Below are positions 1-64,000 of a DNA stretch of 64,000 nt, piece after piece (the first letter of the stretch is position 1; the number at the start of each line of letters is the position of its first letter). The translations under genes and the position numbers were made by a program. The notes beneath the pieces were generated by a model. That model saw nothing but the letters and a program-made list of their open reading frames with translations, did no database searches and was not told where the DNA came from. This stretch comes from Bordetella genomosp. 1. Its GTDB lineage: Bacteria; Pseudomonadota; Gammaproteobacteria; Burkholderiales; Burkholderiaceae_B. The DNA lies in NCBI RefSeq assembly GCF_002261335.1, contig NZ_NEVL01000004.1, positions 558,001 through 622,000 of the forward strand, written 5' to 3'.

Positions 1-444
1 GCGGTTTTCGGCCCAGTCGGTCTCGATCAGGCCCGCCTGCGGCGAGTTGGTCTTGACGGTGAAGCCGGTGTCGGTCCAGAAGTCGACGACCTTGGGGAAG
101 ATCTCCTCGGGCGGACGCTGCACCACCAGCCAGCGCAGGTTGCCGTCGCGCTCGACCTTCATGTCGGCGCGCTCGGGCAGCACGTTGGTGTTTTGCGGCT
201 GGGCCACGGCTTGCGCGCCCTGCTGCTGGTATTGCGAATACGTGGTCGTGCCGGAGGCCGGCGCGCGGTAGCGCGGATCGGCGTTGGCCTGGGTCAGGTC
301 GGGAGGAATGCTCAGCGGCTCACCGCGACGCGTGCTCTTGTAATCGACCGATTCTTCATTGCCCAGCAGCTGGTTGACGTCGGAACAACCAGACAGCAAA
401 GCCAGGGCCATCAATACCGAAACACCGGCATGACGAGTTTTCAT
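1..444 (-). CDS. bamC: Outer membrane assembly lipoprotein BamC, 5' part (cut by window edge)
   Basis: The minus-strand frame opens at an ATG (442-444) and runs off the left edge, giving 148 codons without a stop. The N-terminus MKTRHAGVSVLMALALLSGC is a lipoprotein signal with lipobox LLSGC, so Cys20 is the predicted lipidation site. A Pro/Gln-rich stretch follows, then the start of a folded domain (NLRWLVVQRPPEEIFPKVV, about 113-131) resembling the BamC helix-grip fold. BamC is an accessory lipoprotein of the BAM complex that inserts beta-barrels into the outer membrane. It lies 14 bp downstream of dapA on the same strand, the common proteobacterial dapA-bamC order. The C-terminal part is outside the window. 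Confidence 0.85.
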   Translation of the reverse strand, partial: MKTRHAGVSVLMALALLSGCSDVNQLLGNEESVDYKSTRRGEPLSIPPDLTQANADPRYRAPASGTTTYSQYQQQGAQAVAQPQNTNVLPERADMKVERDGNLRWLVVQRPPEEIFPKVVDFWTDTGFTVKTNSPQAGLIETDWAENR

Positions 445-458
445 ACGCGTCCTCATAA

Positions 459-1364
459 TCAAAGCAGACCCGTCTCGGTCAGGGCGCGGCGCACGGTGTC
501 GTGGTGAGCCTCGCTGAGTTCGACGAGCGGCAGGCGGTAGCCCAGCGCGGTACGCCCCATCTGGGCAAGCGCCCATTTGACGGGGATGGGATTGGCTTCG
601 ACAAACAAAGCCTTGTTCAGACGCGCGAGCTTGGCGTTAAGTTCACGCACGCGGGGCACATCGCCCGCGTACGCGGCGGCACAGAGGTCCGCCATCAGGC
701 GGGGCGCCACGTTGGCGGTGACCGAGATATTGCCGCGCGCACCCAGCAGGATGAGGGCCGCGGCGGTGGGGTCGTCACCGCTGAACACCTGGAACGACTC
801 GGGGGCCTCGCGCAGCAGCAGCGCGCCACGACCGATGTCGCCGGTGGCATCCTTGATGCCGATGATGCCGGGCACCTGCGCCAGGCGCAGCACCGTCTCG
901 TTGCTCATGTCGGCAACCGTGCGGCCGGGCACGTTGTAGAGCACGGTGGGCAGGTCGACCGCTTCCTGGACGGCGCGGAAATGGCGGTAGATGCCTTCCT
1001 GGGAGGGCTTGTTGTAGTAGGGCACGACCGACAGGCCGGCCTGCGCGCCGACCGCCTTGGCGTGGCGCGCGAGATGGATGCACTCGTCGGTGGAGTTGGC
1101 GCCCACGCCGGCGATCACCGGAATGCGGCCCGCGGCGTGCTCGACGGCGACACGGATCAGCTCCGCGTGCTCCTCCATCGAGACGGTGGGCGACTCGCCG
1201 GTGGTGCCGACCACCACGAGCGCGCCCGTACCCTGCTCCACATGCCAATCGATCAGGCCGCGGTAGGCCGCGTAATCGAGGCTGCCATCGGGCTGCATCG
1301 GGGTGACCAATGCCACCATGCTGCCCTGAAAAGTGATGTCTGCGGTCGGTGCAGAGGATGCCAT
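459..1364 (-). CDS. dapA: 4-hydroxy-tetrahydrodipicolinate synthase
   Basis: 301 aa, the usual size for DapA, which condenses pyruvate with aspartate semialdehyde in the lysine/diaminopimelate pathway (cytoplasm). Visible active-site features: GTTGE (53-57), the catalytic tyrosine in LYNVPGRT (Tyr143), Arg148 and the Schiff-base lysine in GIKDATGD (Lys171). The frame stays open 11 codons upstream, but the ATG at 1364 is chosen because the conserved [10 protein letters not shown] segment begins about 15 residues after it and a GGAG lies about 13 nt upstream. It is probably cotranscribed with bamC. Confidence 0.95.
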
Positions 1365-1452
1365 AGTAAGTGGAGGCTCCAGGGCCCGCCGCACCATTGC
1401 AGCGGACCAGATTCGATCAAACGAGCGAGTTTAACGGATATTGCCGGAATTC

Positions 1453-2100
1453 CTAGAGGAACCAGCTCACGATTTGCGCCCCCAGCGCCAGGAAAGGCTG
1501 CATGAAAAATTGCAGGGTGCCCGTCACCAATAAGACGATGACGATCACCATCCCATAAGGCTCCATTTTCGAGTACTGCCAGGCCAGGCGCTGGGGCAGC
1601 AGGGAAAACAGGACACGCCCGCCGTCGAGCGGCAGCAGCGGCAGCAGATTCAGTGCCATCAGGACCAGGTTCACCATCACGCCGGCCTGGGCCATTTCGT
1701 ACCAGAAGCCCTCCTGGACGCCGGTGGCGAAGTAGATCCGGATCGCCAGCACCCAGAGGATGGCCATCAGCAGGTTCGACATCGGGCCGGCCAGGGCCAC
1801 CCAGAGCATGTCGCGCTTGGGACGGCGCAGCCGGCCGAAATCCACCGGCACCGGCTTGGCCCAGCCGAACAACAGGCCGGCGCCGCCGGTCAGCTTGGAG
1901 ATCAGCAGGATGGCCGCGGGCACCAGCAGCGTGCCGACCGGATCGATGTGGCTGATCGGGTTGAGCGTGACGCGGCCGGCCTGCCAGGCGGTGGGGTCGC
2001 CGAACATGCGCGCGACGAAGCCGTGGGCCGCCTCGTGCAGGGTGATGGCGAAGATGACGGGTATCGCGTAGACCGCGATCGTCTGGATCAGATCATTCAT
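1453..2100 (-). CDS. Site-2 protease family (M50) membrane metalloprotease
   Basis: 215 aa and very hydrophobic, with about five to six membrane segments. The zinc-binding HEAAH motif is at residues 22-26 inside the first membrane segment, and the third ligand motif NLLPLLPLDGG is at 151-161. Both are diagnostic of site-2-type intramembrane proteases. This is the short form without PDZ or CBS domains. Its substrate is not predictable from sequence. The gene is on the same strand as dapA but separated by about 90 bp, and it precedes the YciO-type gene as in many betaproteobacteria. Confidence 0.85.
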   Translation of the reverse strand: MNDLIQTIAVYAIPVIFAITLHEAAHGFVARMFGDPTAWQAGRVTLNPISHIDPVGTLLVPAAILLISKLTGGAGLLFGWAKPVPVDFGRLRRPKRDMLWVALAGPMSNLLMAILWVLAIRIYFATGVQEGFWYEMAQAGVMVNLVLMALNLLPLLPLDGGRVLFSLLPQRLAWQYSKMEPYGMVIVIVLLVTGTLQFFMQPFLALGAQIVSWFL

Positions 2101-2187
2101 GGCGAGGCATTGTAGCGGCTGACACAGGTGGGACCGCGACGCGGCGCACAGGTTCAGCGCCGCCCGCCCCTTAGGCGCGGGCGCGGC

Positions 2188-2814
2188 CTACGACAGCCCG
2201 AGCCGGGCGGGGTCGCCGCTGCCGAGCCGCAGGACCTCGGGCGTGCCGCCGGTGAGGTCGATCACGGTGGTGGGCGCCAGCGGGCAGGCGCCCGCGTCGA
2301 TCACGGCCGCCAGGTCGTGGGCGTAGCGCGCCACGATCTCCTCGGGATCGTTGAGGGCCTCGTCTTCGTCTTTCGGGATCAGCGTGGTGGACAGCAGCGG
2401 CGCGCCGAACTGCTCGAGCAGGGCCAGCGTGACGCCGTGGTCGGGCACGCGGATCCCGATGGTCTTGCGCGACGGGTGCGAGACCCGCCGCGGCACCTCG
2501 CGGGTGGCCTCCAGGATGAACGTGTACGGTCCCGGCGTGGCCAGCTTGAGCAGCCGGTACTGCTGGTTGTCGACCCGGGCGAAGTGGCCGATCTCGGCCA
2601 GGTCGCGGCACAGCAGGGTCAGGTGATGCCGCTCGTCGAGGCCGCGCAGCCGCCGCAGGTGCTCGGCGGCGTCCTTGTCGTCGAGGCGCGCCACCACGGC
2701 GTAGCTCGAATCGGTGGGAATGGCGAGCAGCCCGCCGTCGGCCAGCCACTGGGCGGCCTGCTTGAGCAGGCGCGGCTGCGGATTGGCGGGATGGATGGAG
2801 AGAAGAAGAGCCAT
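2188..2814 (-). CDS. YrdC/YciO-type threonylcarbamoyl-AMP synthase-like protein
   Basis: 208 aa. The YrdC fold is recognisable from AIPTDSSYAVV (35-45), the RHHLTLLCRD segment and TPGPYTFIL, matching the nucleotide/threonine pocket of the Sua5/YrdC/YciO family. YrdC makes threonylcarbamoyl-AMP for t6A modification of ANN-decoding tRNAs. The length and PYTFILEAT/SHPSRKTIGIR pattern fit the YciO branch, whose physiological role is less certain than that of YrdC. It is on the same strand as the downstream M50 protease gene, so a small operon is possible. Confidence 0.8.
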   Translation of the reverse strand: MALLLSIHPANPQPRLLKQAAQWLADGGLLAIPTDSSYAVVARLDDKDAAEHLRRLRGLDERHHLTLLCRDLAEIGHFARVDNQQYRLLKLATPGPYTFILEATREVPRRVSHPSRKTIGIRVPDHGVTLALLEQFGAPLLSTTLIPKDEDEALNDPEEIVARYAHDLAAVIDAGACPLAPTTVIDLTGGTPEVLRLGSGDPARLGLS

Positions 2815-2875
2815 GGGATTATCCTAGCATTAGTATCAGGAACAACGCGCCGACCCCGGCGCCAGGAGATCCGCC

Positions 2876-3724
2876 ATGCGCATGAACGACTCGCGCGAAA
2901 GCAGCAATATCGAAGACCGTCGCAGCCAGGGCCCGCGCCTGGGGCGCGGCTCCATCGGCCTGGGCACCATCGTGCTGGCGCTGGTGGCCATGTACTTCGG
3001 CGTCGATCCCTCGGTCGTGCTGCAGATGGCCGAGGGCCCCGCGCCGCAGTCGCAGCAGGCGCCGTCGCAGCCGCCCGTGCACGACGAGCAGTCGCGCTTC
3101 GTGGCCAAGGTGCTCGGGGAAACCGAAGACACCTGGGGCCCCATCTTCAAGCAGCAGCTCAACCGTTCGTACCAGGCGCCCACGCTGGTGCTGTTCCGCG
3201 GGGCCACGCCCACCGCGTGCGGCACCGGCCAGTCGGCCATGGGGCCGTTTTACTGCCCCGCCGACCAGAAGGTCTACCTGGACATGAGCTTTTTCGACGA
3301 AATGGAGCGCAAACTGAACGCGCCCGGCGATTTCGCCCGGGCCTACGTCATCGCCCATGAGGTCGGCCACCACGTGCAGAATCTCCTGGGCGTGGCCGAC
3401 CAGGTCGACGCCGCGCGGCGCCGCAATCCCGGCCAGGCCAACGCCCTGTCGGTGCGCATGGAGCTGCAGGCCGACTGCTTTGCCGGCCTGTGGGCGCGCA
3501 ACGCGGACCAGGCGCGCAACATCCTCGAGGCGGGCGACATCGAGGAAGGCCTGAACGCGGCCAGCGCCATCGGCGACGACACCCTGCAGCGCAAGTCGCA
3601 GGGCTATGTGGTGCCCGACGCCTTCACGCACGGCAGCTCGGCGCAGCGGGTGCGCTGGTTCAAGCGCGGCTTCGATTCCGGCGAGCTGCGCCAGTGCGAC
3701 ACCTTCTCGGCATCGAGCCTCTGA
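2876..3724 (+). CDS. Neutral zinc metallopeptidase, YpfJ family
   Basis: 282 aa. One N-terminal membrane anchor (about residues 27-45, GLGTIVLALVAMYFGV) follows a charged cytoplasmic start. The catalytic HEVGHH motif is at about residue 161. The typical family end with the RVRWFKRGFDSG segment is present. The family (Pfam PF04228) is conserved but its substrates are largely unknown; the catalytic domain should face the periplasm. The start at 2876 has an AGGAG 7 nt upstream, which favours it over the ATG two codons later. It is divergent from the YciO-type gene. Confidence 0.85.
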   Translation: MRMNDSRESSNIEDRRSQGPRLGRGSIGLGTIVLALVAMYFGVDPSVVLQMAEGPAPQSQQAPSQPPVHDEQSRFVAKVLGETEDTWGPIFKQQLNRSYQAPTLVLFRGATPTACGTGQSAMGPFYCPADQKVYLDMSFFDEMERKLNAPGDFARAYVIAHEVGHHVQNLLGVADQVDAARRRNPGQANALSVRMELQADCFAGLWARNADQARNILEAGDIEEGLNAASAIGDDTLQRKSQGYVVPDAFTHGSSAQRVRWFKRGFDSGELRQCDTFSASSL

Positions 3725-3880
3725 GCCCGGCAGCGGGCGCGGCGGCCTCCCCTGGCGCACGCCGCGCCGCCGCCCGCCCGGCGATCTTGTAAACTTATGC
3801 CCCTTCGCGGCCTGTACGCCGCCTCGCGCGCCCGACGCCTGCCGGCCGGCGCGCCGCTTTCGTTTTCGCTTGCTTCCCCC

Positions 3881-4417
3881 ATGGCCAACAAAGTCGAGCC
3901 CTTAATCACACCGGATGAGGTCCAGGAAATCCTGGCCGCGCCCAAAGAAACCGTGAAAGCCATTGCCTGGTCGGGCAGACCGGTGGGCGGCCCGGCGCAG
4001 TGGATGGAGTTCTCCTGTGCCTGCAAGGTCGCGGGCGAAGTGCGCGAAGACGTGACCTTCCGCGTGATCTTCCGCGCGGCGCGCACCGACGTCTACGGCC
4101 AGGCGGCCGTGATGGTGGCCGAGGCCTTCTCGGCCAGCCTGTTCGTGGGCCCGCACCGGGTGCTGGGCGTGGACACCGACGATTCGTTCCACACCAGCGT
4201 GGTGGGCAGCCACCTGCCGCACTTCCGCAAGCCGCTCACCGAGCGCTCGCACCGCCACGTCTGGGTCGAGGAAGGCGAAGGCTATGCCGAACCCGTGACC
4301 CCCGCGCTCGACACCATCGGCGCGTTGATGGAGGACTTCCTGCCGCGCGCCAACCTGACGCTGACCGGCGGGTTCGCCCATCCGTACAAGGGCCGCCAAA
4401 TCGAGCTGATCCTATGA
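3881..4417 (+). CDS. Conserved protein of unknown function, coupled to a DUF1828-like gene
   Basis: 178 aa from the ATG at 3881; the frame is also open from an ATG at 3797, and neither start has a clear ribosome site. No family is recognised with confidence. The protein is soluble, with no signal peptide or membrane segment. It has an HTSVVGSHLPHFRKP segment around residues 105-120 and a GFAHPYKGRQIELIL end. Its stop overlaps the next ATG (ATGA), so the two proteins are probably made together and may interact. Confidence 0.6.
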   Translation: MANKVEPLITPDEVQEILAAPKETVKAIAWSGRPVGGPAQWMEFSCACKVAGEVREDVTFRVIFRAARTDVYGQAAVMVAEAFSASLFVGPHRVLGVDTDDSFHTSVVGSHLPHFRKPLTERSHRHVWVEEGEGYAEPVTPALDTIGALMEDFLPRANLTLTGGFAHPYKGRQIELIL

Positions 4418-5178
4418 CCCAATTCCTGGAAGCCTCGGGCTGGACCGTGCGCGCCGCCGGCGAGGGCGCGATCCGCGCCATCGCCCCCATGACGCTGGGC
4501 CTCGACGGCCAGCACGCCGCCTTCTACATCGCCTATCCCGGCGACGCGACGTTCCACCTGACCGACGCGGCCGAGACCGCGATGCACGCCGCCACCTATG
4601 GCATCGAACTGCCGGCCAAGCGCATCGAACTGCTGAACCAGACGCCCGGCGTGAGCCTGGCGCACTTCGACGAGAGCGGCGCGATCGTGGCCAGCGGCCC
4701 GATCGATCAGCTGCAGGAAGCGCTCTGGGATGCGGTCAAGCTGGCGATGGCGCTGTCGTTCTCGTGCGCCAAGTGGATGCCGAAATTCAGCCGCCTGCGT
4801 TTTCGCGCGCAGGTGGGCCGCACCCTGGTCGAGGCGCTCGGCATGCCGCGCATCGTCAAGGGCGCCCGCACCCGCGGCAGCAGCGGCCATGCGGCCGACT
4901 TCGCCTTCGGCGTGCGCGCCGAGCAGTCGAACGCGCTCACGTTCATCGAACCGATCGCGCTGAAGGCGGGCAAGAAGGTCGACTGGACGCAGGTCTACCA
5001 GACCCACGGCAAGATGTCGGATGTGAAGATGGCCGACGCGCGCAATGCGCGTCTGGTGATACTCGAAGACGGCGCCTCGGCCGAGGAGTTCAAGAAGGCG
5101 GTCGCGATCCTGGAGCAATCGGCCACGGTGCGCACGCTCAACAAGACGCGCGACTGGCCGGCGCTGTTCGCGGGCTGA
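4414..5178 (+). CDS. DUF1828-domain protein
   Basis: 254 aa. The N-terminal half (about 1-110), with FYIAYPGDATFHLTDAAET followed by a helical tract, resembles DUF1828. The C-terminal half (about 140-254), with SGHAADFAFGVRAEQ and a KVDWTQVYQTHGKMSDVK segment, resembles the DUF1829 partner region. Family assignment is from memory of pattern, not from a search. DUF1828/1829 proteins are of unknown function and often occur near mobile or host-conflict genes. It is translationally coupled to the preceding gene (4-nt overlap). Base composition is like the neighbours, so no recent transfer is evident. Confidence 0.6.
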   Translation: MTQFLEASGWTVRAAGEGAIRAIAPMTLGLDGQHAAFYIAYPGDATFHLTDAAETAMHAATYGIELPAKRIELLNQTPGVSLAHFDESGAIVASGPIDQLQEALWDAVKLAMALSFSCAKWMPKFSRLRFRAQVGRTLVEALGMPRIVKGARTRGSSGHAADFAFGVRAEQSNALTFIEPIALKAGKKVDWTQVYQTHGKMSDVKMADARNARLVILEDGASAEEFKKAVAILEQSATVRTLNKTRDWPALFAG

Positions 5179-5256
5179 ACGCCCGGCGCGTGCGCGGCGC
5201 CGACGGCGCAGCCGCCACGGCGCGGTGGCAACTGCTGCGGGCCCTGCCGTCAGCCG

Positions 5257-5556
5257 TCAGGCCGACGCGCCCTGCAATCCATCGACGATCTCCCTGCCAT
5301 GCGTGATGGCGGCATGCACCGCCTCGCGTGGACTGAAGACATGGCCGCCGTGCGCGAAGCACGGCACCGGATATTCGTCGCCTGTATCGTGAATGGTATC
5401 TGCCTGCACAACCACGACGGTGGCCGTGAACTGCGGCCCGGAGGCCGCGGCCAGCGCCACGCTGGCACTTGCCCGCGCGACTTTGGCTGTGAGGCGATAT
5501 CCCTTGTAAACGGTGTTGTTTTGAAGCACTGGGACGCCCTCTCTGCGAATCAGCAT
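5257..5556 (-). CDS. Small conserved hypothetical protein
   Basis: 99 aa from an ATG at 5556. No family is recognised. The sequence starts MLIRREGVPVLQNNTVYKGY, followed by an alternating hydrophobic run FTATVVVVQ suggesting a beta-strand, and ends in a helix (PREAVHAAITHGREIVDG). There is no signal peptide. Coding character is supported by third-position GC bias in this frame. It is flanked by unrelated genes with more than 75 bp on either side, so it is probably monocistronic. Confidence 0.55.
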   Translation of the reverse strand: MLIRREGVPVLQNNTVYKGYRLTAKVARASASVALAAASGPQFTATVVVVQADTIHDTGDEYPVPCFAHGGHVFSPREAVHAAITHGREIVDGLQGASA

Positions 5557-5681
5557 ACCCCGCTGATATGACAGTCACGCGAGATATTTTGTAACGCCCC
5601 CGACGAAATAGACACAGGTCGCCGGCCGACAGGCGCCTGAATGCGTGCGCGGTGCGGCCGGCGTCAGAGGGGAATTACGGG

Positions 5682-6407
5682 TTAGCCCGGAGGGCGACGC
5701 GCTGTTGCACTTGAGCATGGCGGATACGCAACACTCGCCCCAAAGCGGTGCGCGGCGCGCGCATCCTCCGCCTCGCCGCCAGGGCCTGCCGGCATGCCCA
5801 CCGCGCGGCACAGCGCGTCCATGGTCCAGCCGCTGCCCGCCATCATCAGGCGCGTGTGCAGGTCGGCGCGCAGCGTCTCGTCGACCTGGCTGCCGAGCAG
5901 CGTGAGCGTCTTGCGGCGCAGCGCGACGTAGGTGCAGGGATAGTCGCGCGCCAGCGCGCCCCACAGCGCATGCGCGCCCGGCGACTGGCGCGCGCCGCTC
6001 AGCAGGCACAGGCCGCCGTCGAGCGCCCAGCGATACACGAGGCTGGCGATGCCGCGGCGCTGATAGGCCGGCGCATAGCGCGAATGCGGTGCGCGCAGAT
6101 GGCGATCCGCCTGGCGCGACACCTCGATCAGGCGATTGAACACCGTGTAGCCCGCGAGGCAGCCGCGGGCCCGGTCTTCGACATAGACATAGTATTCGCC
6201 GTCCGCGCTGCGCCAGCGCAGCACCAGCCCAGGGTGGGCGGTACGGACCTCCGGCATCTCGAACAGGCGATCGGCGGGATCGCGCATGCGTCCGTACAGG
6301 ACATCCAGTTCATCGCCCGGCTTCCAGATGCCGGGGTCTACATCGATGCGCAGCTCCATCGTGGGAAAACGAAATGGCATGACTGCGACTTGCGCCAACG
6401 CGGGCAC
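5682..6407 (-). CDS. GNAT-like N-acetyltransferase family protein
   Basis: 241 aa with a GTG start at 6407, chosen because CTGGAGG lies about 6 nt upstream; an in-frame ATG at 6380 is the alternative. The middle holds EYYVYVEDRARGCLAGYTVF and HSRYAPAYQRRGIASLVYRW. The QRRGIAS element looks like the acetyl-CoA-binding R/Q-x-x-G-x-G/A loop of GNAT enzymes. The C-terminal half is not clearly GNAT. From memory, related proteins with this PAYQxRGIAS signature occur in several copies in Bordetella. The acceptor substrate is unknown. Confidence 0.6.
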   Translation of the reverse strand: MPALAQVAVMPFRFPTMELRIDVDPGIWKPGDELDVLYGRMRDPADRLFEMPEVRTAHPGLVLRWRSADGEYYVYVEDRARGCLAGYTVFNRLIEVSRQADRHLRAPHSRYAPAYQRRGIASLVYRWALDGGLCLLSGARQSPGAHALWGALARDYPCTYVALRRKTLTLLGSQVDETLRADLHTRLMMAGSGWTMDALCRAVGMPAGPGGEAEDARAAHRFGASVAYPPCSSATARRPPG

Positions 6408-6423
6408 GGCAAACCTCCAGGGG

Positions 6424-6492
6424 TCAAGGGTCGTCGAAGACGGCGATCCGGTTGATCCGGCCGCCGCGAAAGAAATCGTGTCTGTGCGTCAT
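6424..6492 (-). CDS. Possible 22-aa leader peptide upstream of the GNAT-like gene
   Basis: A short ATG-initiated frame with a GGAG placed 5 nt before the ATG ends 16 nt before the GNAT-like GTG start and its own ribosome site. The peptide is MTHRHDFFRGGRINRIAVFD plus two residues, rich in Arg and His. It could be a translated leader affecting the downstream gene, or chance. Only the ribosome site and position support it. Confidence 0.25.
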   Translation of the reverse strand: MTHRHDFFRGGRINRIAVFDDP

Positions 6493-6810
6493 GGACGCTC
6501 CAATGGACAGACGCCGCACGGGCCGGGATCGGCCACGCGCGGCGTGGGAATGAGCAGTGATCGCGCGGCTTCGCGGGCCGCGTCCAGCCCGAACCATAGC
6601 ACCGAACGCGAAGCCCTGCCGCGCGCATCCGGTGAGGGTGGGATCGTTGCGCACACAACGGCGCGCCACGATGAGGCGGCGGCGCTTGGAAGAAAAGACG
6701 CGGCGGTAATAAGGACACGCAGTAATAACGCGCCGACCAACAAATCGTAGGGATCGGGTAGGCCGCTCCCTAGAATCGCCTCACCGATTCCCATCCCAAC
6801 GAGGCGCTGC
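6493..6810. other. Intergenic region between the GNAT-like gene and metQ
   Basis: A stretch of 318 bp with no convincing gene. It must carry the metQ promoter, and the last 100 bp are less GC-rich (GGTAATAAGGACACGCAGTA near 6706-6725). No SAM- or methionine-riboswitch stem or MetJ-like box repeat was recognised. Confidence 0.4.
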
Positions 6811-7629
6811 ATGAAGATTTCCCGTTATCTCTCCCGTGTCCTGGTCCTGACGCTCGGCGCAGCCGCCGTGGCCGCCAGCGGCGCGGCCTTCGCCGCCGAC
6901 AAACCCTTGAAGGTGGGCGTGCGCGGCGGCGTCGACGAGCAGATCTGGGAGGTGGTGACGAAGGTCGCGCAGAAGGACGGCCTGGCCGTCGAGCCCGTGG
7001 TCATCACCGGCACCGCCAGCCCGAACGAAGCGCTCAACAACGGCGACCTCGACGCCAATTCGTTCCAGCACATTCCGTTTCTGCGCGACCAGATCAAACA
7101 GCGCGGCTACAAGATCGTGTCGGTGGGCAACACGCTGATCTCGCCGATCGCCTTCTACTCGAAGAACTACAAGTCGCTCGCCGCGCTGCCCAAGGGCGCG
7201 AAGGTCGGCATTCCGAACGACCCGAGCAACCAGACCCGCGCGCTGGTGATCCTGCGCGACGCCGGCCTCATCACGCTGAAGGCGGGCTTCGATCCCTACA
7301 CCGGCACCGCCACGCTGGCCGACGTCACCGCCAATCCGAACCAGCTCGAATTCGTCGAGAGCACCTCGGTCGTGCTGGCGCGCTCGCTGCCCGACGTGGA
7401 TACCGCGGCCATCGTGAACAGCTTCGCCTACCAGGCCGGCCTGATCGCCACGCGCGACGGCATCGCGGTGGAGAAGAAGGAAAACAATCCCTACGTGAAC
7501 ATCATCGCGGTGCGTGAGCAGGACAAGGACAAGCCCTGGGTGCCGCGCCTCGTGAAGGCCTACCATTCCGAGGAAGTGCGCAAGTTCATCGAGACCAAGT
7601 TCGAGGGCTCGGTCATCCCGGTCTTCTGA
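6811..7629 (+). CDS. metQ: Methionine ABC transporter substrate-binding protein
   Basis: 272 aa NlpA/MetQ-family periplasmic binding protein. The signal peptide has a hydrophobic core at about 8-24 and a likely cleavage after AFA (29-30). There is no lipobox cysteine, so it appears to be a soluble periplasmic rather than a lipid-anchored form. The family signatures are the EQIWEVV region, NSFQHIPFL ([10 protein letters not shown], about 76-85) and [10 protein letters not shown] (about 137-146). It binds methionine and delivers it to MetNI. It is the first gene of the metQ-metN-metI operon. Confidence 0.9.
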
Positions 7630-7637
7630 CGCGCACG

Positions 7638-8744
7638 GTGTCCATGCAATACGAAGCGCCCTTCGAGGCGGCCGCCCGCGAGGGCGCGGCCGCCTCGCCG
7701 CACATCGTCTTCTCCGGCGTCGGCAAGCGGTACGACGGCGCGCCCGCCGCCGCGCCCGCACTGGCGGATATCTCGTTCTCGATCGGCCGCGGCGAAGTGT
7801 TCGGCATCATCGGCCGCAGCGGCGCGGGCAAGTCCACGCTGCTGCGCTCGATCAACATGCTGGAGCGGCCCACGGCGGGCCAGGTCCTGATCGATGGCGC
7901 CGACGCCGGCACGCTCGACGAAGACGGCCTGGTGCGGCTGCGCCGCCGCATCGGCATGATTTTCCAGCACTTCAATCTGCTGTCGTCCAAGACGGTGTCC
8001 GGCAACGTCGCGCTGCCGCTGCGGGTGGCCGGGGTGCAGCCCGCCGAGGCCCGCCGGCGCGTGCAGGAGCTGCTCGAACTGGTGGGCCTCGCCGACAAGG
8101 CCGACGTGTATCCGGCCAAGCTCTCGGGCGGGCAGAAGCAGCGCGTCGGCATCGCCCGCGCGCTGGTGCACGAGCCCGAGATCCTGCTGTGCGACGAGGC
8201 CACCTCGGCGCTCGATCCCGAAACCACGCAATCGATCCTGGAGCTGCTGCAGGACATCAACCGCAAGCTGGGCCTGACCGTGGTGCTGATCACGCACGAC
8301 ATGGCGGTGATCCGCGCCGTGTGCCAGCGCCTGGTGGTGCTGGACCGGGGCCGCGCCGTCGAACAGGGCGAGGTCTGGCGCGTGTTCGGCGATCCGCGGG
8401 CCGACGCCACGCGCGCCCTGCTCAAGCCGCTGCAGCACGACCTGCCGCCCGACATCGCCCGCGCGTTGCGCGCGCAACCGGTCGAGGGCGGCGACGTGGT
8501 GCTGGCCCTGCACTACGCCGGCCGGCGCGATGCCGCCGGCCTGCCGCTGGCCACGCTGGCCGCGCTCGGCCCCGAAGCCCGCCTGCTGCACGGCGGGCTG
8601 GACCGCATCGGCGGCCACGCCCAGGGGCGTCTGCTGGTGGCGCTGCCGCTGGCGGCGGATTTCCATCACGGCCGCGACGCGCTGGGCGCCACGCTGTCGG
8701 CCGAACGCATCGAGGTATTGGGCTATGTCGCCAAGCACGCTTGA
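7638..8744 (+). CDS. metN: Methionine ABC transporter ATP-binding protein
   Basis: 368 aa. Walker A is GRSGAGKS (59-66), the ABC signature [15 protein letters not shown] starts near 162, and Walker B is [13 protein letters not shown]. The C-terminal roughly 90 residues correspond to the NIL regulatory domain that senses cytoplasmic methionine in MetN. The start is either GTG 7638 or ATG 7644; no clear ribosome site separates them, and only 8 bp separate metQ from the GTG. The 3' end overlaps metI by 20 nt, so translation is coupled. Confidence 0.92.
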
Positions 8745-9381
8745 CCGCTATCTGCGCGCGTTCCTGGAAACGCTGACCATGGTCGGCATCTCGGCGCTCA
8801 TCGCCATCCTGAGCGGGCTGGCGCTGGCGCTGGTGCTCACCGTGACCGCGCCCAGCAGCCTGTATCCGCGGCCGCGCCTGAACAAGGCGCTGTCGATCAC
8901 GGTGAACACCTTCCGCGCCATCCCCTTCATCATTCTGCTGGTGGCGATGTTGCCGGTCACGCGCTGGATCGTGGGCACCACGCTCGGCACCTGGGCCGCC
9001 ATCGTGCCGCTGTCGGCCAACCTGATCCCCTTCTTTGCCCGCATCGCGCAGGTCAGCCTCAACGACGTGGACCCCGGCCTCATCGAAGCCGCGCGCGCCA
9101 TGGGCTGCCGGCGCCGCCACATCGTGCGCCACGTGCTGCTGCCCGAGGCCCTGCCCGGCATCATCGGCGGCATGACGGTGAGCGTGATCGCGATGATCAA
9201 CGCCTCGGCCATGGCCGGCGCCGTCGGCGCGGGCGGCCTGGGCGACCTGGCGATCCGCTATGGCTACGAGCGCTACGAGACGCGCGTGATGTTCGAGGTG
9301 ATCGTGATCCTGATCGCGCTGGTGTCGGTGGTGCAGTTCACCGGCGAGTGGCTGGCGCGCCGCGCCGACCACAAGCGCTGA
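8725..9381 (+). CDS. metI: Methionine ABC transporter permease
   Basis: 218 aa with five predicted membrane segments. The binding-protein-dependent permease EAA loop is visible as [26 protein letters not shown] (about 121-146), which docks on MetN. The ATG at 8725 lies inside the 3' end of metN and is the first start that gives a normal MetI N-terminus ([16 protein letters not shown]). It is the last gene of the importer operon. Confidence 0.92.
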
Positions 9382-9382
9382 G

Positions 9383-9787
9383 GGCGCAGGCTGCGATAGC
9401 TGGGGACCCGCGCCTCATGCCGTCTGCCACCAGCCGCACCCGCTCGACGAGAAAGCCAGGACCATTCTCTTCGATACCTACTGGAAGGGCGGGTGGATCC
9501 CGGCGCCGCAGACCGATCCCGCCGATCTGGCCTACGCGCAGGCGCAGGGCATGATGTTCGCGCCGGTCACGCGCTCGCACGATGAATGCCTGTCGCAGCG
9601 GCTCGAATGCCGCGACCGCCTGCCCGCACGCACGGCCGGCCGCGCCTTCGTCGCCAGCCTGGCGTACGCAGGCGTGCTGCGCGCCGCCGACCTCGACCGC
9701 CCCGCGCGGGGCAAGAGCGACTGGCGCTGCGAAGACGGCTACTGCGCCGAGACGGCGGCCGCCTGGTTCGGCCCCTGGCTCGCCTGA
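9383..9787 (+). pseudogene. Remnant of an unknown gene, start lost
   Basis: One plus-strand frame is open from just after metI to a TGA at 9785-9787 and reads like real protein: DEKARTILFDTYWKGGWIPA, then TRSHDECLSQRLECRD, then a Cys-containing KSDWRCEDGYCAETAAAWFG end. There is no ATG or ribosome site before the conserved-looking part; the first ATG in frame is 9551. This fits the 3' part of a gene whose 5' end was lost after insertion or deletion next to metI. The original function is unknown. Confidence 0.45.
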
Positions 9788-10083
9788 CCGCTGCGTGGAC
9801 GCGGCGCGGCTACCGCGCCGGGGCGGCCCCACCGGTTGAGGGCGCAACCAATATGCTTTTGCCAAAAAGGGGCTCGAATCCCGACCGACTTGGGGGTACA
9901 GTAGCCCCGCAGGCAAGGCGCCCGGCTCTCGGGCCACGCGCATTGCGGAAGGTTGCCGGATCGTGATTCGCGGGGCAGCACGTCCCATCGCATGACCTGC
10001 TTTCGTTCCCGATGCCAGGGCGCTCCCGCTTGCGGATTGCAAGCCACAGAACAGAGCCAACCCCATTCGGAGACACACTGGCC

Positions 10084-10986
10084 ATGACCCGCAGCCCGAC
10101 GCACGACCCGCAAGACCGCGACATTCCCGTTTGCCTGGGGCCCCTGCCCCGCCTCGATCCCCCCTCCTTCGACATTCCGCACGGCGCCTGCGACACGCAC
10201 GCGCACGTGGTGGCCGACGGCCCCGGCTATCCGCTGGTCCCGACCCGCACCTACACGCCCCCGCCCGCCCCCGAATCCGCCTATCTGGCCATGCTCGATG
10301 CGCAGGGCATGACGCGCGGCGTGCTGGTGCAGATCAGCGTCTACGGCACCGACAACCGCTACATGCTGGAGGTGCTCCGGCGCAATCCGCAGCGGCTGCG
10401 CGGCGTCGGCGTGGTGGATCCCTCCGTGAGCGACGCCGAGCTGGAGGCCATGCACGCGGCCGGCGTGCGCGGCCTGCGCATCAACGTGCTGTTCGGCGGC
10501 GGCGTGGGCTTCGACGCGATGGAGACGCTGGCCAGCCGCATCGCCGGGCTGGGCTGGCACATGCAGTTTTTGATGGACGCGCGCCAGCTGCCGGAGCTGC
10601 TGCCGCGCATGCGCAAGCTGCCCGTGCCCGGCGTGATCGACCACATGGGCCATACGCCCGTATCGCAGGGCACGCACAGCGAAGGCTTCAAGGCCATGAC
10701 CCACCTGCTGCAGGACCACGGCTGGTGGGCCAAGCTGTCGGGTGCCTACCGCATCTCGGATCGCTTCGACGACTACGCCGACGTGACGCCGTGGGCGCGG
10801 GCGCTGATCGAGGCCGCCCCCGACCGGCTGGTGTGGGGCAGCGACTGGCCGCACGTGCACATCACGCAGATGCCCAACACCGGCAAGCTGCGCAATCAGC
10901 TGGCCGACTGGGCGCCCGACGCGCAGGTGCGCCGCCGCATCCTGGTCGACAACCCGCAACGCCTGTACGACTTCCCCGCCCTCTGA
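10084..10986 (+). CDS. Amidohydrolase family protein (dicarboxylate lactonase type)
   Basis: 300 aa TIM-barrel metal-dependent hydrolase (amidohydrolase-2 group, Pfam PF04909). The metal-binding DTHAHVV motif is at about 38-44, PVPGVIDHMGH lies in the middle, and LVWGSDWPHVH near 250-260 holds the last catalytic Asp. The pattern is closest to 2-pyrone-4,6-dicarboxylate lactonase and related ring-cleavage hydrolases. ATG 10084 is chosen over an upstream in-frame ATG at 10012 because a GGAGA lies about 13 nt before it and the conserved part begins soon after. The MFS gene 74 bp downstream probably supplies the substrate. Confidence 0.75.
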   Translation: MTRSPTHDPQDRDIPVCLGPLPRLDPPSFDIPHGACDTHAHVVADGPGYPLVPTRTYTPPPAPESAYLAMLDAQGMTRGVLVQISVYGTDNRYMLEVLRRNPQRLRGVGVVDPSVSDAELEAMHAAGVRGLRINVLFGGGVGFDAMETLASRIAGLGWHMQFLMDARQLPELLPRMRKLPVPGVIDHMGHTPVSQGTHSEGFKAMTHLLQDHGWWAKLSGAYRISDRFDDYADVTPWARALIEAAPDRLVWGSDWPHVHITQMPNTGKLRNQLADWAPDAQVRRRILVDNPQRLYDFPAL

Positions 10987-11060
10987 GCGGGCTCGGGCAT
11001 CCCTGAACGGCGCCCCGGCACGGCCGGCGCGCTTCGTTTCATCCATGACAGAGACAAACC

Positions 11061-12290
11061 ATGCAATGGTATAGAGAACTGAGTACCACCGAACGCCGCA
11101 CCTTCATCGGCGCCTTCGGTGGCTGGGCCATCGACGCCCTGGATTTCATGGTGTTCACCTTCGTCATCTCCACGCTCATCACGCTGTGGGGCATCGACAA
11201 GGGCCAGGCCGGCATGCTGGGCACCGTCACGCTGCTGTTCTCGGCGGTGGGCGGCTGGCTCGCGGGCATCCTGGCCGACCGCTACGGTCGCGTGCGCGTG
11301 CTGCAATACACGATCCTGTGGTTCTCGGTGTGCACGGTCGCCATCGGCTTCGCGCAGAACTTCGAACAGCTGTTCATCCTGCGCGCGCTGCAGGGCCTGG
11401 GCTTCGGCGGCGAATGGGCCGTGGGCTCGGTGCTGATGGGCGAGATCGTGCGCGCCGAACACCGCGGCAAGGCCGTGGGCACGGTGCAGAGCGGGTGGGC
11501 GGTGGGCTGGGGTGCGGCCGCCATTCTCTACACGCTGGCGTTTTCGGTGCTGCCGCCCGAATGGGCCTGGCGCAGCCTGTTCTGGATCGGCGTGCTGCCG
11601 GCCTTCCTGGTGCTGTACATCCGCAAGCACGTGCCCGAACCCGAGGTGTTCGAACGCACCCGCGCCGCGCAGGCCCAGTCGGCCCATCGCACGTCGTTCT
11701 GGGCCATCTTCTCGCCGGCGCTGCTCAAGACCACGGTGCTGACCTCGGTGCTGTGCACCGGCGTGCAGGGCGGCTACTACGCCATCACGACCTGGCTGCC
11801 CACGTTCCTGAAGACCGAACGCAACCTCTCGGTGCTGAACACCGGCGGCTACCTGCTGGTGATCATCCTGGGCTCGTTCGTGGGCTACATCGCCGGTGCC
11901 TACCTGGCCGACCGGCTCGGGCGGCGCGCCAACCTGCTGATCTTCTCGGTGCTCTCGGCCGGCAGCGTCTACCTGTACACGCAGGTGCCGCTGTCCAACG
12001 AGCAGATGCTGTTCATGGGCTTCCCGCTCGGCTTCGCGGCCTCGGGCATCTTCAGCGGCATCGGCGCCTACCTCACCGAGCTGTTCCCCTCGGCGGTGCG
12101 CGCCACCGGCCAGGGCTTCGCCTACAACTTCGGCCGCGGCATCGGCGCGCTGTTTCCCAGCCTGGTCGGCTTCCTGAGCCAGACCCACGGCCTGGCCTGG
12201 GCGATCGGTGCGTTCGCAACCGGCGCGTACGTGGTGGTGATCGTGACGGCGCTGGTGCTGCCGGAAACGAAGGGGCGGCAACTCAGCTGA
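11061..12290 (+). CDS. MFS transporter, aromatic/organic acid or sialate symporter type
   Basis: 409 aa with 12 predicted membrane helices. The MFS loop 2-3 motif is present as GILADRYGRVRVL (about 70-82) and its second copy as YLADRLGRRANLL. The start GAFGGWAIDALDFMVFTFV matches the sialate:H+/organic-acid symporter branches. It lies directly downstream of the amidohydrolase gene on the same strand, suggesting uptake of the carboxylate that the enzyme hydrolyses. The exact substrate cannot be read from sequence. Confidence 0.8.
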   Translation: MQWYRELSTTERRTFIGAFGGWAIDALDFMVFTFVISTLITLWGIDKGQAGMLGTVTLLFSAVGGWLAGILADRYGRVRVLQYTILWFSVCTVAIGFAQNFEQLFILRALQGLGFGGEWAVGSVLMGEIVRAEHRGKAVGTVQSGWAVGWGAAAILYTLAFSVLPPEWAWRSLFWIGVLPAFLVLYIRKHVPEPEVFERTRAAQAQSAHRTSFWAIFSPALLKTTVLTSVLCTGVQGGYYAITTWLPTFLKTERNLSVLNTGGYLLVIILGSFVGYIAGAYLADRLGRRANLLIFSVLSAGSVYLYTQVPLSNEQMLFMGFPLGFAASGIFSGIGAYLTELFPSAVRATGQGFAYNFGRGIGALFPSLVGFLSQTHGLAWAIGAFATGAYVVVIVTALVLPETKGRQLS

Positions 12291-12316
12291 GTTGAACGGC
12301 CGCCCGGGCGCGCGGC

Positions 12317-13153
12317 TCAGTCCGCGCCGCCCACCTCGATGCCGACGACCCGGCCCTCGGGCGGCAGCATGTCCTGCGCCAGGCGGGCCAGCGGCGTGCG
12401 CAGGTCCTCGGACAGCGCGGTCGAGCACAGCGCCATCGGCGCCTCGCCCGCGCGCGGCGGCGCGGCCAGTCCGTGTTGCTCGAGCTGCTGCGCCACGCGC
12501 TGCGCGATGGCGGCGGCGGTTTCGATGAGGCGCAGCCGATCGCCGAAGCGGCGCCGGATCGCGGGCATGAGCCAGGCGTAGTGCGTCGAGCCGAGCACCA
12601 GCGTGTCGGCGCCGGCGTCGACCATGGGCGTGAGGTACTGCGCGAGCAAGGTGTCGACCACGGCGCCGTCGGCCGCGCCCTGCTCGATCTGTTCGACCAG
12701 GCCATGACCCGGCTGGCAGATGAAGCGGCAGGCCTGCCCGTGCGCGGCCAGCAGTTGCTGCAGCTTGTCGCTGCGCAGCGTGGCGGCCGTGGCCAGCACG
12801 CCCACGACTTTGCTGGCCGAGGCCTGCACCGCCGGCTTGATGCCGGGCTCCACGCCGATGATGGGCACGGCCAGCCGCTCGCGCAGGTCGGCAATCGCGT
12901 GCGTGGTGGCCGTGTTGCAGGCCACCACCAGCGCCTTGGCACCTTGCTGCACCAGCCATTCGGCCAGGGCGAGGCTGCGGGCCCGGATGAAGGTGTCGGT
13001 CTTCTCGCCGTAGGGCGCGTAGCGCGAATCGGCGATGTAGATCAGCGCCTCGTGCGGCAGGCGCCGGCGGATCGCGCTCACCACCGACAGGCCGCCCAGG
13101 CCCGAATCGAATACGCCGACCGGGGCGGCGTCGCGGAGAGAGAGGTCTTGCAT
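12317..13153 (-). CDS. murI: Glutamate racemase with Ser in place of the second catalytic Cys
   Basis: 278 aa, normal length. MurI interconverts L- and D-glutamate for peptidoglycan. FDSGLGGLS (about 16-24) and VACNTATTHA (first catalytic Cys) are intact. The second active-site motif, usually GCTHYP, reads GSTHYAW here; the codon is TCG, and the reverse strand near 12585-12600 was read twice to confirm it. In characterised MurI both cysteines act as acid/base, so activity may be reduced, one-sided, or served by another residue. The start ATG 13153 is preferred over upstream in-frame starts because the family N-terminus begins there. It is convergent with the MFS gene. Confidence 0.85.
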   Translation of the reverse strand: MQDLSLRDAAPVGVFDSGLGGLSVVSAIRRRLPHEALIYIADSRYAPYGEKTDTFIRARSLALAEWLVQQGAKALVVACNTATTHAIADLRERLAVPIIGVEPGIKPAVQASASKVVGVLATAATLRSDKLQQLLAAHGQACRFICQPGHGLVEQIEQGAADGAVVDTLLAQYLTPMVDAGADTLVLGSTHYAWLMPAIRRRFGDRLRLIETAAAIAQRVAQQLEQHGLAAPPRAGEAPMALCSTALSEDLRTPLARLAQDMLPPEGRVVGIEVGGAD

Positions 13154-13251
13154 GATGGGGCGGCTTCGGCAGGCAAAAGGAGGCTGCGGCATTCTACTCC
13201 CGGCCGACGGGCCCGGCCCGCGGGATGCGGCAGGCCCGTGGCGGCGCGCGC

Positions 13252-13280
13252 TTGACGCAGGTAAAACGATCGTTTTACAT
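13252..13280 (+). promoter_or_regulatory. Sigma-70-type promoter of the tetR-MFS operon, leaderless
   Basis: TTGACG (13252-13257), a 17-bp spacer, then TTACAT (13275-13280). A start site about 7 nt after the -10 box falls on 13287, one base before the tetR ATG at 13288. The mRNA would therefore have no leader and no ribosome site, and none is seen. Confidence 0.7.
13261..13278. promoter_or_regulatory. Perfect 18-bp palindromic operator for the adjacent TetR-family regulator
   Basis: GTAAAACGATCGTTTTAC is a perfect inverted repeat filling the promoter spacer and overlapping the -10 box. A repressor bound here would block RNA polymerase, so the downstream regulator most likely represses its own operon. 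Confidence 0.8.
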
Positions 13281-13287
13281 TGGGCCC

Positions 13288-13812
13288 ATGGACACACACA
13301 GCCGCCTCCTCGCCGCCGCCGAGCAACTGTTCGATCGCCACGGCTTCACGCCGACCGGCATGGACCGCCTGGCGCAGGCCGCCGACATGTCGAGCCGCAC
13401 GCTCTACAAGCACGCCGGCAGCAAGAACGCGCTGATCGCAGACGTGCTGACCGCGCGCAACCAGCGTTTCATGACGCGCATCGAGGTGGATCGGGTGGAC
13501 GCGCTGTTCGCCGCGCTCGAAGCCTGGATGCGCAAGGAAGGCAGCCGCGGCTGCCTGTTGCTGCGCGCGCAGGGCGAGACGGGCGGCGACACCCCCGAGA
13601 TCGCGCGCGTCGTGGCGGCCTACAAGGCCGAGCTGGCGACGCGTATCCGCCAGATCGTCGCGCGCGAGCGCGGCACCGACGATCCGGCACTGGCCGAGCA
13701 GATGCTGGTGCTGTTCGAAGGCGCGACGGCGGCCGCGATGTATCGCGGCGTGGCGGCGGTGGCGGCGGCACGCGCCGCGGCCGCCGTGCTGATGGACCGG
13801 GCCGGCCGATGA
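13288..13812 (+). CDS. TetR-family transcriptional regulator
   Basis: 174 aa. The N-terminal helix-turn-helix is clear: LLAAAEQLFDRHGF, then GMDRLAQAADMSSRTLYKHA (about 27-46). The C-terminal ligand domain is short and Ala-rich (ATAAAMYRGVAAVAAARAA). The start at 13288 follows from the family N-terminus; it has no Shine-Dalgarno sequence, which agrees with a leaderless transcript. The stop overlaps the MFS start (ATGA), so it is co-translated with the transporter it likely regulates. The inducer is unknown. Confidence 0.9.
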   Translation: MDTHSRLLAAAEQLFDRHGFTPTGMDRLAQAADMSSRTLYKHAGSKNALIADVLTARNQRFMTRIEVDRVDALFAALEAWMRKEGSRGCLLLRAQGETGGDTPEIARVVAAYKAELATRIRQIVARERGTDDPALAEQMLVLFEGATAAAMYRGVAAVAAARAAAAVLMDRAGR

Positions 13813-14948
13813 GCGCTGGCTGGCGCCTGGGCGCCGTGGGCTTCGGCCTCATCGCGGTCTGCTACGGTCTGGCGCGCTTCGCGTTCGGCCTGTTCCTGCC
13901 CCGCATCAACGCGGACCTGCAGCTCTCGGCCTCGCTCGGCGCGCTGATGTCGGGCGGCGCGTTCCTGGGCTATTGCCTGGCGATCGGCGCCGGCGCGGCG
14001 CTCACCGAGCGCATGGGCCCGCGCTTCGTGGCCGTGGCCGCGGCCGGGGTGGCGGCCGCGGGCATGCTGGGCATCGCATTGGCGCCGGCGCCCGGGTGGC
14101 TCGCGGCCGCGGTGCTGCTGGCGGGCTCGAGCACCGGCCTGGCCTCGCCGCCACTGGCCGCGGCCGTCGCGCTCGCCGTGCCGGCGGGGCGGCAGGACGC
14201 GGTCAACACCCTGATCAATGCCGGCACCGGCGCGGGCGTGCTGCTGTCCGGCCCCGCCGCCCTGGCGCTGGGCAGCGACTGGCGCCTGGCCTTCGGCGGC
14301 TTCACCGCGCTCGCCGTGTTGGTTGCGCTGGCAACCTTCCGCGTCGTGCCGCGCGGCGGGCGCAGCGCGCATGCAGCCGTTGCCGCGCTCTGGCCGTTGA
14401 ATGGCGCGCTCAAGCGGCTGGTGGCCGCCGCCTTTCTCTGCGGCGCGTCGAGCACCGCGCTATGGTCGTTCGGCAGCCAGCTGGTGGCGCTGCGGCTGGA
14501 TTGGGGCGGCACCGGCGCGGGCCTGCTGTGGATGGTCATTGGCGCGGCCGGCATCGCGGGCGCAGGCGCGGGCCGGCTGATCGGCCGCGTGGGCATGGCG
14601 CGCGTGCACGTGGCCTTCCTGGCGGCCATGGCGGCCGGCATCGCGCTGGTGGGCCAGACCGGTGCCACGCCGGCCTGGACCCTGGCCGGCGCCGCGCTGT
14701 TCGGGGTGGCCTACATCATGCTCACCGGCGTCTATCTGGTGTGGGGCGTCGGCGCGCTGCCGCAACGGCCGGCGGCGGGCCTGATGGTGGGCTTTCTGGC
14801 ACTGGCGGTGGGCCAGACGGCGGGCGCGCCGCTGTTCGGCCTGCTGATGACGCGCCTGTCCGCCGGCCATGCGGCGGCGGCGTTCGCCGCCCTGGCCCTG
14901 GCCGCAGCCTGCGTGCGCACCGCGCCCGTGCGTCAGCGCTCGCTGTAG
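13809..14948 (+). CDS. MFS transporter, YbfB/YjiJ-like
   Basis: 379 aa with about 11-12 membrane helices, mostly Ala/Gly/Leu. The opening CYGLARFAFGLFLPRI is typical of the YbfB/YjiJ MFS branch. Coupled by a 4-nt overlap to the TetR gene, it is the probable target of that repressor. Substrate and direction are unknown; the TetR pairing suggests export of a toxic compound. Its 3' end overlaps the convergent tautomerase gene by 16 bp. Confidence 0.8.
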   Translation: MSAGWRLGAVGFGLIAVCYGLARFAFGLFLPRINADLQLSASLGALMSGGAFLGYCLAIGAGAALTERMGPRFVAVAAAGVAAAGMLGIALAPAPGWLAAAVLLAGSSTGLASPPLAAAVALAVPAGRQDAVNTLINAGTGAGVLLSGPAALALGSDWRLAFGGFTALAVLVALATFRVVPRGGRSAHAAVAALWPLNGALKRLVAAAFLCGASSTALWSFGSQLVALRLDWGGTGAGLLWMVIGAAGIAGAGAGRLIGRVGMARVHVAFLAAMAAGIALVGQTGATPAWTLAGAALFGVAYIMLTGVYLVWGVGALPQRPAAGLMVGFLALAVGQTAGAPLFGLLMTRLSAGHAAAAFAALALAAACVRTAPVRQRSL

Positions 14949-15118
14949 AGCACGCCGCCCTTGGCCTTGTTCTCGGGATCGGCCTCCACGATCGACACCA
15001 CCACGCGCTCGGCGGCGATGTCGAAGCTGTCGACCACGGCCTGGGTGATACGCTGCAGCAACAGCTTTTTCTGTTCGGGCGTACGGCCCTTGACGGCAAA
15101 CACGACGACTTCCGGCAT
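14933..15118 (-). CDS. 4-oxalocrotonate tautomerase family protein
   Basis: 61 aa, the canonical subunit size. The mature chain should begin with the catalytic Pro (MPEVVVFAVKGRTPEQKKLL), exposed by removal of Met. An AGGAGC precedes the ATG by about 7 nt, which fixes the start at 15118. The family converts 2-hydroxymuconate-like dienols to keto forms; several members have other tautomerase or dehalogenase activities, so the substrate is open. It is convergent with the MFS gene. Confidence 0.8.
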   Translation of the reverse strand: MPEVVVFAVKGRTPEQKKLLLQRITQAVVDSFDIAAERVVVSIVEADPENKAKGGVLYSER

Positions 15119-15311
15119 GACGATGCTCCTGGGAGACCGCGCGCGACACGCGCAACGAGATGCACGATTGTGTGGCGGCGGCGTGGCGCCGGCAAGTGCT
15201 GCGCAGCGCATGTCCTCATGCGGTTTCCGCCACGCGCGACCGCGTCGGGTTGTGCGCGCGGAGCCCCGCCATTAACATCCCGGCCACACCGGAAAACGAG
15301 GAGAGCGGCGC

Positions 15312-15557
15312 ATGTGGCGCAATCTGGGCTGGTCGTTCGCGAGCGTCATGGCGCTCATCTGCGGCGTGGCGAATGCCGTGCTGCACTGGTGGTTCGTCAT
15401 GAACGAGGCGATGTGGCCTTACATCATCTTCGAACTGATCCCCGGCGTGCTGGGCCTGCTGTTCGGCGTCTACGCCATCCACCGCAGCGGCAGCAAGGTG
15501 GCCTGGGTGGGCTTGCTGCTGGCCCTCTCGCCGCTGATCACCTGGCTCAGCCTCTGA
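15312..15557 (+). CDS. Small membrane protein
   Basis: 81 aa with two or three hydrophobic segments (about 7-27, 38-56 and 62-80). A strong GAGGAG ribosome site lies about 9 nt upstream of the ATG. No family is recognised. A role at the inner membrane is all that can be said. It is convergent with the deaminase gene 6 bp downstream. Confidence 0.65.
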   Translation: MWRNLGWSFASVMALICGVANAVLHWWFVMNEAMWPYIIFELIPGVLGLLFGVYAIHRSGSKVAWVGLLLALSPLITWLSL

Positions 15558-15563
15558 GCCGCC

Positions 15564-16046
15564 TCAGCCGGCGCGTGCGTGCAGGCGCGCATGCAGCGCG
15601 CGCACCTCGCCGGCCAGCTCGGGCGCCGGGCCGTCCACTGGCGTGCCCGGAATCACCTCCTGGATCGAGAGCGCCCGCACCGGGCCCGGCGCGATGCCCC
15701 ACTCCCCCAGCCACTCGCCGAGCTGGCGCGAGGAGGTGGCATAGACGATCCGCCCCAGCCCGACCCAGCCATGCGCGGCCGCGCACATCGGGCAATGCTC
15801 GCCCGAGGTATAGACGGTTGCGCGCGCACGCGCTTCGGGCGTCATGTGGGTGGCGGCCCAGCGCGCGATCGCAAACTCCGGATGCTGCGTGGCATCGCCG
15901 CCGCTCACGTGATTGAAGTCCTCGAACAGCACCTGGCCCGTGGCGTCCACCAGCAGCGATCCGAACGGCTCGTCGCCCGCCTCCAGGCCCGCGCGGGCCA
16001 GCGCCACGGCGTGGCGCAGGTGCTGCATATCGGTCTCGTCGATCAT
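15564..16046 (-). CDS. Nucleoside deaminase (cytidine deaminase-like zinc enzyme)
   Basis: 160 aa. The zinc site is formed by HPEFAI (about 56-61, with the proton-shuttle Glu) and GEHCPMCAAA (about 82-91). It belongs to the guanine deaminase/TadA-like branch of the CDA fold, in which PCxxC is usual; here the preceding Pro is replaced by His (EHCPMC). EPFGSLLVDATG near 26-37 is the expected substrate-binding strand. It acts in cytosolic purine or pterin deamination; the precise base cannot be assigned. Confidence 0.75.
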   Translation of the reverse strand: MIDETDMQHLRHAVALARAGLEAGDEPFGSLLVDATGQVLFEDFNHVSGGDATQHPEFAIARWAATHMTPEARARATVYTSGEHCPMCAAAHGWVGLGRIVYATSSRQLGEWLGEWGIAPGPVRALSIQEVIPGTPVDGPAPELAGEVRALHARLHARAG

Positions 16047-16202
16047 GATGGGGCGTCCTCCGGTGTGTCCGCCGATTCTTGCATGAATCCGCCGGGCTTG
16101 AGTCTCGCGTGCAATCCCAATACAACACGTGCACGTGGAACACGGAGAACGAATCAGTGCAATCGCCTCACGAGATCATCTGCACACTCACATCGCGCGC
16201 CT

Positions 16203-16814
16203 TCAGAACTCGAATGCCGACACGAAGGAATTGCCATAGCCTCTGTCCGGCCTGAATTGCTGGCACCAGTCCTCGTCGTTCTTGAGCCCGGGGCAGAACT
16301 TTTCGTACATATGGAGATCCGCGATGCGCCACGGCGAACTCGCGTCCTTGCGCTCGAGCGAATAGGCCACACGCTCTCCTTGCGCCTTGCGCTGCTTCTC
16401 CCGGTCTGTCATGCGATAGCCGGGCGTCGGCGGCGTGGCATTGCGCACCGTGGCCAGCACCAGCGCCTTGAGCTCCGTCTGCTTCACGACCTCGGTGATC
16501 TCACGCGACATGATCGTTTCGAAGCAACTGCCGACTAGCTGGCGGCGCTCGCTGAAGTCGGCGGTGAGCAGCTCGTTCATCTTTTCGAAAGCCTGCTTTT
16601 TCACCGCCTTGGTTTCCTGGCAGGTCCGGACCTTGAACTTGTCCATGCCATCGATGGCGGCCCACCACGACTCCACGGCAGCTTCGGGGGTGCTCGCCGA
16701 GGTCTGGACACTGGGCACGGCCGCCTGGATCCGTTGCCAGGGGCTCTCATCTTTCTCCTGGCATCCCGCCAGCATCAATACGGCTGCGACGGCAGCCATC
16801 GACATACGCTTCAC
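16203..16814 (-). CDS. Lipoprotein of unknown function
   Basis: 203 aa. AAGGAGG sits 6 nt before the GTG at 16814, which fixes that start. A short signal peptide ends in the lipobox LAGC (Cys at about 17). The mature part has several cysteines and a helical middle (VKKQAFEKMNELL). It ends with YEKFCPGLKNDEDWCQQF and may fold like small periplasmic NTF2-type or DUF4878-like proteins, but this is only a guess. The region just upstream is relatively AT-rich and divergent from the next gene. Confidence 0.65.
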   Translation of the reverse strand: MKRMSMAAVAAVLMLAGCQEKDESPWQRIQAAVPSVQTSASTPEAAVESWWAAIDGMDKFKVRTCQETKAVKKQAFEKMNELLTADFSERRQLVGSCFETIMSREITEVVKQTELKALVLATVRNATPPTPGYRMTDREKQRKAQGERVAYSLERKDASSPWRIADLHMYEKFCPGLKNDEDWCQQFRPDRGYGNSFVSAFEF

Positions 16815-16933
16815 GTTCACCCTCCTTATTGTTGAACGCGCGAGCGTAACATGTGGAAATATCGCTGTCCGAAACCTTAACAACTTCGCCGCTCGACGCG
16901 CCCGATTCACGGTAAAAAGTCCGCTGCCCATCG

Positions 16934-17509
16934 ATGAGCGACGCCGTGGAAAGCCAGCACCAGATCACCTATACCCTCAACGCGCGCGACTACGCCGCCA
17001 TGACGCGCGAACTGACGCGGCGGCCGCTGTGGCGCGGCGCCGTGATGCTGGGGATCATGCTGGTGGGCGTCTGGTGCCTGGTGGCCTATTCCACCGGCGT
17101 GTATGACCCGCTGTTGATCGCGCAGGGGATCCATCGGAGCGGCGCGCTGCCGTGGTTCCTGGGCGGGATGGGCGCGGCGGTGCTGCTGGCGGTCTCGAGC
17201 CACTGGTTCGCCTGGGCGATTTCGTTTCTCTACTATCGCCAGCTCGCGTCCGCCGATGCGGTGATCACACTGGGCCTGGCCGACGACGGGATCCACGCGA
17301 CCTCGAGCGTGGCGAACACCGATCTGCCGTGGGCCTCGGTCAAGCGCGTGGTGCGCACGCGGGAGCATGTGTTCCTGACGATCTCCAGGCGCGAGGCCCT
17401 GATCATGCCGCGCCGCGCCTTTGCGAGCGACGCGGCGTTCGAGGATGCCACGCACTATGCGCGCGAGCGCATGGCCGCCGCAAGCCAGCGCCTGGCGCCA
17501 GCCCTCTGA
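16934..17509 (+). CDS. YcxB-like membrane protein
   Basis: 191 aa. Two membrane helices (about 32-54 and 73-98) separate a short N-terminal strand region (QHQITYTLNARDY) from a C-terminal beta domain containing DLPWASVKRVVRTREHVFLT. This layout and the W-x-x-V/I-x-x-V-x-x-x-x-x-x-F/Y-x-x pattern match the YcxB-like family (Pfam PF14317). Function unknown. Confidence 0.65.
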   Translation: MSDAVESQHQITYTLNARDYAAMTRELTRRPLWRGAVMLGIMLVGVWCLVAYSTGVYDPLLIAQGIHRSGALPWFLGGMGAAVLLAVSSHWFAWAISFLYYRQLASADAVITLGLADDGIHATSSVANTDLPWASVKRVVRTREHVFLTISRREALIMPRRAFASDAAFEDATHYARERMAAASQRLAPAL

Positions 17510-17525
17510 GCAAGCGCGTCCGCGC

Positions 17526-17801
17526 CTACACCGCGACCGACACCCAGATCTCGGTGCCGTTGGGCAGCTGTTCGCGCGTGAGCGTATCGAAGCAGCAGCC
17601 CCAGCGCGGTTGGCCGGGCGCGCCGGGCAACACTTCCTGGTAGACCCGCAAGGGCGCGGACGCCTGCGAGCCGTCGGGCAGGCGCAGCTTGACGTTGTAG
17701 GTGCCCGGCCCGTTCAGTTCGCCCACCGCGTCGGCAGGCACCACGACCGAGCCGCGGCCGGGAATCTGGAAAGTCTCTGCGATGGTGAGCAGTTTGCGCA
17801 T
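17526..17801 (-). CDS. Small hypothetical protein, beta-rich
   Basis: 91 aa from ATG 17801, with GGAG 6 nt upstream. The sequence (MRKLLTIAETFQIPGRGSVV, then a GTYNVKLRLPDGSQ hairpin) suggests a small beta-barrel, and it contains a WGCCFD element. No family is recognised. The frame stays open upstream but that part is not protein-like. Confidence 0.5.
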   Translation of the reverse strand: MRKLLTIAETFQIPGRGSVVVPADAVGELNGPGTYNVKLRLPDGSQASAPLRVYQEVLPGAPGQPRWGCCFDTLTREQLPNGTEIWVSVAV

Positions 17802-18042
17802 GCGGCACTCCAGGTTGGCTGGCCCAAAGCGTTCACGCGACAGCGCGTGACGCGCGCGGGCCGCGCGGATGTCCCGCAACACTACCATTGTTCGGACCCG
17901 GCACGCGGCCCGGCGCGGCCGGTGCCTCTCCGGCAGCCGGCTCCATGACAGGCGCACGATCGCCCGCGGCCGCGATTGCAACCGTTGGCAATTCCGGTAG
18001 GCGATTCGGGAAACAGCCCCGATACTGGCGCTTCTTCCAGGA

Positions 18043-18273
18043 ATGGTCCAACCCGCCATGACGCTGTGCCAGCCCGCGATCGTGGTATCCGAGGCGCATG
18101 CCTGCGCCATCGCCTATGTCTGGGCGCGCCGCAACGAGATCGCCCCGCAGAAGGTGGAGCGTCTCGCGCAAGAGTGGTTCGCAGGCCGTGGCAATGCAAA
18201 CCAGCGCACCTGGACGTCGCTCATCGAATTTCTGCGGAGCCGGTTGCCGCACGCCGCCTACGCCAATCTCTGA
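18043..18273 (+). CDS. Small protein, paralogue A of a local pair
   Basis: 76 aa if started at ATG 18043; a start at 18058 is equally possible. The sequence SEAHACAIAYVWARRN and RTWTSLIEFLRSRLPHAA aligns without large gaps to the product of 18766-19005. It is soluble and all-helical by appearance. No known family. Confidence 0.5.
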   Translation: MVQPAMTLCQPAIVVSEAHACAIAYVWARRNEIAPQKVERLAQEWFAGRGNANQRTWTSLIEFLRSRLPHAAYANL

Positions 18274-18285
18274 GGGGGCCGCCGA

Positions 18286-18573
18286 TCAGGCGAACTGGAG
18301 ATCGTCCAGTGCCCGCATGCCCGCGTCCCAGGCTTCATCGTAGGTGCTGAAGCGTTCCGCCGTTTCGGTCACGCAATGGAGCAGCCCCGCGGCCTCGTCC
18401 AGCGTCACGAGGCGCCAGAAAAAGCTCATCACATTGGGCTGGAGCACTTCCAGCGTGCTGACCAGAGAGGTACCGACATGCTTCCACACGGCTCTGCGTT
18501 CGACGCAAGCCGCCACTCCCCACCCTTCTTCTGCCTCGTGACGCCCTGGTTTTCCGGGCCACGCGCAGATCAC
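18286..18573 (-). CDS. Small hypothetical protein, start uncertain
   Basis: Up to 95 aa. The C-terminal two thirds (FFWRLVTLDEAAGLLHCVTE and ERFSTYDEAWDAGMRALDDL) looks like coding sequence; the first 30 residues do not and the true start may be a GTG near 18492. No family is recognised. It lies between the two paralogous small genes, on the opposite strand. Confidence 0.35.
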   Translation of the reverse strand: MICAWPGKPGRHEAEEGWGVAACVERRAVWKHVGTSLVSTLEVLQPNVMSFFWRLVTLDEAAGLLHCVTETAERFSTYDEAWDAGMRALDDLQFA

Positions 18574-18765
18574 TCCCGACCGAAAGCCCGCCGCCCGTCA
18601 GGCCGATGCCTTCCCGCACCGGTCCGGCGGGGTCCGCGCTGCACGCGTTTCGCGCCGCCCGCCGGCCCGATCGCCGACGCAGCCGATCCGTGCTGCGCAC
18701 CCACGCCCGTGGAGTGCGGCCGGCCGCGGGCACCACACCGGCCTTCACCGGCCAAGGAATTCATC

Positions 18766-19005
18766 ATGCGCGCTGCGGAACAGATCATTTCAGAACAACA
18801 ACAGGCCCGCAAAGTGGCCACCCTCTGGGCCGACTCGCACGGCCAGGCCGTCCTGCCTTGCGTGGAATGCGCGGAACACTGGTTCCGTCAGAGCCTGCCC
18901 ATCCACGAACGCACCTGGCGCACCCTGGAAATGCACCTGCGTGCGCATTTCCCGCTGCGCGCGTCGCGCTCCGACGACATGCCGGCGAGCAACCGGCCGC
19001 ACTGA
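18766..19005 (+). CDS. Small protein, paralogue B of a local pair
   Basis: 79 aa from ATG 18766, with AAGGAA about 8 nt upstream. The core SEQQQARKVATLWADSHGQ, AEHWF and RTWRTLEMHLRAHFPLRA matches the product of 18043-18273 at the same spacing (SE, A, WA, WF, RTW, L, LR, P, A). Function unknown. It lies 90 bp upstream of the autotransporter gene on the same strand. Confidence 0.55.
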   Translation: MRAAEQIISEQQQARKVATLWADSHGQAVLPCVECAEHWFRQSLPIHERTWRTLEMHLRAHFPLRASRSDDMPASNRPH

Positions 19006-19095
19006 CGCGCGGCGCCGGCACGGGCCCGCGGCGTTCTCGCTGGCCCGTGGAACGTTTTTCTCGCTTTTGTCACTCAGGACGAAAGGGAGAATGCC

Positions 19096-21792
19096 GTGAT
19101 CGAAGTCCGAGTCCATCCACCGCGCCGCCGAAGTGCACCGCATGTCCTGAGCGCGTTGACGCTGGCCCTGCTGGCGCTGGGCCGGCCGGACTGCGCGCAG
19201 GCGGCCCGGGACTGGTTCGATGGCGCCACCTGGAGTGATGGACAGGTGCCCGACGCGACCAGCGCCAAGGAGATATCCGGTCCCGACCCGGTGTCCCTGG
19301 CCGGCGCCGGCGTCGTGCAACTCCTTCGCATCGGGCAGTTCGGGGTGGGCGAGCTCAACGTCGCGGGCGCCGCCGCCAGCCTCACGGGCTCGAATTTCTC
19401 GGTCGGCATCAACGGCGGCACGGGGATCCTGACGCTCGAAGACAACGCGCGCTGGACCGCCACCGACATCGACCTCGGCGCCACGGTGGGGTCGCGCGGC
19501 GACGTCACCGTCGATGCCAGCACGGTGAACGCCGCCGCGATATCCATCGCGGGATCCGGAACGGCCACCTTCGTGGTGCGCAACGGCGGCGTCGTCCGCA
19601 CCACCAGCACGGTAATGGGCGAATGGGGCGGGGGTATCGCCACGCTCGTGCTGAGCGGAGACGGCTCGGAATGGCGCAGCACGGGCCAGGTCGACCTCGG
19701 CATGTGGTCCAGCGCCACCGTGAATGTCTCCGCCGGCGCCGCCTTCGAGACGCTTTCGGGCGCCACGCTGGGCCGGCTGCACCGCGACGCCAGCGCCACG
19801 GTCAACGTCAGCGGCGCCCGCAGCACCTGGTATTCCGAGGGAACGGTGGTGCTGGGCGACCTGGGCCGCGCCATCGTCACCGTCGCGGAAGGCGGCAACC
19901 TGACCGCGCCGCGGCTGGTGATCGCCCAGGGGGCGTCGGCCAATGGCCGGCTCGCCATCGGCGGCGACCTGGGCCTGGCGCCCCGCGCGGGCGGCACCCT
20001 GGACGTGGGCGCCATCGAATTCGGCGCGGGCACCGGCACGCTGGTCTTCAATGTGACGGGCAGCCCCGTCACGTACGCCGGCACGATCGCCGGCGCCGGC
20101 GACGTGCGCATCGCGGCGGGCAGCGTGATCTTCACCGGCGACAGTGCCGCGGTGGCCGGCGCATCCGGCGATCCGCGCACCTACGTGGACGGCGGCTCGC
20201 TCACGCTGCGCGGCGGCACGCTGCGCGGCACGGTGGCCGTGGCAAACGGCGCGCGCCTCGGCGGCGACGGCAGCGTCGGCAGCACCACGCTGGCGGCGGG
20301 CAGCGTGTTCGCGCCCAGCGGCAGCGCACCGTTCAAGGTCAATGGCGACCTCACGTTCAACCCCAACTCGGTGTTCGAGGTGTCGGCCGCGCCCGACGGC
20401 AGCAGCAGCCGGGTCGTCGTCAGCGGCGCCGCCAACCTCGCCGGTTCGGTGCTGCACGTCGGCGCCGCCGGCACCTACGCGCCCTACCAGCGCTACACCA
20501 TCCTGCAGGCGAACACGCTCAACGGCACCTTCGGCAGCGTCACGTCCAACTACGCCTACCTCACGCCCGCGCTGGCCTACGAAGGCCAGGACGTGCTGCT
20601 GGAGCTGGGCCGCAAGCCGGTGCCCGACTCGGGCGGCTCGCGACCGATCACGTTCGCAGACCAGGCGCGCACCGGCAACCAGCGCGCCGTCGCCGACGCG
20701 CTCGAGACGCTGCCGACCGACAACCCGATCCACCAGGCCGTGCTGACCTTGCCGGAGGGCGCGCCCCCGGCCGCGCTCGCGCAGCTCGCGGGTGAATCGC
20801 ATGCCGGCGCGGTGGGCGCGCTCAACGGCCTGGCGGGCGCGGCCCGCAGCGTTCCGTTCAGCCAGCTGCGACGCGGACTGGGGGCCTCGGCCCTGCCCGG
20901 CGCGCCGACCGCCAGCGCGGGCACCAGCGACGCGCCGCTGTCGGCCGCCACGCTGCCCACGTCCGGCGCGCTGCCGGCCTGGGCCCAGGTCGTGGGCCAG
21001 TGGCAGACCAGCGGCGGCAACGACGGCATCGCGCGCACGCGGCAGCACACCGGCGGCTTCTTTGCCGGCGCCGACACCGCCGTGGGCGGCGGCTGGCGGC
21101 TCGGCGGCGCGCTCGGCGTCACCAACAGCAAACTCAGCGTGGGCAGCCTGGACAGCAGCACCGACATCGACAGCTACAGCGCGACGCTCTACGGCGGCCG
21201 CCGCTTCGAGGCCGGCCCCGGCCACATCAACGTGCTGCTGGGCGCGGCCTATACCTGGCACGACATCGCCAGCGAGCGCAACGTCTCCTTCGCGGGCGTG
21301 AACCAGCAATTGACCGCCGACTACGGCGCGAGCTCGAGCCAGCTGTTCGGCGAAGTGGGCTACGGCCTGCCGGTGGGCGAAGCCAGTGTCATCGAGCCCT
21401 ATGCCGGGCTGGCCTTCAACGACCAGCGCGTGCGCGGCTTCAACGAAGCGGGCGGCTCGGCGGCGCTGCAGGGCAAGCGTCAGCACGACCAGACCACCAC
21501 GACCACGCTGGGCCTGCGCGGCGCGACGCGCTGGGACAGCCTCACGCTGAGCGCCGGCGCGGGCTGGCGCTACACCCTGGGCGACGTGGCCTCGCGCAGC
21601 CGGCTGGCCTTCGCCGACAGCGCGGTGTTCACCGTGGCGGGCGCGCCGATCGCGCGCAACGCGCTGGTCACCGAGCTGGGCATGGCGTGGCGGGCCTCGC
21701 GCGCACTCGCCCTGTCGCTCACCTATGACGGCGAATACGGCGGCAGCAGCCGCCAGCATGCGGCCACGCTGCGCGCCAACTGGGCGTTCTGA
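19096..21792 (+). CDS. Classical autotransporter (type Va)
   Basis: 898 aa from a GTG with AGGGAG 7 nt upstream. Signal peptide about 1-36, cleaving after AQA. The passenger (about 37-600) is a beta-helix made of Gly/Ser/Val-rich repeats, including units of the ATVNVSGARSTWYSEGTVVL kind typical of autotransporter 'PEP-CTERM beta repeats', and an A-K-P-x-P linker region near 515. The translocator domain starts about residue 620 (PAWAQVVGQWQ) and ends in a C-terminal Phe, as needed for BAM recognition. No RGD or protease triad was seen, so an adhesin-like role is likelier than an enzymatic one. Confidence 0.88.
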   Translation: MIEVRVHPPRRRSAPHVLSALTLALLALGRPDCAQAARDWFDGATWSDGQVPDATSAKEISGPDPVSLAGAGVVQLLRIGQFGVGELNVAGAAASLTGSNFSVGINGGTGILTLEDNARWTATDIDLGATVGSRGDVTVDASTVNAAAISIAGSGTATFVVRNGGVVRTTSTVMGEWGGGIATLVLSGDGSEWRSTGQVDLGMWSSATVNVSAGAAFETLSGATLGRLHRDASATVNVSGARSTWYSEGTVVLGDLGRAIVTVAEGGNLTAPRLVIAQGASANGRLAIGGDLGLAPRAGGTLDVGAIEFGAGTGTLVFNVTGSPVTYAGTIAGAGDVRIAAGSVIFTGDSAAVAGASGDPRTYVDGGSLTLRGGTLRGTVAVANGARLGGDGSVGSTTLAAGSVFAPSGSAPFKVNGDLTFNPNSVFEVSAAPDGSSSRVVVSGAANLAGSVLHVGAAGTYAPYQRYTILQANTLNGTFGSVTSNYAYLTPALAYEGQDVLLELGRKPVPDSGGSRPITFADQARTGNQRAVADALETLPTDNPIHQAVLTLPEGAPPAALAQLAGESHAGAVGALNGLAGAARSVPFSQLRRGLGASALPGAPTASAGTSDAPLSAATLPTSGALPAWAQVVGQWQTSGGNDGIARTRQHTGGFFAGADTAVGGGWRLGGALGVTNSKLSVGSLDSSTDIDSYSATLYGGRRFEAGPGHINVLLGAAYTWHDIASERNVSFAGVNQQLTADYGASSSQLFGEVGYGLPVGEASVIEPYAGLAFNDQRVRGFNEAGGSAALQGKRQHDQTTTTTLGLRGATRWDSLTLSAGAGWRYTLGDVASRSRLAFADSAVFTVAGAPIARNALVTELGMAWRASRALALSLTYDGEYGGSSRQHAATLRANWAF

Positions 21793-22031
21793 CGCGGCGG
21801 GATCGGCCCCGCCGGTCCGCCCGCTGTGCTGACCCGGGCGCGTCACGCAGCCCGCGCGATCGCGCCCGGGCGCCGCTTTTCCGACTCGCGGTTGAACGCG
21901 CCCGCGCTCGCCGGCAAGGGGCGGGCACGCCAGATGCTATCCCTCGCGCGGGGACTCCCCGCAGGCCGGGCCGCTCGCCCGCGCCACGGGGGCCCCCTCT
22001 CAGTATCGAGATCCTATCCAGAGGGAACATC

Positions 22032-22922
22032 ATGCAGACCACTCAACCTGTCTCCGCCTACGCAGCGCCCGGCGTCGAATCGCCGTTCTCCGCCGTGTCC
22101 TGGGGCGCCGTGATCGCCGGGGCCGTCATCGCGGCCGCGGTCTCCGCCATGCTGGTGACGGGCGGCACCGGGCTCGGCTTCCTGACGATGTCGCCCTGGC
22201 AGAACGAGGGCGCATCGGCCTCCGCCATCGCGATCGGCACGATTGCCTGGCTCCTGCTGAGCCAGATCATTGCCTATGGCGTGGCCGGCTACATCACCGG
22301 CCGTCTGCGCACCAAGTGGACCAGCACGTCGCGCGACGAGGTGTATTTCCGCGATACCGCGCACGGCTTCCTGGTGTGGGCGCTGAGCGCCGTGGTGGGC
22401 CTGATCCTGATCGGCTCGACGCTCGCCTCGGTGGTGTCCGGCACGGCAAAGACCGGCGCAGCGCTGGCGGGTGCCGGCGTGGGTGGCGCGACGGCCGCCG
22501 TCGGCCAGGCCGCGCAGTCCGGCTCCAGCCCGATCTCGCTGGACTACTTCACCGACACGCTGATGCGCCCGAACGACCCGGCGACCGCCACCGATCGCGG
22601 CGACGCCCGCCAGGAAGCGTCCCGCATCCTGGCGCGCAGCCTCGCCAACGGCAAGGTGTCGGACGCGGACCGCGACTATCTGGTGAAGCTGATTGCCCAG
22701 CGCACCGGCGTCGACGAAGCCACGGCACGCCAGCGCCTGACCGATGTCGAAACCCAGGCCAAGCAGGCCGCCGAGGAGGCCGAGAAGAAGGCCCGCGAGG
22801 CCGCTGACGCCGCCCGCAAGGCCGCCGCCGCGTTCGCGCTGTGGGCCTTCGCCTCGATGCTGATCGGCGCCTTCGTCGCCAGCTTCGCCGCCACCATCGG
22901 CGGCCGCGCGCGCGATCTGTGA
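22032..22922 (+). CDS. Membrane protein of unknown function
   Basis: 296 aa with AGAGGGA 8 nt before the ATG. Membrane segments at about 23-44, 63-88, 109-133 and 265-290. Between the third and fourth lies a long soluble part ending in a charged Ala/Glu/Lys coiled-coil (TDVETQAKQAAEEAEKKARE). Similar proteins are widespread in alpha- and betaproteobacteria, but no function is known to me. A terminator follows. Confidence 0.65.
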   Translation: MQTTQPVSAYAAPGVESPFSAVSWGAVIAGAVIAAAVSAMLVTGGTGLGFLTMSPWQNEGASASAIAIGTIAWLLLSQIIAYGVAGYITGRLRTKWTSTSRDEVYFRDTAHGFLVWALSAVVGLILIGSTLASVVSGTAKTGAALAGAGVGGATAAVGQAAQSGSSPISLDYFTDTLMRPNDPATATDRGDARQEASRILARSLANGKVSDADRDYLVKLIAQRTGVDEATARQRLTDVETQAKQAAEEAEKKAREAADAARKAAAAFALWAFASMLIGAFVASFAATIGGRARDL

Positions 22923-22980
22923 CACAGGCCCGAACCCGTGGCGTGCCGCCTGGCGGGGCGCCGCGGGTAAATGTGGCAGG

Positions 22981-23003
22981 AAGGGGCGCAAGCCCCTTTT
23001 TTT
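22981..23003 (+). terminator. Rho-independent terminator after the membrane protein gene
   Basis: A 7-bp stem AAGGGGC/GCCCCTT closes on a GCAA tetraloop and runs into seven T residues. It marks the left limit of the AT-richer block. Confidence 0.8.
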
Positions 23004-23331
23004 CGTTCTGATTCAAGAGCGAGATTACCCAAATCGCGCGACGGCTTTGTCTCCGGGCCAATACACACGAGCACCGAAGGCCGCGCGATACCCGCCCCGG
23101 CAAACCATCGCCGCACGCCGACCGCCATGCGACTATCGATCAGATATGTCATTCGCCGCCGGGCGATACGCGTCTTTGAAACATGCCGCAGATTCGCGGG
23201 ATGCGACCCAGACATCACACCGTCGACCATTTGCAGAACGAAGCTCATTTTTTTCGCACCTTCAAACCCTTGTCCTTTCGGTAACTTGTGCGCACAACGA
23301 TCTGCCTCGTATCGGGATATGGAATGAGCAT
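23004..23331. other. Gene-free left flank of the AT-richer block
   Basis: No convincing gene. It contains a T-rich tract (23250-23257) and a perfect 12-bp palindrome TTGTGCGCACAA at 23286-23297, 34 bp before the first island gene, which may be an operator. No copy of the tRNA-His 3' end was found here by eye. Confidence 0.4.
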
Positions 23332-23727
23332 ATGGTTACCAACGGCACGACCAGCCATGGCAATACGCTTGCCCATACGTATGGAATAGTCAGTACGCTC
23401 TGCGGCGTGATTGGCCTGTTCCTGTCATTGCTTTCAGGGAAAAGCGCCTATCAATGGCTGCTCGTCGCAAGCGGGTGGGTAGTTGCGTCTTTTCTGGCAT
23501 GGTTCCTCATCAGGACGTCCGACAAGCTGACCAGGATCATCGATGCTCACGATTCGCGCACGCACGATGATGCGCGCCGTATTGGCCAACTCGAAGAAAG
23601 AGTCGTCGACCTTCAACAAGAAATCGATAGACGCCTCGCCACCATGGATTACCTGAGCAGTCGCCTGATTGCGAGCCCGGCGCTTCCCAGGCGCGCATCT
23701 ACACAAGACCCCGCCACACCGGAGTAG
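23332..23727 (+). CDS. Membrane-anchored coiled-coil protein, island gene 1
   Basis: 131 aa. Two membrane helices close together (about 17-36 and 40-61) are followed by a charged coiled-coil (DDARRIGQLEERVVDLQQEI, about 82-101) and a polar tail. The frame is open far upstream but ATG 23332 is the first start giving a protein-like N-terminus. It ends 2 bp before the beta-family gene on the same strand, so the two are almost certainly co-expressed. No family is recognised. Base composition is visibly lower in GC than the flanks. Confidence 0.6.
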   Translation: MVTNGTTSHGNTLAHTYGIVSTLCGVIGLFLSLLSGKSAYQWLLVASGWVVASFLAWFLIRTSDKLTRIIDAHDSRTHDDARRIGQLEERVVDLQQEIDRRLATMDYLSSRLIASPALPRRASTQDPATPE

Positions 23728-23729
23728 AT

Positions 23730-24797
23730 ATGACTTCGATCGATTTTGAAGATCTGCGGTATTACCCAGCATTGCGCACGCCGGGCGCCGAGATTCGTGG
23801 ACTTTCCATGCTCGATGAGGCGCGAAAAGCCCGCATCATCCCGCTTATCACTCTCGGAAAATGGCCAAAAAGCGATGACTTTTCACGTTCGCTTTCCAAA
23901 GCTCGAGAAGCGATGGGGAACCAGCCATTTTTCCTGGATCTGCCCGATGACGTGCGCCACCATAGCAGCACAAGCATCGCATTGGCAGATTCCGCCGAAA
24001 ACTTTTCCGCCTGGAGGGAATTTGTCGGCGCACATTCCAACGTGATCCCTGTTGTCCAGACGTCCCAAGGAAACAGGCGCCAGATCGTCCAACAAGCGTT
24101 GAGCCTCGAGGAGGCTCACCAATACCTTGGCTTCCGAATTCGCGATTTCCAGAGGGATACGCCACTGGTGATTGCTGCACTGAGCGCGCTGACGCGGGTT
24201 CAAAATGCAATGGTGTTCGTGGACGCGCAATACATTCGCTCCGCCCTTCCGGCGTACATTGCGGCGGTCACCGCGGCGATCAACTCCATTCGAACGGAAG
24301 TCCCGGAAACTCAAATCACGGTTCTATCGACCAGCTTTCCGTCTGCGCGAACGCAGTTTTTCGACGCGAGCCGCGAACGTGGCACGATTCCGATCCTGGA
24401 TCGCGAGTTGCACCAAAGCATAGGCGGCAACAGCGTCGCATCCTATGGCGACTATGGTTCGATTCACGCCGTTATCTATGATGACCAACCGATCATGAAG
24501 TGGTCACCCACGATAGACTACGCCCAGGAGTACGACTGGGTATTTGAGCGTCGACCGGGGAAGGAGAGCAACACCGAAGGGTATCGCGAAGCGGCACAGG
24601 GCTTACTGAACCGCTTTCCTCACGTAGAGCAGTCAGATATCTGGGGAGACCAGATGATCCTGGAGGCTGCAGAAGGCCAACCTTTCGGTGCCTCACCGCA
24701 AAGCTGGATATCGGTGCGTGTAAATCTGCATCTCACTCGGCAGATCGACCTGGCTTACCAAGCGCCTGACGACAGTGAAGACGAGTTTGATTTTTGA
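23730..24797 (+). CDS. Beta-family protein (PF14350-like), island gene 2
   Basis: 355 aa. The length and the sequence course (DFEDLRYYPALRTPGAEIRG near the N-terminus; repeated strand-helix units such as ARIIPLITLGKWP, NVIPVVQTSQ and MVFVDAQYI; then GSIHAVIYDDQ and a YDWVFER element) fit the beta-protein family named from a phage T4 homologue. The strand-helix repeats suggest a TIM-barrel-like fold. Function is unknown to me. It is paired with the membrane/coiled-coil gene upstream and abuts the convergent sce7726-like gene (3 bp between stops). Confidence 0.65.
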   Translation: MTSIDFEDLRYYPALRTPGAEIRGLSMLDEARKARIIPLITLGKWPKSDDFSRSLSKAREAMGNQPFFLDLPDDVRHHSSTSIALADSAENFSAWREFVGAHSNVIPVVQTSQGNRRQIVQQALSLEEAHQYLGFRIRDFQRDTPLVIAALSALTRVQNAMVFVDAQYIRSALPAYIAAVTAAINSIRTEVPETQITVLSTSFPSARTQFFDASRERGTIPILDRELHQSIGGNSVASYGDYGSIHAVIYDDQPIMKWSPTIDYAQEYDWVFERRPGKESNTEGYREAAQGLLNRFPHVEQSDIWGDQMILEAAEGQPFGASPQSWISVRVNLHLTRQIDLAYQAPDDSEDEFDF

Positions 24798-24800
24798 GAG

Positions 24801-25487
24801 TCAGACAGGGCGTTGACGTGGAATCGCTGCCATGTTGCCGCTCACCGTTGCGACCGCCCGCAAATATTCCTGGATTCGCAAACGATGTTGTTCGACCGGA
24901 TCATGGGCATTGCGCCTCATCGTTTTCGCTTGACGGATTTTCAAGGCGCGCTGGGGAGACCGCAGATATCGAATTGCCGCATCTCTCACCCGTAAAACGG
25001 GGAGTTCGGAAGCGGCAAGAAGCAGGTCCTCCCGCTTCCGTCCCGTCGACTTGCATCCTGCCTCCGCAAGCAAAGGGATCAGGGCCTTGACAGGTAAGTA
25101 ACTCAACCAGGCCTGCAAACCGAGGGAGCTCGCTAACGTGGCTTCCCTGAGCTTGACCAAACCGCTTTCACTGACTTCCCACACGCCGACCGGTTCTTCG
25201 ACCGTCGCAAGCACGGCCGACGTATGACAAGGCGCACAAACCACCGTGACTCGCTCGAAGTGCTTCAGATAGGTGGCAATCTGACCTGGCAAGCGGGTGA
25301 GATTGTCCCGCTCCCCTTTTATCTCGAAGGCGGAGAGGTGGCCATTGATAAGAACGACATCCGCACGCCGGGCGAATTGGGCCACGCAGAGCTCACTGAG
25401 CAGACGAGCACGGCCATCGACTTCCTCTGCACGGAGGTGCCGAGTGAGAAGACGCTTGATCTGCTTCTCTCCTAAGACGGCTGCCAT
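24801..25487 (-). CDS. sce7726-like protein with PD-(D/E)XK nuclease core, island gene 3
   Basis: 228 aa. The motif series Glu32, Asp43 (ARRADVVLIN), Glu55 and Lys57 (LSAFEIKGER), then Gln69 (LPGQIATYLKHFERVTVV), reads as a PD-(D/E)XK core with the following helix Gln found in many restriction-like nucleases. The overall course resembles the sce7726 family, often found beside sce7725/beta-type genes. The rest is helical (ALIPLLAEAGCKSTGRKRED). No clear ribosome site precedes ATG 25487. It is convergent with the beta gene. Nuclease activity is inferred, not shown. Confidence 0.6.
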   Translation of the reverse strand: MAAVLGEKQIKRLLTRHLRAEEVDGRARLLSELCVAQFARRADVVLINGHLSAFEIKGERDNLTRLPGQIATYLKHFERVTVVCAPCHTSAVLATVEEPVGVWEVSESGLVKLREATLASSLGLQAWLSYLPVKALIPLLAEAGCKSTGRKREDLLLAASELPVLRVRDAAIRYLRSPQRALKIRQAKTMRRNAHDPVEQHRLRIQEYLRAVATVSGNMAAIPRQRPV

Positions 25488-25613
25488 AGTTCGTCGCGCA
25501 AACGCTCAAAAGACGATGGGATTGTAGCCAAGACGTCAGGCCGTGGCGGAGGTGCTGCTGAATGGCACCCCAAACGCGGACTGTTTGCGGCGCTCTTTAT
25601 TGAAGCAGAAAAG

Positions 25614-25649
25614 AAAAAGGCACTTGGGCTTTCGCCCGAGTGCCTTTTT
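25614..25649. terminator. Strong bidirectional terminator
   Basis: An 11-bp stem (GGCACTTGGGC/GCCCGAGTGCC, one wobble) with a TTTC loop is flanked by five A on the left and five T on the right, so it works on both strands. On the minus strand it lies 23 nt downstream of tRNA-His and separates the tRNA from the island. Confidence 0.9.
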
Positions 25650-25672
25650 CTAGCGGTTTCCCGCAAATACGG

Positions 25673-25749
25673 TGGGGTGGCTGATGGGGCTCGAACCCAC
25701 GACAACTGGAATCACAATCCAGGACTCTACCAACTGAGCTACAGCCACC
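25673..25749 (-). tRNA. tRNA-His (anticodon GTG)
   Basis: 77 nt including an encoded CCA (25673-25675). It begins GGTGGCTGTAGCTCAGTTGG, has anticodon GTG in the loop of CTGGATTGTGATTCCAG, T-arm GGGTTCGAGCCCC and ends ATCAGCCACCCCA. The extra 5' G opposite C73, the identity element for histidine, is present. It carries the only tRNA-His seen here and its 3' side faces the AT-richer island. Confidence 0.97.
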
Positions 25750-26000
25750 GCTGCAAAGAGTACGAACTATAGCACGTTTTTTGGAATGTGCGCCAGTCGG
25801 TGATGGAAATGTCGCCTTGGGCGGGATTTTTTTTGCGGCGGGCGGGCGTCGGGGTGGGTCGGTCGGCGGCCCGCCCCCGCCGCGCGCCGCGGCTTGCTAT
25901 CCTTGCCCCACGACAACGGGGCCGCATGCGTCTTGCCGGCCCGGATGAGCCTGGCCGCGCCATGCGGGGCGCCGGCCGGCCGACGGACTCAGGAAGGGAT

Positions 26001-27458
26001 ATGAGGATCGAAGCGCTGTTGCAGGAATACTGGCCCCACATCGTGTTCGCGGTCAGCCTGGTCGCGGGCACGGGTGCGGCGGTACACGCGGCCATGACCA
26101 AGCAGGACGTGCGGGCCGCGATCGGCTGGGTCGGCGTGACGCTGTTCTCGCCGTTGTTCGGCGCGCTGTTCTATTTCGTGGCGGGCATCAATCGCATCCG
26201 CCACACCATCGTGTCGCAGCAGCGCGACGAGGCGCTGCTCGCCAACGTGGATCCGCTCGATGCCGCGACGGTGGGCAACGTGGTGCCGTACAGCGGCCCG
26301 CAGTTCGCATCGCTGCGCACGCTGGGCGACCGCGTCACCTCCTTTCCGCTGTTGGGCGGCAACGCCGTGCGGCCGCTCGATGGCGGCGACGAGGCCTATC
26401 CCGCGATGCTGTCGGCCATACGCGCGGCCGAGCGCTGCATCGCGATGCAGAGCTACATCTTCGACAACGACGCGATCGGCCGCGAAATGGCGTGCGCGCT
26501 GATCGACGCCCATGCCCGTGGCGTGCAGGTGAGGGTGCTGATCGATGCGGTGGGCAGCCGCTATTCGCATCCGCCCATCGTGCGCATGCTCAAGCGCGGC
26601 GGCGTGCCCACCGCGCGCTTCATGACCAATCCGCTGGGCGTGCTGCGCATGCCCTACGCCAACCTGCGCAGCCACCGCAAGATCCTGGTGGTGGACGGCT
26701 TGCACGGCTTCAGCGGCGGCATGAACGTGCGCGCCGCGTTCGTCACCGCGCTCTCGAAAGACGCGACCAATCGCGACACGCACTTCGCCTTCGACGGCCC
26801 GGTGGTGGGCCAGCTGATGTCGGTGTTCGCGCACGACTGGAACTTCACCACGCACGAAACGCTGGTGGGCGCGCCGTGGTTTCCGGCGGAGCAGGCCGAG
26901 CCGGCCGGCGGCGTGCCGGTGCGCTGCGTGCCCTCGGGCCCGGACCGCGCGCTCGGCAGCACGCACAACATGCTGCTCGGCGCGCTGGCGGTGGCGCAGC
27001 GCCACGTGCGCATCCAGTCGCCCTACTTCCTGCCCGACCAGACGCTGATCGGCGCGCTGGCGACGGCGGCGCGGCGCGGCGTGACGGTGGATATCGTGAT
27101 TCCGGGGAAAAACAATCTGCGGCTCGTCGACTACGCCATGACGGCGCAGCTCGACCAGATGATCCGCACGGGCTGCCGTGTGTGGCGCACGCGCGGCGCC
27201 TTCGATCATTCCAAGCTGATGACGGTGGACGACGCGTGGTCGTACGTGGGTTCGTCGAACCTGGACCCGCGCAGCCTGCGGCTGAACTTCGAGCTCGACA
27301 CCGAGATCTACGATCCGGCGATGGCGCGCTGGATCGGCGCGCGCATCGACGTGCACATCGCCCAGGGCCGGCGCGAAAGCCTGCGCCGCCTCTATCGGCT
27401 GCCGTTCATCAAGCGTCTGCGCAACCGCCTGATCTGGCTGGCCTCGCCGTATCTGTGA
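26001..27458 (+). CDS. cls: Cardiolipin synthase
   Basis: 485 aa of the phospholipase D superfamily. Two N-terminal membrane segments (about 12-30 and 38-58) precede the two catalytic HKD motifs: HRKILVVDG (about 225-233) and HSKLMTVDDAW (about 403-413). It joins two phosphatidylglycerols into cardiolipin at the inner membrane. ATG 26001 has AGGAAGGG 6 nt upstream. It ends 15 bp before the convergent btrV stop; it is not part of the T3SS operons. Confidence 0.88.
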   Translation: MRIEALLQEYWPHIVFAVSLVAGTGAAVHAAMTKQDVRAAIGWVGVTLFSPLFGALFYFVAGINRIRHTIVSQQRDEALLANVDPLDAATVGNVVPYSGPQFASLRTLGDRVTSFPLLGGNAVRPLDGGDEAYPAMLSAIRAAERCIAMQSYIFDNDAIGREMACALIDAHARGVQVRVLIDAVGSRYSHPPIVRMLKRGGVPTARFMTNPLGVLRMPYANLRSHRKILVVDGLHGFSGGMNVRAAFVTALSKDATNRDTHFAFDGPVVGQLMSVFAHDWNFTTHETLVGAPWFPAEQAEPAGGVPVRCVPSGPDRALGSTHNMLLGALAVAQRHVRIQSPYFLPDQTLIGALATAARRGVTVDIVIPGKNNLRLVDYAMTAQLDQMIRTGCRVWRTRGAFDHSKLMTVDDAWSYVGSSNLDPRSLRLNFELDTEIYDPAMARWIGARIDVHIAQGRRESLRRLYRLPFIKRLRNRLIWLASPYL

Positions 27459-27473
27459 GGCCGGGCGCGCCGC

Positions 27474-27809
27474 TCAGGCGAGCTTGGCGAGCGCGTCGGC
27501 GCGCGTCTCGGTGACGTTCAGGATCGCGAGGAAGCCGCTGATGTCGAACACCTCGCGCACGTGCGGCTGCAGCGCGCACAGCACCAGCGCGCCGCCGCCC
27601 TGCTTCAGGCGCTTGGCCAGCACCAGCACCACGCGCAGGCCCGCGCTCGAGATGTAGTCGAGACGGCCGAGGTCGAGCGCGATCTTGCGTTCGCCCTTCT
27701 CGACCTGCGCGAGCAGGTCGGTCTCGACGGCGGCCGCGTTGGCGCTGTTGATCTGGCCTTCGGGTGCGACGACGAGGATTTCGCCGTGCTTTTCGGTTGC
27801 GAGGTTCAT
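27474..27809 (-). CDS. btrV: STAS-domain anti-sigma factor antagonist BtrV
   Basis: 111 aa, a single STAS domain. The phospho-acceptor Ser lies in LDYISSAGLRVVL (about 50-62), as in SpoIIAA. In Bordetella, BtrV is phosphorylated by BtrW and dephosphorylated by BtrU, controlling T3SS. GGGAAATC precedes the ATG at 27809. It is divergent from btrW (177 bp between starts), so the pair probably shares a regulatory region. Confidence 0.88.
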   Translation of the reverse strand: MNLATEKHGEILVVAPEGQINSANAAAVETDLLAQVEKGERKIALDLGRLDYISSAGLRVVLVLAKRLKQGGGALVLCALQPHVREVFDISGFLAILNVTETRADALAKLA

Positions 27810-27986
27810 GGGATTTCCCGGTGCGGTCGCGGGCGGTACGGGTGCCGCCCTGCGGACTGTGCATCATACGCCAAGCCCATGACAGCGCCATAGCCGGCGC
27901 CGCGCTGCATCTGGCTTCGCGCCAACGGCTAGGGCATACTGCGCACTGCACTCGACCCCTGAACGTCGACCACTGAGCCCCGGCCC

Positions 27987-28415
27987 ATGTCTCATCAGCC
28001 CGAAACGCTAGACCTGAATCCCGCCACCGACGCCGTCACCCGCGCGTTGCAGTGGCTGGAGGAAATCGGCGAGCGCGAAGGCTGGCCGCCCAAGCTCGCG
28101 TTCGGCCTCACCCTGAGCGTCGACGAAGCCCTCACCAACGTGCTCTCGTATGCCTTCGCCCCGGCCGGGCCGGCCCACGTGCCGGCCGTGCGGCTGTCGT
28201 ATGCACGCGACGGCGCCGACATCGTGATCGAGATCGCCGACAACGGCGTGCCCTACGACCCGACCGCGTCCGCCCCGCCGGCGCTGGCCGACAACATCGA
28301 GGACGCCGACATCGGCGGCCATGGGGTGCGCCTGATGCGCCATTACCTCGACGAGTTGCGCTACGAGCGCCGCGGGGAATGGAACCATTTGCGCCTTGCC
28401 GTCCACTCAGCCTGA
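27987..28415 (+). CDS. btrW: Serine kinase/anti-sigma factor BtrW
   Basis: 142 aa HATPase of the RsbW/SpoIIAB type. N-box DEALTNVLSYAF (about 47-58), G1 box EIADNGVPYDP (about 82-92) and G2 box GGHGVRLMRHYLDEL (about 111-125) are present. It phosphorylates the STAS partner BtrV; known work in Bordetella links the btrU/V/W switch to type III secretion. It is encoded divergently from btrV. Confidence 0.88.
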   Translation: MSHQPETLDLNPATDAVTRALQWLEEIGEREGWPPKLAFGLTLSVDEALTNVLSYAFAPAGPAHVPAVRLSYARDGADIVIEIADNGVPYDPTASAPPALADNIEDADIGGHGVRLMRHYLDELRYERRGEWNHLRLAVHSA

Positions 28416-28599
28416 CTGAAGCGTCCTGGCGCACCGGAACCGCCCTGCGCGGACCGGCGCGAAGCCGCCGGCCTCCACGGGCCGGCGCCCGGCCGCCCGC
28501 ATTTGCCCGACGCCGGCCCCCAACGCCCGTGCCAGGCGCCAGACAGGAGTGTTGCATGTCTCGCAAGTCCCCCGCCGCAGCGCGACCCGGCCGCCGGCC

Positions 28600-29796
28600 A
28601 TGAGCGCCGCCCTGCCTCCCTCCCCGCGCGTGCTGGCCCGTGTCGACGCAGGCGCGATCGCGCACAACCTCGGCGTGCTGCGCCACTGGATCGGCGGCGC
28701 GCCCGGCCGCGCGCCGCGCATCTGGGCCACCGTCAAGGCCGATGCCTATGGCCATGGCCTGTGTCACGTGCTGCCCGGCCTGGCGCAGGCCGACGGCCTG
28801 GCCGTGCTGAACCTGAGCGAGGCGCTGGCCTGCCGCGCCGCCGGCTGGCGCGGTCCGCTGCTGGTGTACGGCGGCCTGCAGGATGCGGCCGAGGTCGAGC
28901 GCCTCACGCTCGACGACCTGCACCTGGTGATCTCGCACGCGGCGCAGCTCGACTGGCTGCGCGCGCGCGACCTGGTCCACACCTACGCGCCCTCGCTGTG
29001 GCTGCGCTTTGCGGGCGATCTCAATCTGTCCGGCTTCGATGCCGCCGAATACGCGCCGGCGCATGCGCGTGCGCAGGCCCTGGTCGCGCTCGGGCATGCA
29101 CGCGCCGTGCATCACATGAACCACTACGCCGCGGCGGAAGACGAACAGGGCGTGGCGCAGGCCGACGCGGTGTTCCGCCGCGTGATCGCGGACCTGCCCG
29201 GCCTGGTCTCCACCAGCAACTCGGCGGCGCTGGCGCGCCATCGATTGCATGCGGGCGCAACCGATTGGGTGCGGCCGGGCCTGGCGCTCTACGGCGCCAG
29301 CCCGCTGGCCGGCTTCACGGGCGCAGGCCTGGGACTGCGGCCGGCGATGTCGCTGCACAGCCGTCTGATGGCCACGCGCCAGGTGCCGGCGGGCACCAGC
29401 CTGGGCTATCGCGGCGCCTACGTGAGCGAGGGCGAGATGCGCGTGGGCATGGTGAGCTGCGGCTATGCCGACGGCTATCCGCGCCAGGCGCAGACCGGCA
29501 CGCCGGTGCTGATCGACGGCGTGCGCACGCGCGTCGTGGGCCGCGTGTCGATGGACATGATGGCGGTGGACCTCGGCCCGGTGCCGCACGCGCAGCCGGG
29601 CGCCGAGGTGTTGCTGTGGGGCCCGGCCCTGCCGGTGGAAGAGGTGGCGGCCGCGGCCGGCACCATCGCCGCCGACCTGCTCACGGGCCTGACGGGCCGC
29701 GTGCCGGTGGCGCCGGCGGCCTCGTCTCAGGCCGCGGCCTCCTCGCGGGCGCGCGACGGCGCGAACAGCAGGAACAGCGTCGTCGCCACCAGGTAG
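28600..29796 (+). CDS. alr: Alanine racemase with a C-terminal extension
   Basis: 398 aa PLP fold-type III enzyme. The Schiff-base lysine lies in TVKADAYGHG (about 43-52), the catalytic Tyr region is LGYRGAYVS (about 267-275), and RVSMDMMAVDLG follows. It makes D-alanine for peptidoglycan. The usual family end (LTGLTGRVP) is followed by about 30 extra Ser/Ala/Arg residues that run antisense across the 3' end of the next gene (70-bp overlap), suggesting a lost stop. ATG 28600 is taken; GTG/ATG starts further upstream add a non-conserved tail. Its place in the T3SS regulatory part is notable. Confidence 0.85.
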   Translation: MSAALPPSPRVLARVDAGAIAHNLGVLRHWIGGAPGRAPRIWATVKADAYGHGLCHVLPGLAQADGLAVLNLSEALACRAAGWRGPLLVYGGLQDAAEVERLTLDDLHLVISHAAQLDWLRARDLVHTYAPSLWLRFAGDLNLSGFDAAEYAPAHARAQALVALGHARAVHHMNHYAAAEDEQGVAQADAVFRRVIADLPGLVSTSNSAALARHRLHAGATDWVRPGLALYGASPLAGFTGAGLGLRPAMSLHSRLMATRQVPAGTSLGYRGAYVSEGEMRVGMVSCGYADGYPRQAQTGTPVLIDGVRTRVVGRVSMDMMAVDLGPVPHAQPGAEVLLWGPALPVEEVAAAAGTIAADLLTGLTGRVPVAPAASSQAAASSRARDGANSRNSVVATR

Positions 29797-32252
29797 ATCA
29801 CGCCCGTGATCGCCAGGCCGGCGCCCATGCCGGCCGCACCGAACATCGCCCCCACCACCAGCGGACCCGCCATCTGGCCGAGCTTGTCGGCCGCGCGCAT
29901 CACGCTGGTGGCGCCCGCCGCGCCGTAGCGCTGCACGTCGGGCAGGGCCAGCATGTAGGGCGATTGCGAGGCCCCGGCGAAGCAGCTGGCGAGTGCCAGC
30001 AGCAGCACCGCGACCGCGGCCGCCGCCAGCCCGCTGTTGAAGTACAGGCCCAGCATGCCGATGCTGCCGATCGCGCCGCCGAGCACGATCCAGGTCTTCT
30101 TGATCGACGAACGATCCACCAGCCGGCCCATCAGCGGGCCCACGTAGATCACGCAAAGGCCATAGATCATCAGCACGCGGCCGATGCTGGACGCGGCCAC
30201 GCCCTCGGCCTCGAGATAGAGCGGCAGCGCGAACGACAGCAGGCCCACCTGCGCGACCGAGAACGGGATCACGCTGCCCACCAGCAGCATGCCGAAGTCG
30301 CGCGTGAACAGCAGTTGCAGCGTGGCCCGCAGGCGGCCGCCGGCCGCGGCCACCGCGCGCGGCGCGGGCGCCGGCGTGGCATTGGCTGCGGGCGCAACCA
30401 TGCCGGCGCGGCCCATGTACGGGCGCATCAGCACCAGCACGCCCACCAGCGGCAGCACCAGCATCACCGCGCCCACGCCGAACACCGCGCGAAAGCCCAT
30501 CTGCTCCATCAGCATCGCGCCCACCGCCGCCCCCGACAGATGGCCCGCGAACAGGCCCGCGATCACGCCGGTCATGTTGCGGCCGCGATACTGCGCTGGG
30601 CTGCGCGTCACGATGAAGCCCTGCAGGCCCATCCAGGTCAGGCCATAGCCCAGGCCGACCAGGCCGCGTGCCGCGGCGAACAGCGGCAGGTTGGGCACGA
30701 AGGCGCACACGATCATGCCCAGGCACGACACCGCCAGGCCCGCGAGCACCGGGGTCTGCCAGCCGCGCTTGTCGGTCAGGCCGCCGGCCAGCAGCGCCGT
30801 GAGCAGGCCGCAGCCCATCTCGACCGAAATCGGCAGCGCCAGCAGCAGGTTGGCGGGCAGCTCCAGGCCGCCCGTGGGCAGGCTGCGCGCATACAGCGGC
30901 AGAAAGCCGAGCGGCAGCGCCCACGCAAACAGAAAGCCGAACATCACGGGACGCGCGATGCGGCCGATGTCGGAGCTGCCATCGGGCGCGAGCCGCGCGC
31001 CGTCGGCGGTGCGGCCGCGCGAAGCGAACGCGCGGTTCATCATCAGCGTCAGCAGCAACAGCATCTCGATGGCGGCCACCAGCGCCACGCCGACCACGGT
31101 GATGGCATCGAGCGCACGGCTGCGCACGCCGGCGGCGATCACGTCGCCGGCCAGGCGCACCACCAGGCTGCCCTGCGCGGCGGGCCGGTCCCGCTCGGCG
31201 CCGAGCGGCAGCACCAGCGTCAGCTCGCCGGGCTGCGGCACGGCGGCGGGCTGGCCCTGCACCGGCAGCGCGCCGCTCGCGTCGGCGCGGTTGAGCACGC
31301 GCCCGTCGGCGCCCACCAGCTCGATCGAGGCGATGGCCGCGGAGGTGCTGGCCAGGCGCGCGAAGGGTTGTTCGACGCCGCGCAGACGATCGATCGACAG
31401 GCCGTAGCCGAGCACGCGGTTGAGGTCGCGTTGCAGGCCGTCGGCCAGCACGGTGACGTTGTCGCGCGTGACCTGCAGCGCCGCGCTGCGGAAGGTCGAC
31501 ACGGTGTAGGCGGCGTAGATGCCCTGCGCCAGCACCAGCGCGAGCAGCGGCACCACGAAGCGCGTGCGGCCCCCGGCCGCCAGCGTGGTGAGCGGAATCG
31601 CGTATTTGAAGACGGCGGCCAGGCCAAGGCCCACGGCCAGCGTGACCAGCACCAGCACCTTGATGTTGTCCCACAGCATGGCGCGCCCGCCGGCCGCATC
31701 GCGCGCCACGGCCAGCACCACGGCGCCCAGGGTCTGGCCGCGCTCGGCCAGCGGCACGGCCACGGCCACCTGCGTGTCGCCGAGCGCGACGAGCGCGCCG
31801 GAGGATCGGCGCGTGATCGCGGTATCGCCCGCGGTCAGCGGCCCGCCGGCCAAGGCCTGCGCCAGCGCGGCCGCGGCCGGCACCGGTTCGCCCAGGCCCG
31901 CCACCGCGCGGCCGTCGCGCATCAGCACCACCGCGCCGCGCACGTCGCGCGAATCGCGCAGGCCATCGGAGAGGGTTTCCTTCAGGCCGAAGTACTGGCC
32001 CAGCGGCTTGCCCAGCCGCAGCCCGTTTTCGACGTTGCCCGCCATCTGCCGCGCCACCACCTCCACGCGATCCGCGGTGGTGTCGGCGATCAGTCGGTTG
32101 AGCGCCGACAGGCTCAACGCGCCGATCAGCGCCTGCGCCAGCAACAGCACGGCCAGGCAGGCCAGCGTGAGTTCCAGCACCGGACGGCGGCGCAGTCCAT
32201 CGAGGACGATTTGCAAAGGTTCACTGCGCTTGACGACGGAGTCTGGAGCCAT
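29727..32252 (-). CDS. Sensor-MFS transporter fusion
   Basis: 841 aa from ATG 32252 (two further in-frame ATGs upstream, 32321 and 32342, have no well-spaced ribosome site). The N-terminal half is a two-part extracytoplasmic sensor: TM about 27-48, loop about 50-200 with VLMRDGRAVAGLG, TM pair about 200-265, second loop with SIELVGADGRVLNR (Cache/sensor-like), TM about 370-395. The C-terminal half (about 420-841) is a complete 12-helix MFS domain (GFLFAWALPLGFLPLYARSL, MGRLVDRSSIKKTW). Divergent from btrU, it is placed among T3SS regulators. Transport or pure signalling is open. Confidence 0.7.
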   Translation of the reverse strand: MAPDSVVKRSEPLQIVLDGLRRRPVLELTLACLAVLLLAQALIGALSLSALNRLIADTTADRVEVVARQMAGNVENGLRLGKPLGQYFGLKETLSDGLRDSRDVRGAVVLMRDGRAVAGLGEPVPAAAALAQALAGGPLTAGDTAITRRSSGALVALGDTQVAVAVPLAERGQTLGAVVLAVARDAAGGRAMLWDNIKVLVLVTLAVGLGLAAVFKYAIPLTTLAAGGRTRFVVPLLALVLAQGIYAAYTVSTFRSAALQVTRDNVTVLADGLQRDLNRVLGYGLSIDRLRGVEQPFARLASTSAAIASIELVGADGRVLNRADASGALPVQGQPAAVPQPGELTLVLPLGAERDRPAAQGSLVVRLAGDVIAAGVRSRALDAITVVGVALVAAIEMLLLLTLMMNRAFASRGRTADGARLAPDGSSDIGRIARPVMFGFLFAWALPLGFLPLYARSLPTGGLELPANLLLALPISVEMGCGLLTALLAGGLTDKRGWQTPVLAGLAVSCLGMIVCAFVPNLPLFAAARGLVGLGYGLTWMGLQGFIVTRSPAQYRGRNMTGVIAGLFAGHLSGAAVGAMLMEQMGFRAVFGVGAVMLVLPLVGVLVLMRPYMGRAGMVAPAANATPAPAPRAVAAAGGRLRATLQLLFTRDFGMLLVGSVIPFSVAQVGLLSFALPLYLEAEGVAASSIGRVLMIYGLCVIYVGPLMGRLVDRSSIKKTWIVLGGAIGSIGMLGLYFNSGLAAAAVAVLLLALASCFAGASQSPYMLALPDVQRYGAAGATSVMRAADKLGQMAGPLVVGAMFGAAGMGAGLAITGVIYLVATTLFLLFAPSRAREEAAA

Positions 32253-32388
32253 GATTGGTAAGTAGACGCAAACATTCAACACATAGCTGCCAATGGTATT
32301 TACAATTGCAGCACTTTGCATCCTCTGATACGCAAATTGCATCCCCCTGTTTCAACCAACAGGCCTTGCGCCCCCATTTAACTTGTCC
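32253..32388. promoter_or_regulatory. AT-rich divergent promoter region, sensor-MFS gene and btrU
   Basis: 136 bp clearly richer in A/T than the flanking genes (for example 32290-32315 and 32320-32342). It must carry start signals for both genes; no good -35/-10 pair and no GGAACC-type motif was found. Confidence 0.4.
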
Positions 32389-34392
32389 ATGCTCCGATCG
32401 CTGCGCAGCAAGATCTTCATCCTGATTCTTGCGATTCTTTTCGTCGTGGCGACCATCGTCATGCTGGTATCCCAGCGTGACGTGACCCGGACCGTGCGCG
32501 CCGGCGAACTGCACGCGGTGAGCAACGTGATGGACCTGTTGATGCGCGACACCAGCGCGCGCTGGTCGGCGCTGCTGGACGACAAGTTCGCCGCCGCCCG
32601 CGGCGGCCGCCACCAGCTGGTCGAGGTCGCCTCCACCACCCTCACCATGCTCAACATGTTCGCCGACCTGGCCGAGCGCGGCGTGGTGACGCCCGGCGCG
32701 GCCAAGGGCATGGCGCGCAACTGGATCAACCAGCTGAAACTGTCGGGCCGGCGCTACGCCTTCGTGTACGACGCCACGCATTCGGTGCTGGCCAGCGGCA
32801 ACCGCAACATGATCGACCTGGACATCTCGTCGATCGAGGACATCAAGAACCGCCGCCTGGCGCAGGCCATGTACGACGAGAGCCGCCAGTCGGGCCACGG
32901 GTTCGCGTTCTATCGCTGGAAGGTGCCCGGCAGTGCCGGCGAACCCGAGGCGCGCTACGGCTACTTCGGCTATTTCCGGCCCTGGGACTGGGTGTTCGTG
33001 ATCTCGTTCGACGCCCAGGACATGATCGACGAGGTGCAGGCGCGCCGCCGCAAGGCCGAGGAAGCCGTGCGCGCGACCCTGTCGCGCCTCACGCTGGCGC
33101 GCACCGGCTTCGTGTTCGTGGTGGCCGACGACGGCAGCCTGGTGGTGGCGCCGCCCGCCGAACAGGCCAACCTGCTCGACATCGAAGACCGCGACACGCA
33201 CCACACGCTGCGCGGGCTGCTGCGCGCGGCGGGCACCGAACAGCCGATCTCGTTCGCCTTCGACGGCGGCGCGGCCGGCCGCTACGAAATGCAGGCGCAG
33301 CGCCACAAGCCGCTGGGCTGGACCATCGTGGCCGCGGTGCCGGAGAGCGATCTCACCGCGCCCGCGACGCAGCTGATCAACCGCCAGGCCATCATCTTCG
33401 GCCTGGCCCTGCTGGGCGCCCTGCTGTTTGCCTGGGTGGTGGCGAGCCGCATCGTGCGCCCGCTCGGCATCCTGACGCGCTACGCCCGCGAGCTGCCGCT
33501 GCAGGACCTGACCGCGCCGCGCGCCGTGCCCGAGGCCGTGTCGTCCCTGCCCGCGCGCCTGCACGACGAGGTCGGCCGGCTGGCCGAGTCGTTCCTGTTC
33601 ATGGACCGCAAGCTGCGCGAGAACATCACCCGCCTGATGCAGGAGACCACCGCGCGCGAGCGTTTCGAGAGCGAGCTCAACATCGCGCGCGACATCCAAC
33701 TCGGCCTGCTGCCCGTGCCGCTCGAATCGCACACGCGCAGCCTGGTGGACCTGAACGCCGTGATGCAGCCGGCCAAGGAAGTGGGCGGCGACCTCTACGA
33801 TTACTTCATGCTGCCCGACGGCCGGCTCTGCCTGGCCATCGGCGACGTCTCCGACAAGGGCGTGCCGGCCGCGCTGTTCATGGCCGTGACGCGCACCCTG
33901 ATCCGCGCCACCGCCGAAGACGAAACCGATCCCGCGCTGATCCTGCAGAAGATCAACAACCGGCTGTCCGAGAACAATCCGAACATGATGTTCGTGACGC
34001 TGTTGCTCGGCGTGCTGGACCTGCAGACCGGCGAGCTCACCTGGGCCAACGCCGGCCACCTGCCGCCCGCCGTGCTCGGCCTGGACGGCACGGTGCGGCT
34101 GCTCGAGGGCCGCAGCGGCCCGGCCTGTGGCGTGCAGGAAGGCCTGGTGTATCGCTCGCTGAACGCGCGCATCGGCCCGGGCGAGGCCCTGGTCGGCTTC
34201 ACCGACGGCGTGACCGAGGCCGAGAGCAAGGAGGGCAAGCAGTACGGCGACGCGCGCATGCGCTACGTGCTGTCGTATCCGCCGCTCAGCGCCTCCGACA
34301 TTTCCCGCCGCCTGCTCGACGACGTGCACGCCTTCGCCGATGGCGCCGAACAATCCGATGACATCACGCTGATCGTGATCCGCCGCTCATGA
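32389..34392 (+). CDS. btrU: PP2C-type phosphatase BtrU (SpoIIE/RsbU-like)
   Basis: 667 aa counting from ATG 32389 (a TTG two codons earlier is possible). Order: TM about 9-28; periplasmic Cache-type sensor about 35-315 with FAFYRWKVPG and PLGWTIVAAVPESDL; TM about 328-350; HAMP-like linker; PP2C domain with VGGDLYDYFMLPDG and AIGDVSDKG, GFTDGVTEAES and SDDITLIVI. These Asp residues bind the metals. BtrU dephosphorylates BtrV, the positive arm of the T3SS switch. The stop overlaps the next ATG. Confidence 0.88.
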   Translation: MLRSLRSKIFILILAILFVVATIVMLVSQRDVTRTVRAGELHAVSNVMDLLMRDTSARWSALLDDKFAAARGGRHQLVEVASTTLTMLNMFADLAERGVVTPGAAKGMARNWINQLKLSGRRYAFVYDATHSVLASGNRNMIDLDISSIEDIKNRRLAQAMYDESRQSGHGFAFYRWKVPGSAGEPEARYGYFGYFRPWDWVFVISFDAQDMIDEVQARRRKAEEAVRATLSRLTLARTGFVFVVADDGSLVVAPPAEQANLLDIEDRDTHHTLRGLLRAAGTEQPISFAFDGGAAGRYEMQAQRHKPLGWTIVAAVPESDLTAPATQLINRQAIIFGLALLGALLFAWVVASRIVRPLGILTRYARELPLQDLTAPRAVPEAVSSLPARLHDEVGRLAESFLFMDRKLRENITRLMQETTARERFESELNIARDIQLGLLPVPLESHTRSLVDLNAVMQPAKEVGGDLYDYFMLPDGRLCLAIGDVSDKGVPAALFMAVTRTLIRATAEDETDPALILQKINNRLSENNPNMMFVTLLLGVLDLQTGELTWANAGHLPPAVLGLDGTVRLLEGRSGPACGVQEGLVYRSLNARIGPGEALVGFTDGVTEAESKEGKQYGDARMRYVLSYPPLSASDISRRLLDDVHAFADGAEQSDDITLIVIRRS

Positions 34393-35564
34393 TGAAGTCT
34401 CTCCACGCCCTGTTCATCAGCGCGGCGCTGGCCCTGCCCGCCGCCGCCCTGGCCCAGACGCCCGCCGGCCCCGCCGCGCCCGCCGCCCAGGCCAGCCACG
34501 TGTTCCCGACCACGCCCGCGCGCAAGCCGAACGGCGGCAAGTGGCGCCTGGGCTATTTCGAGAGCGGCGACTACGGCGAGTATCCGCGCACGCTCAAGGT
34601 CATCGTCAACGGCCTGCAGCAGCTGGGCTGGGTCACGGTGCCGGCCATGCCCGAGGGCCTGACCGGCCGCCAGATGTGGACCTTCCTGGCCGAACAGGCC
34701 AAGAGCGACTACGTGGAATTCGTGGCCGACGCCTGGTGGCAGCCGGGCAACTTCAACGCCCAGATGCGGCCCGGCACGCGCGCCGCCATCGCCGAACGGC
34801 TGGCGCAGCGCCGCGACGTGGACCTCATCATCGCCATGGGCACCTGGGCCGGCCAGGACATGGCCGCGCTGGGCGCACCGGTGCCGACGGTGGTGGCCTC
34901 CACCAGCGACGCGGTCGGCGCCAAGATCGTCAAGAGCGTGCAGGACAGCGGCCTGGACAATCTGCACGCGCGCGTGCAGCCCGAGCGCTACCAGCGCCAG
35001 GTGCGCCTGTTCTACGACATCGTGCCGTTCAAGACGCTGGGCCTGGTCTACGAAGACAGCCCCGAGGGCCGCACCTACGCCGCGGTGGACGCGGTCGAAC
35101 AGGTGGCGCGCGAACTGAATTTCAAGGTCGAGTCGTGCCTGGCGCCCTCCAACGGCATTGCGCAGGAAGAGGCCACGCGCAACGCGCTGGACTGCTATCG
35201 CCAGCTCGGCCCGAAGGTCGACGCCGTGTACGTGACCGTGCACCGCGGCCTCACGCCCGCCTCGGTGAGCCAGCTCGGCCAGATCCTGCGCGAGGCCAAG
35301 GTGCCGAGCTTTGCCATGCTGGGTTCGGATGAGGTGAAGGCCGGCCTGCTGATGAGCCTGGCACAGGCCGATTATTCCTACGTGGGCCTGTTCCACGCCG
35401 AAACCATCGCGCGCATCTTCAATGGCGCGCAGCCGCGCCAGCTGAGCCAGATCTGGATCGATCCGGCCAAGATCGCCCTCAACCTGGAGACCGCGCGCGT
35501 GATCGGCTTCGATCCGCCGGTCGACATCCTGCTGGCGGCCGACGAGGTCTACGAGGCCAAGTAG
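34389..35564 (+). CDS. Periplasmic ABC-type substrate-binding protein coupled to btrU
   Basis: 391 aa. Signal peptide 1-22 (cleavage after ALA). The body fits the ABC_sub_bind family (Pfam PF04392): DLIIAMGTWAGQDMAALG (about 136-153), VASTSDAV, and a second lobe with FKTLGLVYEDSPEGRTY. No permease or ATPase gene is nearby. It overlaps btrU by 4 nt (ATGA), so one protein is made with the other; it may bind a small ligand and present it to the BtrU periplasmic domain. A strong terminator ends the operon. Confidence 0.75.
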   Translation: MMKSLHALFISAALALPAAALAQTPAGPAAPAAQASHVFPTTPARKPNGGKWRLGYFESGDYGEYPRTLKVIVNGLQQLGWVTVPAMPEGLTGRQMWTFLAEQAKSDYVEFVADAWWQPGNFNAQMRPGTRAAIAERLAQRRDVDLIIAMGTWAGQDMAALGAPVPTVVASTSDAVGAKIVKSVQDSGLDNLHARVQPERYQRQVRLFYDIVPFKTLGLVYEDSPEGRTYAAVDAVEQVARELNFKVESCLAPSNGIAQEEATRNALDCYRQLGPKVDAVYVTVHRGLTPASVSQLGQILREAKVPSFAMLGSDEVKAGLLMSLAQADYSYVGLFHAETIARIFNGAQPRQLSQIWIDPAKIALNLETARVIGFDPPVDILLAADEVYEAK

Positions 35565-35582
35565 GTACGGACCGACGCATGG

Positions 35583-35615
35583 AAAAGGCGCTGCCCCCCG
35601 GGCAGCGCCTTTTTT
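35583..35615 (+). terminator. Rho-independent terminator of the btrU operon
   Basis: A 10-bp stem (GGCGCTGCCC/GGGCAGCGCC) with a CCC loop is followed by six T; the AAAA on the left side lets it also stop minus-strand transcription of the GCS2-like gene. Confidence 0.88.
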
Positions 35616-35624
35616 CATGCGCGT

Positions 35625-37109
35625 TCAGCCGGGCAACTGCAGCGCGCGCTCGCGATAAAAGGTGGCGCGCGGCGCCGAGCGCCACAGGCGCAGCTGCAGG
35701 TCGGCCGCCGTGGTGCCGCTCTCGACCACGTAGCGCGGATAGCGCAGCCAGTGGCGGTCGGCGGGCGCCAGGCCGGCCTGCGCCACCGCCAGCACCTCGC
35801 CGCACAGCGCGCGCACGCGCGCATCGTCCAGCGCATGGCGGATGGCCGGCGCGCGCAGGCCGCGCAATTCGAGCCAGCCCCACTGCCGCACCAGGGCCTC
35901 GGCCTCGTCGAGGTTGGCGAGCAGGCCGAGCTGCAGCGCCGAGGCGCCCAGGATCACCCCGGCGCCGACGTCGGCGCCGGCCTCGCGCAGCAACTGCGCG
36001 TCGGGGAAGACCGCACCGAAGGCGCGCGCCTCGATGTAGCCGTCGCAGCCGCAGGCCTCGAACAGCGCTTCCAGGCCGCCGGGCCGGTCCCAGGCCGCCA
36101 GCAAGTCGGGCAGCGCCGGCATGCGCGCCAGCCGATAGCGCCAGCGCGCGTCGAGAAAATGCGCGAACTGCGAATACACGAAGTGTTCGGCGCGCGGCGC
36201 GAGCATGACCCGTTCGCCCGTGTCGCCGCGGCGGCCCGCCCAGGCGGCCGCGCGCAGGAAGCGCCCGAGCGCGGGATCGCCCTCCAGGTAGACGCTGACC
36301 GCGGATTTGTAGTCGTCGCCGGCGTGCCACGACAGCGCCCGGCTCGCGGTGCCGGCGCCGTACATCCAGCGGAAGTGGTCGCCCAGGTCGCGGAACGGCC
36401 GTTCGGGCAGCTGCTGCAGGAAATGATCGCCGGCGAAACGCGCATGGCGGAACATGCGGTCCCACAGCGTCATGCGGTTTTCCTTCAGGCCGGTCTCGCG
36501 GCCGGCCTGCAACGGGCTGTTGGCGTAGAGCGCCATCAGGGCGGGCGCCAGCGCCAGGCTCACGTTGAGCGCGCGCACCGCCTCGCGTACCGGGACCGCG
36601 GTGCAGGGGCCGTTCTGCGCCTTGGCATCGATGCCGGCGCGATGCAGCCAGCCGCGATAGCCGGCCAGCTCGCGGTAGATGGGCCGCGGCACGCGCACGC
36701 GGCGGTACCAGTCCTCGTCGAGCGTGCAGTCGGGATGCTCCGAGGCATTGAGCACGAAGGCGGCGTCGGCCGCGAGCGCGGTGCGCACGTCGGCCAGCTC
36801 CTCGCGCACGGCGGCATCGAGCCGGTCCAGCCCGCCCGCGCCGCCGGCCACCGGGGCGAACGCCGTCTCGAGCAGGTTGAAGCCGTTGTCCAGGCCGCTT
36901 TCCCCGAGCGGGCCCGACACGCCGACCGCCACCTCGCCGATGCGCACCAGCGCGGCCGCCTGGCCCCGCTCGCGGCGCAGCCTGGCGAGGCGCTCGAAGT
37001 AATCCCGCACCGGCACGCTGGCGCCATCGGCGCGCCCGGCCACCGGCATTTCGAGCTCCAGCCCCAGTTTGGCGCCCGCGGCGACGCGCGCGCTGATACC
37101 CACCGACAC
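35625..37109 (-). CDS. Glutamate-cysteine ligase (GCS2)-family protein
   Basis: 494 aa. The GCS2 fold is recognisable from GLELEMPVAG near residue 15 (substrate and metal-binding Glu), FNLLETAFAPV, YANSPLQAGRETGLKENRMTLW around 200-220 (conserved ANSP-x5-GxxxSxR type segment) and HFRWMYG. This carboxylate-amine ligase fold makes gamma-glutamyl-cysteine or, in relatives, other gamma-glutamyl amides. GTG 37109 is chosen for its AGGGAAGAG upstream. It sits between btrU and btrA, convergent with the btrU operon. True substrate unknown; it need not be glutathione synthesis. Confidence 0.6.
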   Translation of the reverse strand: MSVGISARVAAGAKLGLELEMPVAGRADGASVPVRDYFERLARLRRERGQAAALVRIGEVAVGVSGPLGESGLDNGFNLLETAFAPVAGGAGGLDRLDAAVREELADVRTALAADAAFVLNASEHPDCTLDEDWYRRVRVPRPIYRELAGYRGWLHRAGIDAKAQNGPCTAVPVREAVRALNVSLALAPALMALYANSPLQAGRETGLKENRMTLWDRMFRHARFAGDHFLQQLPERPFRDLGDHFRWMYGAGTASRALSWHAGDDYKSAVSVYLEGDPALGRFLRAAAWAGRRGDTGERVMLAPRAEHFVYSQFAHFLDARWRYRLARMPALPDLLAAWDRPGGLEALFEACGCDGYIEARAFGAVFPDAQLLREAGADVGAGVILGASALQLGLLANLDEAEALVRQWGWLELRGLRAPAIRHALDDARVRALCGEVLAVAQAGLAPADRHWLRYPRYVVESGTTAADLQLRLWRSAPRATFYRERALQLPG

Positions 37110-37181
37110 GTTCTCTTCCCTGTGTGGCGCCGACCGATGACATACAATCGGCGCATGTTGAGCAATTGCCGGATTCCGGCA

Positions 37182-37206
37182 GGAACCAAAGCCCAGCGAC
37201 GGTTAC
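37182..37206 (+). promoter_or_regulatory. Putative BtrS-type promoter upstream of btrA/bspR
   Basis: GGAACCAAA (37182-37190), 11 bp, GTTAC (37202-37206). The same arrangement occurs before bopN and, with one more base in the spacer, before the Bsp22-like operon. The btrA ATG lies 65 nt after the last base, the same distance as at bopN. Confidence 0.6.
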
Positions 37207-37270
37207 TCAGGCACTGACGGGTCAAAAAACCGAGCCGTCCTTCCTATCCACCGCGGGGTCTACTGGCCGC

Positions 37271-37849
37271 ATGACAATCAATTCAGTATCCAATTCGCCC
37301 GGATTCGTCTCTCTCGACGCATTCGCGCAGGCCGCCGAAAAGGGCGGTGATGTGTATGTAACCGTTGTCGGCGAACAATTCCATGTTCTCGGCACGGGCA
37401 CGACGCCCAGTGGCCGCTCGGTCGCCTGGGTGGCCACCGACGCCGACACCACCGCCATGTTTTCCGATGCGCTGTCCCGCACCTACGGCAATGGCATCGC
37501 CAGCACCGTGGCGCGCGAGCTCGGCATTGCCGGCGGCGCGGGCACCCCGCTGTCGGCCCGCACCATCACGCAGGCCCTCGACATGGCGCAGACCTCGCGC
37601 GATGCCCTCGACGGCGTCGACTTCATGACCCGCCTCGATCACAACGCCGCCGCCGGCTCGGCCGGCTTCCGCTCGGCCTGCGCCCAGCTCGGCATCGCCC
37701 CGGAGTCGCTGAGCGGCGCGCAACGCCAGGCCATCGACATGGCCATGGAACAGCGTTTCAACGCCGCCGCCCCGCAAGGCCCGGTCTCCGCCGAGCAGGC
37801 GCGCCAGTGGCTGGTCGAGCTGCTGCCCGCGGCCCGGCAAGAGGTCTGA
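37271..37849 (+). CDS. btrA: Probable BtrS anti-sigma factor and secreted regulator BtrA/BspR
   Basis: 192 aa, starting MTINSVSNSPGFVSLDAFAQ. Size and position directly upstream of btrS match the Bordetella regulator described as BtrA and as BspR, which is secreted by the T3SS and restrains BtrS. There is no recognised domain; the N-terminal Ser/Asn-rich stretch resembles a type III secretion signal, and the rest looks alpha-helical after about residue 60. Assignment rests on length, place and remembered family, not on a search. It has its own GGAACCAAA promoter motif. Confidence 0.65.
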   Translation: MTINSVSNSPGFVSLDAFAQAAEKGGDVYVTVVGEQFHVLGTGTTPSGRSVAWVATDADTTAMFSDALSRTYGNGIASTVARELGIAGGAGTPLSARTITQALDMAQTSRDALDGVDFMTRLDHNAAAGSAGFRSACAQLGIAPESLSGAQRQAIDMAMEQRFNAAAPQGPVSAEQARQWLVELLPAARQEV

Positions 37850-38110
37850 CGACCCGGCTCGCCGCGGCAGCGCGCACCTCCCCCGGCCAGCGTCATCACG
37901 GCGACATCGGGACCACATAATATTGCGTAATATTTCACTCTGGCGCGCGCCGATTGTTCCGACCCCGAGTGTTACACATCGAAATTTCAAATTCAAAAGA
38001 TTGCGGTTTTGCCTGAATCTGTAGTAATTTCTCGCCAAATATACAAGCGGTAGTCGCACGTCCGACAATGAACCGCGCCCGCTCCCTCAACGATCCGTCT
38101 CAACCCGCCC
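37850..38110. promoter_or_regulatory. AT-rich upstream region of btrS
   Basis: After about 60 bp of GC-rich sequence the region becomes strikingly AT-rich, with a direct repeat AATATT-GCGT-AATATT at 37919-37934 and a tract at 37978-38043. A weak TTGCGG (38001) and TAATTT (38025) pair with an 18-bp spacer is possible. In B. bronchiseptica btrS is under BvgAS control; BvgA half-sites could lie in TTTCAAATTCAAAA (37984-37997), but this was not scored. Confidence 0.4.
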
Positions 38111-38716
38111 ATGGCCGCTCCCCTGGAATCGATCGCGACTTCGTCTGAAGTCCCTGCGCAGCCCCGCTGCGGCGACCAGGCATGGAGCGCGGCGGAAGAC
38201 GACAAGCTGCTGCGCGACCTGGTGCGCGAACACTCGGGCCGCCTGCAGCGCTTCATCGTCAAGCACATCGGCAACACCAGCGATGCGGAAGACCTCGCGC
38301 AGCAGGCCTTCCTGGAAGCCGCGCGTTCGTATCGCTCGTTCCGCGGCGAGTCGCAGCTCTCCACCTGGCTCTACGGCATCGCGCTGAACCTGGTGCGCAA
38401 TCACCTGTCGCGCTCGCCGCAACGCCGCTACGACTTCACCTCGGACGACGCGCTCGAGCAGCACGCCTCGGCCACGCCCACGCCCGAACAGGCCGCCGAA
38501 CAGAATCAGAACATGCGTCTGCTGCAGGAAGCGCTGGCCGAGCTGCCGCCCAACATGCGCGACGTGCTGTTGATGGTGGGCATGGACGACGTCTCGTACG
38601 AAGAGGCGGCCGTGCTGCTCACCGTGCCGGTGGGCACCGTGCGCAGCCGCCTGTCGCGCGCGCGCTCGTCGCTGCGCGAGAAGCTCGCGCAAAAAGGGCT
38701 GCACCTGGACAACTGA
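38111..38716 (+). CDS. btrS: ECF sigma factor BtrS, T3SS activator
   Basis: 201 aa. Region 2: RFIVKHIGNTSDAEDLAQQA and GESQLSTWLYGIALNLVRNH (about 46-98). Region 4: LAELPPNMRDVLLMVGMDDV, then SYEEAAVLLTVPVGTVRSRL (about 138-182). The divergent linker between is Thr/Pro/Gln-rich. BtrS is the extracytoplasmic-function sigma factor required for bsc and bop transcription in Bordetella. It ends 31 bp before the convergent bscC stop. Confidence 0.9.
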   Translation: MAAPLESIATSSEVPAQPRCGDQAWSAAEDDKLLRDLVREHSGRLQRFIVKHIGNTSDAEDLAQQAFLEAARSYRSFRGESQLSTWLYGIALNLVRNHLSRSPQRRYDFTSDDALEQHASATPTPEQAAEQNQNMRLLQEALAELPPNMRDVLLMVGMDDVSYEEAAVLLTVPVGTVRSRLSRARSSLREKLAQKGLHLDN

Positions 38717-38747
38717 TCCAGGCGCGCCCTTCCCTCCCCTCGCTTCG

Positions 38748-40634
38748 TCAGCCGCCCGGCGTGCGGCCGGTATCCGGCGCGCCCTGCGGCTCGATGCGCA
38801 GGATCGGCCGGCCGTCGCGCCGCGTCGGCTCCGGCACCGGCAGCGACTCGATGTAGTCGGGCGACACGCGCAGCGGCATGCCGCCGCCGTTCACCGGCGC
38901 ATTCGGCTCGAACACCACCTGCGTGCGCTGGCCCTGCGCCAGGTCGAGATACTGGCCGGCCGTCATCGGGTTGTCGATGCCGCCCCAGGTCAGGTTCATG
39001 GCCTGGCCCACGCGCGCCTGTCCGCGCGGCGGCGCGATCACGTCGCCGTTGATCGCAACCACGCGCGGCCGGATCAGGAACAGCCGCTCGCGCCGCTGCA
39101 CCGTGGTGGACTTGCTCGAGAACAGCGCGCCGAGCAGGGGGATGTCGCCGAGCAGCGGCACCTTGTCCACGCGCTCGCTGTCCTGGCTGCTGTTGTAGCC
39201 GCCGATCAGCAGGGTCTGGTCGTTGCCGACCACGGCCAGCGTGCTGATGGTGCTCTTGCGCACCGTGGGCAGGCGGTCGATCTGGCGCTCCTCCTGGATG
39301 CGGCCGTCTTCGATGTCCACGGTCAGCTCGACCTCCGCGCCGCCCTTGCCGGAGATGTAGCGCGGCGTCACGCGCAGCGACGTGCCCACCGTGATCGGCG
39401 TGACCGTGGCCACGCGCTCGCCCACCGTCTGGATGTAGAAGGTGTCGGAGAGGTCGAGCACGGCGCCCAGGTTGTCGGTGGTGAGCACCGACGGCTGCGA
39501 CAGGATGTTGGCCTGGCCCTTGCCCTGCAGCGCGCGCAGGCGTGCGGCCAGCGTGTTGCCCAGGCTGATGCCGATGGTGCCCGGCGCGAGGTCGGCGCCG
39601 CTCGACAGCGGCAGGCCGGTGGGCGCCAGGTTGAAGTCGCTGTAGCCGAACGAGGCCGTGCCGGCGCGCGCGCCCCAGGTCACGCCGAGCTCGCGCACCA
39701 GGTCCGAGTTCACGTCCACGATCATGGCCTCGATCTCGATCAGGGTGCTGGCCACGTCGAGCTGCTCGATCAGGTTGCGGTAGATCGGGATGCGGTCGGG
39801 AATGTCCTGCACGATGATGGCGTTCAGGCGCGAATCGGCCTGCACCGTGGGCTCGCGAAAGCGCAGGCCGCCGGCGCGCTGCACGCGTGCGCCGCCGGCC
39901 GCGGGCGCCGCCGCCGGCGCGGCCGCCGCGTCGCTGCCGGCAAACACCGGCGGCGCGTCGCGCAGCGGCGCCGCGATGGCGGCGAGCGTTTCATTGTTGT
40001 TGCCGCTGCCCGAACCGAGGATCAGGTTGCGCAGCACCGTGGCCAGCCCGGGCGTGACCACCTTCTGGTCGCGATAGCTGATGGTGCGGTCGTTGACCGA
40101 GGCGTGGCGCAGGCGGAACACCGCCACCTGCTGGCCGCCCGCGCCCATCGGCAGCGCGGCCACCGTGCGTTCCACCAGTTCGACGTAGCCCGGCGGGCCC
40201 GACACCAGCGCGATGCCCTGGTCGGGCAGCTCGCCCCAGCCGAAGCGCGGGTCGAGCACGCCGAGCTGCTGCAGCGCCTCGCGCAGCGACACGATGGAGC
40301 TGCCCATCGACGACACCGAGCGCGTGATCATGTCGCTGGAACGGCTCACGAACAGCGTGCCCGCATACACGAACCAGTTGAAGCCATAGACCCCGCCGAG
40401 CCGGTCCATGAACTCGGTCGGCGTGTTGGCGTTGAAGCGGCCGTTGACCACCCCGCTCACATTGGGCCCGAGCTGCAGCGACAGCGAGAAGCCGCCGGCG
40501 AACTCGCGCAGCACGTTCTGCAGGCTCTCTTCCTTGGCGTAGTAGCTGTAGGGCGCCATGGGCCAGTTCGGCGCCGCTTGGGCCGTGCCCAACAGGGCCA
40601 GCGACAGGACCCCCGCCAGAATGGTGCGCTTCAA
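38748..40634 (-). CDS. bscC: T3SS outer membrane secretin BscC (SctC)
   Basis: 628 aa. A signal peptide (cleavage near TAQA, about 17-20) is followed by N0/N1 domains (YAKEESLQNVLREFAGGFSL, FVYAGTLFVSRSSD), an N3 domain with ILGSGSGNNNE insertion, and the secretin domain with LQGKGQANILSQPSVLTTDN, VGNDQTLLIGGYNSSQ and KVPLLGDIPLLGALF. It forms the outer-membrane ring. It is the last gene of the large minus-strand operon, 49 bp after bscW. Confidence 0.93.
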   Translation of the reverse strand: MKRTILAGVLSLALLGTAQAAPNWPMAPYSYYAKEESLQNVLREFAGGFSLSLQLGPNVSGVVNGRFNANTPTEFMDRLGGVYGFNWFVYAGTLFVSRSSDMITRSVSSMGSSIVSLREALQQLGVLDPRFGWGELPDQGIALVSGPPGYVELVERTVAALPMGAGGQQVAVFRLRHASVNDRTISYRDQKVVTPGLATVLRNLILGSGSGNNNETLAAIAAPLRDAPPVFAGSDAAAAPAAAPAAGGARVQRAGGLRFREPTVQADSRLNAIIVQDIPDRIPIYRNLIEQLDVASTLIEIEAMIVDVNSDLVRELGVTWGARAGTASFGYSDFNLAPTGLPLSSGADLAPGTIGISLGNTLAARLRALQGKGQANILSQPSVLTTDNLGAVLDLSDTFYIQTVGERVATVTPITVGTSLRVTPRYISGKGGAEVELTVDIEDGRIQEERQIDRLPTVRKSTISTLAVVGNDQTLLIGGYNSSQDSERVDKVPLLGDIPLLGALFSSKSTTVQRRERLFLIRPRVVAINGDVIAPPRGQARVGQAMNLTWGGIDNPMTAGQYLDLAQGQRTQVVFEPNAPVNGGGMPLRVSPDYIESLPVPEPTRRDGRPILRIEPQGAPDTGRTPGG

Positions 40635-40683
40635 AGTTCTTCTCCCCGGACCCGCGGTCCGTTTCGGTATGCCTGAATGAGGT

Positions 40684-41082
40684 TCATGCGTAGCGCCGCG
40701 CCACCGCCTGCCAGAACGACAGGGCGTTGGCGAACTGGCCCACGGCTTCGTCGACGTCCAGATCGCTGGCGTCGGGTCGGATCATCTGTTGCAGGCCGAT
40801 GGCTTCCTCGGCCGGGTCCACCACCAGCGTGCTCGCATGGCCGGCCAGCATGCCGGCGGCGAACTGCCCCACTTCACCGAGCAGCTCGTCGCGCTCGCGG
40901 CCGGCGGCGGGCAGGCCCAGCAGGCGCGCGTTCAGCGCGAGCCAGCCTTGCGGCGCGGGCGTCAGGTGGACGCGGAAGCGCTCGTCGATCAACAGGGTGG
41001 CGCGGCCATCGGCGCGCACGGCGTCGGGCAGCTGGTGGCGCTGCACGTAGCGCTGGATCAGCGGGTGGGTTGCGGTATTCAT
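40684..41082 (-). CDS. bscW: CesT-like chaperone in the bscU-bscC interval (BscW)
   Basis: 132 aa, acidic, without signal peptide. It resembles class I type III chaperones: ATLLIDERFRVHLTPAPQGW beta-strand region and a C-terminal helix QFANALSFWQAVARRYA. In Bordetella the gene between bscU and bscC is named bscW; the symbol is given on position. A 4-nt overlap with bscU couples their translation. The client is unknown. Confidence 0.6.
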   Translation of the reverse strand: MNTATHPLIQRYVQRHQLPDAVRADGRATLLIDERFRVHLTPAPQGWLALNARLLGLPAAGRERDELLGEVGQFAAGMLAGHASTLVVDPAEEAIGLQQMIRPDASDLDVDEAVGQFANALSFWQAVARRYA

Positions 41083-42134
41083 TGCGGCTCCTCCGCGGCG
41101 GCGAGTTTGCGCACCAGGCGCAGCACCTCGGCCACCGGCTCGATCAGTTCGCTCGGAATGTATTGGTCGGGCTGCGCCTGCGCCATCAGGGCGCGGGCCA
41201 GCGGGATGTTCTGCATGACCGGCACGCCGGCCTCGCGCGCGGCCTGCATCATGGCTTCGGCCAGCGCGCCCTCGCCCTTGGCCAGCACCAGCGGCAGCGG
41301 GGTTTCCTCGGGTTCGTAGTACAGGGCGACGGCGAGGTGGGTCGGGTTGGTGACCACCACCGAGGCCTTGCGGGCCTGGCCGGTGGCGCCGTGCATCACC
41401 ATCTCCTGGTGCAGGTGCTTGCGCTTGTGCTTGATGTGGGGGTCGCCCTCCATCTCCTTGTATTCCTGCTTGATCTCTTCCTTGCTCATCATCAGCCCCT
41501 TGCGGTGCTGGAAGCGCTGCCAGGCGAAATCGGCCAGCGAGATGATCACGTAGGCCACGGCGATGTTCACGATCAGCGTGCGCAGCATGCCGCCCACGCC
41601 GGTCTGCAGGCCGGCCAGGCCGCTGTAGGGCACCGACATCAGCTCGGGCAGCGCGTCGCGCACCACCACGGTGACCAGCGCCGACAGGAACGCGATCTTC
41701 AGCAACGACTTGAGGAACTCGACCAGGTTCTTCTTCGAGAACATGTTCTTCAGGTTCGCCATCGGGTTGAGCTTCTGGCCCGACGGCTTGAGCTTCTGGA
41801 ACGCCAGCACGATGCCGACCTGCAGGAACTCGCCGAACATGCCCACGCCCAGCACGATCAGCACGAACGGCAGCAGCAGCGCGATCGCCTCGCGCAGGCC
41901 CGCGTCGAGCGCCTGCGGCAGGGCCATCTCGAACGGCATGCCGGCCAGGTCGGCGGGCAGCAGCAGGATGCGGCCGAGCGCCTCGATGATGTTCTGCGCG
42001 TTGCCGATCATGTAGCCGAACAGCGCCAGCACCAGCAGGGTCTGGGTGAAGTCCTTGCTGTGCGCCACCTCGCCCTTGTTGCGCGCATCGCGCAACTTCT
42101 TGTGGGATGGCTGTTCTGTCTTTTCGCCGCTCAT
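41079..42134 (-). CDS. bscU: T3SS export gate switch protein BscU (SctU)
   Basis: 351 aa. Four N-terminal membrane helices (about 28-210) precede a cytoplasmic domain with the self-cleaving NPTH motif (VVTNPTHLAVALYY, about 260-273). Cleavage between Asn and Pro is needed for the needle-to-translocator switch. Start ATG 42134 overlaps the bscT stop by 4 nt. Confidence 0.95.
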   Translation of the reverse strand: MSGEKTEQPSHKKLRDARNKGEVAHSKDFTQTLLVLALFGYMIGNAQNIIEALGRILLLPADLAGMPFEMALPQALDAGLREAIALLLPFVLIVLGVGMFGEFLQVGIVLAFQKLKPSGQKLNPMANLKNMFSKKNLVEFLKSLLKIAFLSALVTVVVRDALPELMSVPYSGLAGLQTGVGGMLRTLIVNIAVAYVIISLADFAWQRFQHRKGLMMSKEEIKQEYKEMEGDPHIKHKRKHLHQEMVMHGATGQARKASVVVTNPTHLAVALYYEPEETPLPLVLAKGEGALAEAMMQAAREAGVPVMQNIPLARALMAQAQPDQYIPSELIEPVAEVLRLVRKLAAAEEPQ

Positions 42135-42934
42135 CGCGCCTCCCGCCACTGGCTGTCGAGGAACGGCAGGATCGTGCTGATCTGGCCGGTCGCGTCATCG
42201 GCATACTGGAACAGCGTGCCCATGTAGAGCACCAGCACCAGCAGGGCCAGGCCGCTCTTGATCGGCATGGCCAGGAAGAACACCTGCAGCTGCGGCGCGA
42301 AGCGGCTCACCAGCGCCAGGCCCAGCTCGGCCAGGAACATCGCCACGATGGCGGGCGCGGCGAACAGCAGCACCAGCCGCGCGAAGCGGCTGAGCTGGTC
42401 CAGCATCAGCGGCACGTTGTCGCGCGACAGCGCCGGGCCCCATGCGAACAGGTCCCACAGCCGGAAGCTGTCGTACAGCATGGTGAGCATGAGGGTGAAG
42501 CCGCCGCCCACCAGGAAGAACACCATGAAGGCCTGGTTGAACAGGATGCCCATGGGCGAGGAGTCGTTGCCGGTGGCGGGATTGATGGTGGCGCCCAGGC
42601 TGGCGCCGCGCTGGTTGTCGATCACGAAGCCCACGGCCTCGAAGATCCAGAACGGGATCGCGACCAGGAACCCCATCGCCACGCCCACGAACACTTCCTT
42701 GCCGACCAGCAGCACCAGATCGATCCAGGTCGGGTCGAACGCGGCATATTGCGGCGTGAGCGCGGGCACCACGATCAGGCCGATCGCGGCGGCCAGCGCG
42801 TAGCGCAGCATGCCCGGCATGTTCTGGCGGCTGAACAGCGGCAGCATGACGCAGAGCGCGAGGATGCGCGGCTGGGTGAGCGCGAGCGTCCCCAGGAAAA
42901 TCTTTGCCTCCGCATACGTCACGCCTGAAAACAT
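42131..42934 (-). CDS. bscT: T3SS export apparatus protein BscT (SctT)
   Basis: 267 aa with about seven to eight membrane helices and family segments MLRYALAAAIGLIVVPAL and GNDSSPMGILFNQAFMVFFL. It is an inner-membrane core component of the export gate with R and S. AGGAGAG precedes the ATG by about 8 nt; 12 bp separate it from bscS. Confidence 0.93.
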   Translation of the reverse strand: MFSGVTYAEAKIFLGTLALTQPRILALCVMLPLFSRQNMPGMLRYALAAAIGLIVVPALTPQYAAFDPTWIDLVLLVGKEVFVGVAMGFLVAIPFWIFEAVGFVIDNQRGASLGATINPATGNDSSPMGILFNQAFMVFFLVGGGFTLMLTMLYDSFRLWDLFAWGPALSRDNVPLMLDQLSRFARLVLLFAAPAIVAMFLAELGLALVSRFAPQLQVFFLAMPIKSGLALLVLVLYMGTLFQYADDATGQISTILPFLDSQWREAR

Positions 42935-42946
42935 GGCCGGTCTCTC

Positions 42947-43213
42947 CTAGTGAATCTTGTAGAAAAGATCGAACACGGAGATCGTGAAGTTGTAGAGCTC
43001 GCCGCTGATCCAGCGCGCGGTGAGCATCAGCGTGGCGAACACCGCGATCAGCTTCACGGCGAACGACAACGTCTGCTCCTGGATCTGCGTGAGCGCCTGG
43101 AACAGCGAGAACAGCGTCCCCACGATGGCCGCCACCGCGATCGGCGGCAGCGACAGCCACAGCACCAGGTACAGCGCCTGGGTCATGTATGAAACGAGAT
43201 CGACGGTACCCAT
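42947..43213 (-). CDS. bscS: T3SS export apparatus protein BscS (SctS)
   Basis: 88 aa, two membrane helices (about 15-40 and 52-75) around the conserved GTLFSLFQALTQIQEQTLSF loop. It is the small export-gate subunit. Its ATG overlaps the bscR stop by one base (TGATG), indicating coupled translation. Confidence 0.93.
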   Translation of the reverse strand: MGTVDLVSYMTQALYLVLWLSLPPIAVAAIVGTLFSLFQALTQIQEQTLSFAVKLIAVFATLMLTARWISGELYNFTISVFDLFYKIH

Positions 43214-43965
43214 CACGTATACGACAGCACGAGGCCCTGGATCAGGCGGGTCCAGCCGTCGACCATGACGAACAGGAACAGCTTGAGGGGCATGGAGATC
43301 GTCACCGGCGAGACCATCATCATCCCCATGGCGAGCAGGATGTTGGAGACGATCAGGTCGATGATCACGAACGGCAGATAGAGCAGGAAGCCGATCTGGA
43401 AGGCGGCGGTCAGCTCCGACAACAGGAACGACGGAATCAGCACCAGCAGATCGTCTTCCTTCAGGTTGCGGGCCTGGGCCTCGCCCCACAGCGTGCGCGC
43501 GGTGCGCATGAAGAAGTCGCGCTGCTCGGGCCGGCTGTTCTTCAGCATGAAGCCGCGCATCGGCTCGGCGCCGCGGCCGACGGCCTCGAGGATGCCGGTG
43601 AGGCGGTCTTCCTCGGGCGTCGCGGCGGGGGTGCTGTTGTCCAGGTGCAGCATGCCGCCGGTCTGTTGCTGCGGCGGCGCCTGGCGCGCGGTGGGCGCGG
43701 GCGCCGACTGGGCCTGGCCACGGCCGACCGAGCGCAGTTCCTCGCTCATCTGCATCACCACCGGTCCCATCACGTAGGCCGACAGGATCAGCGCCAGGCC
43801 GTAAAGCGCGATGTTGGGCGGCACCTGCTGCACGCCCAGCGCGTTGCGCACCAGCGTGAGCACCACCGCGATCTTCAGGAACGAGGTCGTCATCACCACG
43901 GCCAGCGGCACCAGCGCCATGAGCGCCAGTACCACCGCCAGGGTGATCGGATCATAGGAACTCAT
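43213..43965 (-). CDS. bscR: T3SS export apparatus protein BscR (SctR)
   Basis: 250 aa. Family signatures: VVMTTSFLKIAVVLTLVRNA near the N-terminus, then FIIDLIVSNILLAMGMMMVS-like C-terminal helices (about 205-225). A longer than usual Gln/Pro/Ala-rich loop (about 85-110, PTARQAPPQQQTGG) separates helices 2 and 3. It forms the helical export gate with S and T. A 4-nt overlap connects it with bscQ. Confidence 0.93.
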   Translation of the reverse strand: MSSYDPITLAVVLALMALVPLAVVMTTSFLKIAVVLTLVRNALGVQQVPPNIALYGLALILSAYVMGPVVMQMSEELRSVGRGQAQSAPAPTARQAPPQQQTGGMLHLDNSTPAATPEEDRLTGILEAVGRGAEPMRGFMLKNSRPEQRDFFMRTARTLWGEAQARNLKEDDLLVLIPSFLLSELTAAFQIGFLLYLPFVIIDLIVSNILLAMGMMMVSPVTISMPLKLFLFVMVDGWTRLIQGLVLSYT

Positions 43966-45092
43966 GCGGCGCCCGGTCCCAGCGTTGCGAGCACCACGCC
44001 GATGCGATCGTCGATCTGCACCAGGTTGCCGGTGCCGACCAGCGCGCCGTTGGCGCGGATCATGACGGGGCCATCGGCCAGCGGCCGCTGCAGATCGAAG
44101 GTGGCGCCCACCTGGAGGGTCTGCAACTGCGCCAGCGTGATGCGGCGCTCGCCCAGGTCGAAGGTCAGATTGACGGGGATGTCGGCCAGCGCCAGCGGGG
44201 CGGCGGGGGCCTGCGCCTCGGCTTGCGGGGCGGCGTCGGCTTGCGGTTCGGTCATGAGGGAGGTCCAGCCTTGGGTCACGATGTAGGTTGATGCGTCGGC
44301 GCGCACGCGCAGGCCCTGGCCCTGTCCGGCGGACAGCCAGAGCTCGCCCTGCTCGCTCACGTAGTAATGGTCGAGCAGCAGCACGTCGCGCGGCTGCAGC
44401 GTGGCCAGCGCGCTCGCGGGCAGGCGCGTGGCGCCGATGTCGGCCCGCAGCAGCACCGGCAGCGCCTCGAGCGCCAGGCCGTTGCGCGCGATCGCGCCCT
44501 GGGCCAGCAGGCCGGCCAGCAGCAGCAGGCCGAGCCCGTCGGCCGCGAGCCGCGCGTAGACCGTGGCGCCGCTGCCGTTGGCGCGGGCGCTGAGCGTCCA
44601 GAGGTGCGGCAAGGCCGGCAGTTCGGCCTCGGCGGCGGTGACGCGCGCCGGCCCGGCGGGCGAGAGCCCGGCCACGCTTTCCTGGATCTCGGCCAGCAGG
44701 CCCTCCAGCGCCAGCGCGGCCAGCGCGTCCGGCAGCGGCGCGGGCGCGAGCTCGGGGTGGCGTTCGGCCAGCCAGGCCGCGGGCGCCGCGCGCGGCAGCG
44801 TGAGGTGCAGGCGCGCGCCGGCCCATTCGATCTCGGCGCCGAAGGCGTCGCCGGCCAGCAGGCCGTCGGCCACGCCCGGCGTCAGGCTCACCTGCCACGC
44901 CCCCGGCTGGGGGCCGCCCTGTCCGAGCACGATGTCGAGCGCGGCGCCGTGGCGGGCCACCAGGTCGAGCGCGCGGGCCTCGTTGCCCGACAGGCGCGGC
45001 AGGCGGGCGGCGAGCTGTGCCGGCGCGGCGGCTCCGGGATTCAGGTCCAGGCTCGCGCTCATGCGAGGGATATCTTCTTCTGGGAATTTCAC
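43962..45092 (-). CDS. bscQ: T3SS sorting platform (C-ring) protein BscQ (SctQ)
   Basis: 376 aa, Ala/Leu-rich. Two SpoA-like domains are visible: one near 215-290 (VLLRADIGATRLPASALATL) and a C-terminal one (VNLTFDLGERRITLAQLQTL, about 305-324, then GTGNLVQIDDRIGV). SctQ docks the ATPase and chaperone-cargo complexes. A GTG start overlapping the bscP stop is taken; ATG 45062, ten codons later, is the alternative. Confidence 0.85.
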   Translation of the reverse strand: MKFPEEDIPRMSASLDLNPGAAAPAQLAARLPRLSGNEARALDLVARHGAALDIVLGQGGPQPGAWQVSLTPGVADGLLAGDAFGAEIEWAGARLHLTLPRAAPAAWLAERHPELAPAPLPDALAALALEGLLAEIQESVAGLSPAGPARVTAAEAELPALPHLWTLSARANGSGATVYARLAADGLGLLLLAGLLAQGAIARNGLALEALPVLLRADIGATRLPASALATLQPRDVLLLDHYYVSEQGELWLSAGQGQGLRVRADASTYIVTQGWTSLMTEPQADAAPQAEAQAPAAPLALADIPVNLTFDLGERRITLAQLQTLQVGATFDLQRPLADGPVMIRANGALVGTGNLVQIDDRIGVVLATLGPGAA

Positions 45093-45700
45093 GGCGAACT
45101 CGGTTGCACGCCGCCGCCCTCGGGCTCGGCGCGTGATTCAGTCAGGCAAAGGTCTTCGGGATCGTCGGTGCTCACCTGCACCAGCGTGGGCCGGGCCAGC
45201 GCGGCGGCCAGGTCGGCGGCCAGCCCGGGCGCGGCGAGATTGAGGCGCTCGCGCGACGATTCCACCCGGCACACGAAGGCGGCCACCACGCGGCCCTCGT
45301 CTTCCTGCACCGATACGGTCACGCCGGGCAGCACGGCCTCGTCGAGCGTGACGCTGACTTCGCGCCGCCCCGATCCGCCCTCGCCCACCCGCAGCTGGCT
45401 GGCGGCCGCGAGCAGGTGCTCGCGCAGGGCCGCGCGCAACGCGGCGTCGGCCGGCGTCTCGACGCGGGCGGCCGCGCCCGCGAACAGGCCGAAGGCGCCG
45501 GCGGGCGGCGCAGGCGTGTCCTGCTGGCCGCGCCGGGCGGCCGCGTCGTCGGCACCCGGGGCGTCCTCGCCGAGCGCCCGTTCGAAGGCCTGCCGGTCGC
45601 CCTCGCGCGCCTCGCGCCGCGTGCCGGCGCCGGACTGGTTCAGGTCGGGCAGGCCCTGCGCGATCGCCGTGTCGAGGCTGATGTGGCGGTCGATGCTCAT
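45089..45700 (-). CDS. bscP: T3SS needle-length/substrate-switch protein BscP (SctP)
   Basis: 203 aa, short and low-complexity in the first 100 residues (Ala/Gly/Glu/Arg), then a folded C-terminal part (REVSVTLDEAVLPGVTVSVQ, RERLNLAAPG) resembling the T3S4-type substrate-switch domain. Assignment relies strongly on its place between the BscO- and BscQ-like genes. Both ends overlap neighbours by 4 nt. Confidence 0.75.
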   Translation of the reverse strand: MSIDRHISLDTAIAQGLPDLNQSGAGTRREAREGDRQAFERALGEDAPGADDAAARRGQQDTPAPPAGAFGLFAGAAARVETPADAALRAALREHLLAAASQLRVGEGGSGRREVSVTLDEAVLPGVTVSVQEDEGRVVAAFVCRVESSRERLNLAAPGLAADLAAALARPTLVQVSTDDPEDLCLTESRAEPEGGGVQPSSP

Positions 45701-46203
45701 GACGGCTCGTACTCCTCGTGCTGTTCCCAGTCGTCGCGGTCGCGCGCCACGCTGGCGGCTTCTTCCATTTCCAGGTCTTCCTTGCGCTCGGCCTCGCGCA
45801 ACTGCGCATCGAAATGCGAGCGCGCCAGCTCGACGAACTTTTCGCTCATGCGCGTGGCCTGCCGATGATCGTCGCGCCGCGCCTGCAGCGCGCTCTCTTC
45901 GCGCTCGGCCGCCGCGCGCGCCGCGTCGAGCGCCTGCTCGTGCTGGCGTTCGCCTTCGCGCAGGCCGGCCACGTCCTGCAGCACCGACTCGATCTCGCGC
46001 ACGCGCACCGTGCGCCGGCACAGGTCGCCGTAGAGCTCGCGCTCGTGCGCGTCGGCCCAGCCGCGAAAGTCGTCCAGGCTGCGCAGCGCGGCCTGTTCGC
46101 CGTCGCGCGCGTCCTGCAGCACCTGACGCTGGCGCGCCACCGCGATCTCGGCCTGGCCTTCGCGAAAGCGCTTGATGGCCAGCAGTTCGTCGAACATGCT
46201 CAT
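45697..46203 (-). CDS. bscO: T3SS central stalk protein BscO (SctO)
   Basis: 168 aa, nearly all coiled-coil ([40 protein letters not shown]), as expected for the SctO/FliJ stalk that inserts into the ATPase hexamer. Position right after bscN and 4-nt overlaps on both sides support the call. Confidence 0.82.
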
Positions 46204-47531
46204 GCCGGCCCCACGATCTGCTGCATCCGTTCGAGCGCCTCGGCCAGCGTGGTGCGCTCATCGGTGCGCTGGCGCAGAAAGGTGTTGATGGCATCGATGC
46301 GATCGATGGCCTCGTCGGTCACCTTGTCGCCGCCGCGCTTGTACTCGCCGATCTTCACCAGCAGCTCGACCTCCTGGTACTTCGCCATCAGCTCGCGCAG
46401 GCGTCCCGCCATGCGCTTGTGCTCGGGCGTGATCACCGCGTTCATCACGCGGCTGGCCGAGGCCAGCACGTCGATCGCGGGATAGTGGTTGGACGCGCCG
46501 AGGCGGCGCGACAGCACGATGTGGCCGTCGAGGATCGAGCGGGTCTCGTCGGCGATGGGTTCGGTCATGTCGTCGCCCTCGACCAGCACCGTGTACAGCG
46601 CGGTGATCGAGCCGTGCTGGTTCATGCCGGCGCGCTCCATGAGCTTGGGCAGCGTGGCGAACACCGAGGGCGGATAGCCGCGGCGGGTCGGCGGCTCGCC
46701 GGCCGCCAGCCCGATCTCGCGCTGGGCGCGCGCAAAGCGCGTCACCGAGTCCATCAGGAACAGCACGCGCTTGCCCTGGTCGCGGAAATACTCGGCGATG
46801 GCGGTGGCCACGTAGGCCGCCTTGGCGCGCTCCATCGACGATTTGTCGCTGGTCGCGCACACGATCACGCTCTTGCGCCGGCCCTCGGGGCCGAGTTCGT
46901 GCTCGAGAAACTCGCGCACCTCGCGGCCGCGCTCGCCGATCAGCGCCACCACCGTCACGTCCACGTCGGCGCCCTTGACCAGCATGCCCATCAGCGTGGA
47001 CTTGCCGCCGCCGGCCGCCGCGAAGATGCCCATGCGCTGGCCTTCGCCGCAGGTCAGCACGCTGTCGAGCGCGCGCACGCCCAGCTCCAGCGGCTTGGAG
47101 ATGATGCGGCGCGTGAGCGGATCGGGCGCCTCGGCAAACACGGGATAGAACTTCTTCGCCTCGAGCGGGCCCAGGTCGGCCTCGTCGAGCGGGCGGCCCA
47201 GGCCGTCGAGCACCCGGCCCAGCAGCCCGGGGCCGACCGGCACCATGTGGGCGCGGCCGGTGGGGATGACCTCGGTGGCCGACGAGATGCCGTACATGTC
47301 GCCGATGGGCGTGAGCAGGGCCGCGTCGCGCGCGAAGCCCACCACCTCGCCCTTCATCTCGAAGTCCTCGCCCGGATTGCGCAGGATGCAGACCTCGCCC
47401 ACCTTCACGGTGGGCACGACGGCCTTGATGATGGTGCCGACCACCTGCGTGACCCGGCCCTTGATGCGCAGGGTCGGCGTGTCCTGCAGCGCGACCTCCA
47501 TCATCTCGGTGATGTAATCGAACTGGCGCAT
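46200..47531 (-). CDS. bscN: T3SS ATPase BscN (SctN)
   Basis: 443 aa. Walker A region [20 protein letters not shown] (about 165-184), Walker [21 protein letters not shown] and the family [11 protein letters not shown] and [15 protein letters not shown] segments are present. It unfolds and releases substrates from chaperones at the sorting platform. It starts 5 bp after the bscL stop; the stop overlaps bscO. Confidence 0.95.
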
Positions 47532-47536
47532 GGCCG

Positions 47537-48172
47537 CTACACCCGGCTGCCCAGCGTGCGCTGGAACGCGTTGCGCAGGGCCTGGAACTGGCTTTCCAGG
47601 CTGGCCTCGACCATGCCGATCTCGCTTTCCAGGATGCAGGCGCCGCGCGCCAGCCGGCCGTCGGCCAGGATGTCGAGATAGCCCACGCCGGGATAGGCGG
47701 CCAGCAGGTCGTTGATGCGGGCGCGCACCACGTCGACCTCGGCCGGATTCAGGCGCAGCGTCATCTGCTTCTGGTTGCGCACCACGGCCAGCGCGTTGCG
47801 CACCACGATCATCACCTTCTCGCGGTCGTCGAAACCGTCGATGACCTTGCGCACCGACGCCATCACGAGGTCGACCATCTCGTTCTCGACGCCGGCGAAG
47901 TATTCGATGGTGCGGCCCACCGTCTCGATCATGCGTTCGGCCTGGCCCATCAGCGCCTCTTCGCGGCCGTCGGCATAGCCGCGCTCGCGCTCGGCATCGA
48001 ACGCCGCCTGGGCGCCGGCCTCGATGGCACGGGCGGCCTCCTGCGCCTGCGCCAGCAGCGCATCGGCCTGGGCCAGCGCGGCATGATCCGCGGCCCGCAG
48101 GATCTTGTCGGCGGGGTCCAGGCGCGGCCGCTCGGCGGCCTTCAGGCCAGGGTGGGGAAGGAGGAAGCCCAT
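47537..48172 (-). CDS. bscL: T3SS ATPase stator protein BscL (SctL)
   Basis: 211 aa. The N-terminal segment is followed by an Ala/Glu coiled-coil ([20 protein letters not shown]) and a C-terminal FliH-like domain with [20 protein letters not shown], the conserved G-x-C-x-x-E region. It links the ATPase to SctQ and SctK. Its start lies 31 bp inside the bscK 3' end. Confidence 0.9.
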
Positions 48173-48777
48173 GTCGGTTCAGCGTGTTTGAGTACATCGA
48201 GCGCCAGCGCCAGCGCGGCCGGCGCGGCGAGCGGCGCGGCAGCCGCCGGCACGGCGGGCAGTTTGAGTTCGGCGCGCAGCGCCAGGGCGTCGCCGCCGTC
48301 GGACAGCGCGGCGCGGGTGGCGGCCAGGCCCAGTTCGTCCACCGCGGCCACGGTGCGTGCCAGCGGCCAGCCGGCCGACTCGGCGATGCCGCTACGCGCC
48401 AGGGCGTCGTGACGCGCCAGCGCCAGCACGTCGGGGCCGAGCGTGCCCAGCACCTCGCGCACCTCGGCGCCGGAGATCATGCGGCGCAGGCGCGGCGCGC
48501 ACAGGGCCGCGCCCACCAGCCGGGCACAGCGGCCGAGCCGGTCGGGCGGCAGCAGCGCCAGCGCGAGCTCGGGCCGGGCGCCGTCGAGCACGGGCCGGCT
48601 GGCCAGCCCGAGGCGGGCCAGGATCTCGCCCGACCAGAGCCGGTGCCAGGCCGTCTCCATGCCGGCGGGCGCGGCCGCGCCGGGCGGCGCATGCTCGGCC
48701 AGCCGGCTCGGATGCAGGGTGCGGCTGGGCAGCTGGTTGAACTCCAGCATGCGCGCGCCGAACAAAGCCTCGCTCAT
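48142..48777 (-). CDS. bscK: T3SS sorting platform linker BscK (SctK)
   Basis: 211 aa, Leu/Ala/Arg-rich. The [14 protein letters not shown] start and the [20 protein letters not shown] middle fit the SctK/YscK family, which connects the inner-membrane ring to SctQ. It is located between bscJ and bscL as expected. The ATG overlaps the bscJ stop by 4 nt. Confidence 0.82.
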
Positions 48778-49565
48778 GCCGCGCCGCCGGCCGTGCCGGG
48801 CTCGCGCCGCGGCGCCAGCGCCGGCTCGCGGCTGCGGCGCACCAACAGCCACACCAGCACGCCGCCCAGGCCCGCCACCAGCAGCGCCAGCACCGCCACG
48901 GCGGCCCACAGGCCGGTGGCAGGCACCGCCACCGGCGCCTGCGATTCGCCGGGCGCGGCCGGCTGCGCCGAGACCAGCGCGATCGACACGCGGTCTTCGG
49001 TGAGGCCGGGGATGGCGTGCGTCACCAGCTTGCGGATCTGCGGTTGCAGCGCGTCCAGGTTGTAGCCGGTCTGGTGCTTGATGAAGACGGCGGCCGTGGA
49101 CGGCGTGGTGTTCTCGCCCACGCCGCCGCGTTCGGGCAGCACCACGTGCACGCGCGCCGCCAGCACGCCGTCCATCTGCGACAGCGTGTTGGTGAGCTCC
49201 TGCGACAGCGCATAGATGTAGCGCGCCCGCTCCTCCAGCGGCGAGGACACCAGGCCCTCCTTGCGGAAGATCTGGCCCATGCCGTCGAAGCGTTCGCGCG
49301 GCAGGCCGCGCGAACGCAGGATGTCGAGCGCGCGCGCCACCTGGGCGCCGTCGACGGACACCGCGACGCCGGCCTTGGTGACCGACTTCTCGGCGCGGAT
49401 GCCCGAATCGAGCAGCACCGACAACAACTCGTTGGCCTCGCTTTCGCTGGCCGCGGAAAACAGCTCGACGCGCGAACCGCAGGCGGCCAGCAGCGCGATC
49501 AGCAGGGCCGCCAGCGCGACGCGCACGGACTTCCAGGAAAGCAGATGAAACGGTACGGCGTGCAT
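48774..49565 (-). CDS. bscJ: T3SS inner ring lipoprotein BscJ (SctJ)
   Basis: 263 aa. The signal peptide has a lipobox LLAACG (Cys about 29). It is followed by the two ring-building domains (ELFSAASESEANELLSVLLD; ARVHVVLPERGGVG) and a C-terminal membrane anchor (about 221-243). The unusual N-terminal MHAVPFHLLSWKSVRVA is long but the start overlaps bscI's stop, as elsewhere in this operon. Confidence 0.93.
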   Translation of the reverse strand: MHAVPFHLLSWKSVRVALAALLIALLAACGSRVELFSAASESEANELLSVLLDSGIRAEKSVTKAGVAVSVDGAQVARALDILRSRGLPRERFDGMGQIFRKEGLVSSPLEERARYIYALSQELTNTLSQMDGVLAARVHVVLPERGGVGENTTPSTAAVFIKHQTGYNLDALQPQIRKLVTHAIPGLTEDRVSIALVSAQPAAPGESQAPVAVPATGLWAAVAVLALLVAGLGGVLVWLLVRRSREPALAPRREPGTAGGAA

Positions 49566-49993
49566 TAGGACATCCTGACCAGCGTGTCGATATTCTGGGT
49601 GGTGCGGGCCACGGCCTTGCCCACCAGTTCGTATTGCACCGACACCTGCAGCAGCTCGCCCTGCAGGCGCAGCATGTCGGACAGCGAGCTCTGGGCGCCG
49701 AGACGGTCGAGGTTGGCGGCGATGCCCTGCCACTTCTGCGAGAAGTCGCCGGTGGTCGATTGCAGGCCGGACAGGATCTGGCTGCCGAGCGTGGCCGGGG
49801 CGGCGCCGTCGGCCGGGGCCGCGAACGCGGCCTGCAGCGCGGCGTGCACGCCGGTGGGCGCGCCCACCTCGGGATCGGCGGCGCCCATCACGCGGTTGAA
49901 GCGCTCGGTGGCGTCGGCGCTGGGCTGCACCGCCGGGGTCTTGAGCGTGTCCAGGGCCGGCGAGAGCGCGGCGGAAAGCGCGGAGATGTCCAT
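49565..49993 (-). CDS. bscI: T3SS inner rod protein BscI (SctI)
   Basis: 142 aa. The C-terminal helix (LRLQGELLQVSVQYELVGKA followed by VARTTQNIDTLVRMS) is characteristic of SctI/YscI, which builds the inner rod or secures the needle base. Start ATG 49993; it shares one base with bscJ. Confidence 0.88.
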   Translation of the reverse strand: MDISALSAALSPALDTLKTPAVQPSADATERFNRVMGAADPEVGAPTGVHAALQAAFAAPADGAAPATLGSQILSGLQSTTGDFSQKWQGIAANLDRLGAQSSLSDMLRLQGELLQVSVQYELVGKAVARTTQNIDTLVRMS

Positions 49994-50000
49994 GGGGTTC

Positions 50001-50477
50001 CTAACGCGTCGTGGATTCGGAGGTCGGGGAAGCGGCGGCCGGCGCTGCGGGCAGGCCGAGCAGCGCACGCGCCAGGGCGGCGCCTTCGCCGTCGCCGTGC
50101 GCGCAGGCCTGCAGCAGGCGCGTGCTTTCGCCGCTGCGGCCGGCCAGCTGCAGCGCGAAGCCGCGCCAGGCGGCCAGCAGCGCCGCCTCGGCGGGCGGGG
50201 CATCGGCCATGCAGGCCTCGCCCTGTTCGAGCACGGTCACGGCCTCGGCGGCGCGGCCCGCGTTCATGCGCGCCACGGCCAGGCCGAGCCAGGGATAGGC
50301 ACGCCGCGGCCGGATGCCGCGCAGCGCCTGGAAGATCGCGTCGGCGTGCTGCACGTCGCCGCGGCCGGCGGCAAGAAAGCCGACCTCGGTGAAGAGCCGG
50401 GCCTCGTCCGCATCAAGCACAAAAGCCGCCTCGTGAGAGACGGCCGTTGCGGACATGCTGTGAGACGTATCACTCAT
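50001..50477 (-). CDS. TPR-fold T3SS protein, YscG/HrpB1-like
   Basis: 158 aa. About three helical repeats (EVGFLAAGRGDVQHADAIFQ; YPWLGLAVARMNAGRAAEAV; ALLAAWRGFALQLAGRSGES) give a TPR-like fold like YscG and HrpB1. YscG with YscE holds the needle subunit in the cytoplasm, so this may serve BscF together with BscE. No symbol assigned. It sits 7 bp upstream of bscI and 12 bp after the bcrH2 stop. Confidence 0.6.
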   Translation of the reverse strand: MSDTSHSMSATAVSHEAAFVLDADEARLFTEVGFLAAGRGDVQHADAIFQALRGIRPRRAYPWLGLAVARMNAGRAAEAVTVLEQGEACMADAPPAEAALLAAWRGFALQLAGRSGESTRLLQACAHGDGEGAALARALLGLPAAPAAASPTSESTTR

Positions 50478-50489
50478 GGGTGCGCGCCC

Positions 50490-50969
50490 TCATGCGTGCG
50501 CCTCCTTGGTGAGCGCCGACAGCAGTGCCTGCGCGCGCGGCGCCAGGCCGGCATGGGCCGCGTCCTCGCGTGCGCTGGCCAGCACCAGCTCGAGCGAGGC
50601 GCGCGCCGCGTCGAGCTGCGCCTGGGCCAGCTGGCATTCGGCCACGCGCAGCGTGGCTTCCGCCGCGGTCGGGAACAGCACGCCGATCAGCGAGTAGATG
50701 CGGATCGCCTCGTCGTAGCGCGCTTCCATCTGCAGGCACAGCGCAAGACCGGCCAGGTAGTGCTTGCGGGTCGGGCCGTATTGCGACAGGAAGGCGAACA
50801 CCGGCAGTGCCTGCGCGTACTGGCCCTGCGCCACGTGGGCGTAGGCCAGCGCGTAGATCACTTCGAGCTGCTCGCTGGTCAGGCGCTGGCTGCCCGGCAG
50901 GGCCGCCAGGCCGTCGAACAGTTCCTGGCCGAAGGCCGACCGGGCGGCGGTGGAGGTAGGGGTAGACAC
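50490..50969 (-). CDS. bcrH2: SycD-like translocator chaperone BcrH2
   Basis: 159 aa with three TPRs (AYAHVAQGQYAQALPVFAFL, YLAGLALCLQMEARYDEAIR, TLRVAECQLAQAQLDAARAS), typical of class II chaperones of translocators. GTG start at 50969 with GGAG nine bases upstream. It follows bopB directly, so BopB and BopD are the expected clients. Confidence 0.82.
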   Translation of the reverse strand: MSTPTSTAARSAFGQELFDGLAALPGSQRLTSEQLEVIYALAYAHVAQGQYAQALPVFAFLSQYGPTRKHYLAGLALCLQMEARYDEAIRIYSLIGVLFPTAAEATLRVAECQLAQAQLDAARASLELVLASAREDAAHAGLAPRAQALLSALTKEAHA

Positions 50970-50996
50970 GTTGTTTGGCTCCGTATTCGATTTGGC

Positions 50997-52262
50997 TCAG
51001 ACCATCGCCCGCTTGCCGATGTTGGCCGTGACCTGGCTCATGCTGTCGGCGGCGGCGGAGATCATCTTGCTGACCATCTGCATGCCCTCGTCCATGGCCT
51101 GCATCACTTCCTTCATCTTTTCGCGGTCCTCTTCCATCGAGGCCTGCAGCTTGACCATCATGGCCTCGAGCGCCTTCTTGTCGGCCAGCACCTTGTCGGC
51201 CGCCTCCTGCGCCTTGGCGCTCTGGATCGACTCGGCGCCGGTCGCGACCTGGCCCACGCCCTTGGCGATGGCGGCGGCGCCCTGCGCCACCTGGCCCGCC
51301 GTCTTGGCGGTGTCGGCCACCGTCTTGGCGGTCTGGGCGGTGACGTTGCCGGCGATGTTGGTGGCCGAGGACACCGCGCCCGCGCCGAACGAGGCCACCG
51401 CCATCACCACGCCCACCGTGATGGTGGCGGCCAGGCCGATCGCCATGGCGATGTAGCCCGCGGTCTCCGGATCCGCGCCGGCCACGGTGGCGATCGCGCC
51501 GGCCATCTTGCCCAGCGCGCCGGGCTCGACCAGGATCGCGCCGGTCAGCAGCATGGATGCGCCCGCAACGATGTTGCCGATCTTCTCGGCCAGCTCGGGC
51601 TCCACGCCGAAGGCCTGCAGCAGCTTGCTCACGGCCTGGGTCACGAGGTTGCTGATGCTGATCTCGGGACCGCCGCACTCGGTGGATATCTGGGTGGCGA
51701 GCAGCGACACCGCGCCGGTGACGGCGATCGCGGCCAGCGCGATCATGGCCGGTCCGGCCGCGCCCCCGGTCACCGCCGTGGCGGCCACCGCGGCCACCAC
51801 CATCAGCGCGGCCGCGATGGCGGCGACGATGGCGCCGATCCAGCCGAAGATCTTGCCCAGCAGGCCGCCCTTGTTGGCTTCCTTGCTCTTCTGGATCCAC
51901 TCGTCGATCTTGCGCGTCTGCTCTTCGTTGTTCTTGGCCTGCTCGATGCGGTTGTTCTCGATGTTTTCCTTGGCCGTGCGCAGCTGCGCCTCCTGCGTCT
52001 TGCCCTGCAGGTTGCGCAGCAGGTCGACCATGTCGGCCGGCGAGAACTGCTTGGTGGGCGCGGCCAGCGCCGGCTTGCCGTTGGCATTGATGACGCCGTC
52101 GCCCCCGGCCGCGCGGGTCTGGGCGATGTCGGCGGCCCATTGCGAGGCGAGCGCGGCCACGTCGATGTTGGCGCTGCGCACCACGTTGGCGGCCGCATCC
52201 AGGCCCGCGGTTTGCGGCGTCTGGCCGCCCGCCAGGGGCGAAGGCGTATTCCGGATGTCCAT
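50997..52262 (-). CDS. bopB: Translocator pore protein BopB (YopB/SctE type)
   Basis: 421 aa. A polar coiled N-terminus (TAKENIENNRIEQAKNNEEQ) is followed by two long hydrophobic regions (about 135-190 and 250-310) and a coiled C-terminal part (ADKVLADKKALEAMMVKLQA). This is the layout of the major pore-forming translocator YopB/SipB. A Cys in STECGGPEIS is present. It inserts in the host membrane with BopD. It is placed after bopD and before bcrH2. Confidence 0.88.
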   Translation of the reverse strand: MDIRNTPSPLAGGQTPQTAGLDAAANVVRSANIDVAALASQWAADIAQTRAAGGDGVINANGKPALAAPTKQFSPADMVDLLRNLQGKTQEAQLRTAKENIENNRIEQAKNNEEQTRKIDEWIQKSKEANKGGLLGKIFGWIGAIVAAIAAALMVVAAVAATAVTGGAAGPAMIALAAIAVTGAVSLLATQISTECGGPEISISNLVTQAVSKLLQAFGVEPELAEKIGNIVAGASMLLTGAILVEPGALGKMAGAIATVAGADPETAGYIAMAIGLAATITVGVVMAVASFGAGAVSSATNIAGNVTAQTAKTVADTAKTAGQVAQGAAAIAKGVGQVATGAESIQSAKAQEAADKVLADKKALEAMMVKLQASMEEDREKMKEVMQAMDEGMQMVSKMISAAADSMSQVTANIGKRAMV

Positions 52263-52278
52263 GAGAGGCCTCGCCAGG

Positions 52279-53100
52279 TCAGATGTTGCGGGCAATACCG
52301 CGGTTGGTCTCGACGCGGCTCTGCTCGATGGCGCCGAGCTTGTCGCGCACGTCGCGGATCACGTCCATCATCTGCTGCATCAGGTCGTTGGCGTGCTGCA
52401 CGCCGGTCTCCGCGACCTTGGCGTCCGCTTCCAGTCGCGCCCGGTCGGCATCGGCGCGGCCCGCCGCGCGGTCGAAGCCGGCCTGGATCATGCTGCCGAT
52501 GCCGCCGCTGATGCCGCTCAGGCCCTGGCCCATGCCGCTGCTGTTGTTGGCGATGCCGTCGTGCTTGCCCAGCGCGGTGCGCTGGGCCGCGGTCGGATCC
52601 TCGATGCCCTTCAGGCCGGCGGCCTTCATCGACGAGCCGATGCCGGCCATGCCGGCGCCGACCTGCGCCACGCCGCCGGCGATCTGCATGATGCCGGCCG
52701 CGAGCGCGCCCTTGAAGCGCTCCTCGGCGGCTTCCTGGATCTTGTCGGCGGCCGACTGCAGGGCCGAGACCTGGGCCGTCATGTCGGCGGCGCGCGTCTC
52801 GCGCGCCGCATTGCGCTGCTCCTGCGCCAGCTTCTGCATCAGGGCCATCACCGCATAGATGTCGGTGCCGACGCTGTCGTTCAGTCCGGCCAGCGCGGCG
52901 GCCACGTCGGCCGGACCGGCACGGCCCATGTTCGGTTCGGTCAGGCCGACCTTGCCCAGCACGTCGCCGGCGCCCTGCTTGGCGATCAGCAGCGTGGCGT
53001 CGAGCTGCCTGGCGCCGGCGGGCACGTTGGCGGCCACGCCCGGGTCGAGCGGATTGAGCAGCGCCGGATTCAGGCCGGCCGGGGAATTCACGTTGATCAT
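52279..53100 (-). CDS. bopD: Translocator pore protein BopD (YopD/SctB type)
   Basis: 273 aa. One hydrophobic region (ALAAGIMQIAGGVAQVGAGM, about 128-150) and a C-terminal amphipathic helix (HANDLMQQMMDVIRDVRDKL) match the minor translocator. It partners with BopB in the host-membrane pore. Start ATG 53100 overlaps the end of bcrH1 by 4 nt. Confidence 0.88.
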   Translation of the reverse strand: MINVNSPAGLNPALLNPLDPGVAANVPAGARQLDATLLIAKQGAGDVLGKVGLTEPNMGRAGPADVAAALAGLNDSVGTDIYAVMALMQKLAQEQRNAARETRAADMTAQVSALQSAADKIQEAAEERFKGALAAGIMQIAGGVAQVGAGMAGIGSSMKAAGLKGIEDPTAAQRTALGKHDGIANNSSGMGQGLSGISGGIGSMIQAGFDRAAGRADADRARLEADAKVAETGVQHANDLMQQMMDVIRDVRDKLGAIEQSRVETNRGIARNI

Positions 53101-53606
53101 GCTTGTTTCTCCTTGGCGCCGCGCGACACCAGCACGCTGCGCAGGGCCTGGGTGCGGTCGATGAGCACCGCGTGGACGTCGGGCCGGGCCATCGACAGCA
53201 CGAGGTCGCACGACTGCAGCGCCGTGTCGAACTGGCCCATCTCGGTCAGGCATTGGGCGGCGTAGAACGCCGGCGCCGGTTCGAGCGGATCGAGCAGCGT
53301 CGCCGCCATGTACTGTTGCAGCGCGTCGGCGTGCTTGCCCAGCGCCTGCGCCGCCGCGCCGAGTGCCACCAGGTAGCGATGCTCGGTATGGTTGAGCGCC
53401 ACCAGGTACGACAGCACCTTGAGCGCGTCGGGGTAGCGGCCCTTCTCGTACAGCCCGTAGCCCAGGCTGTAGAGCGCCTCGCACTCGTCGGCGGTCATGC
53501 CGTTGAGTTCACCCAGGGAGCCGCCACGCGCGAACTGCGCCACGATCTGGTCGTGCAGCGCGCCATATTCTTCGCTGGTCATCCCGGTCTGTTGGGCGGT
53601 GCTCAT
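53097..53606 (-). CDS. bcrH1: SycD-like translocator chaperone BcrH1
   Basis: 169 aa with TPRs: LYSLGYGLYEKGRYPDALKV, YLVALGAAAQALGKHADALQ and AFYAAQCLTEMGQFDTALQS. Class II chaperone of BopD/BopB, keeping them soluble before export. ATG 53606 has AGGAG about 9 nt upstream; an in-frame ATG 27 nt earlier is less well placed. Confidence 0.85.
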   Translation of the reverse strand: MSTAQQTGMTSEEYGALHDQIVAQFARGGSLGELNGMTADECEALYSLGYGLYEKGRYPDALKVLSYLVALNHTEHRYLVALGAAAQALGKHADALQQYMAATLLDPLEPAPAFYAAQCLTEMGQFDTALQSCDLVLSMARPDVHAVLIDRTQALRSVLVSRGAKEKQA

Positions 53607-53629
53607 GACGGTGTCTCCTGGCGTGAGGC

Positions 53630-53941
53630 TCAAACCATGGCGCGCGGGCGCTTCGCGCCGGTGCTGGCGCGCGGTTCGGTGCGATGACGGGCGTGGGCGG
53701 CTTCCTGCTCGACCTCGCGCTCGATGTCTTCCATGTCCTGGCGATACAGCTTCTCGGCGTCGGCGCGCACCTGTTCGGACACCGGCTGGGCCGCCAGCAC
53801 CTGACGCACCTTGGCCGGGTCGAGGCCGAGGCGGCGCAGGCGCTCGTCGGAGTCCTCGATGGCGCGCTGGGCATTGCGCACGACGGCGTCGGCGCGGTCG
53901 ATGAGCGCCTGGATGTTCTGGTCTTGCTGGGTTTCGGCCAT
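53630..53941 (-). CDS. Small helical T3SS protein of unknown role
   Basis: 103 aa, entirely helical and charged (MAETQQDQNIQALIDRADAV; RLRRLGLDPAKVRQVLAAQP; DMEDIEREVEQEAAHARHR). No signal peptide, no recognised domain. GGAG precedes the ATG by 8 nt. Between a filament gene and a translocator chaperone, it might be a chaperone or regulator of Bsp22-type proteins. Only place and coding quality support it as a T3SS gene. Confidence 0.6.
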   Translation of the reverse strand: MAETQQDQNIQALIDRADAVVRNAQRAIEDSDERLRRLGLDPAKVRQVLAAQPVSEQVRADAEKLYRQDMEDIEREVEQEAAHARHRTEPRASTGAKRPRAMV

Positions 53942-53994
53942 GGTCTTGCTCCGTGCTGGTCTATATGGGCGTGCGGGGTTGGGAGGGGCGCGGG

Positions 53995-54130
53995 TCAGCG
54001 CATGTTGCCGATGATGGAGGAGCGGCTGTCCTGCATCTTCTTGACGAAGTTCGTCATCACGTCGAAGGCCTCGTTGCGCTTGTTGCTCATGCTCTGCAGG
54101 CGCAGCATGTCCATCTGCTGGCTGTTGCTG
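53995..54130. repeat. Direct repeat: 3' end of Bsp22 copy 1
   Basis: About 130 bp are roughly nine-tenths identical to 55467-55602 (offset 1472). The repeat encodes the shared C-terminal helix and shows a recent duplication or gene conversion. Confidence 0.8.
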
Positions 54131-54582
54131 GCCGTGTCGAGCTGGGTCTTGACGCTGTTGATCATCTTTTCCAGGCCTTCGCGGGTCGGCATGCTGGAGA
54201 TCTGGCTGGCGGACACGCCCTTCTCGTTGTCCACCGTGCCGTTCACGCCGACCGGCGAGGTGCCCATGCCGAGCGCCGACGAGATGGTGGCGAAGTTGGC
54301 GGCGAGCTGGCGGTTGTCGGCGTTGTCCGGCACCTTGTCGCCCGGCGCGGCGTCCTTGCTCGGCAGGGTCGCCTTCATGCTGTTGAGCGCCGCCTGCATG
54401 TCGTTGAGCGAGGCCGTCAGCTTGTTGCGGTTCTGCACTTCCTGGATCTGCTGGTTCAGCTGGCTGTCGAGCAGCGAGACGCGCTGGCTCTGCACCATCA
54501 TCAGCGCGGTCTCGATATCCATGCTCGAGAGATCGAGGCTGCTGATGTTGCCCACACCCATATTGCCGATGTTCATGCTCAT
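53995..54582 (-). CDS. bsp22: Filament tip protein Bsp22, copy 1
   Basis: 195 aa, close to the roughly 205 aa of known Bsp22. Order: short Gly/Asn start, N-terminal helix (SSMDIETALMMVQSQRVSLL), middle part with few features (about 75-125), and C-terminal helix (SQQMDMLRLQSMSNKRNEAF) ending SSIIGNMR. Bsp22 polymerises on the needle tip in B. bronchiseptica and links to BopD. AGGAG sits 6-7 nt before ATG 54582. It is the best Bsp22 match of the three tandem copies. Confidence 0.82.
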   Translation of the reverse strand: MSMNIGNMGVGNISSLDLSSMDIETALMMVQSQRVSLLDSQLNQQIQEVQNRNKLTASLNDMQAALNSMKATLPSKDAAPGDKVPDNADNRQLAANFATISSALGMGTSPVGVNGTVDNEKGVSASQISSMPTREGLEKMINSVKTQLDTASNSQQMDMLRLQSMSNKRNEAFDVMTNFVKKMQDSRSSIIGNMR

Positions 54583-54649
54583 TTCTGGCTCCTGGCCGGC
54601 CACCCCGGCCGACGTATGAATTGCGAATCTGCTGTGTGAGTAACAACAA

Positions 54650-55462
54650 TCAGGCGTCGGTTCCGCCGATCTTGGAGGAAATCGCAGATCGGCTTTCCTG
54701 CATCTTCTTCACGTAATTGCTCATCATCTCCGCCGATTCGTTACGGCGGTTGACCAGCGCCTGCAGGCGCAGCATCTGGTCCTGTTGGCGGTTGGCGCAC
54801 TCGTCGATCACGCCCTGCACCCGCGACACCGCCTGGCGCAGCTCGCCGAACTCGCTGTCGTAGCGGATGCCGCCCGGGCAGCGGTTGAGCGTCTGGCCCG
54901 GATGGTCCGGCGTCAGGAAGCCGTCGCGCCCGCCCATCCGCCTGGCCAGGTCGGCCGCCACCAGATGCCCGCCGAGCTCGCCCTTGTCGCGCCACGCGGC
55001 CAGCGCACCGGCCTGCTCGGGCAGGTAGCGCTGGGCGAACTCCTTCATGTCGCCCATGTGGCCGAACAGACGCCAGGTGTTGCCGTCCGACGCGAAGCCG
55101 AGGTCGACGCCCGCCTCCATGGCGGCGCGATTGATCCGGTCGGCCATGGCGTAGCTCCAGCCACCGCCCGCGTCGTCCCATTCCTTGTCGAACTTGGCAT
55201 TGGCGGGAAACTGCGCCTGGACCGACTTCAGCCCCGCCTGCACCTGATTCAGCAGCTCGAGCCGGCGGTTGAGCTGGCGCAGCTCCTCGACCTGGACCTC
55301 GACCTGCTTGTCGATCAGGCGCACGCGCTCGGCCTGCACCGACATCAGGGCGGTTTCCTGGTCGGCACCCACCAGCGCGGCGCCGTCGACCGGGCCGCTG
55401 CCCTCCACGCCGACGCCGCCGAGCGTGGGACGGGGACCATTGGAAGGCGGGATCGCGGCCAT
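54650..55462 (-). CDS. Bsp22-like protein, copy 2 (divergent, long)
   Basis: 270 aa. N-terminal helix DQETALMSVQAERVRLIDKQ and C-terminal helix QDQMLRLQALVNRRNESAEM, then YVKKMQESRSAI, are clearly homologous to copies 1 and 3. The middle (about 95-215) is unrelated: WRLFGHMGDMKEFAQRYLPE, a Gly-rich loop, and two Cys (in NRCPGGIRYDSE and DECANRQQ) that could pair. The N-terminal 35 residues are Gly/Pro/Val-rich. It may be an alternative filament subunit or cap. Starts 4 bp after copy 3's stop. Confidence 0.72.
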   Translation of the reverse strand: MAAIPPSNGPRPTLGGVGVEGSGPVDGAALVGADQETALMSVQAERVRLIDKQVEVQVEELRQLNRRLELLNQVQAGLKSVQAQFPANAKFDKEWDDAGGGWSYAMADRINRAAMEAGVDLGFASDGNTWRLFGHMGDMKEFAQRYLPEQAGALAAWRDKGELGGHLVAADLARRMGGRDGFLTPDHPGQTLNRCPGGIRYDSEFGELRQAVSRVQGVIDECANRQQDQMLRLQALVNRRNESAEMMSNYVKKMQESRSAISSKIGGTDA

Positions 55463-55466
55463 GGCC

Positions 55467-55602
55467 TCAGCGCATGTTGCCGATGATGGACGAGCGGTTC
55501 TCCTGCATCTTCTTGACGAAGTTGGTCATCACGTCGAAGGCCTCGTTGCGTTTGTTGGTCAGGCCCTGCAGGCGCAGCATGTCCATCTGCTGCGAGTTGG
55601 AC
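55467..55602. repeat. Direct repeat: 3' end of Bsp22-like copy 3
   Basis: Partner of the repeat at 53995-54130; the two differ at about ten scattered positions. Confidence 0.8.
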
Positions 55603-56189
55603 AGCGTGTCGATGGCCGACTTGTTCTTGTCGATCTCCACCTTATTGGCGTCGATCTGCTTGTTATTGGCCGTCATCTGCGCCTCCATGCCGGCGATCTT
55701 CCCGGCCAGCTGGTCGACGAAGTTCTGCACCACCTTGCCCTTGGCGTCCATGGTGCCGTTGCCGTCCACGTCGCGCGGCTTGTCGTCGCCCGTCGGGATG
55801 ATCAGGCCGGCGTCCTCGATCTGCTTGAGCGTCTGGTGCGACAGCGCGGCATCGTCGCCCTGCCCCCACGACAGGCCGTACCAGCCGTTGTCGTCCGGGC
55901 ACTTGCTGGCGGCCAGGCGGCCCTGCAGGTCCTTGAGCTCGGCGATCTTGGTGCCCAGTTCCACGTTCGAGGTCTGGAGGTCGAGGTTGGCGCTGCTCAG
56001 GCCATTGGTCTGCTCGTTGAGCTTGGCGATGTCCTGGTTGCGCTGGTTCACCGCGGCCAGCTGCGTCTGCAGGCTGGCCTCGAGCAGCTGGCTGCGCTGG
56101 CTCTGCACCTGCATCAACGCCGTCTCCAGGTCCATCGAGCTCAGATCGATGTTCTGCACCCCGCCCATATTGATGCCGTTGACGCTCAT
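55467..56189 (-). CDS. Bsp22-like protein, copy 3 with a Ca-binding-like loop
   Basis: 240 aa, first gene of the big minus-strand operon. The ends match copy 1 (SSMDLETALMQVQSQRSQLL; SQQMDMLRLQGLTNKRNEAF; SSIIGNMR). The middle has KCPDDNGWYGLSWGQ and a DVDGNGTMD loop resembling a dockerin/EF-hand Ca site, followed by a coiled coil (ANNKQIDANKVEIDKNKSAI). GGGAG precedes ATG 56189 by 8 nt. It is likely exported with the same system, with a possible role in the filament. Confidence 0.75.
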   Translation of the reverse strand: MSVNGINMGGVQNIDLSSMDLETALMQVQSQRSQLLEASLQTQLAAVNQRNQDIAKLNEQTNGLSSANLDLQTSNVELGTKIAELKDLQGRLAASKCPDDNGWYGLSWGQGDDAALSHQTLKQIEDAGLIIPTGDDKPRDVDGNGTMDAKGKVVQNFVDQLAGKIAGMEAQMTANNKQIDANKVEIDKNKSAIDTLSNSQQMDMLRLQGLTNKRNEAFDVMTNFVKKMQENRSSIIGNMR

Positions 56190-56243
56190 GGTTCTCTCCC
56201 GTTTCGATCATGCCGGGGCCCCGCCCTGGCTCATGACCGGTTC

Positions 56244-56269
56244 GTAACGGCGCCGCGGGGTTTGGTTCC
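56244..56269 (-). promoter_or_regulatory. Putative BtrS-type promoter of the Bsp22/bopDB/bsc operon
   Basis: On the minus strand GGAACCAAA (56269-56261), 12 bp, GTTAC (56248-56244). It points towards copy 3 of the Bsp22-like genes, whose ATG is 55 nt on. It shares the motif of the bopN and btrA promoters with one extra spacer base. Confidence 0.6.
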
Positions 56270-56302
56270 GCCGCCGCCGCAAAAGAAATCGTGCCCGGGA
56301 TG

Positions 56303-56327
56303 GGAACCAAAGCCGGCCTGCCGTTAC
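56303..56327 (+). promoter_or_regulatory. Putative BtrS-type promoter of the bopN-bscF operon
   Basis: GGAACCAAA (56303-56311), 11 bp, GTTAC (56323-56327); bopN ATG 65 nt after. Match to 37182-37206 extends further (GTTACT and a nearby CAGGCAC). Confidence 0.65.
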
Positions 56328-56391
56328 TACCGTCAGGCACCCGTCGCCATCCCGCAACCGGAAATGGCGCGACGGCGGGTGCCCGGAGACC

Positions 56392-57492
56392 ATGAACCGT
56401 ATCGATTCCGGCCTGCCGACCCCCGGGTTCGGCGCCGCCACCGCCCACGCCGACGCCTCTGCCGCCCAGCAGCAGGCGGGCCTGATGCTGGGCGAGAAGA
56501 CCGTGACGCTGGCGGGCGAGGTCTCGCTCGCCGACGGCGCCGAGGAACTCAGCCTGCACATGGCCGAGAAGACTGAGGACAAGCACCACGCCGAACGCAA
56601 GGTCAAGGCGGACCGGCCGCCGCAGCTGCTGGACGCCCAGGAGATCGTCGAATTCCTGGACGACACGCACGATCCGGACGCCCAGGAAAAGCTGATCGAG
56701 CTGACCAAGAAGCTGCTGTCCGGCCAGGCCTCGCCGCGCCAGGGCGCGGCCCAGGCCTTCGGCGACGTGTCCCAGCAATACCTCGGCCTGCAATACGCGC
56801 TGCGCGAAGGCGAGCGCCAGGGCGCCGATCCGGCCGCGCTGGAAGCCATCCGCGACGCGCTGGCCGATCTCGAGATCGAGCGCGGCCCGGAGATCCGCGC
56901 CGGCCTGAACGCGCTGCGCAGCGCCGGCGAGTTCGCCGCCGATCCCGCCGGCGTGGCCCGCTTCCAGCAGACCTATCGCGACGTGGTGCTGGGCGAGACC
57001 TCGCTGGCCAAGACGCTCGGCCTGGCGCTCGAGCGCTTCGGCGAGGCCGACCTGAGCCGCGGCCTGAAGCAGCTGATCGCGGCGCTCGGCCACGATCTCG
57101 CCGCCGCCCGCCCCTCCACCGACACCGGCCGGCTGCAGGTGCTGGTCAGCGATCTCTATCACCTGGAAGTGGCCGTCACGGTGCTGGACGGCTGCGCCGA
57201 GCTGGGCGAGCGCCTGGCCGCGCGCCACGGCGCCGCGCTCGACAGCCCGCGGCTGATGCGCGACCTGATCGGCATCACCGGCGAACGCTGGGTCAGCGAG
57301 GCGCGCTTCACCGCCCTGGCGAACCAGCAGAACGTGACCGCCCCCGAGGCCCGCGTGACCTTCATGGCCGGCGTGCGCGCCATGCTCAAGGACCTGCCGG
57401 TGCAGATCTATCCCGACGCCGACGTGCGTCACAGCTTATTGAACGCGGCCCAGGAAGCCCTGGACGTGGCGATCGACGAGGAAGAGGCATGA
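56392..57492 (+). CDS. bopN: Gatekeeper BopN (YopN/SctW type)
   Basis: 366 aa. The N-terminal 60 residues are Ala/Gln/Ser-rich (secretion signal and chaperone-binding). The HrpJ/YopN domain follows (QAFGDVSQQYLGLQYALREG, FQQTYRDVVLGETSLAKTLG) with the TyeA-like C-terminal part included (SRLMRDLIGI-type segment, about 285-366). BopN regulates order of export and in B. bronchiseptica is itself translocated. First gene of the plus-strand operon; its stop overlaps the next start. Confidence 0.88.
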   Translation: MNRIDSGLPTPGFGAATAHADASAAQQQAGLMLGEKTVTLAGEVSLADGAEELSLHMAEKTEDKHHAERKVKADRPPQLLDAQEIVEFLDDTHDPDAQEKLIELTKKLLSGQASPRQGAAQAFGDVSQQYLGLQYALREGERQGADPAALEAIRDALADLEIERGPEIRAGLNALRSAGEFAADPAGVARFQQTYRDVVLGETSLAKTLGLALERFGEADLSRGLKQLIAALGHDLAAARPSTDTGRLQVLVSDLYHLEVAVTVLDGCAELGERLAARHGAALDSPRLMRDLIGITGERWVSEARFTALANQQNVTAPEARVTFMAGVRAMLKDLPVQIYPDADVRHSLLNAAQEALDVAIDEEEA

Positions 57493-57875
57493 ACGCCGCC
57501 GAACAGGCACTGGCCGCCCTGGGCCAGGAATGGGGCTTCGGTCCCCTCGCGCTCGACGAGCGCGGCACGCTGGCGCTGCAGGCCGAGTCCGGGCGCCGCG
57601 TCGGCATCGAACGCACCGGCACCGGGCTGGCGCTCTATGTCGCCGCGCCCGCCGAGTACGAGGCCGGCGCCTGGCTGCTGCGGGCGTTCAAGCGCGCCCA
57701 CCACAGCCGCCACGAGGGCTGGCCGGTACAGGTGGCGCTGCGCAACCGGGAACACCGGCACTGGCTGCTGGCCCTGGTCCGCATCGAGGAGGCCGGCATC
57801 GAGCCGGCCCAGCTGCGCGCCGCCGTCGATTATCTGAACCGCTGGCTCGACGCCGTGCGCGACGCCACCCGCTGA
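57489..57875 (+). CDS. Class I T3SS chaperone, SycN/YscB-like
   Basis: 128 aa of CesT type: ALDERGTLALQAESGRRVGI strand region, LALYVAAPAEYEAGAWLLRA, and a C-terminal helix (QLRAAVDYLNRWLDAVRDAT). The 4-nt overlap with bopN makes BopN the expected client, as SycN-YscB serves YopN in Yersinia. Confidence 0.72.
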   Translation: MNAAEQALAALGQEWGFGPLALDERGTLALQAESGRRVGIERTGTGLALYVAAPAEYEAGAWLLRAFKRAHHSRHEGWPVQVALRNREHRHWLLALVRIEEAGIEPAQLRAAVDYLNRWLDAVRDATR

Positions 57876-57897
57876 GCGCGGCCGACAGGAGAATCAT

Positions 57898-58305
57898 GTG
57901 ACCGACCTCAGAATCAGCGGACTGGCGCTCGACCGCGGCATCGAGAGCATCAGCTACGCGCGCCGCGACGACACCGGCGCGCACCTGCCCGACCGGCAGA
58001 ATCTCGCGCCTTCCGACGACGGCATGCGGCCGCAGCTGGAATCGCTGCTCGACAAGCCCGGCATCGACCGCACGCTCGACCAGGCGCTGCGCCCGGCGCT
58101 GAGCAACCGCGACCTGCTGATGCCGGCGCGCTTCGGCCAGGCGCTCAACGACGCCCTGGCCTCGCTCTCGGAGGCGGCCGACCAGGCCGCGGCCCAGGGC
58201 GACGAGACGGCCCGCACGCTCAACCGCGCGGTCCGGCTGCTGCGCGAGGAAACCGGCCTGCGCGACCTGGTCGCCATGTACCGCAACGCGCTGCACCAAG
58301 GATGA
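57898..58305 (+). CDS. YscX-like T3SS protein
   Basis: 135 aa, GTG start at 57898 with AGGAG 6 nt upstream. The hydrophilic start (LALDRGIESISYARRDDTGA) and the helical C-terminus (LNRAVRLLREETGLRDLVAM) match YscX, an early secreted factor that binds SctV with YscY. Placed before the YscY-like gene as in Yersinia. Overlaps it by 4 nt. Confidence 0.75.
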   Translation: MTDLRISGLALDRGIESISYARRDDTGAHLPDRQNLAPSDDGMRPQLESLLDKPGIDRTLDQALRPALSNRDLLMPARFGQALNDALASLSEAADQAAAQGDETARTLNRAVRLLREETGLRDLVAMYRNALHQG

Positions 58306-58667
58306 ACGCCATCGCCGCCCCCCTGACCGAGACCCACGCCGAGCTGCTCGGCCTGCTGGCCAGCGTCTACCTGGAAAACAACCGGCCCGAGAAGGCGGCG
58401 GTGCTGCTGGCCGCGCTCGACGCGCTCGGCCTGGCCCAACCGCGCCAGCGCGTGGCGCTCGCGCTGGCCCAGTTGCGCGCGCAAAAGCCCAATGACGCGC
58501 TCGGCACCCTCGAACGCATCGCCCTGAGCGGCGCGATCGACGCGACCTTCCACCTCGTGCGCGCCCAGGTCCTCACGGTCCTGGAGCGCCCCCAGGAAGC
58601 GGGCGCCGCGATGCGCGCCTATGTGGCGCTGCGTGGCGCTCCCGTTCCCCCTTCTGTCTCCGCCTGA
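58302..58667 (+). CDS. YscY-like TPR chaperone
   Basis: 121 aa. Helix-turn-helix repeats (LLGLLASVYLENNRPEKAAV, ALALAQLRAQKPNDALGTLE, VRAQVLTVLERPQEAGAAMR) give a TPR fold. In Yersinia YscY binds YscX and the pair acts at LcrD. Order chaperone-yscX-yscY-lcrD is conserved here. Confidence 0.75.
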   Translation: MNAIAAPLTETHAELLGLLASVYLENNRPEKAAVLLAALDALGLAQPRQRVALALAQLRAQKPNDALGTLERIALSGAIDATFHLVRAQVLTVLERPQEAGAAMRAYVALRGAPVPPSVSA

Positions 58668-58672
58668 ATCCG

Positions 58673-60769
58673 ATGCAAGCCCTCAATCGCGCCGTCGCCC
58701 TCGCCACCAGCCGCAATGACGTCGTGCTGGCGATCCTGATCGTCTCGATCATCTTCATGATGATCCTGCCGCTGCCCACGACCCTGGTGGACGTGCTGAT
58801 CGGCGCCAACATGACGATCTCGGCCGTGCTGCTGATGGTGGCCCTGTACCTGCCCTCGCCGCTGGCCTTCTCGTCGTTTCCCTCGGTGCTGCTGGTCACC
58901 ACGCTGTTCCGCCTCGGCATCTCGATCGCCACCACGCGCCTGATCCTGCTGCAGGGCGACGCCGGCCACATCATCGAGACCTTCGGCAACTTCGTGGTGG
59001 GCGGCAACCTGGTGGTCGGCCTGGTGGTGTTCCTGATCCTGACCATCGTGCAGTTCGTGGTGATCACCAAGGGCGCGGAACGGGTGGCCGAGGTGGCCGC
59101 GCGCTTCTCGCTCGACGCCATGCCGGGCAAGCAGATGTCGATCGACGCCGACCTGCGCGCCGGCACCATCGACATGGACGAGGCGCGCCGCCGCCGCACC
59201 ATCGTCGAGAAGGAAAGCCAGCTGTACGGCGCGATGGACGGCGCGATGAAGTTCGTCAAGGGCGACGCCATCGCCGGCCTCATCATCGTCGCGGTCAACC
59301 TGCTGGGCGGCATGCTGATCGGCACCATGCAGCGCGGCCTGACCGCGGGCGAGGCCGTCCAGGTCTATTCCATCCTGTCGATCGGCGACGGCCTGATCTC
59401 GCAGATCCCGGCGCTGTTCATCGCGATCTGCGCCGGCATCATCGTGACCCGGGTGCAGACCGGCGAGGGCGGCCCGTCGAACGTGGGCAAGGACATCGGC
59501 GCCCAGGTGCTGGCGCAGCCGCGCGCGCTGCTGATCGCGGCCGCCATCGCGGTCGGCATGGGCCTGATCCCGGGTATGCCGACCTTCACCTTCCTGGCGC
59601 TCGGCGCCATCGTCGGCACGGTGGGCTTCGTGCTGCTGCGCGGCACCCGCAAGGTGGTCGACGAGAAGACCGGCGAGATCACCGAGATCCCGGCCCTGGC
59701 GGCCGACGGCCAGCCCGCGCCGGCCAAGCCCAAGACCGACGGCAGCGCCGAGTTCGCGCCGACCCTGCCGCTCATGATCGACGTGGCGGCCGGGCTGCAG
59801 AAGCACTTCAACCCCGACGAGCTCAACGAAGAGCTGCTGAAGATCCGGCGTGCGCTGTACTTCGACCTCGGCGTGCCCTTCCCCGGCATCCAGCTGCGCT
59901 TCAACGAGGCGCTCACCGAGCAGACCTACAACATCCTGCTCTCGGAGGTGCCCGTGTCGCAGGGGCGCCTGCGCCCCGGCCACGTGCTGGCGCGCGACAG
60001 CGAACAGAACCTGCAGGCGCTGCAGGTGCCGTACGAGGCCGACAAGCGCTTCCTGCCCGACGTGCCCACGCTGTGGGTGGCGGACGCGCAGCTGCCCACG
60101 CTGAGCGCCGCCGGCATTCCCTATCTCGACGCGCACCAGGTGCTGACCTGGCACCTGGCCTTCGTGCTGAAGAAGTACTCCTCCGACTTCATCGGCATCC
60201 AGGAGACACGCTTCCTGCTCTCGGCCATGGAGGACCGCTATCCGGACCTCGTGAAGGAGGCGCTGCGCGTCATGCCGGTGCAGAAGGTGGCGGAGATCAT
60301 GCAGCGGCTGGTGTCCGAGGACATCTCGGTGCGCAACCTGCGCACCGTGCTGGAAGCGCTGATCGAGTGGGGCCAGAAGGAAAAGGATTCGGTGCTGCTG
60401 ACCGAGTACGTGCGGGTCTCGCTCAAGCGCCACATCAGCTACAAGTATTCGAGCGGCCAGAACATCCTGCCCGCCTATCTGCTCGCGCCCAATGTGGAAG
60501 AAACCGTGCGCGGCGCGGTGCGCCAGACCTCGGCGGGCAGCTACCTGGCGCTGGACCCGAACGTGTCCAAGCGCCTGCTGGAGAACATCAAGCGCACCGT
60601 CGGCGACCTGAGCGCGGCGGCACGCAAGCCGGTGCTGCTGACCTCGATGGACATCCGGCGCTATCTGCGCAAGATGATCGAACAGGACCTCTACGACCTG
60701 CCGGTGCTCTCCTACCAGGAGCTGACGCAGGAAATCAACGTGCAGCCGCTGGCGCGCGTGGATCTGTGA
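58673..60769 (+). CDS. bcrD: T3SS export gate ring BcrD (LcrD/SctV)
   Basis: 698 aa. Seven to eight membrane helices lie in the first 330 residues, with the FHIPEP-family signature region (KQMSIDADLRAGTIDMDEAR, about 155-174). The cytoplasmic ring-forming domain follows (about 360-698: LRFNEALTEQTYNILLSEVP, VPTLWVADAQLP-type segment, VSVRNLRTVLEALIEW). It forms the nonameric export gate below the membrane. Confidence 0.95.
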   Translation: MQALNRAVALATSRNDVVLAILIVSIIFMMILPLPTTLVDVLIGANMTISAVLLMVALYLPSPLAFSSFPSVLLVTTLFRLGISIATTRLILLQGDAGHIIETFGNFVVGGNLVVGLVVFLILTIVQFVVITKGAERVAEVAARFSLDAMPGKQMSIDADLRAGTIDMDEARRRRTIVEKESQLYGAMDGAMKFVKGDAIAGLIIVAVNLLGGMLIGTMQRGLTAGEAVQVYSILSIGDGLISQIPALFIAICAGIIVTRVQTGEGGPSNVGKDIGAQVLAQPRALLIAAAIAVGMGLIPGMPTFTFLALGAIVGTVGFVLLRGTRKVVDEKTGEITEIPALAADGQPAPAKPKTDGSAEFAPTLPLMIDVAAGLQKHFNPDELNEELLKIRRALYFDLGVPFPGIQLRFNEALTEQTYNILLSEVPVSQGRLRPGHVLARDSEQNLQALQVPYEADKRFLPDVPTLWVADAQLPTLSAAGIPYLDAHQVLTWHLAFVLKKYSSDFIGIQETRFLLSAMEDRYPDLVKEALRVMPVQKVAEIMQRLVSEDISVRNLRTVLEALIEWGQKEKDSVLLTEYVRVSLKRHISYKYSSGQNILPAYLLAPNVEETVRGAVRQTSAGSYLALDPNVSKRLLENIKRTVGDLSAAARKPVLLTSMDIRRYLRKMIEQDLYDLPVLSYQELTQEINVQPLARVDL

Positions 60770-60782
60770 CGCGCCGAGGACG

Positions 60783-62153
60783 ATGACCATGAGCGAAGCG
60801 CTGGAACTGCGAGTGTTGTCGGGCCTGCATCGCGACGCGCGCTGCGACGTCAACGACGGCGCGCTGCTGGGCGCCGATCCGGCCTGCGACATCGTGCTGG
60901 CCGACGCGGGCATCGCGCCCCGCGCGGCGCGCGTGCGCATCGGCGCGCGCGGCTGGACGGTCGAGGCGCAGGACGCCCCGGCCGGCGAGGAGCCCGCCAC
61001 GCCGTTCAACCAGCCCCTGCCGCTGGGGCCTCTGTGGATCACCGTGGCGCGGCCGGCCGACGCCTGGGCGACGCTGCCGGATGCCGCCAACGACGCGCAG
61101 GCCGGCGCCGAGCCCGCGGCGCTGGCGGTTGCGGCCGCAACCGCCGCGGCCGAGAGCCACGCCGATACCCCCGCCGCGCCGGCTGCGGCACCTTCCGAGG
61201 CGGCCGGCGCCGGCACGGCGCCCGCCCGCCCCGCCCTGCCCGCCCGGGCCGCGCGCGGCAATCGCGACGCCTGGCCTATGTTCGTCGGCCTGGCCGCGGT
61301 CGTGCTGACCATCCTGCTGGCCATCGGCATGGCCTGGTGGCTGCCGAGCGAACCCAAGGCGCCGCCGCGGCCCGACCCGCGGCTGGCGGCCGAGCAATCC
61401 ATGAGCCAGATCTCGGCGGCGCTCGAGCGGCTGGGCCTGGCCTCGCGGCTGCACGTGGCCATGTCGCGCGATGGCAGCGTGCGGGTCACGGGCTGGGTGC
61501 GCAACCGCGCGGAACAGGAGCGCGTCGCCAGCGCGATGACGCAGATCTGGCCGATGCCGGCGCTGCAGGTCAGCGCCGAAGACGAGGCGCTACAGACCGC
61601 CGCCGCCGCGCTCAAGGGCTTCGGCGTGCGCTACCAGCCGCGTTACGACGGCGACGGCCGCATGACGATCACGGGCATCGCCGGCAGCGCGCGCGAACGC
61701 GCCAGCGCGCTCGATGCGGTGCGCGCGCAACTGCCGGGCATGACGGTGCTGGGCAACGACATCCAGCTCGCGCCCGACGTGGCGCAGGCGTTTTCGCAGG
61801 CCCTGGTCGACGCCGGCCTGTCGGGCATCGGGCTGGCCTGGCAGGGCGACCGCCTGGAAGCCGCCGCGGCCGGCCTGGATGACGACCAGATGGCGCTGCT
61901 GCAGACCGTGATGGCGCAGTTCAATACCCGCCATCTGGGCGTGGTGGCGCTGGCGGGCCCGGGCGAGCGGCAGTTCGCCGACTCGGTGCCGTTCGACATC
62001 CGCAGCGTGGTCGGCGGCCCCCAGCCCTTCATCGTGCTCGGCGACGGCAACAAGCTGCTGGTGGGTGGCACCTACCAGCGCTACCGCCTCGTCGCGATCG
62101 AACCCAAACGCCTCATTTTCGAAGGGCCGCGGCCCGCCATCGTAGTACGCTAG
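60783..62153 (+). CDS. bscD: T3SS inner membrane ring protein BscD (SctD)
   Basis: 456 aa. An N-terminal FHA-like domain (LRVLSGLHRDARCDVNDGAL, about 10-85) precedes an Ala/Pro linker, one membrane helix (about 165-190) and periplasmic BON-like ring domains (SQISAALERLGLASRLHVAM, GWVRNRAEQ, YQPRYDGDGRMTITGIAG). The C-terminus has GGPQPFIVLGDGNKLLVGGT. It surrounds BscJ. ATG 60783 or 60789. Confidence 0.88.
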   Translation: MTMSEALELRVLSGLHRDARCDVNDGALLGADPACDIVLADAGIAPRAARVRIGARGWTVEAQDAPAGEEPATPFNQPLPLGPLWITVARPADAWATLPDAANDAQAGAEPAALAVAAATAAAESHADTPAAPAAAPSEAAGAGTAPARPALPARAARGNRDAWPMFVGLAAVVLTILLAIGMAWWLPSEPKAPPRPDPRLAAEQSMSQISAALERLGLASRLHVAMSRDGSVRVTGWVRNRAEQERVASAMTQIWPMPALQVSAEDEALQTAAAALKGFGVRYQPRYDGDGRMTITGIAGSARERASALDAVRAQLPGMTVLGNDIQLAPDVAQAFSQALVDAGLSGIGLAWQGDRLEAAAAGLDDDQMALLQTVMAQFNTRHLGVVALAGPGERQFADSVPFDIRSVVGGPQPFIVLGDGNKLLVGGTYQRYRLVAIEPKRLIFEGPRPAIVVR

Positions 62154-62185
62154 CGTACCGACGCCCTACGCCGGAGATCCTCAGC

Positions 62186-62467
62186 ATGAGCTCGCAACCC
62201 GCCCTCACCGACCTCGAAGACCGTCTCGCCGCGCCCGGCGGCGCCGAGCTGCGCGCAGGCCTCGCCGCGCGCGTGCAGACCATCGGCCGGCGCGTGCGCA
62301 CCGAGCTCGACGCGGGCCTGCCGCGCGCCGACTTCGCCGCCTACAGCGCGGTGGCCGCCGCCGCCGACGCGGCCGCCGCCGTGCTGGCCGCCTATCCCTT
62401 GGCGCAGGAGCCCGGCCCGGCGGCCGGCGCGCCTGCCCAGACCCTACCCTCGTTTACGCCTCGCTAA
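62186..62467 (+). CDS. bscE: T3SS protein BscE (YscE-like position)
   Basis: 93 aa, Ala-rich helical protein (LEDRLAAPGGAELRAGLAAR; FAAYSAVAAAADAAAAVLAA). Size and place between bscD and the needle gene fit the small YscE-type co-chaperone that holds the needle subunit. Sequence alone would not prove it. 10 bp before bscF. Confidence 0.65.
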   Translation: MSSQPALTDLEDRLAAPGGAELRAGLAARVQTIGRRVRTELDAGLPRADFAAYSAVAAAADAAAAVLAAYPLAQEPGPAAGAPAQTLPSFTPR

Positions 62468-62477
62468 GGAGCGCCTC

Positions 62478-62744
62478 ATGGCAATCAGCGGTCTGTCCGG
62501 CTCGTCCGGCATCAACTTCAACACCATCAACAACACGCTCTACCAGGGCGTGCGCGCCCAGGAGACGCAGCTGCGCTCGACCCTGTCGAACATCGGCACC
62601 AACGCGGACGGCACGGTCAACCAGGCCGACCTGCTCGCCATGCAGCAGCAGGTCCAGCAATGGACGATGATGATCGAGATCCAGAGCACGATCACCAAGC
62701 AGGTGGCCGACTCGCTCAAGGGTGTGATCCAGAAATCCAGTTGA
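62478..62744 (+). CDS. bscF: T3SS needle subunit BscF (SctF)
   Basis: 88 aa. The characteristic needle protein: short polar N-terminus, helix (NNTLYQGVRAQETQLRSTLS), NPxxP-like turn replaced by TNADGTVNQ, and second helix (LLAMQQQVQQWTMMIEIQST) ending KGVIQKSS. It polymerises to the needle. AAGGAG lies 8 nt upstream. Confidence 0.92.
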   Translation: MAISGLSGSSGINFNTINNTLYQGVRAQETQLRSTLSNIGTNADGTVNQADLLAMQQQVQQWTMMIEIQSTITKQVADSLKGVIQKSS

Positions 62745-62766
62745 AGCGGCGCGGCGACGCCGCGTC

Positions 62767-63204
62767 TCAGACCGACTGGAAGAACATCGGCGCCGGCATG
62801 CGCGGCGCCGGCACGGCTTCGCGTGCAACGCGCTCGTTCCAGCGGTCGGCCTGGTCGAGCAGGGCCTCGACCGACTGCAGCACCAGCGCGGGCGTGCACT
62901 CGATGTAGGGCAAGGCGAGCTGCGCGTGCGCGCGGCCATCGGGGCCGACGCTGAACACCACGCCACGGCCCGCCTGCATGAAGTTGGCCTTGGCCATCAA
63001 TTCCGCCTGCACCGTCTCGGCGCGCTCGCCCGCCAGCAGGCAGGAAAGCAGCAGCTGGCCCCGCGCGCCCATGCCGATCAGGCGCAGCACGTGGCGGCCG
63101 TCGAACACGAGCTGGCACACGCCTTCGGACGATGGTTGCAGACCATCCATGCCGAGGCTGGCGCCAAATTCGGAGACTATCCGCGCGAGGGTCGGATCGG
63201 GCAT
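62767..63204 (-). CDS. CesT/Tir-chaperone family protein
   Basis: 145 aa. Class I chaperone pattern: LDGLQPSSEGVCQLVFDGRH-type strands near 18-40, then LLLSCLLAGERAETVQAELM helix and a GPDGRAHAQLALPYI strand, C-terminal helix with LVLQSVEALLDQADRW. Convergent with bscF. It may serve an effector encoded elsewhere, since no effector gene is seen here. Confidence 0.65.
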   Translation of the reverse strand: MPDPTLARIVSEFGASLGMDGLQPSSEGVCQLVFDGRHVLRLIGMGARGQLLLSCLLAGERAETVQAELMAKANFMQAGRGVVFSVGPDGRAHAQLALPYIECTPALVLQSVEALLDQADRWNERVAREAVPAPRMPAPMFFQSV

Positions 63205-63514
63205 CGGGATACGTTCAGAAGGGCCCGCCACACGGGGTCGGGCGAACGATTGGGCAGGGAGCGATATTACCGCTTCTGCCCGCATGGGCCGCGCCGTCGG
63301 GTGCAACCGATACATATTTTTGATGAATCTTGCACGCCCTGCACCCCGATACAGCGCTGTCAGTTCCGCCCCACGAAACTGGCGCGGCATCCGTATCAGT
63401 GAAATCCCGTAGATGAAGCGCCGATGCGGCGCGCCCGGCCTCGGTAAGATCGTTGGCGGTGCATGCGCACCGCAACAACAATCGACAAGCCCATCCGGGC
63501 GGGAGCAGTGGAAG
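63205..63514. other. Intergenic region between the chaperone and the dehydrogenase gene
   Basis: 310 bp without a convincing gene. It should carry the promoters of both divergent genes. Around 63312-63330 it is A/T-rich (ACATATTTTTGATGAATC). No GGAACC-type motif was found. Confidence 0.4.
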
Positions 63515-64000
63515 ATGACGAAAGTCGGAATGGCAGGCATCGGCCTCATGGGCCACGGCATCGCCAGCAATATCGTCAAGCACGGTCATGCCTTGACGGT
63601 GCTCGAGCACGCGGGCAACCAGCCCCTCGATGACCTGAAGGCGGCCGGCGCCGCCACGGTGCGCGACGGCGCGGCGCTGGCCGCCAGCGCGGACGTGATC
63701 ATCCTGTGCGTGACCGGCAGCCCGCAGGTCGAGGCCGTGCTGATGGGCGCAGGCGGCGTGCTCGAAGGCCTGCGTCCCGGCACCGTCGTGATCGACTGCT
63801 CCACCGCGATTCCCTCCTCCACCCTGAAGGTGGCCGAGGCCGTGCAGGCGCGCGGCGGCCGCTTCCTCGACGCGCCCATGACGCGCACGCCCAAGGAAGC
63901 CGCCGAGGGCCGGCTCAACCTGCTGGTGGGTGGCGACGCCGCGGCGTTCGAGGAGATCCATCCGCTGCTCGCGGCCTTCGCGGAAAACATCACGCACGTG
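63515..64000 (+). CDS. 3-hydroxyisobutyrate dehydrogenase-family oxidoreductase, 5' part
   Basis: 162 codons to the window edge. The Rossmann start VGMAGIGLMGHGIASNIVKH (Gly-rich GxGxMGxxxA dinucleotide-binding motif) and the substrate motif FLDAPMTRTPKEAAEGRLNL, equivalent to the DAPVSGG-x-x-x-A-x-x-G-x-L region, define the beta-hydroxyacid dehydrogenase superfamily. The usual Gly-Gly after DAPVS is replaced (DAPMTRTPKEA). The catalytic Lys lies beyond the edge. Gene unrelated to the T3SS. Confidence 0.85.
   Translation, partial: MTKVGMAGIGLMGHGIASNIVKHGHALTVLEHAGNQPLDDLKAAGAATVRDGAALAASADVIILCVTGSPQVEAVLMGAGGVLEGLRPGTVVIDCSTAIPSSTLKVAEAVQARGGRFLDAPMTRTPKEAAEGRLNLLVGGDAAAFEEIHPLLAAFAENITHV

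Follow-up and report, generated by a model that had tools for sequence, protein, structure and literature searches.

Three tandem Bsp22-type genes of a Bordetella type III secretion locus may encode different subunits of one tip filament and share a module that also occurs outside type III secretion

The closest described system is Bsp22 (SctA) of Bordetella bronchiseptica. According to the passages of PMC7498569 that deal with it, Bsp22 polymerises into filaments, is secreted by the injectisome and binds BopD, and its gene in B. bronchiseptica and B. pertussis lies between sctW (bopN) and btc22-bcrH1-bopD-bopB; a table in the same paper gives one bsp22 for classical Bordetella. The passages of PMC12607632 concerned with Bsp22 describe it as the founder of a tip family of its own and its loop as permissive for inserts. 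EspA, the filament protein of enteropathogenic E. coli, is described there as a two-helix coiled coil with a hypervariable outer loop and distal growth.

We analysed a stretch of 64,000 nucleotides of Bordetella genomosp. 1 (contig NZ_NEVL01000004.1), referred to as the window, whose own positions are used below. An earlier note on this DNA had reported three tandem genes with common ends and unrelated middles, and these were confirmed as intact genes on the minus strand: gene A (55467..56189, 240 aa), a Bsp22-type subunit having a conserved head with an EF-hand-like loop; gene B (54650..55462, 270 aa), a divergent Bsp22-type subunit with its own head and a C-terminal core that lacks the usual ...IIGNMR ending; and gene C (53995..54582, 195 aa), which is nearest of the three to classical Bsp22 and has a short, fast-evolving middle and a consensus C-terminal core. 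In reading order they are followed on the same strand by a btc22-like chaperone gene (53630..53941, 103 aa; NCBIfam NF051897 Btc22, E 1.3e-20, at 73.6 bits below the curated cut-off of 100 bits, with the scanned stretch starting 10 codons upstream), a SycD/LcrH-type translocator chaperone gene (53097..53633; TIGR02552, E 3.6e-31, above cut-off) and the genes for the translocators SctB (BopD-like, 52279..53142; NF038055, E 5.6e-21, above cut-off) and SctE (BopB-like, 50997..52295; PF04888 SseC, E 1.4e-42). Ahead of A lies the divergent gatekeeper gene sctW (56392..57492, plus strand; TIGR02568, E 1.8e-47; TIGR02511, E 2.6e-19), and beyond it sctX (57898..58305, plus strand; TIGR02502, E 5.4e-36), the export apparatus gene sctV (58673..60769, plus strand; TIGR01399, E 2e-284) and sctD. 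Thus, A, B and C occupy the interval of a type III secretion locus that is bounded by sctW on one side and btc22-sycD-sctB-sctE on the other, as bsp22 does in the classical species. The three genes follow one another on the same strand, with 4 bases between A and B, and look like one operon with a single btc22-like match. Unlike the classical single Bsp22, the window has three types, with larger heads in A and B. A search with C returned only A, B and C in the window genome (five stretches).

N-terminal and C-terminal segments are homologous in all three pairs of A, B and C (six scores, none of them reached by any of 500 shuffles), while the middles are no more similar than shuffled sequences. 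The shuffles rule out chance or a composition artefact as the source of the common ends; open frames and orthologues under constraint rule out pseudogenes for the window copies. Membership of the Bsp22 family, which the earlier note had proposed, was supported by the genome G084 of the same genus, presumably a classical Bordetella. Its single copy matches C with 41% identity (E 1e-38), A with 34% (E 1e-29) and B with 27% (E 3e-21) in a three-sequence set, and the similarity spans both ends, as expected of a Bsp22 tip filament protein with conserved ends. When searched with a profile of the C-terminal core of 44 residues (alignment A1), G084 gave one module match, which bears out, together with the published table, the statement of the earlier note that B. 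bronchiseptica has one bsp22. In this search window C reached E 3.5e-30 and the G084 copy E 1.8e-16, the core of window C being itself part of the profile. The cores of A and C are 89% identical, those of B and C 52%. In A, B and C the common module is left uncovered by Pfam and NCBIfam models, and sequence searches against solved structures gave no relative at a meaningful E-value. An EspA model is missing among the Pfam and NCBIfam matches of the three proteins up to E 1, in a filtered search that leaves room for distant kinship; flagellin and other flagellar axial proteins (hook-filament junction, cap) gave no sequence-family match either. The C helix of C (window 53995-54582) weakly matches the needle protein family PF09392 (E 0.0065, below cut-off).

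The predicted model of A (mean pLDDT 83.5) agrees with the conserved ends around a head assumed in the earlier note, as helices 21-94 and 151-239 flank a small head. In alignment A2 the two A proteins of B. ansorpii (L020, L021) are longer by 21 residues in each arm: the N-arm insertion follows window residue 75, and that of the C arm is in two blocks (14+7), of which the first follows residue 171. By our arithmetic, antiparallel pairing from the model ends (94 with 151) sets residue 75 opposite 170. Since the matched insertions fall opposite each other they support a two-helix hairpin, a support that is not fully independent because both rows were within the predictor's input alignment. A structural search with the model yielded generic long-helix matches only, with no EspA among the 50 matches listed, which excludes nothing, and the structural Z of A against flagellar axial proteins stayed within the background for long helices. 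The EF-hand-like loop comprises residues 140-148 (DVDGNGTMD), of which D142, N144 and D148 are invariant and D140 is present in 16 of 18 rows. Position 12 of an EF-hand loop is usually acidic; it is glycine in A, which has no Pfam EF-hand match. The head of A is possibly ion-binding, judging from this motif.

Several bsp22-type copies per locus turned out to be common when paralogues were searched across relatives. Among 268 genomes from the family of the window, the core profile detected the module in 33, with one copy in 9, two in 11, three in 12 and four in 1. As 24 of the 33 have two to four copies, the multi-copy locus is usual in this family and the single bsp22 of classical Bordetella less usual. 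SctX was likewise found in 33 of the 268 genomes, and 31 carry both. Two have the module without SctX, one of them (G235) with type III SctJ above cut-off and the other (G193) without it; G091 and G104 have SctX without the module. Across the order the module is rare: a sample of 399 genomes had it in 7, of which four belong to the window's family.

Besides the window's own genes, 18 orthologues of A and 6 of B were identified. B occurs in seven genomes, each of which also has A and C genes, with A split in one record. Where an A-type gene is present in the Alcaligenaceae loci inspected, the order is A, (B), C-like, btc22, so that A comes first and the C-like gene adjoins btc22; wherever btc22 was found there was one match per locus, despite two to four subunit genes. 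In a module tree of 114 rows and 94 columns, poorly resolved with 7 of 111 inner branches starred, the 18 A-type rows are set apart (SH-aLRT 97) and the 7 B rows form a clade (100) on a long stem; the C-like copies are not resolved. This tree leaves out 21 module ORFs in which no N motif was recognised, 12 near-identical rows and all identical ones. Weaker A-type heads belong to one copy from Acidovorax (L040, E 2e-7), the last of its three, and to one from Propionivibrio (E 3e-5). Three further loci (L130, L126, L127) hold three or four copies of which none is A- or B-type; the genes have therefore probably been multiplied more than once. Two Achromobacter records (L008/L114, L012/L118) have an intact C but a damaged A-type gene, which is split in one of them and in the other lacks the head and has a decayed core.

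The earlier note had allowed that the arrangement might be common or already described, and this applies in part. Kamanova 2020 (PMC7498569) reports, in the passage on B. ansorpii, three ORFs at the bsp22 position and calls them different genes that replace bsp22. On that contig, FKBS01000014.1 (L021 above), all three proved to be module proteins, one A-type and two C-like. Position and number are thus the same as in the window; B. ansorpii lacks a B-type gene and has two C-like copies instead. The three ORFs are therefore in print already, without being named Bsp22 relatives in that passage of PMC7498569.

Mean pairwise identity differs between the parts of the proteins. It amounts to 63% for the N arm, 81% for the head, 47% for the C arm and 87% for the core of A, to 84%, 72% and 80% for the N arm, head and core of B, and to 75%, 50% and 93% for the N arm, middle and core of C. 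The pN/pS ratios are 0.29 for the A head, 0.39 for the B head, 0.77 for the C middle and 0.15 to 0.32 for the cores. All values derive from simple counting on diverged sequences in 153 (A), 21 (B) and 45 (C) pairs, with one genome per species; 19 A proteins were available, of which 18, that of the window among them, make up the A set. By this pattern the heads of A and B look like working domains, and only the middle of C looks free or under diversifying pressure. As far as the alignments tell, A and B are each a stable type of subunit whose head is conserved. In the window genome the cores of A and C (53998-54129 and 55470-55601) have a pS of 0.14 compared with 0.35 to 0.56 in seven other genomes, and gene conversion between them is possible there. 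This hint is limited to the window genome, and concerted evolution of the two cores as a general feature was rejected.

We favour, with little more than even confidence, the view that A, B and C are different subunits of one composite type III injectisome tip filament. It is based on homology, gene order, orthology, the conservation pattern and the predicted hairpin of A. Each protein would form a two-helix hairpin, as predicted for A and presumed for B and C, in which the N-terminal helix and the highly conserved C-terminal helix pair and would build the polymer core, with the middle at the far end facing outward. C would be the main Bsp22-type filament subunit. Because their cores are nearly the same, A may fit into the lattice of C and bring in its conserved, possibly ion-binding head. 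B is likelier a minor subunit at one end, as a junction or cap, because of its divergent core without the ...IIGNMR ending. One Btc22 chaperone might serve all three through their common ends. Of the two readings offered in the earlier note, that of several subunit types fits best, since the orthologues of A and B keep their heads across species.

Conserved heads are also what would be expected if A and B were not subunits at all but secreted partners, such as adhesins, sensors or translocator helpers, that use the module for chaperone binding, export or docking; elsewhere the module is indeed fused to a two-partner exoprotein, a periplasmic binding protein and a BopD-like segment (see below). 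Nevertheless, the core of A is almost that of C, which fits entry into the lattice better than docking alone, and we regard such a role as unlikely. The other reading of the earlier note, antigenic variants in the sense of interchangeable subunits whose outer domains differ for host immune escape, is distinctly improbable. It would agree with the fast middle of C and, by analogy, with the loops of EspA and Bsp22 as characterised in the cited passages of PMC12607632. Variation between species is, however, disfavoured for A and B because their heads are conserved, that of A even beyond its arms, so that the claim is not supported for these two. In addition, the apparent single operon speaks against interchangeable variants, and a repeat search of 52800-57600 revealed no clear invertible switch: the three homologous 3' ends appear as direct repeats, and the inverted arms are weak and far apart (32 nt with 72%, 23 nt with 87%), neither pair neatly flanking one gene. 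Very improbable, too, are alternative filaments, in which each subunit would form a homopolymer under different conditions. Every protein has both ends needed for a self-polymer, and the core of B differs, but A, B and C are adjacent on the same strand, with A and B almost touching, and there is one chaperone gene. That the copies are redundant duplicates heading for loss is scarcely credible, since the decayed or split A of two Achromobacter records is outweighed by the A and B orthologues under purifying selection.

The module, i.e. the N helix and the nearly invariant 44-residue C-terminal helix, is not restricted to type III secretion. A contig scan covered the best 80 of 87 loci of relatives; by our own sorting 25 are in Betaproteobacteria type III loci and 55 are not. 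The latter belong mostly to Paenibacillus, Cohnella, Brevibacillus and Bacillus-type organisms, and further to Microbacterium, Patulibacter, Acinetobacter, Devosia, Pseudoroseomonas and two Rhodocyclaceae bins. Hidden injectisomes in these carriers are argued against by searches in which the type III controls were positive: SctX was absent from all 20 carrier genomes searched (L025 lay outside this set), SctJ above cut-off was absent from the same 20, of which 16 had a FliF-level match and four not even that, and an SseC-type partner was absent from all 23 genomes searched. One Gram-positive family, that of Paenibacillus G268, has the module often (48 of 197 genomes), and in other groups it is scattered: 3 of 99 genomes in the genus Acinetobacter have it (one of them new), 2 of 299 in the phylum of Bacillus G274, including G274, and in the phylum of Microbacterium G281 only G281 itself out of 296. 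The core of window C is identical (44/44) to that of Paenibacillus xylanexedens (L066); as 21 of 38 comparable codons differ, this reflects strong constraint and not recent copying. Contamination of the Gram-positive or other assemblies is unlikely, since the gene's G+C content is within 0.05 of that of its locus in 12 of 13 genes checked (e.g. 43% and 48% in L066, 72% and 71% in L053). Two sequences deviate, the gene of L059 (58%, locus 69%) and the core of L019 (57%, locus 75%), and look like recent arrivals. C matches nothing in phage records, so a phage carrier was dismissed. Rhizobial plasmid records, NZ_CP120375.1 (L148:8983-9522) and three from Mesorhizobium, carry a remote relative with 24-25% identity; in the one inspected it lies within a type III locus close to sctE.

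A hydrophobic 16-residue stretch (mean 1.34 or more) precedes the module in 54 of 58 module ORFs without type III genes, one protein being counted twice (L031 and L139), and none of 47 type III module proteins reaches 1.3 (highest 1.19). By eye, these stretches look like Sec signal peptides or anchors. Three of the others (L043, L059, L131) have a short leader ending in a GG motif with weak, sub-threshold bacteriocin- or lantibiotic-leader matches, which suggests export by a peptidase ABC transporter; the remaining one (L136) is a fragment. Among the Rhodocyclaceae, L028 is a type III locus whose protein has no signal peptide, while L048 and L064 have a start like a signal peptide, and the stretch fetched for them contains no gene with a type III match. 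The Acinetobacter protein L056 is a two-partner-secretion exoprotein with an FhaC-type partner downstream, the Patulibacter protein L049 is fused to a periplasmic binding protein (L019 alike by eye), and the Microbacterium protein L044 has, by eye, a sorting-tail-like end. In 18 of 38 loci compared, all of Paenibacillaceae, the next gene comes from one cluster, of which the scanned member (L017:6523-8415) encodes cNMP-binding domains and a PrsW-type membrane protease. A periplasmic-binding-protein (ANF receptor) gene is located downstream in four Bacillota loci (L039, L055, L060, L085); this domain thus recurs with the module, downstream in Bacillota and fused in Patulibacter.

Two proteins of Bacillus-type organisms (L060:8526-9260 and L055:7899-8594) combine a signal-peptide-like start, a Bsp22-type N arm and an SctB/BopD-like segment, and that of L060 retains much of the C core. 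Over 68 residues these segments are 43% (L060, E 8e-13) and 41% (L055, E 1e-11) identical to window SctB in a ten-sequence set. The type III SctB profile finds them among all ORFs of the loci (L060, E 7e-16; L055, E 2e-18), the NCBIfam SctB matches being weak and below cut-off. Neither genome yielded SctX, SctJ above cut-off or SseC. Such a chimera would fit the contact between Bsp22 and BopD reported in the Bsp22 passages of PMC7498569.

Taken at slightly better than an even chance, Bsp22 is one user of a transferable exported module that occurs in at least three phyla, uses several unrelated export routes, probably forms surface polymers and has its heads swapped freely. As read from the proteins, the routes would include type III secretion, Sec signal peptides or anchors, two-partner secretion with an FHA-like C-terminal end, a wall-sorting-like tail and double-glycine leaders, and the triple genes of the window would represent head swapping inside one operon. 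The module tree supports neither passage of the module from type III loci to other carriers nor the opposite path. In the literature searched, which contains few subscription papers and not the 2009 Bsp22 paper, no paper pairs Bsp22 with Paenibacillus, and no wording such as "Bsp22-like" or Bsp22 homolog, family, paralog or domain was found. The triple arrangement is common and partly printed, and the route-independent module is likeliest to surprise specialists. Stable subunit types among tandem copies make a composite injectisome filament testable, and the small proteins (about 150 to 175 aa) that consist of little but the module, in organisms in which no injectisome was found, offer models for filament assembly. 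With them comes the question of whether a general surface polymer gave rise to the tip filament or the tip filament to the polymer.
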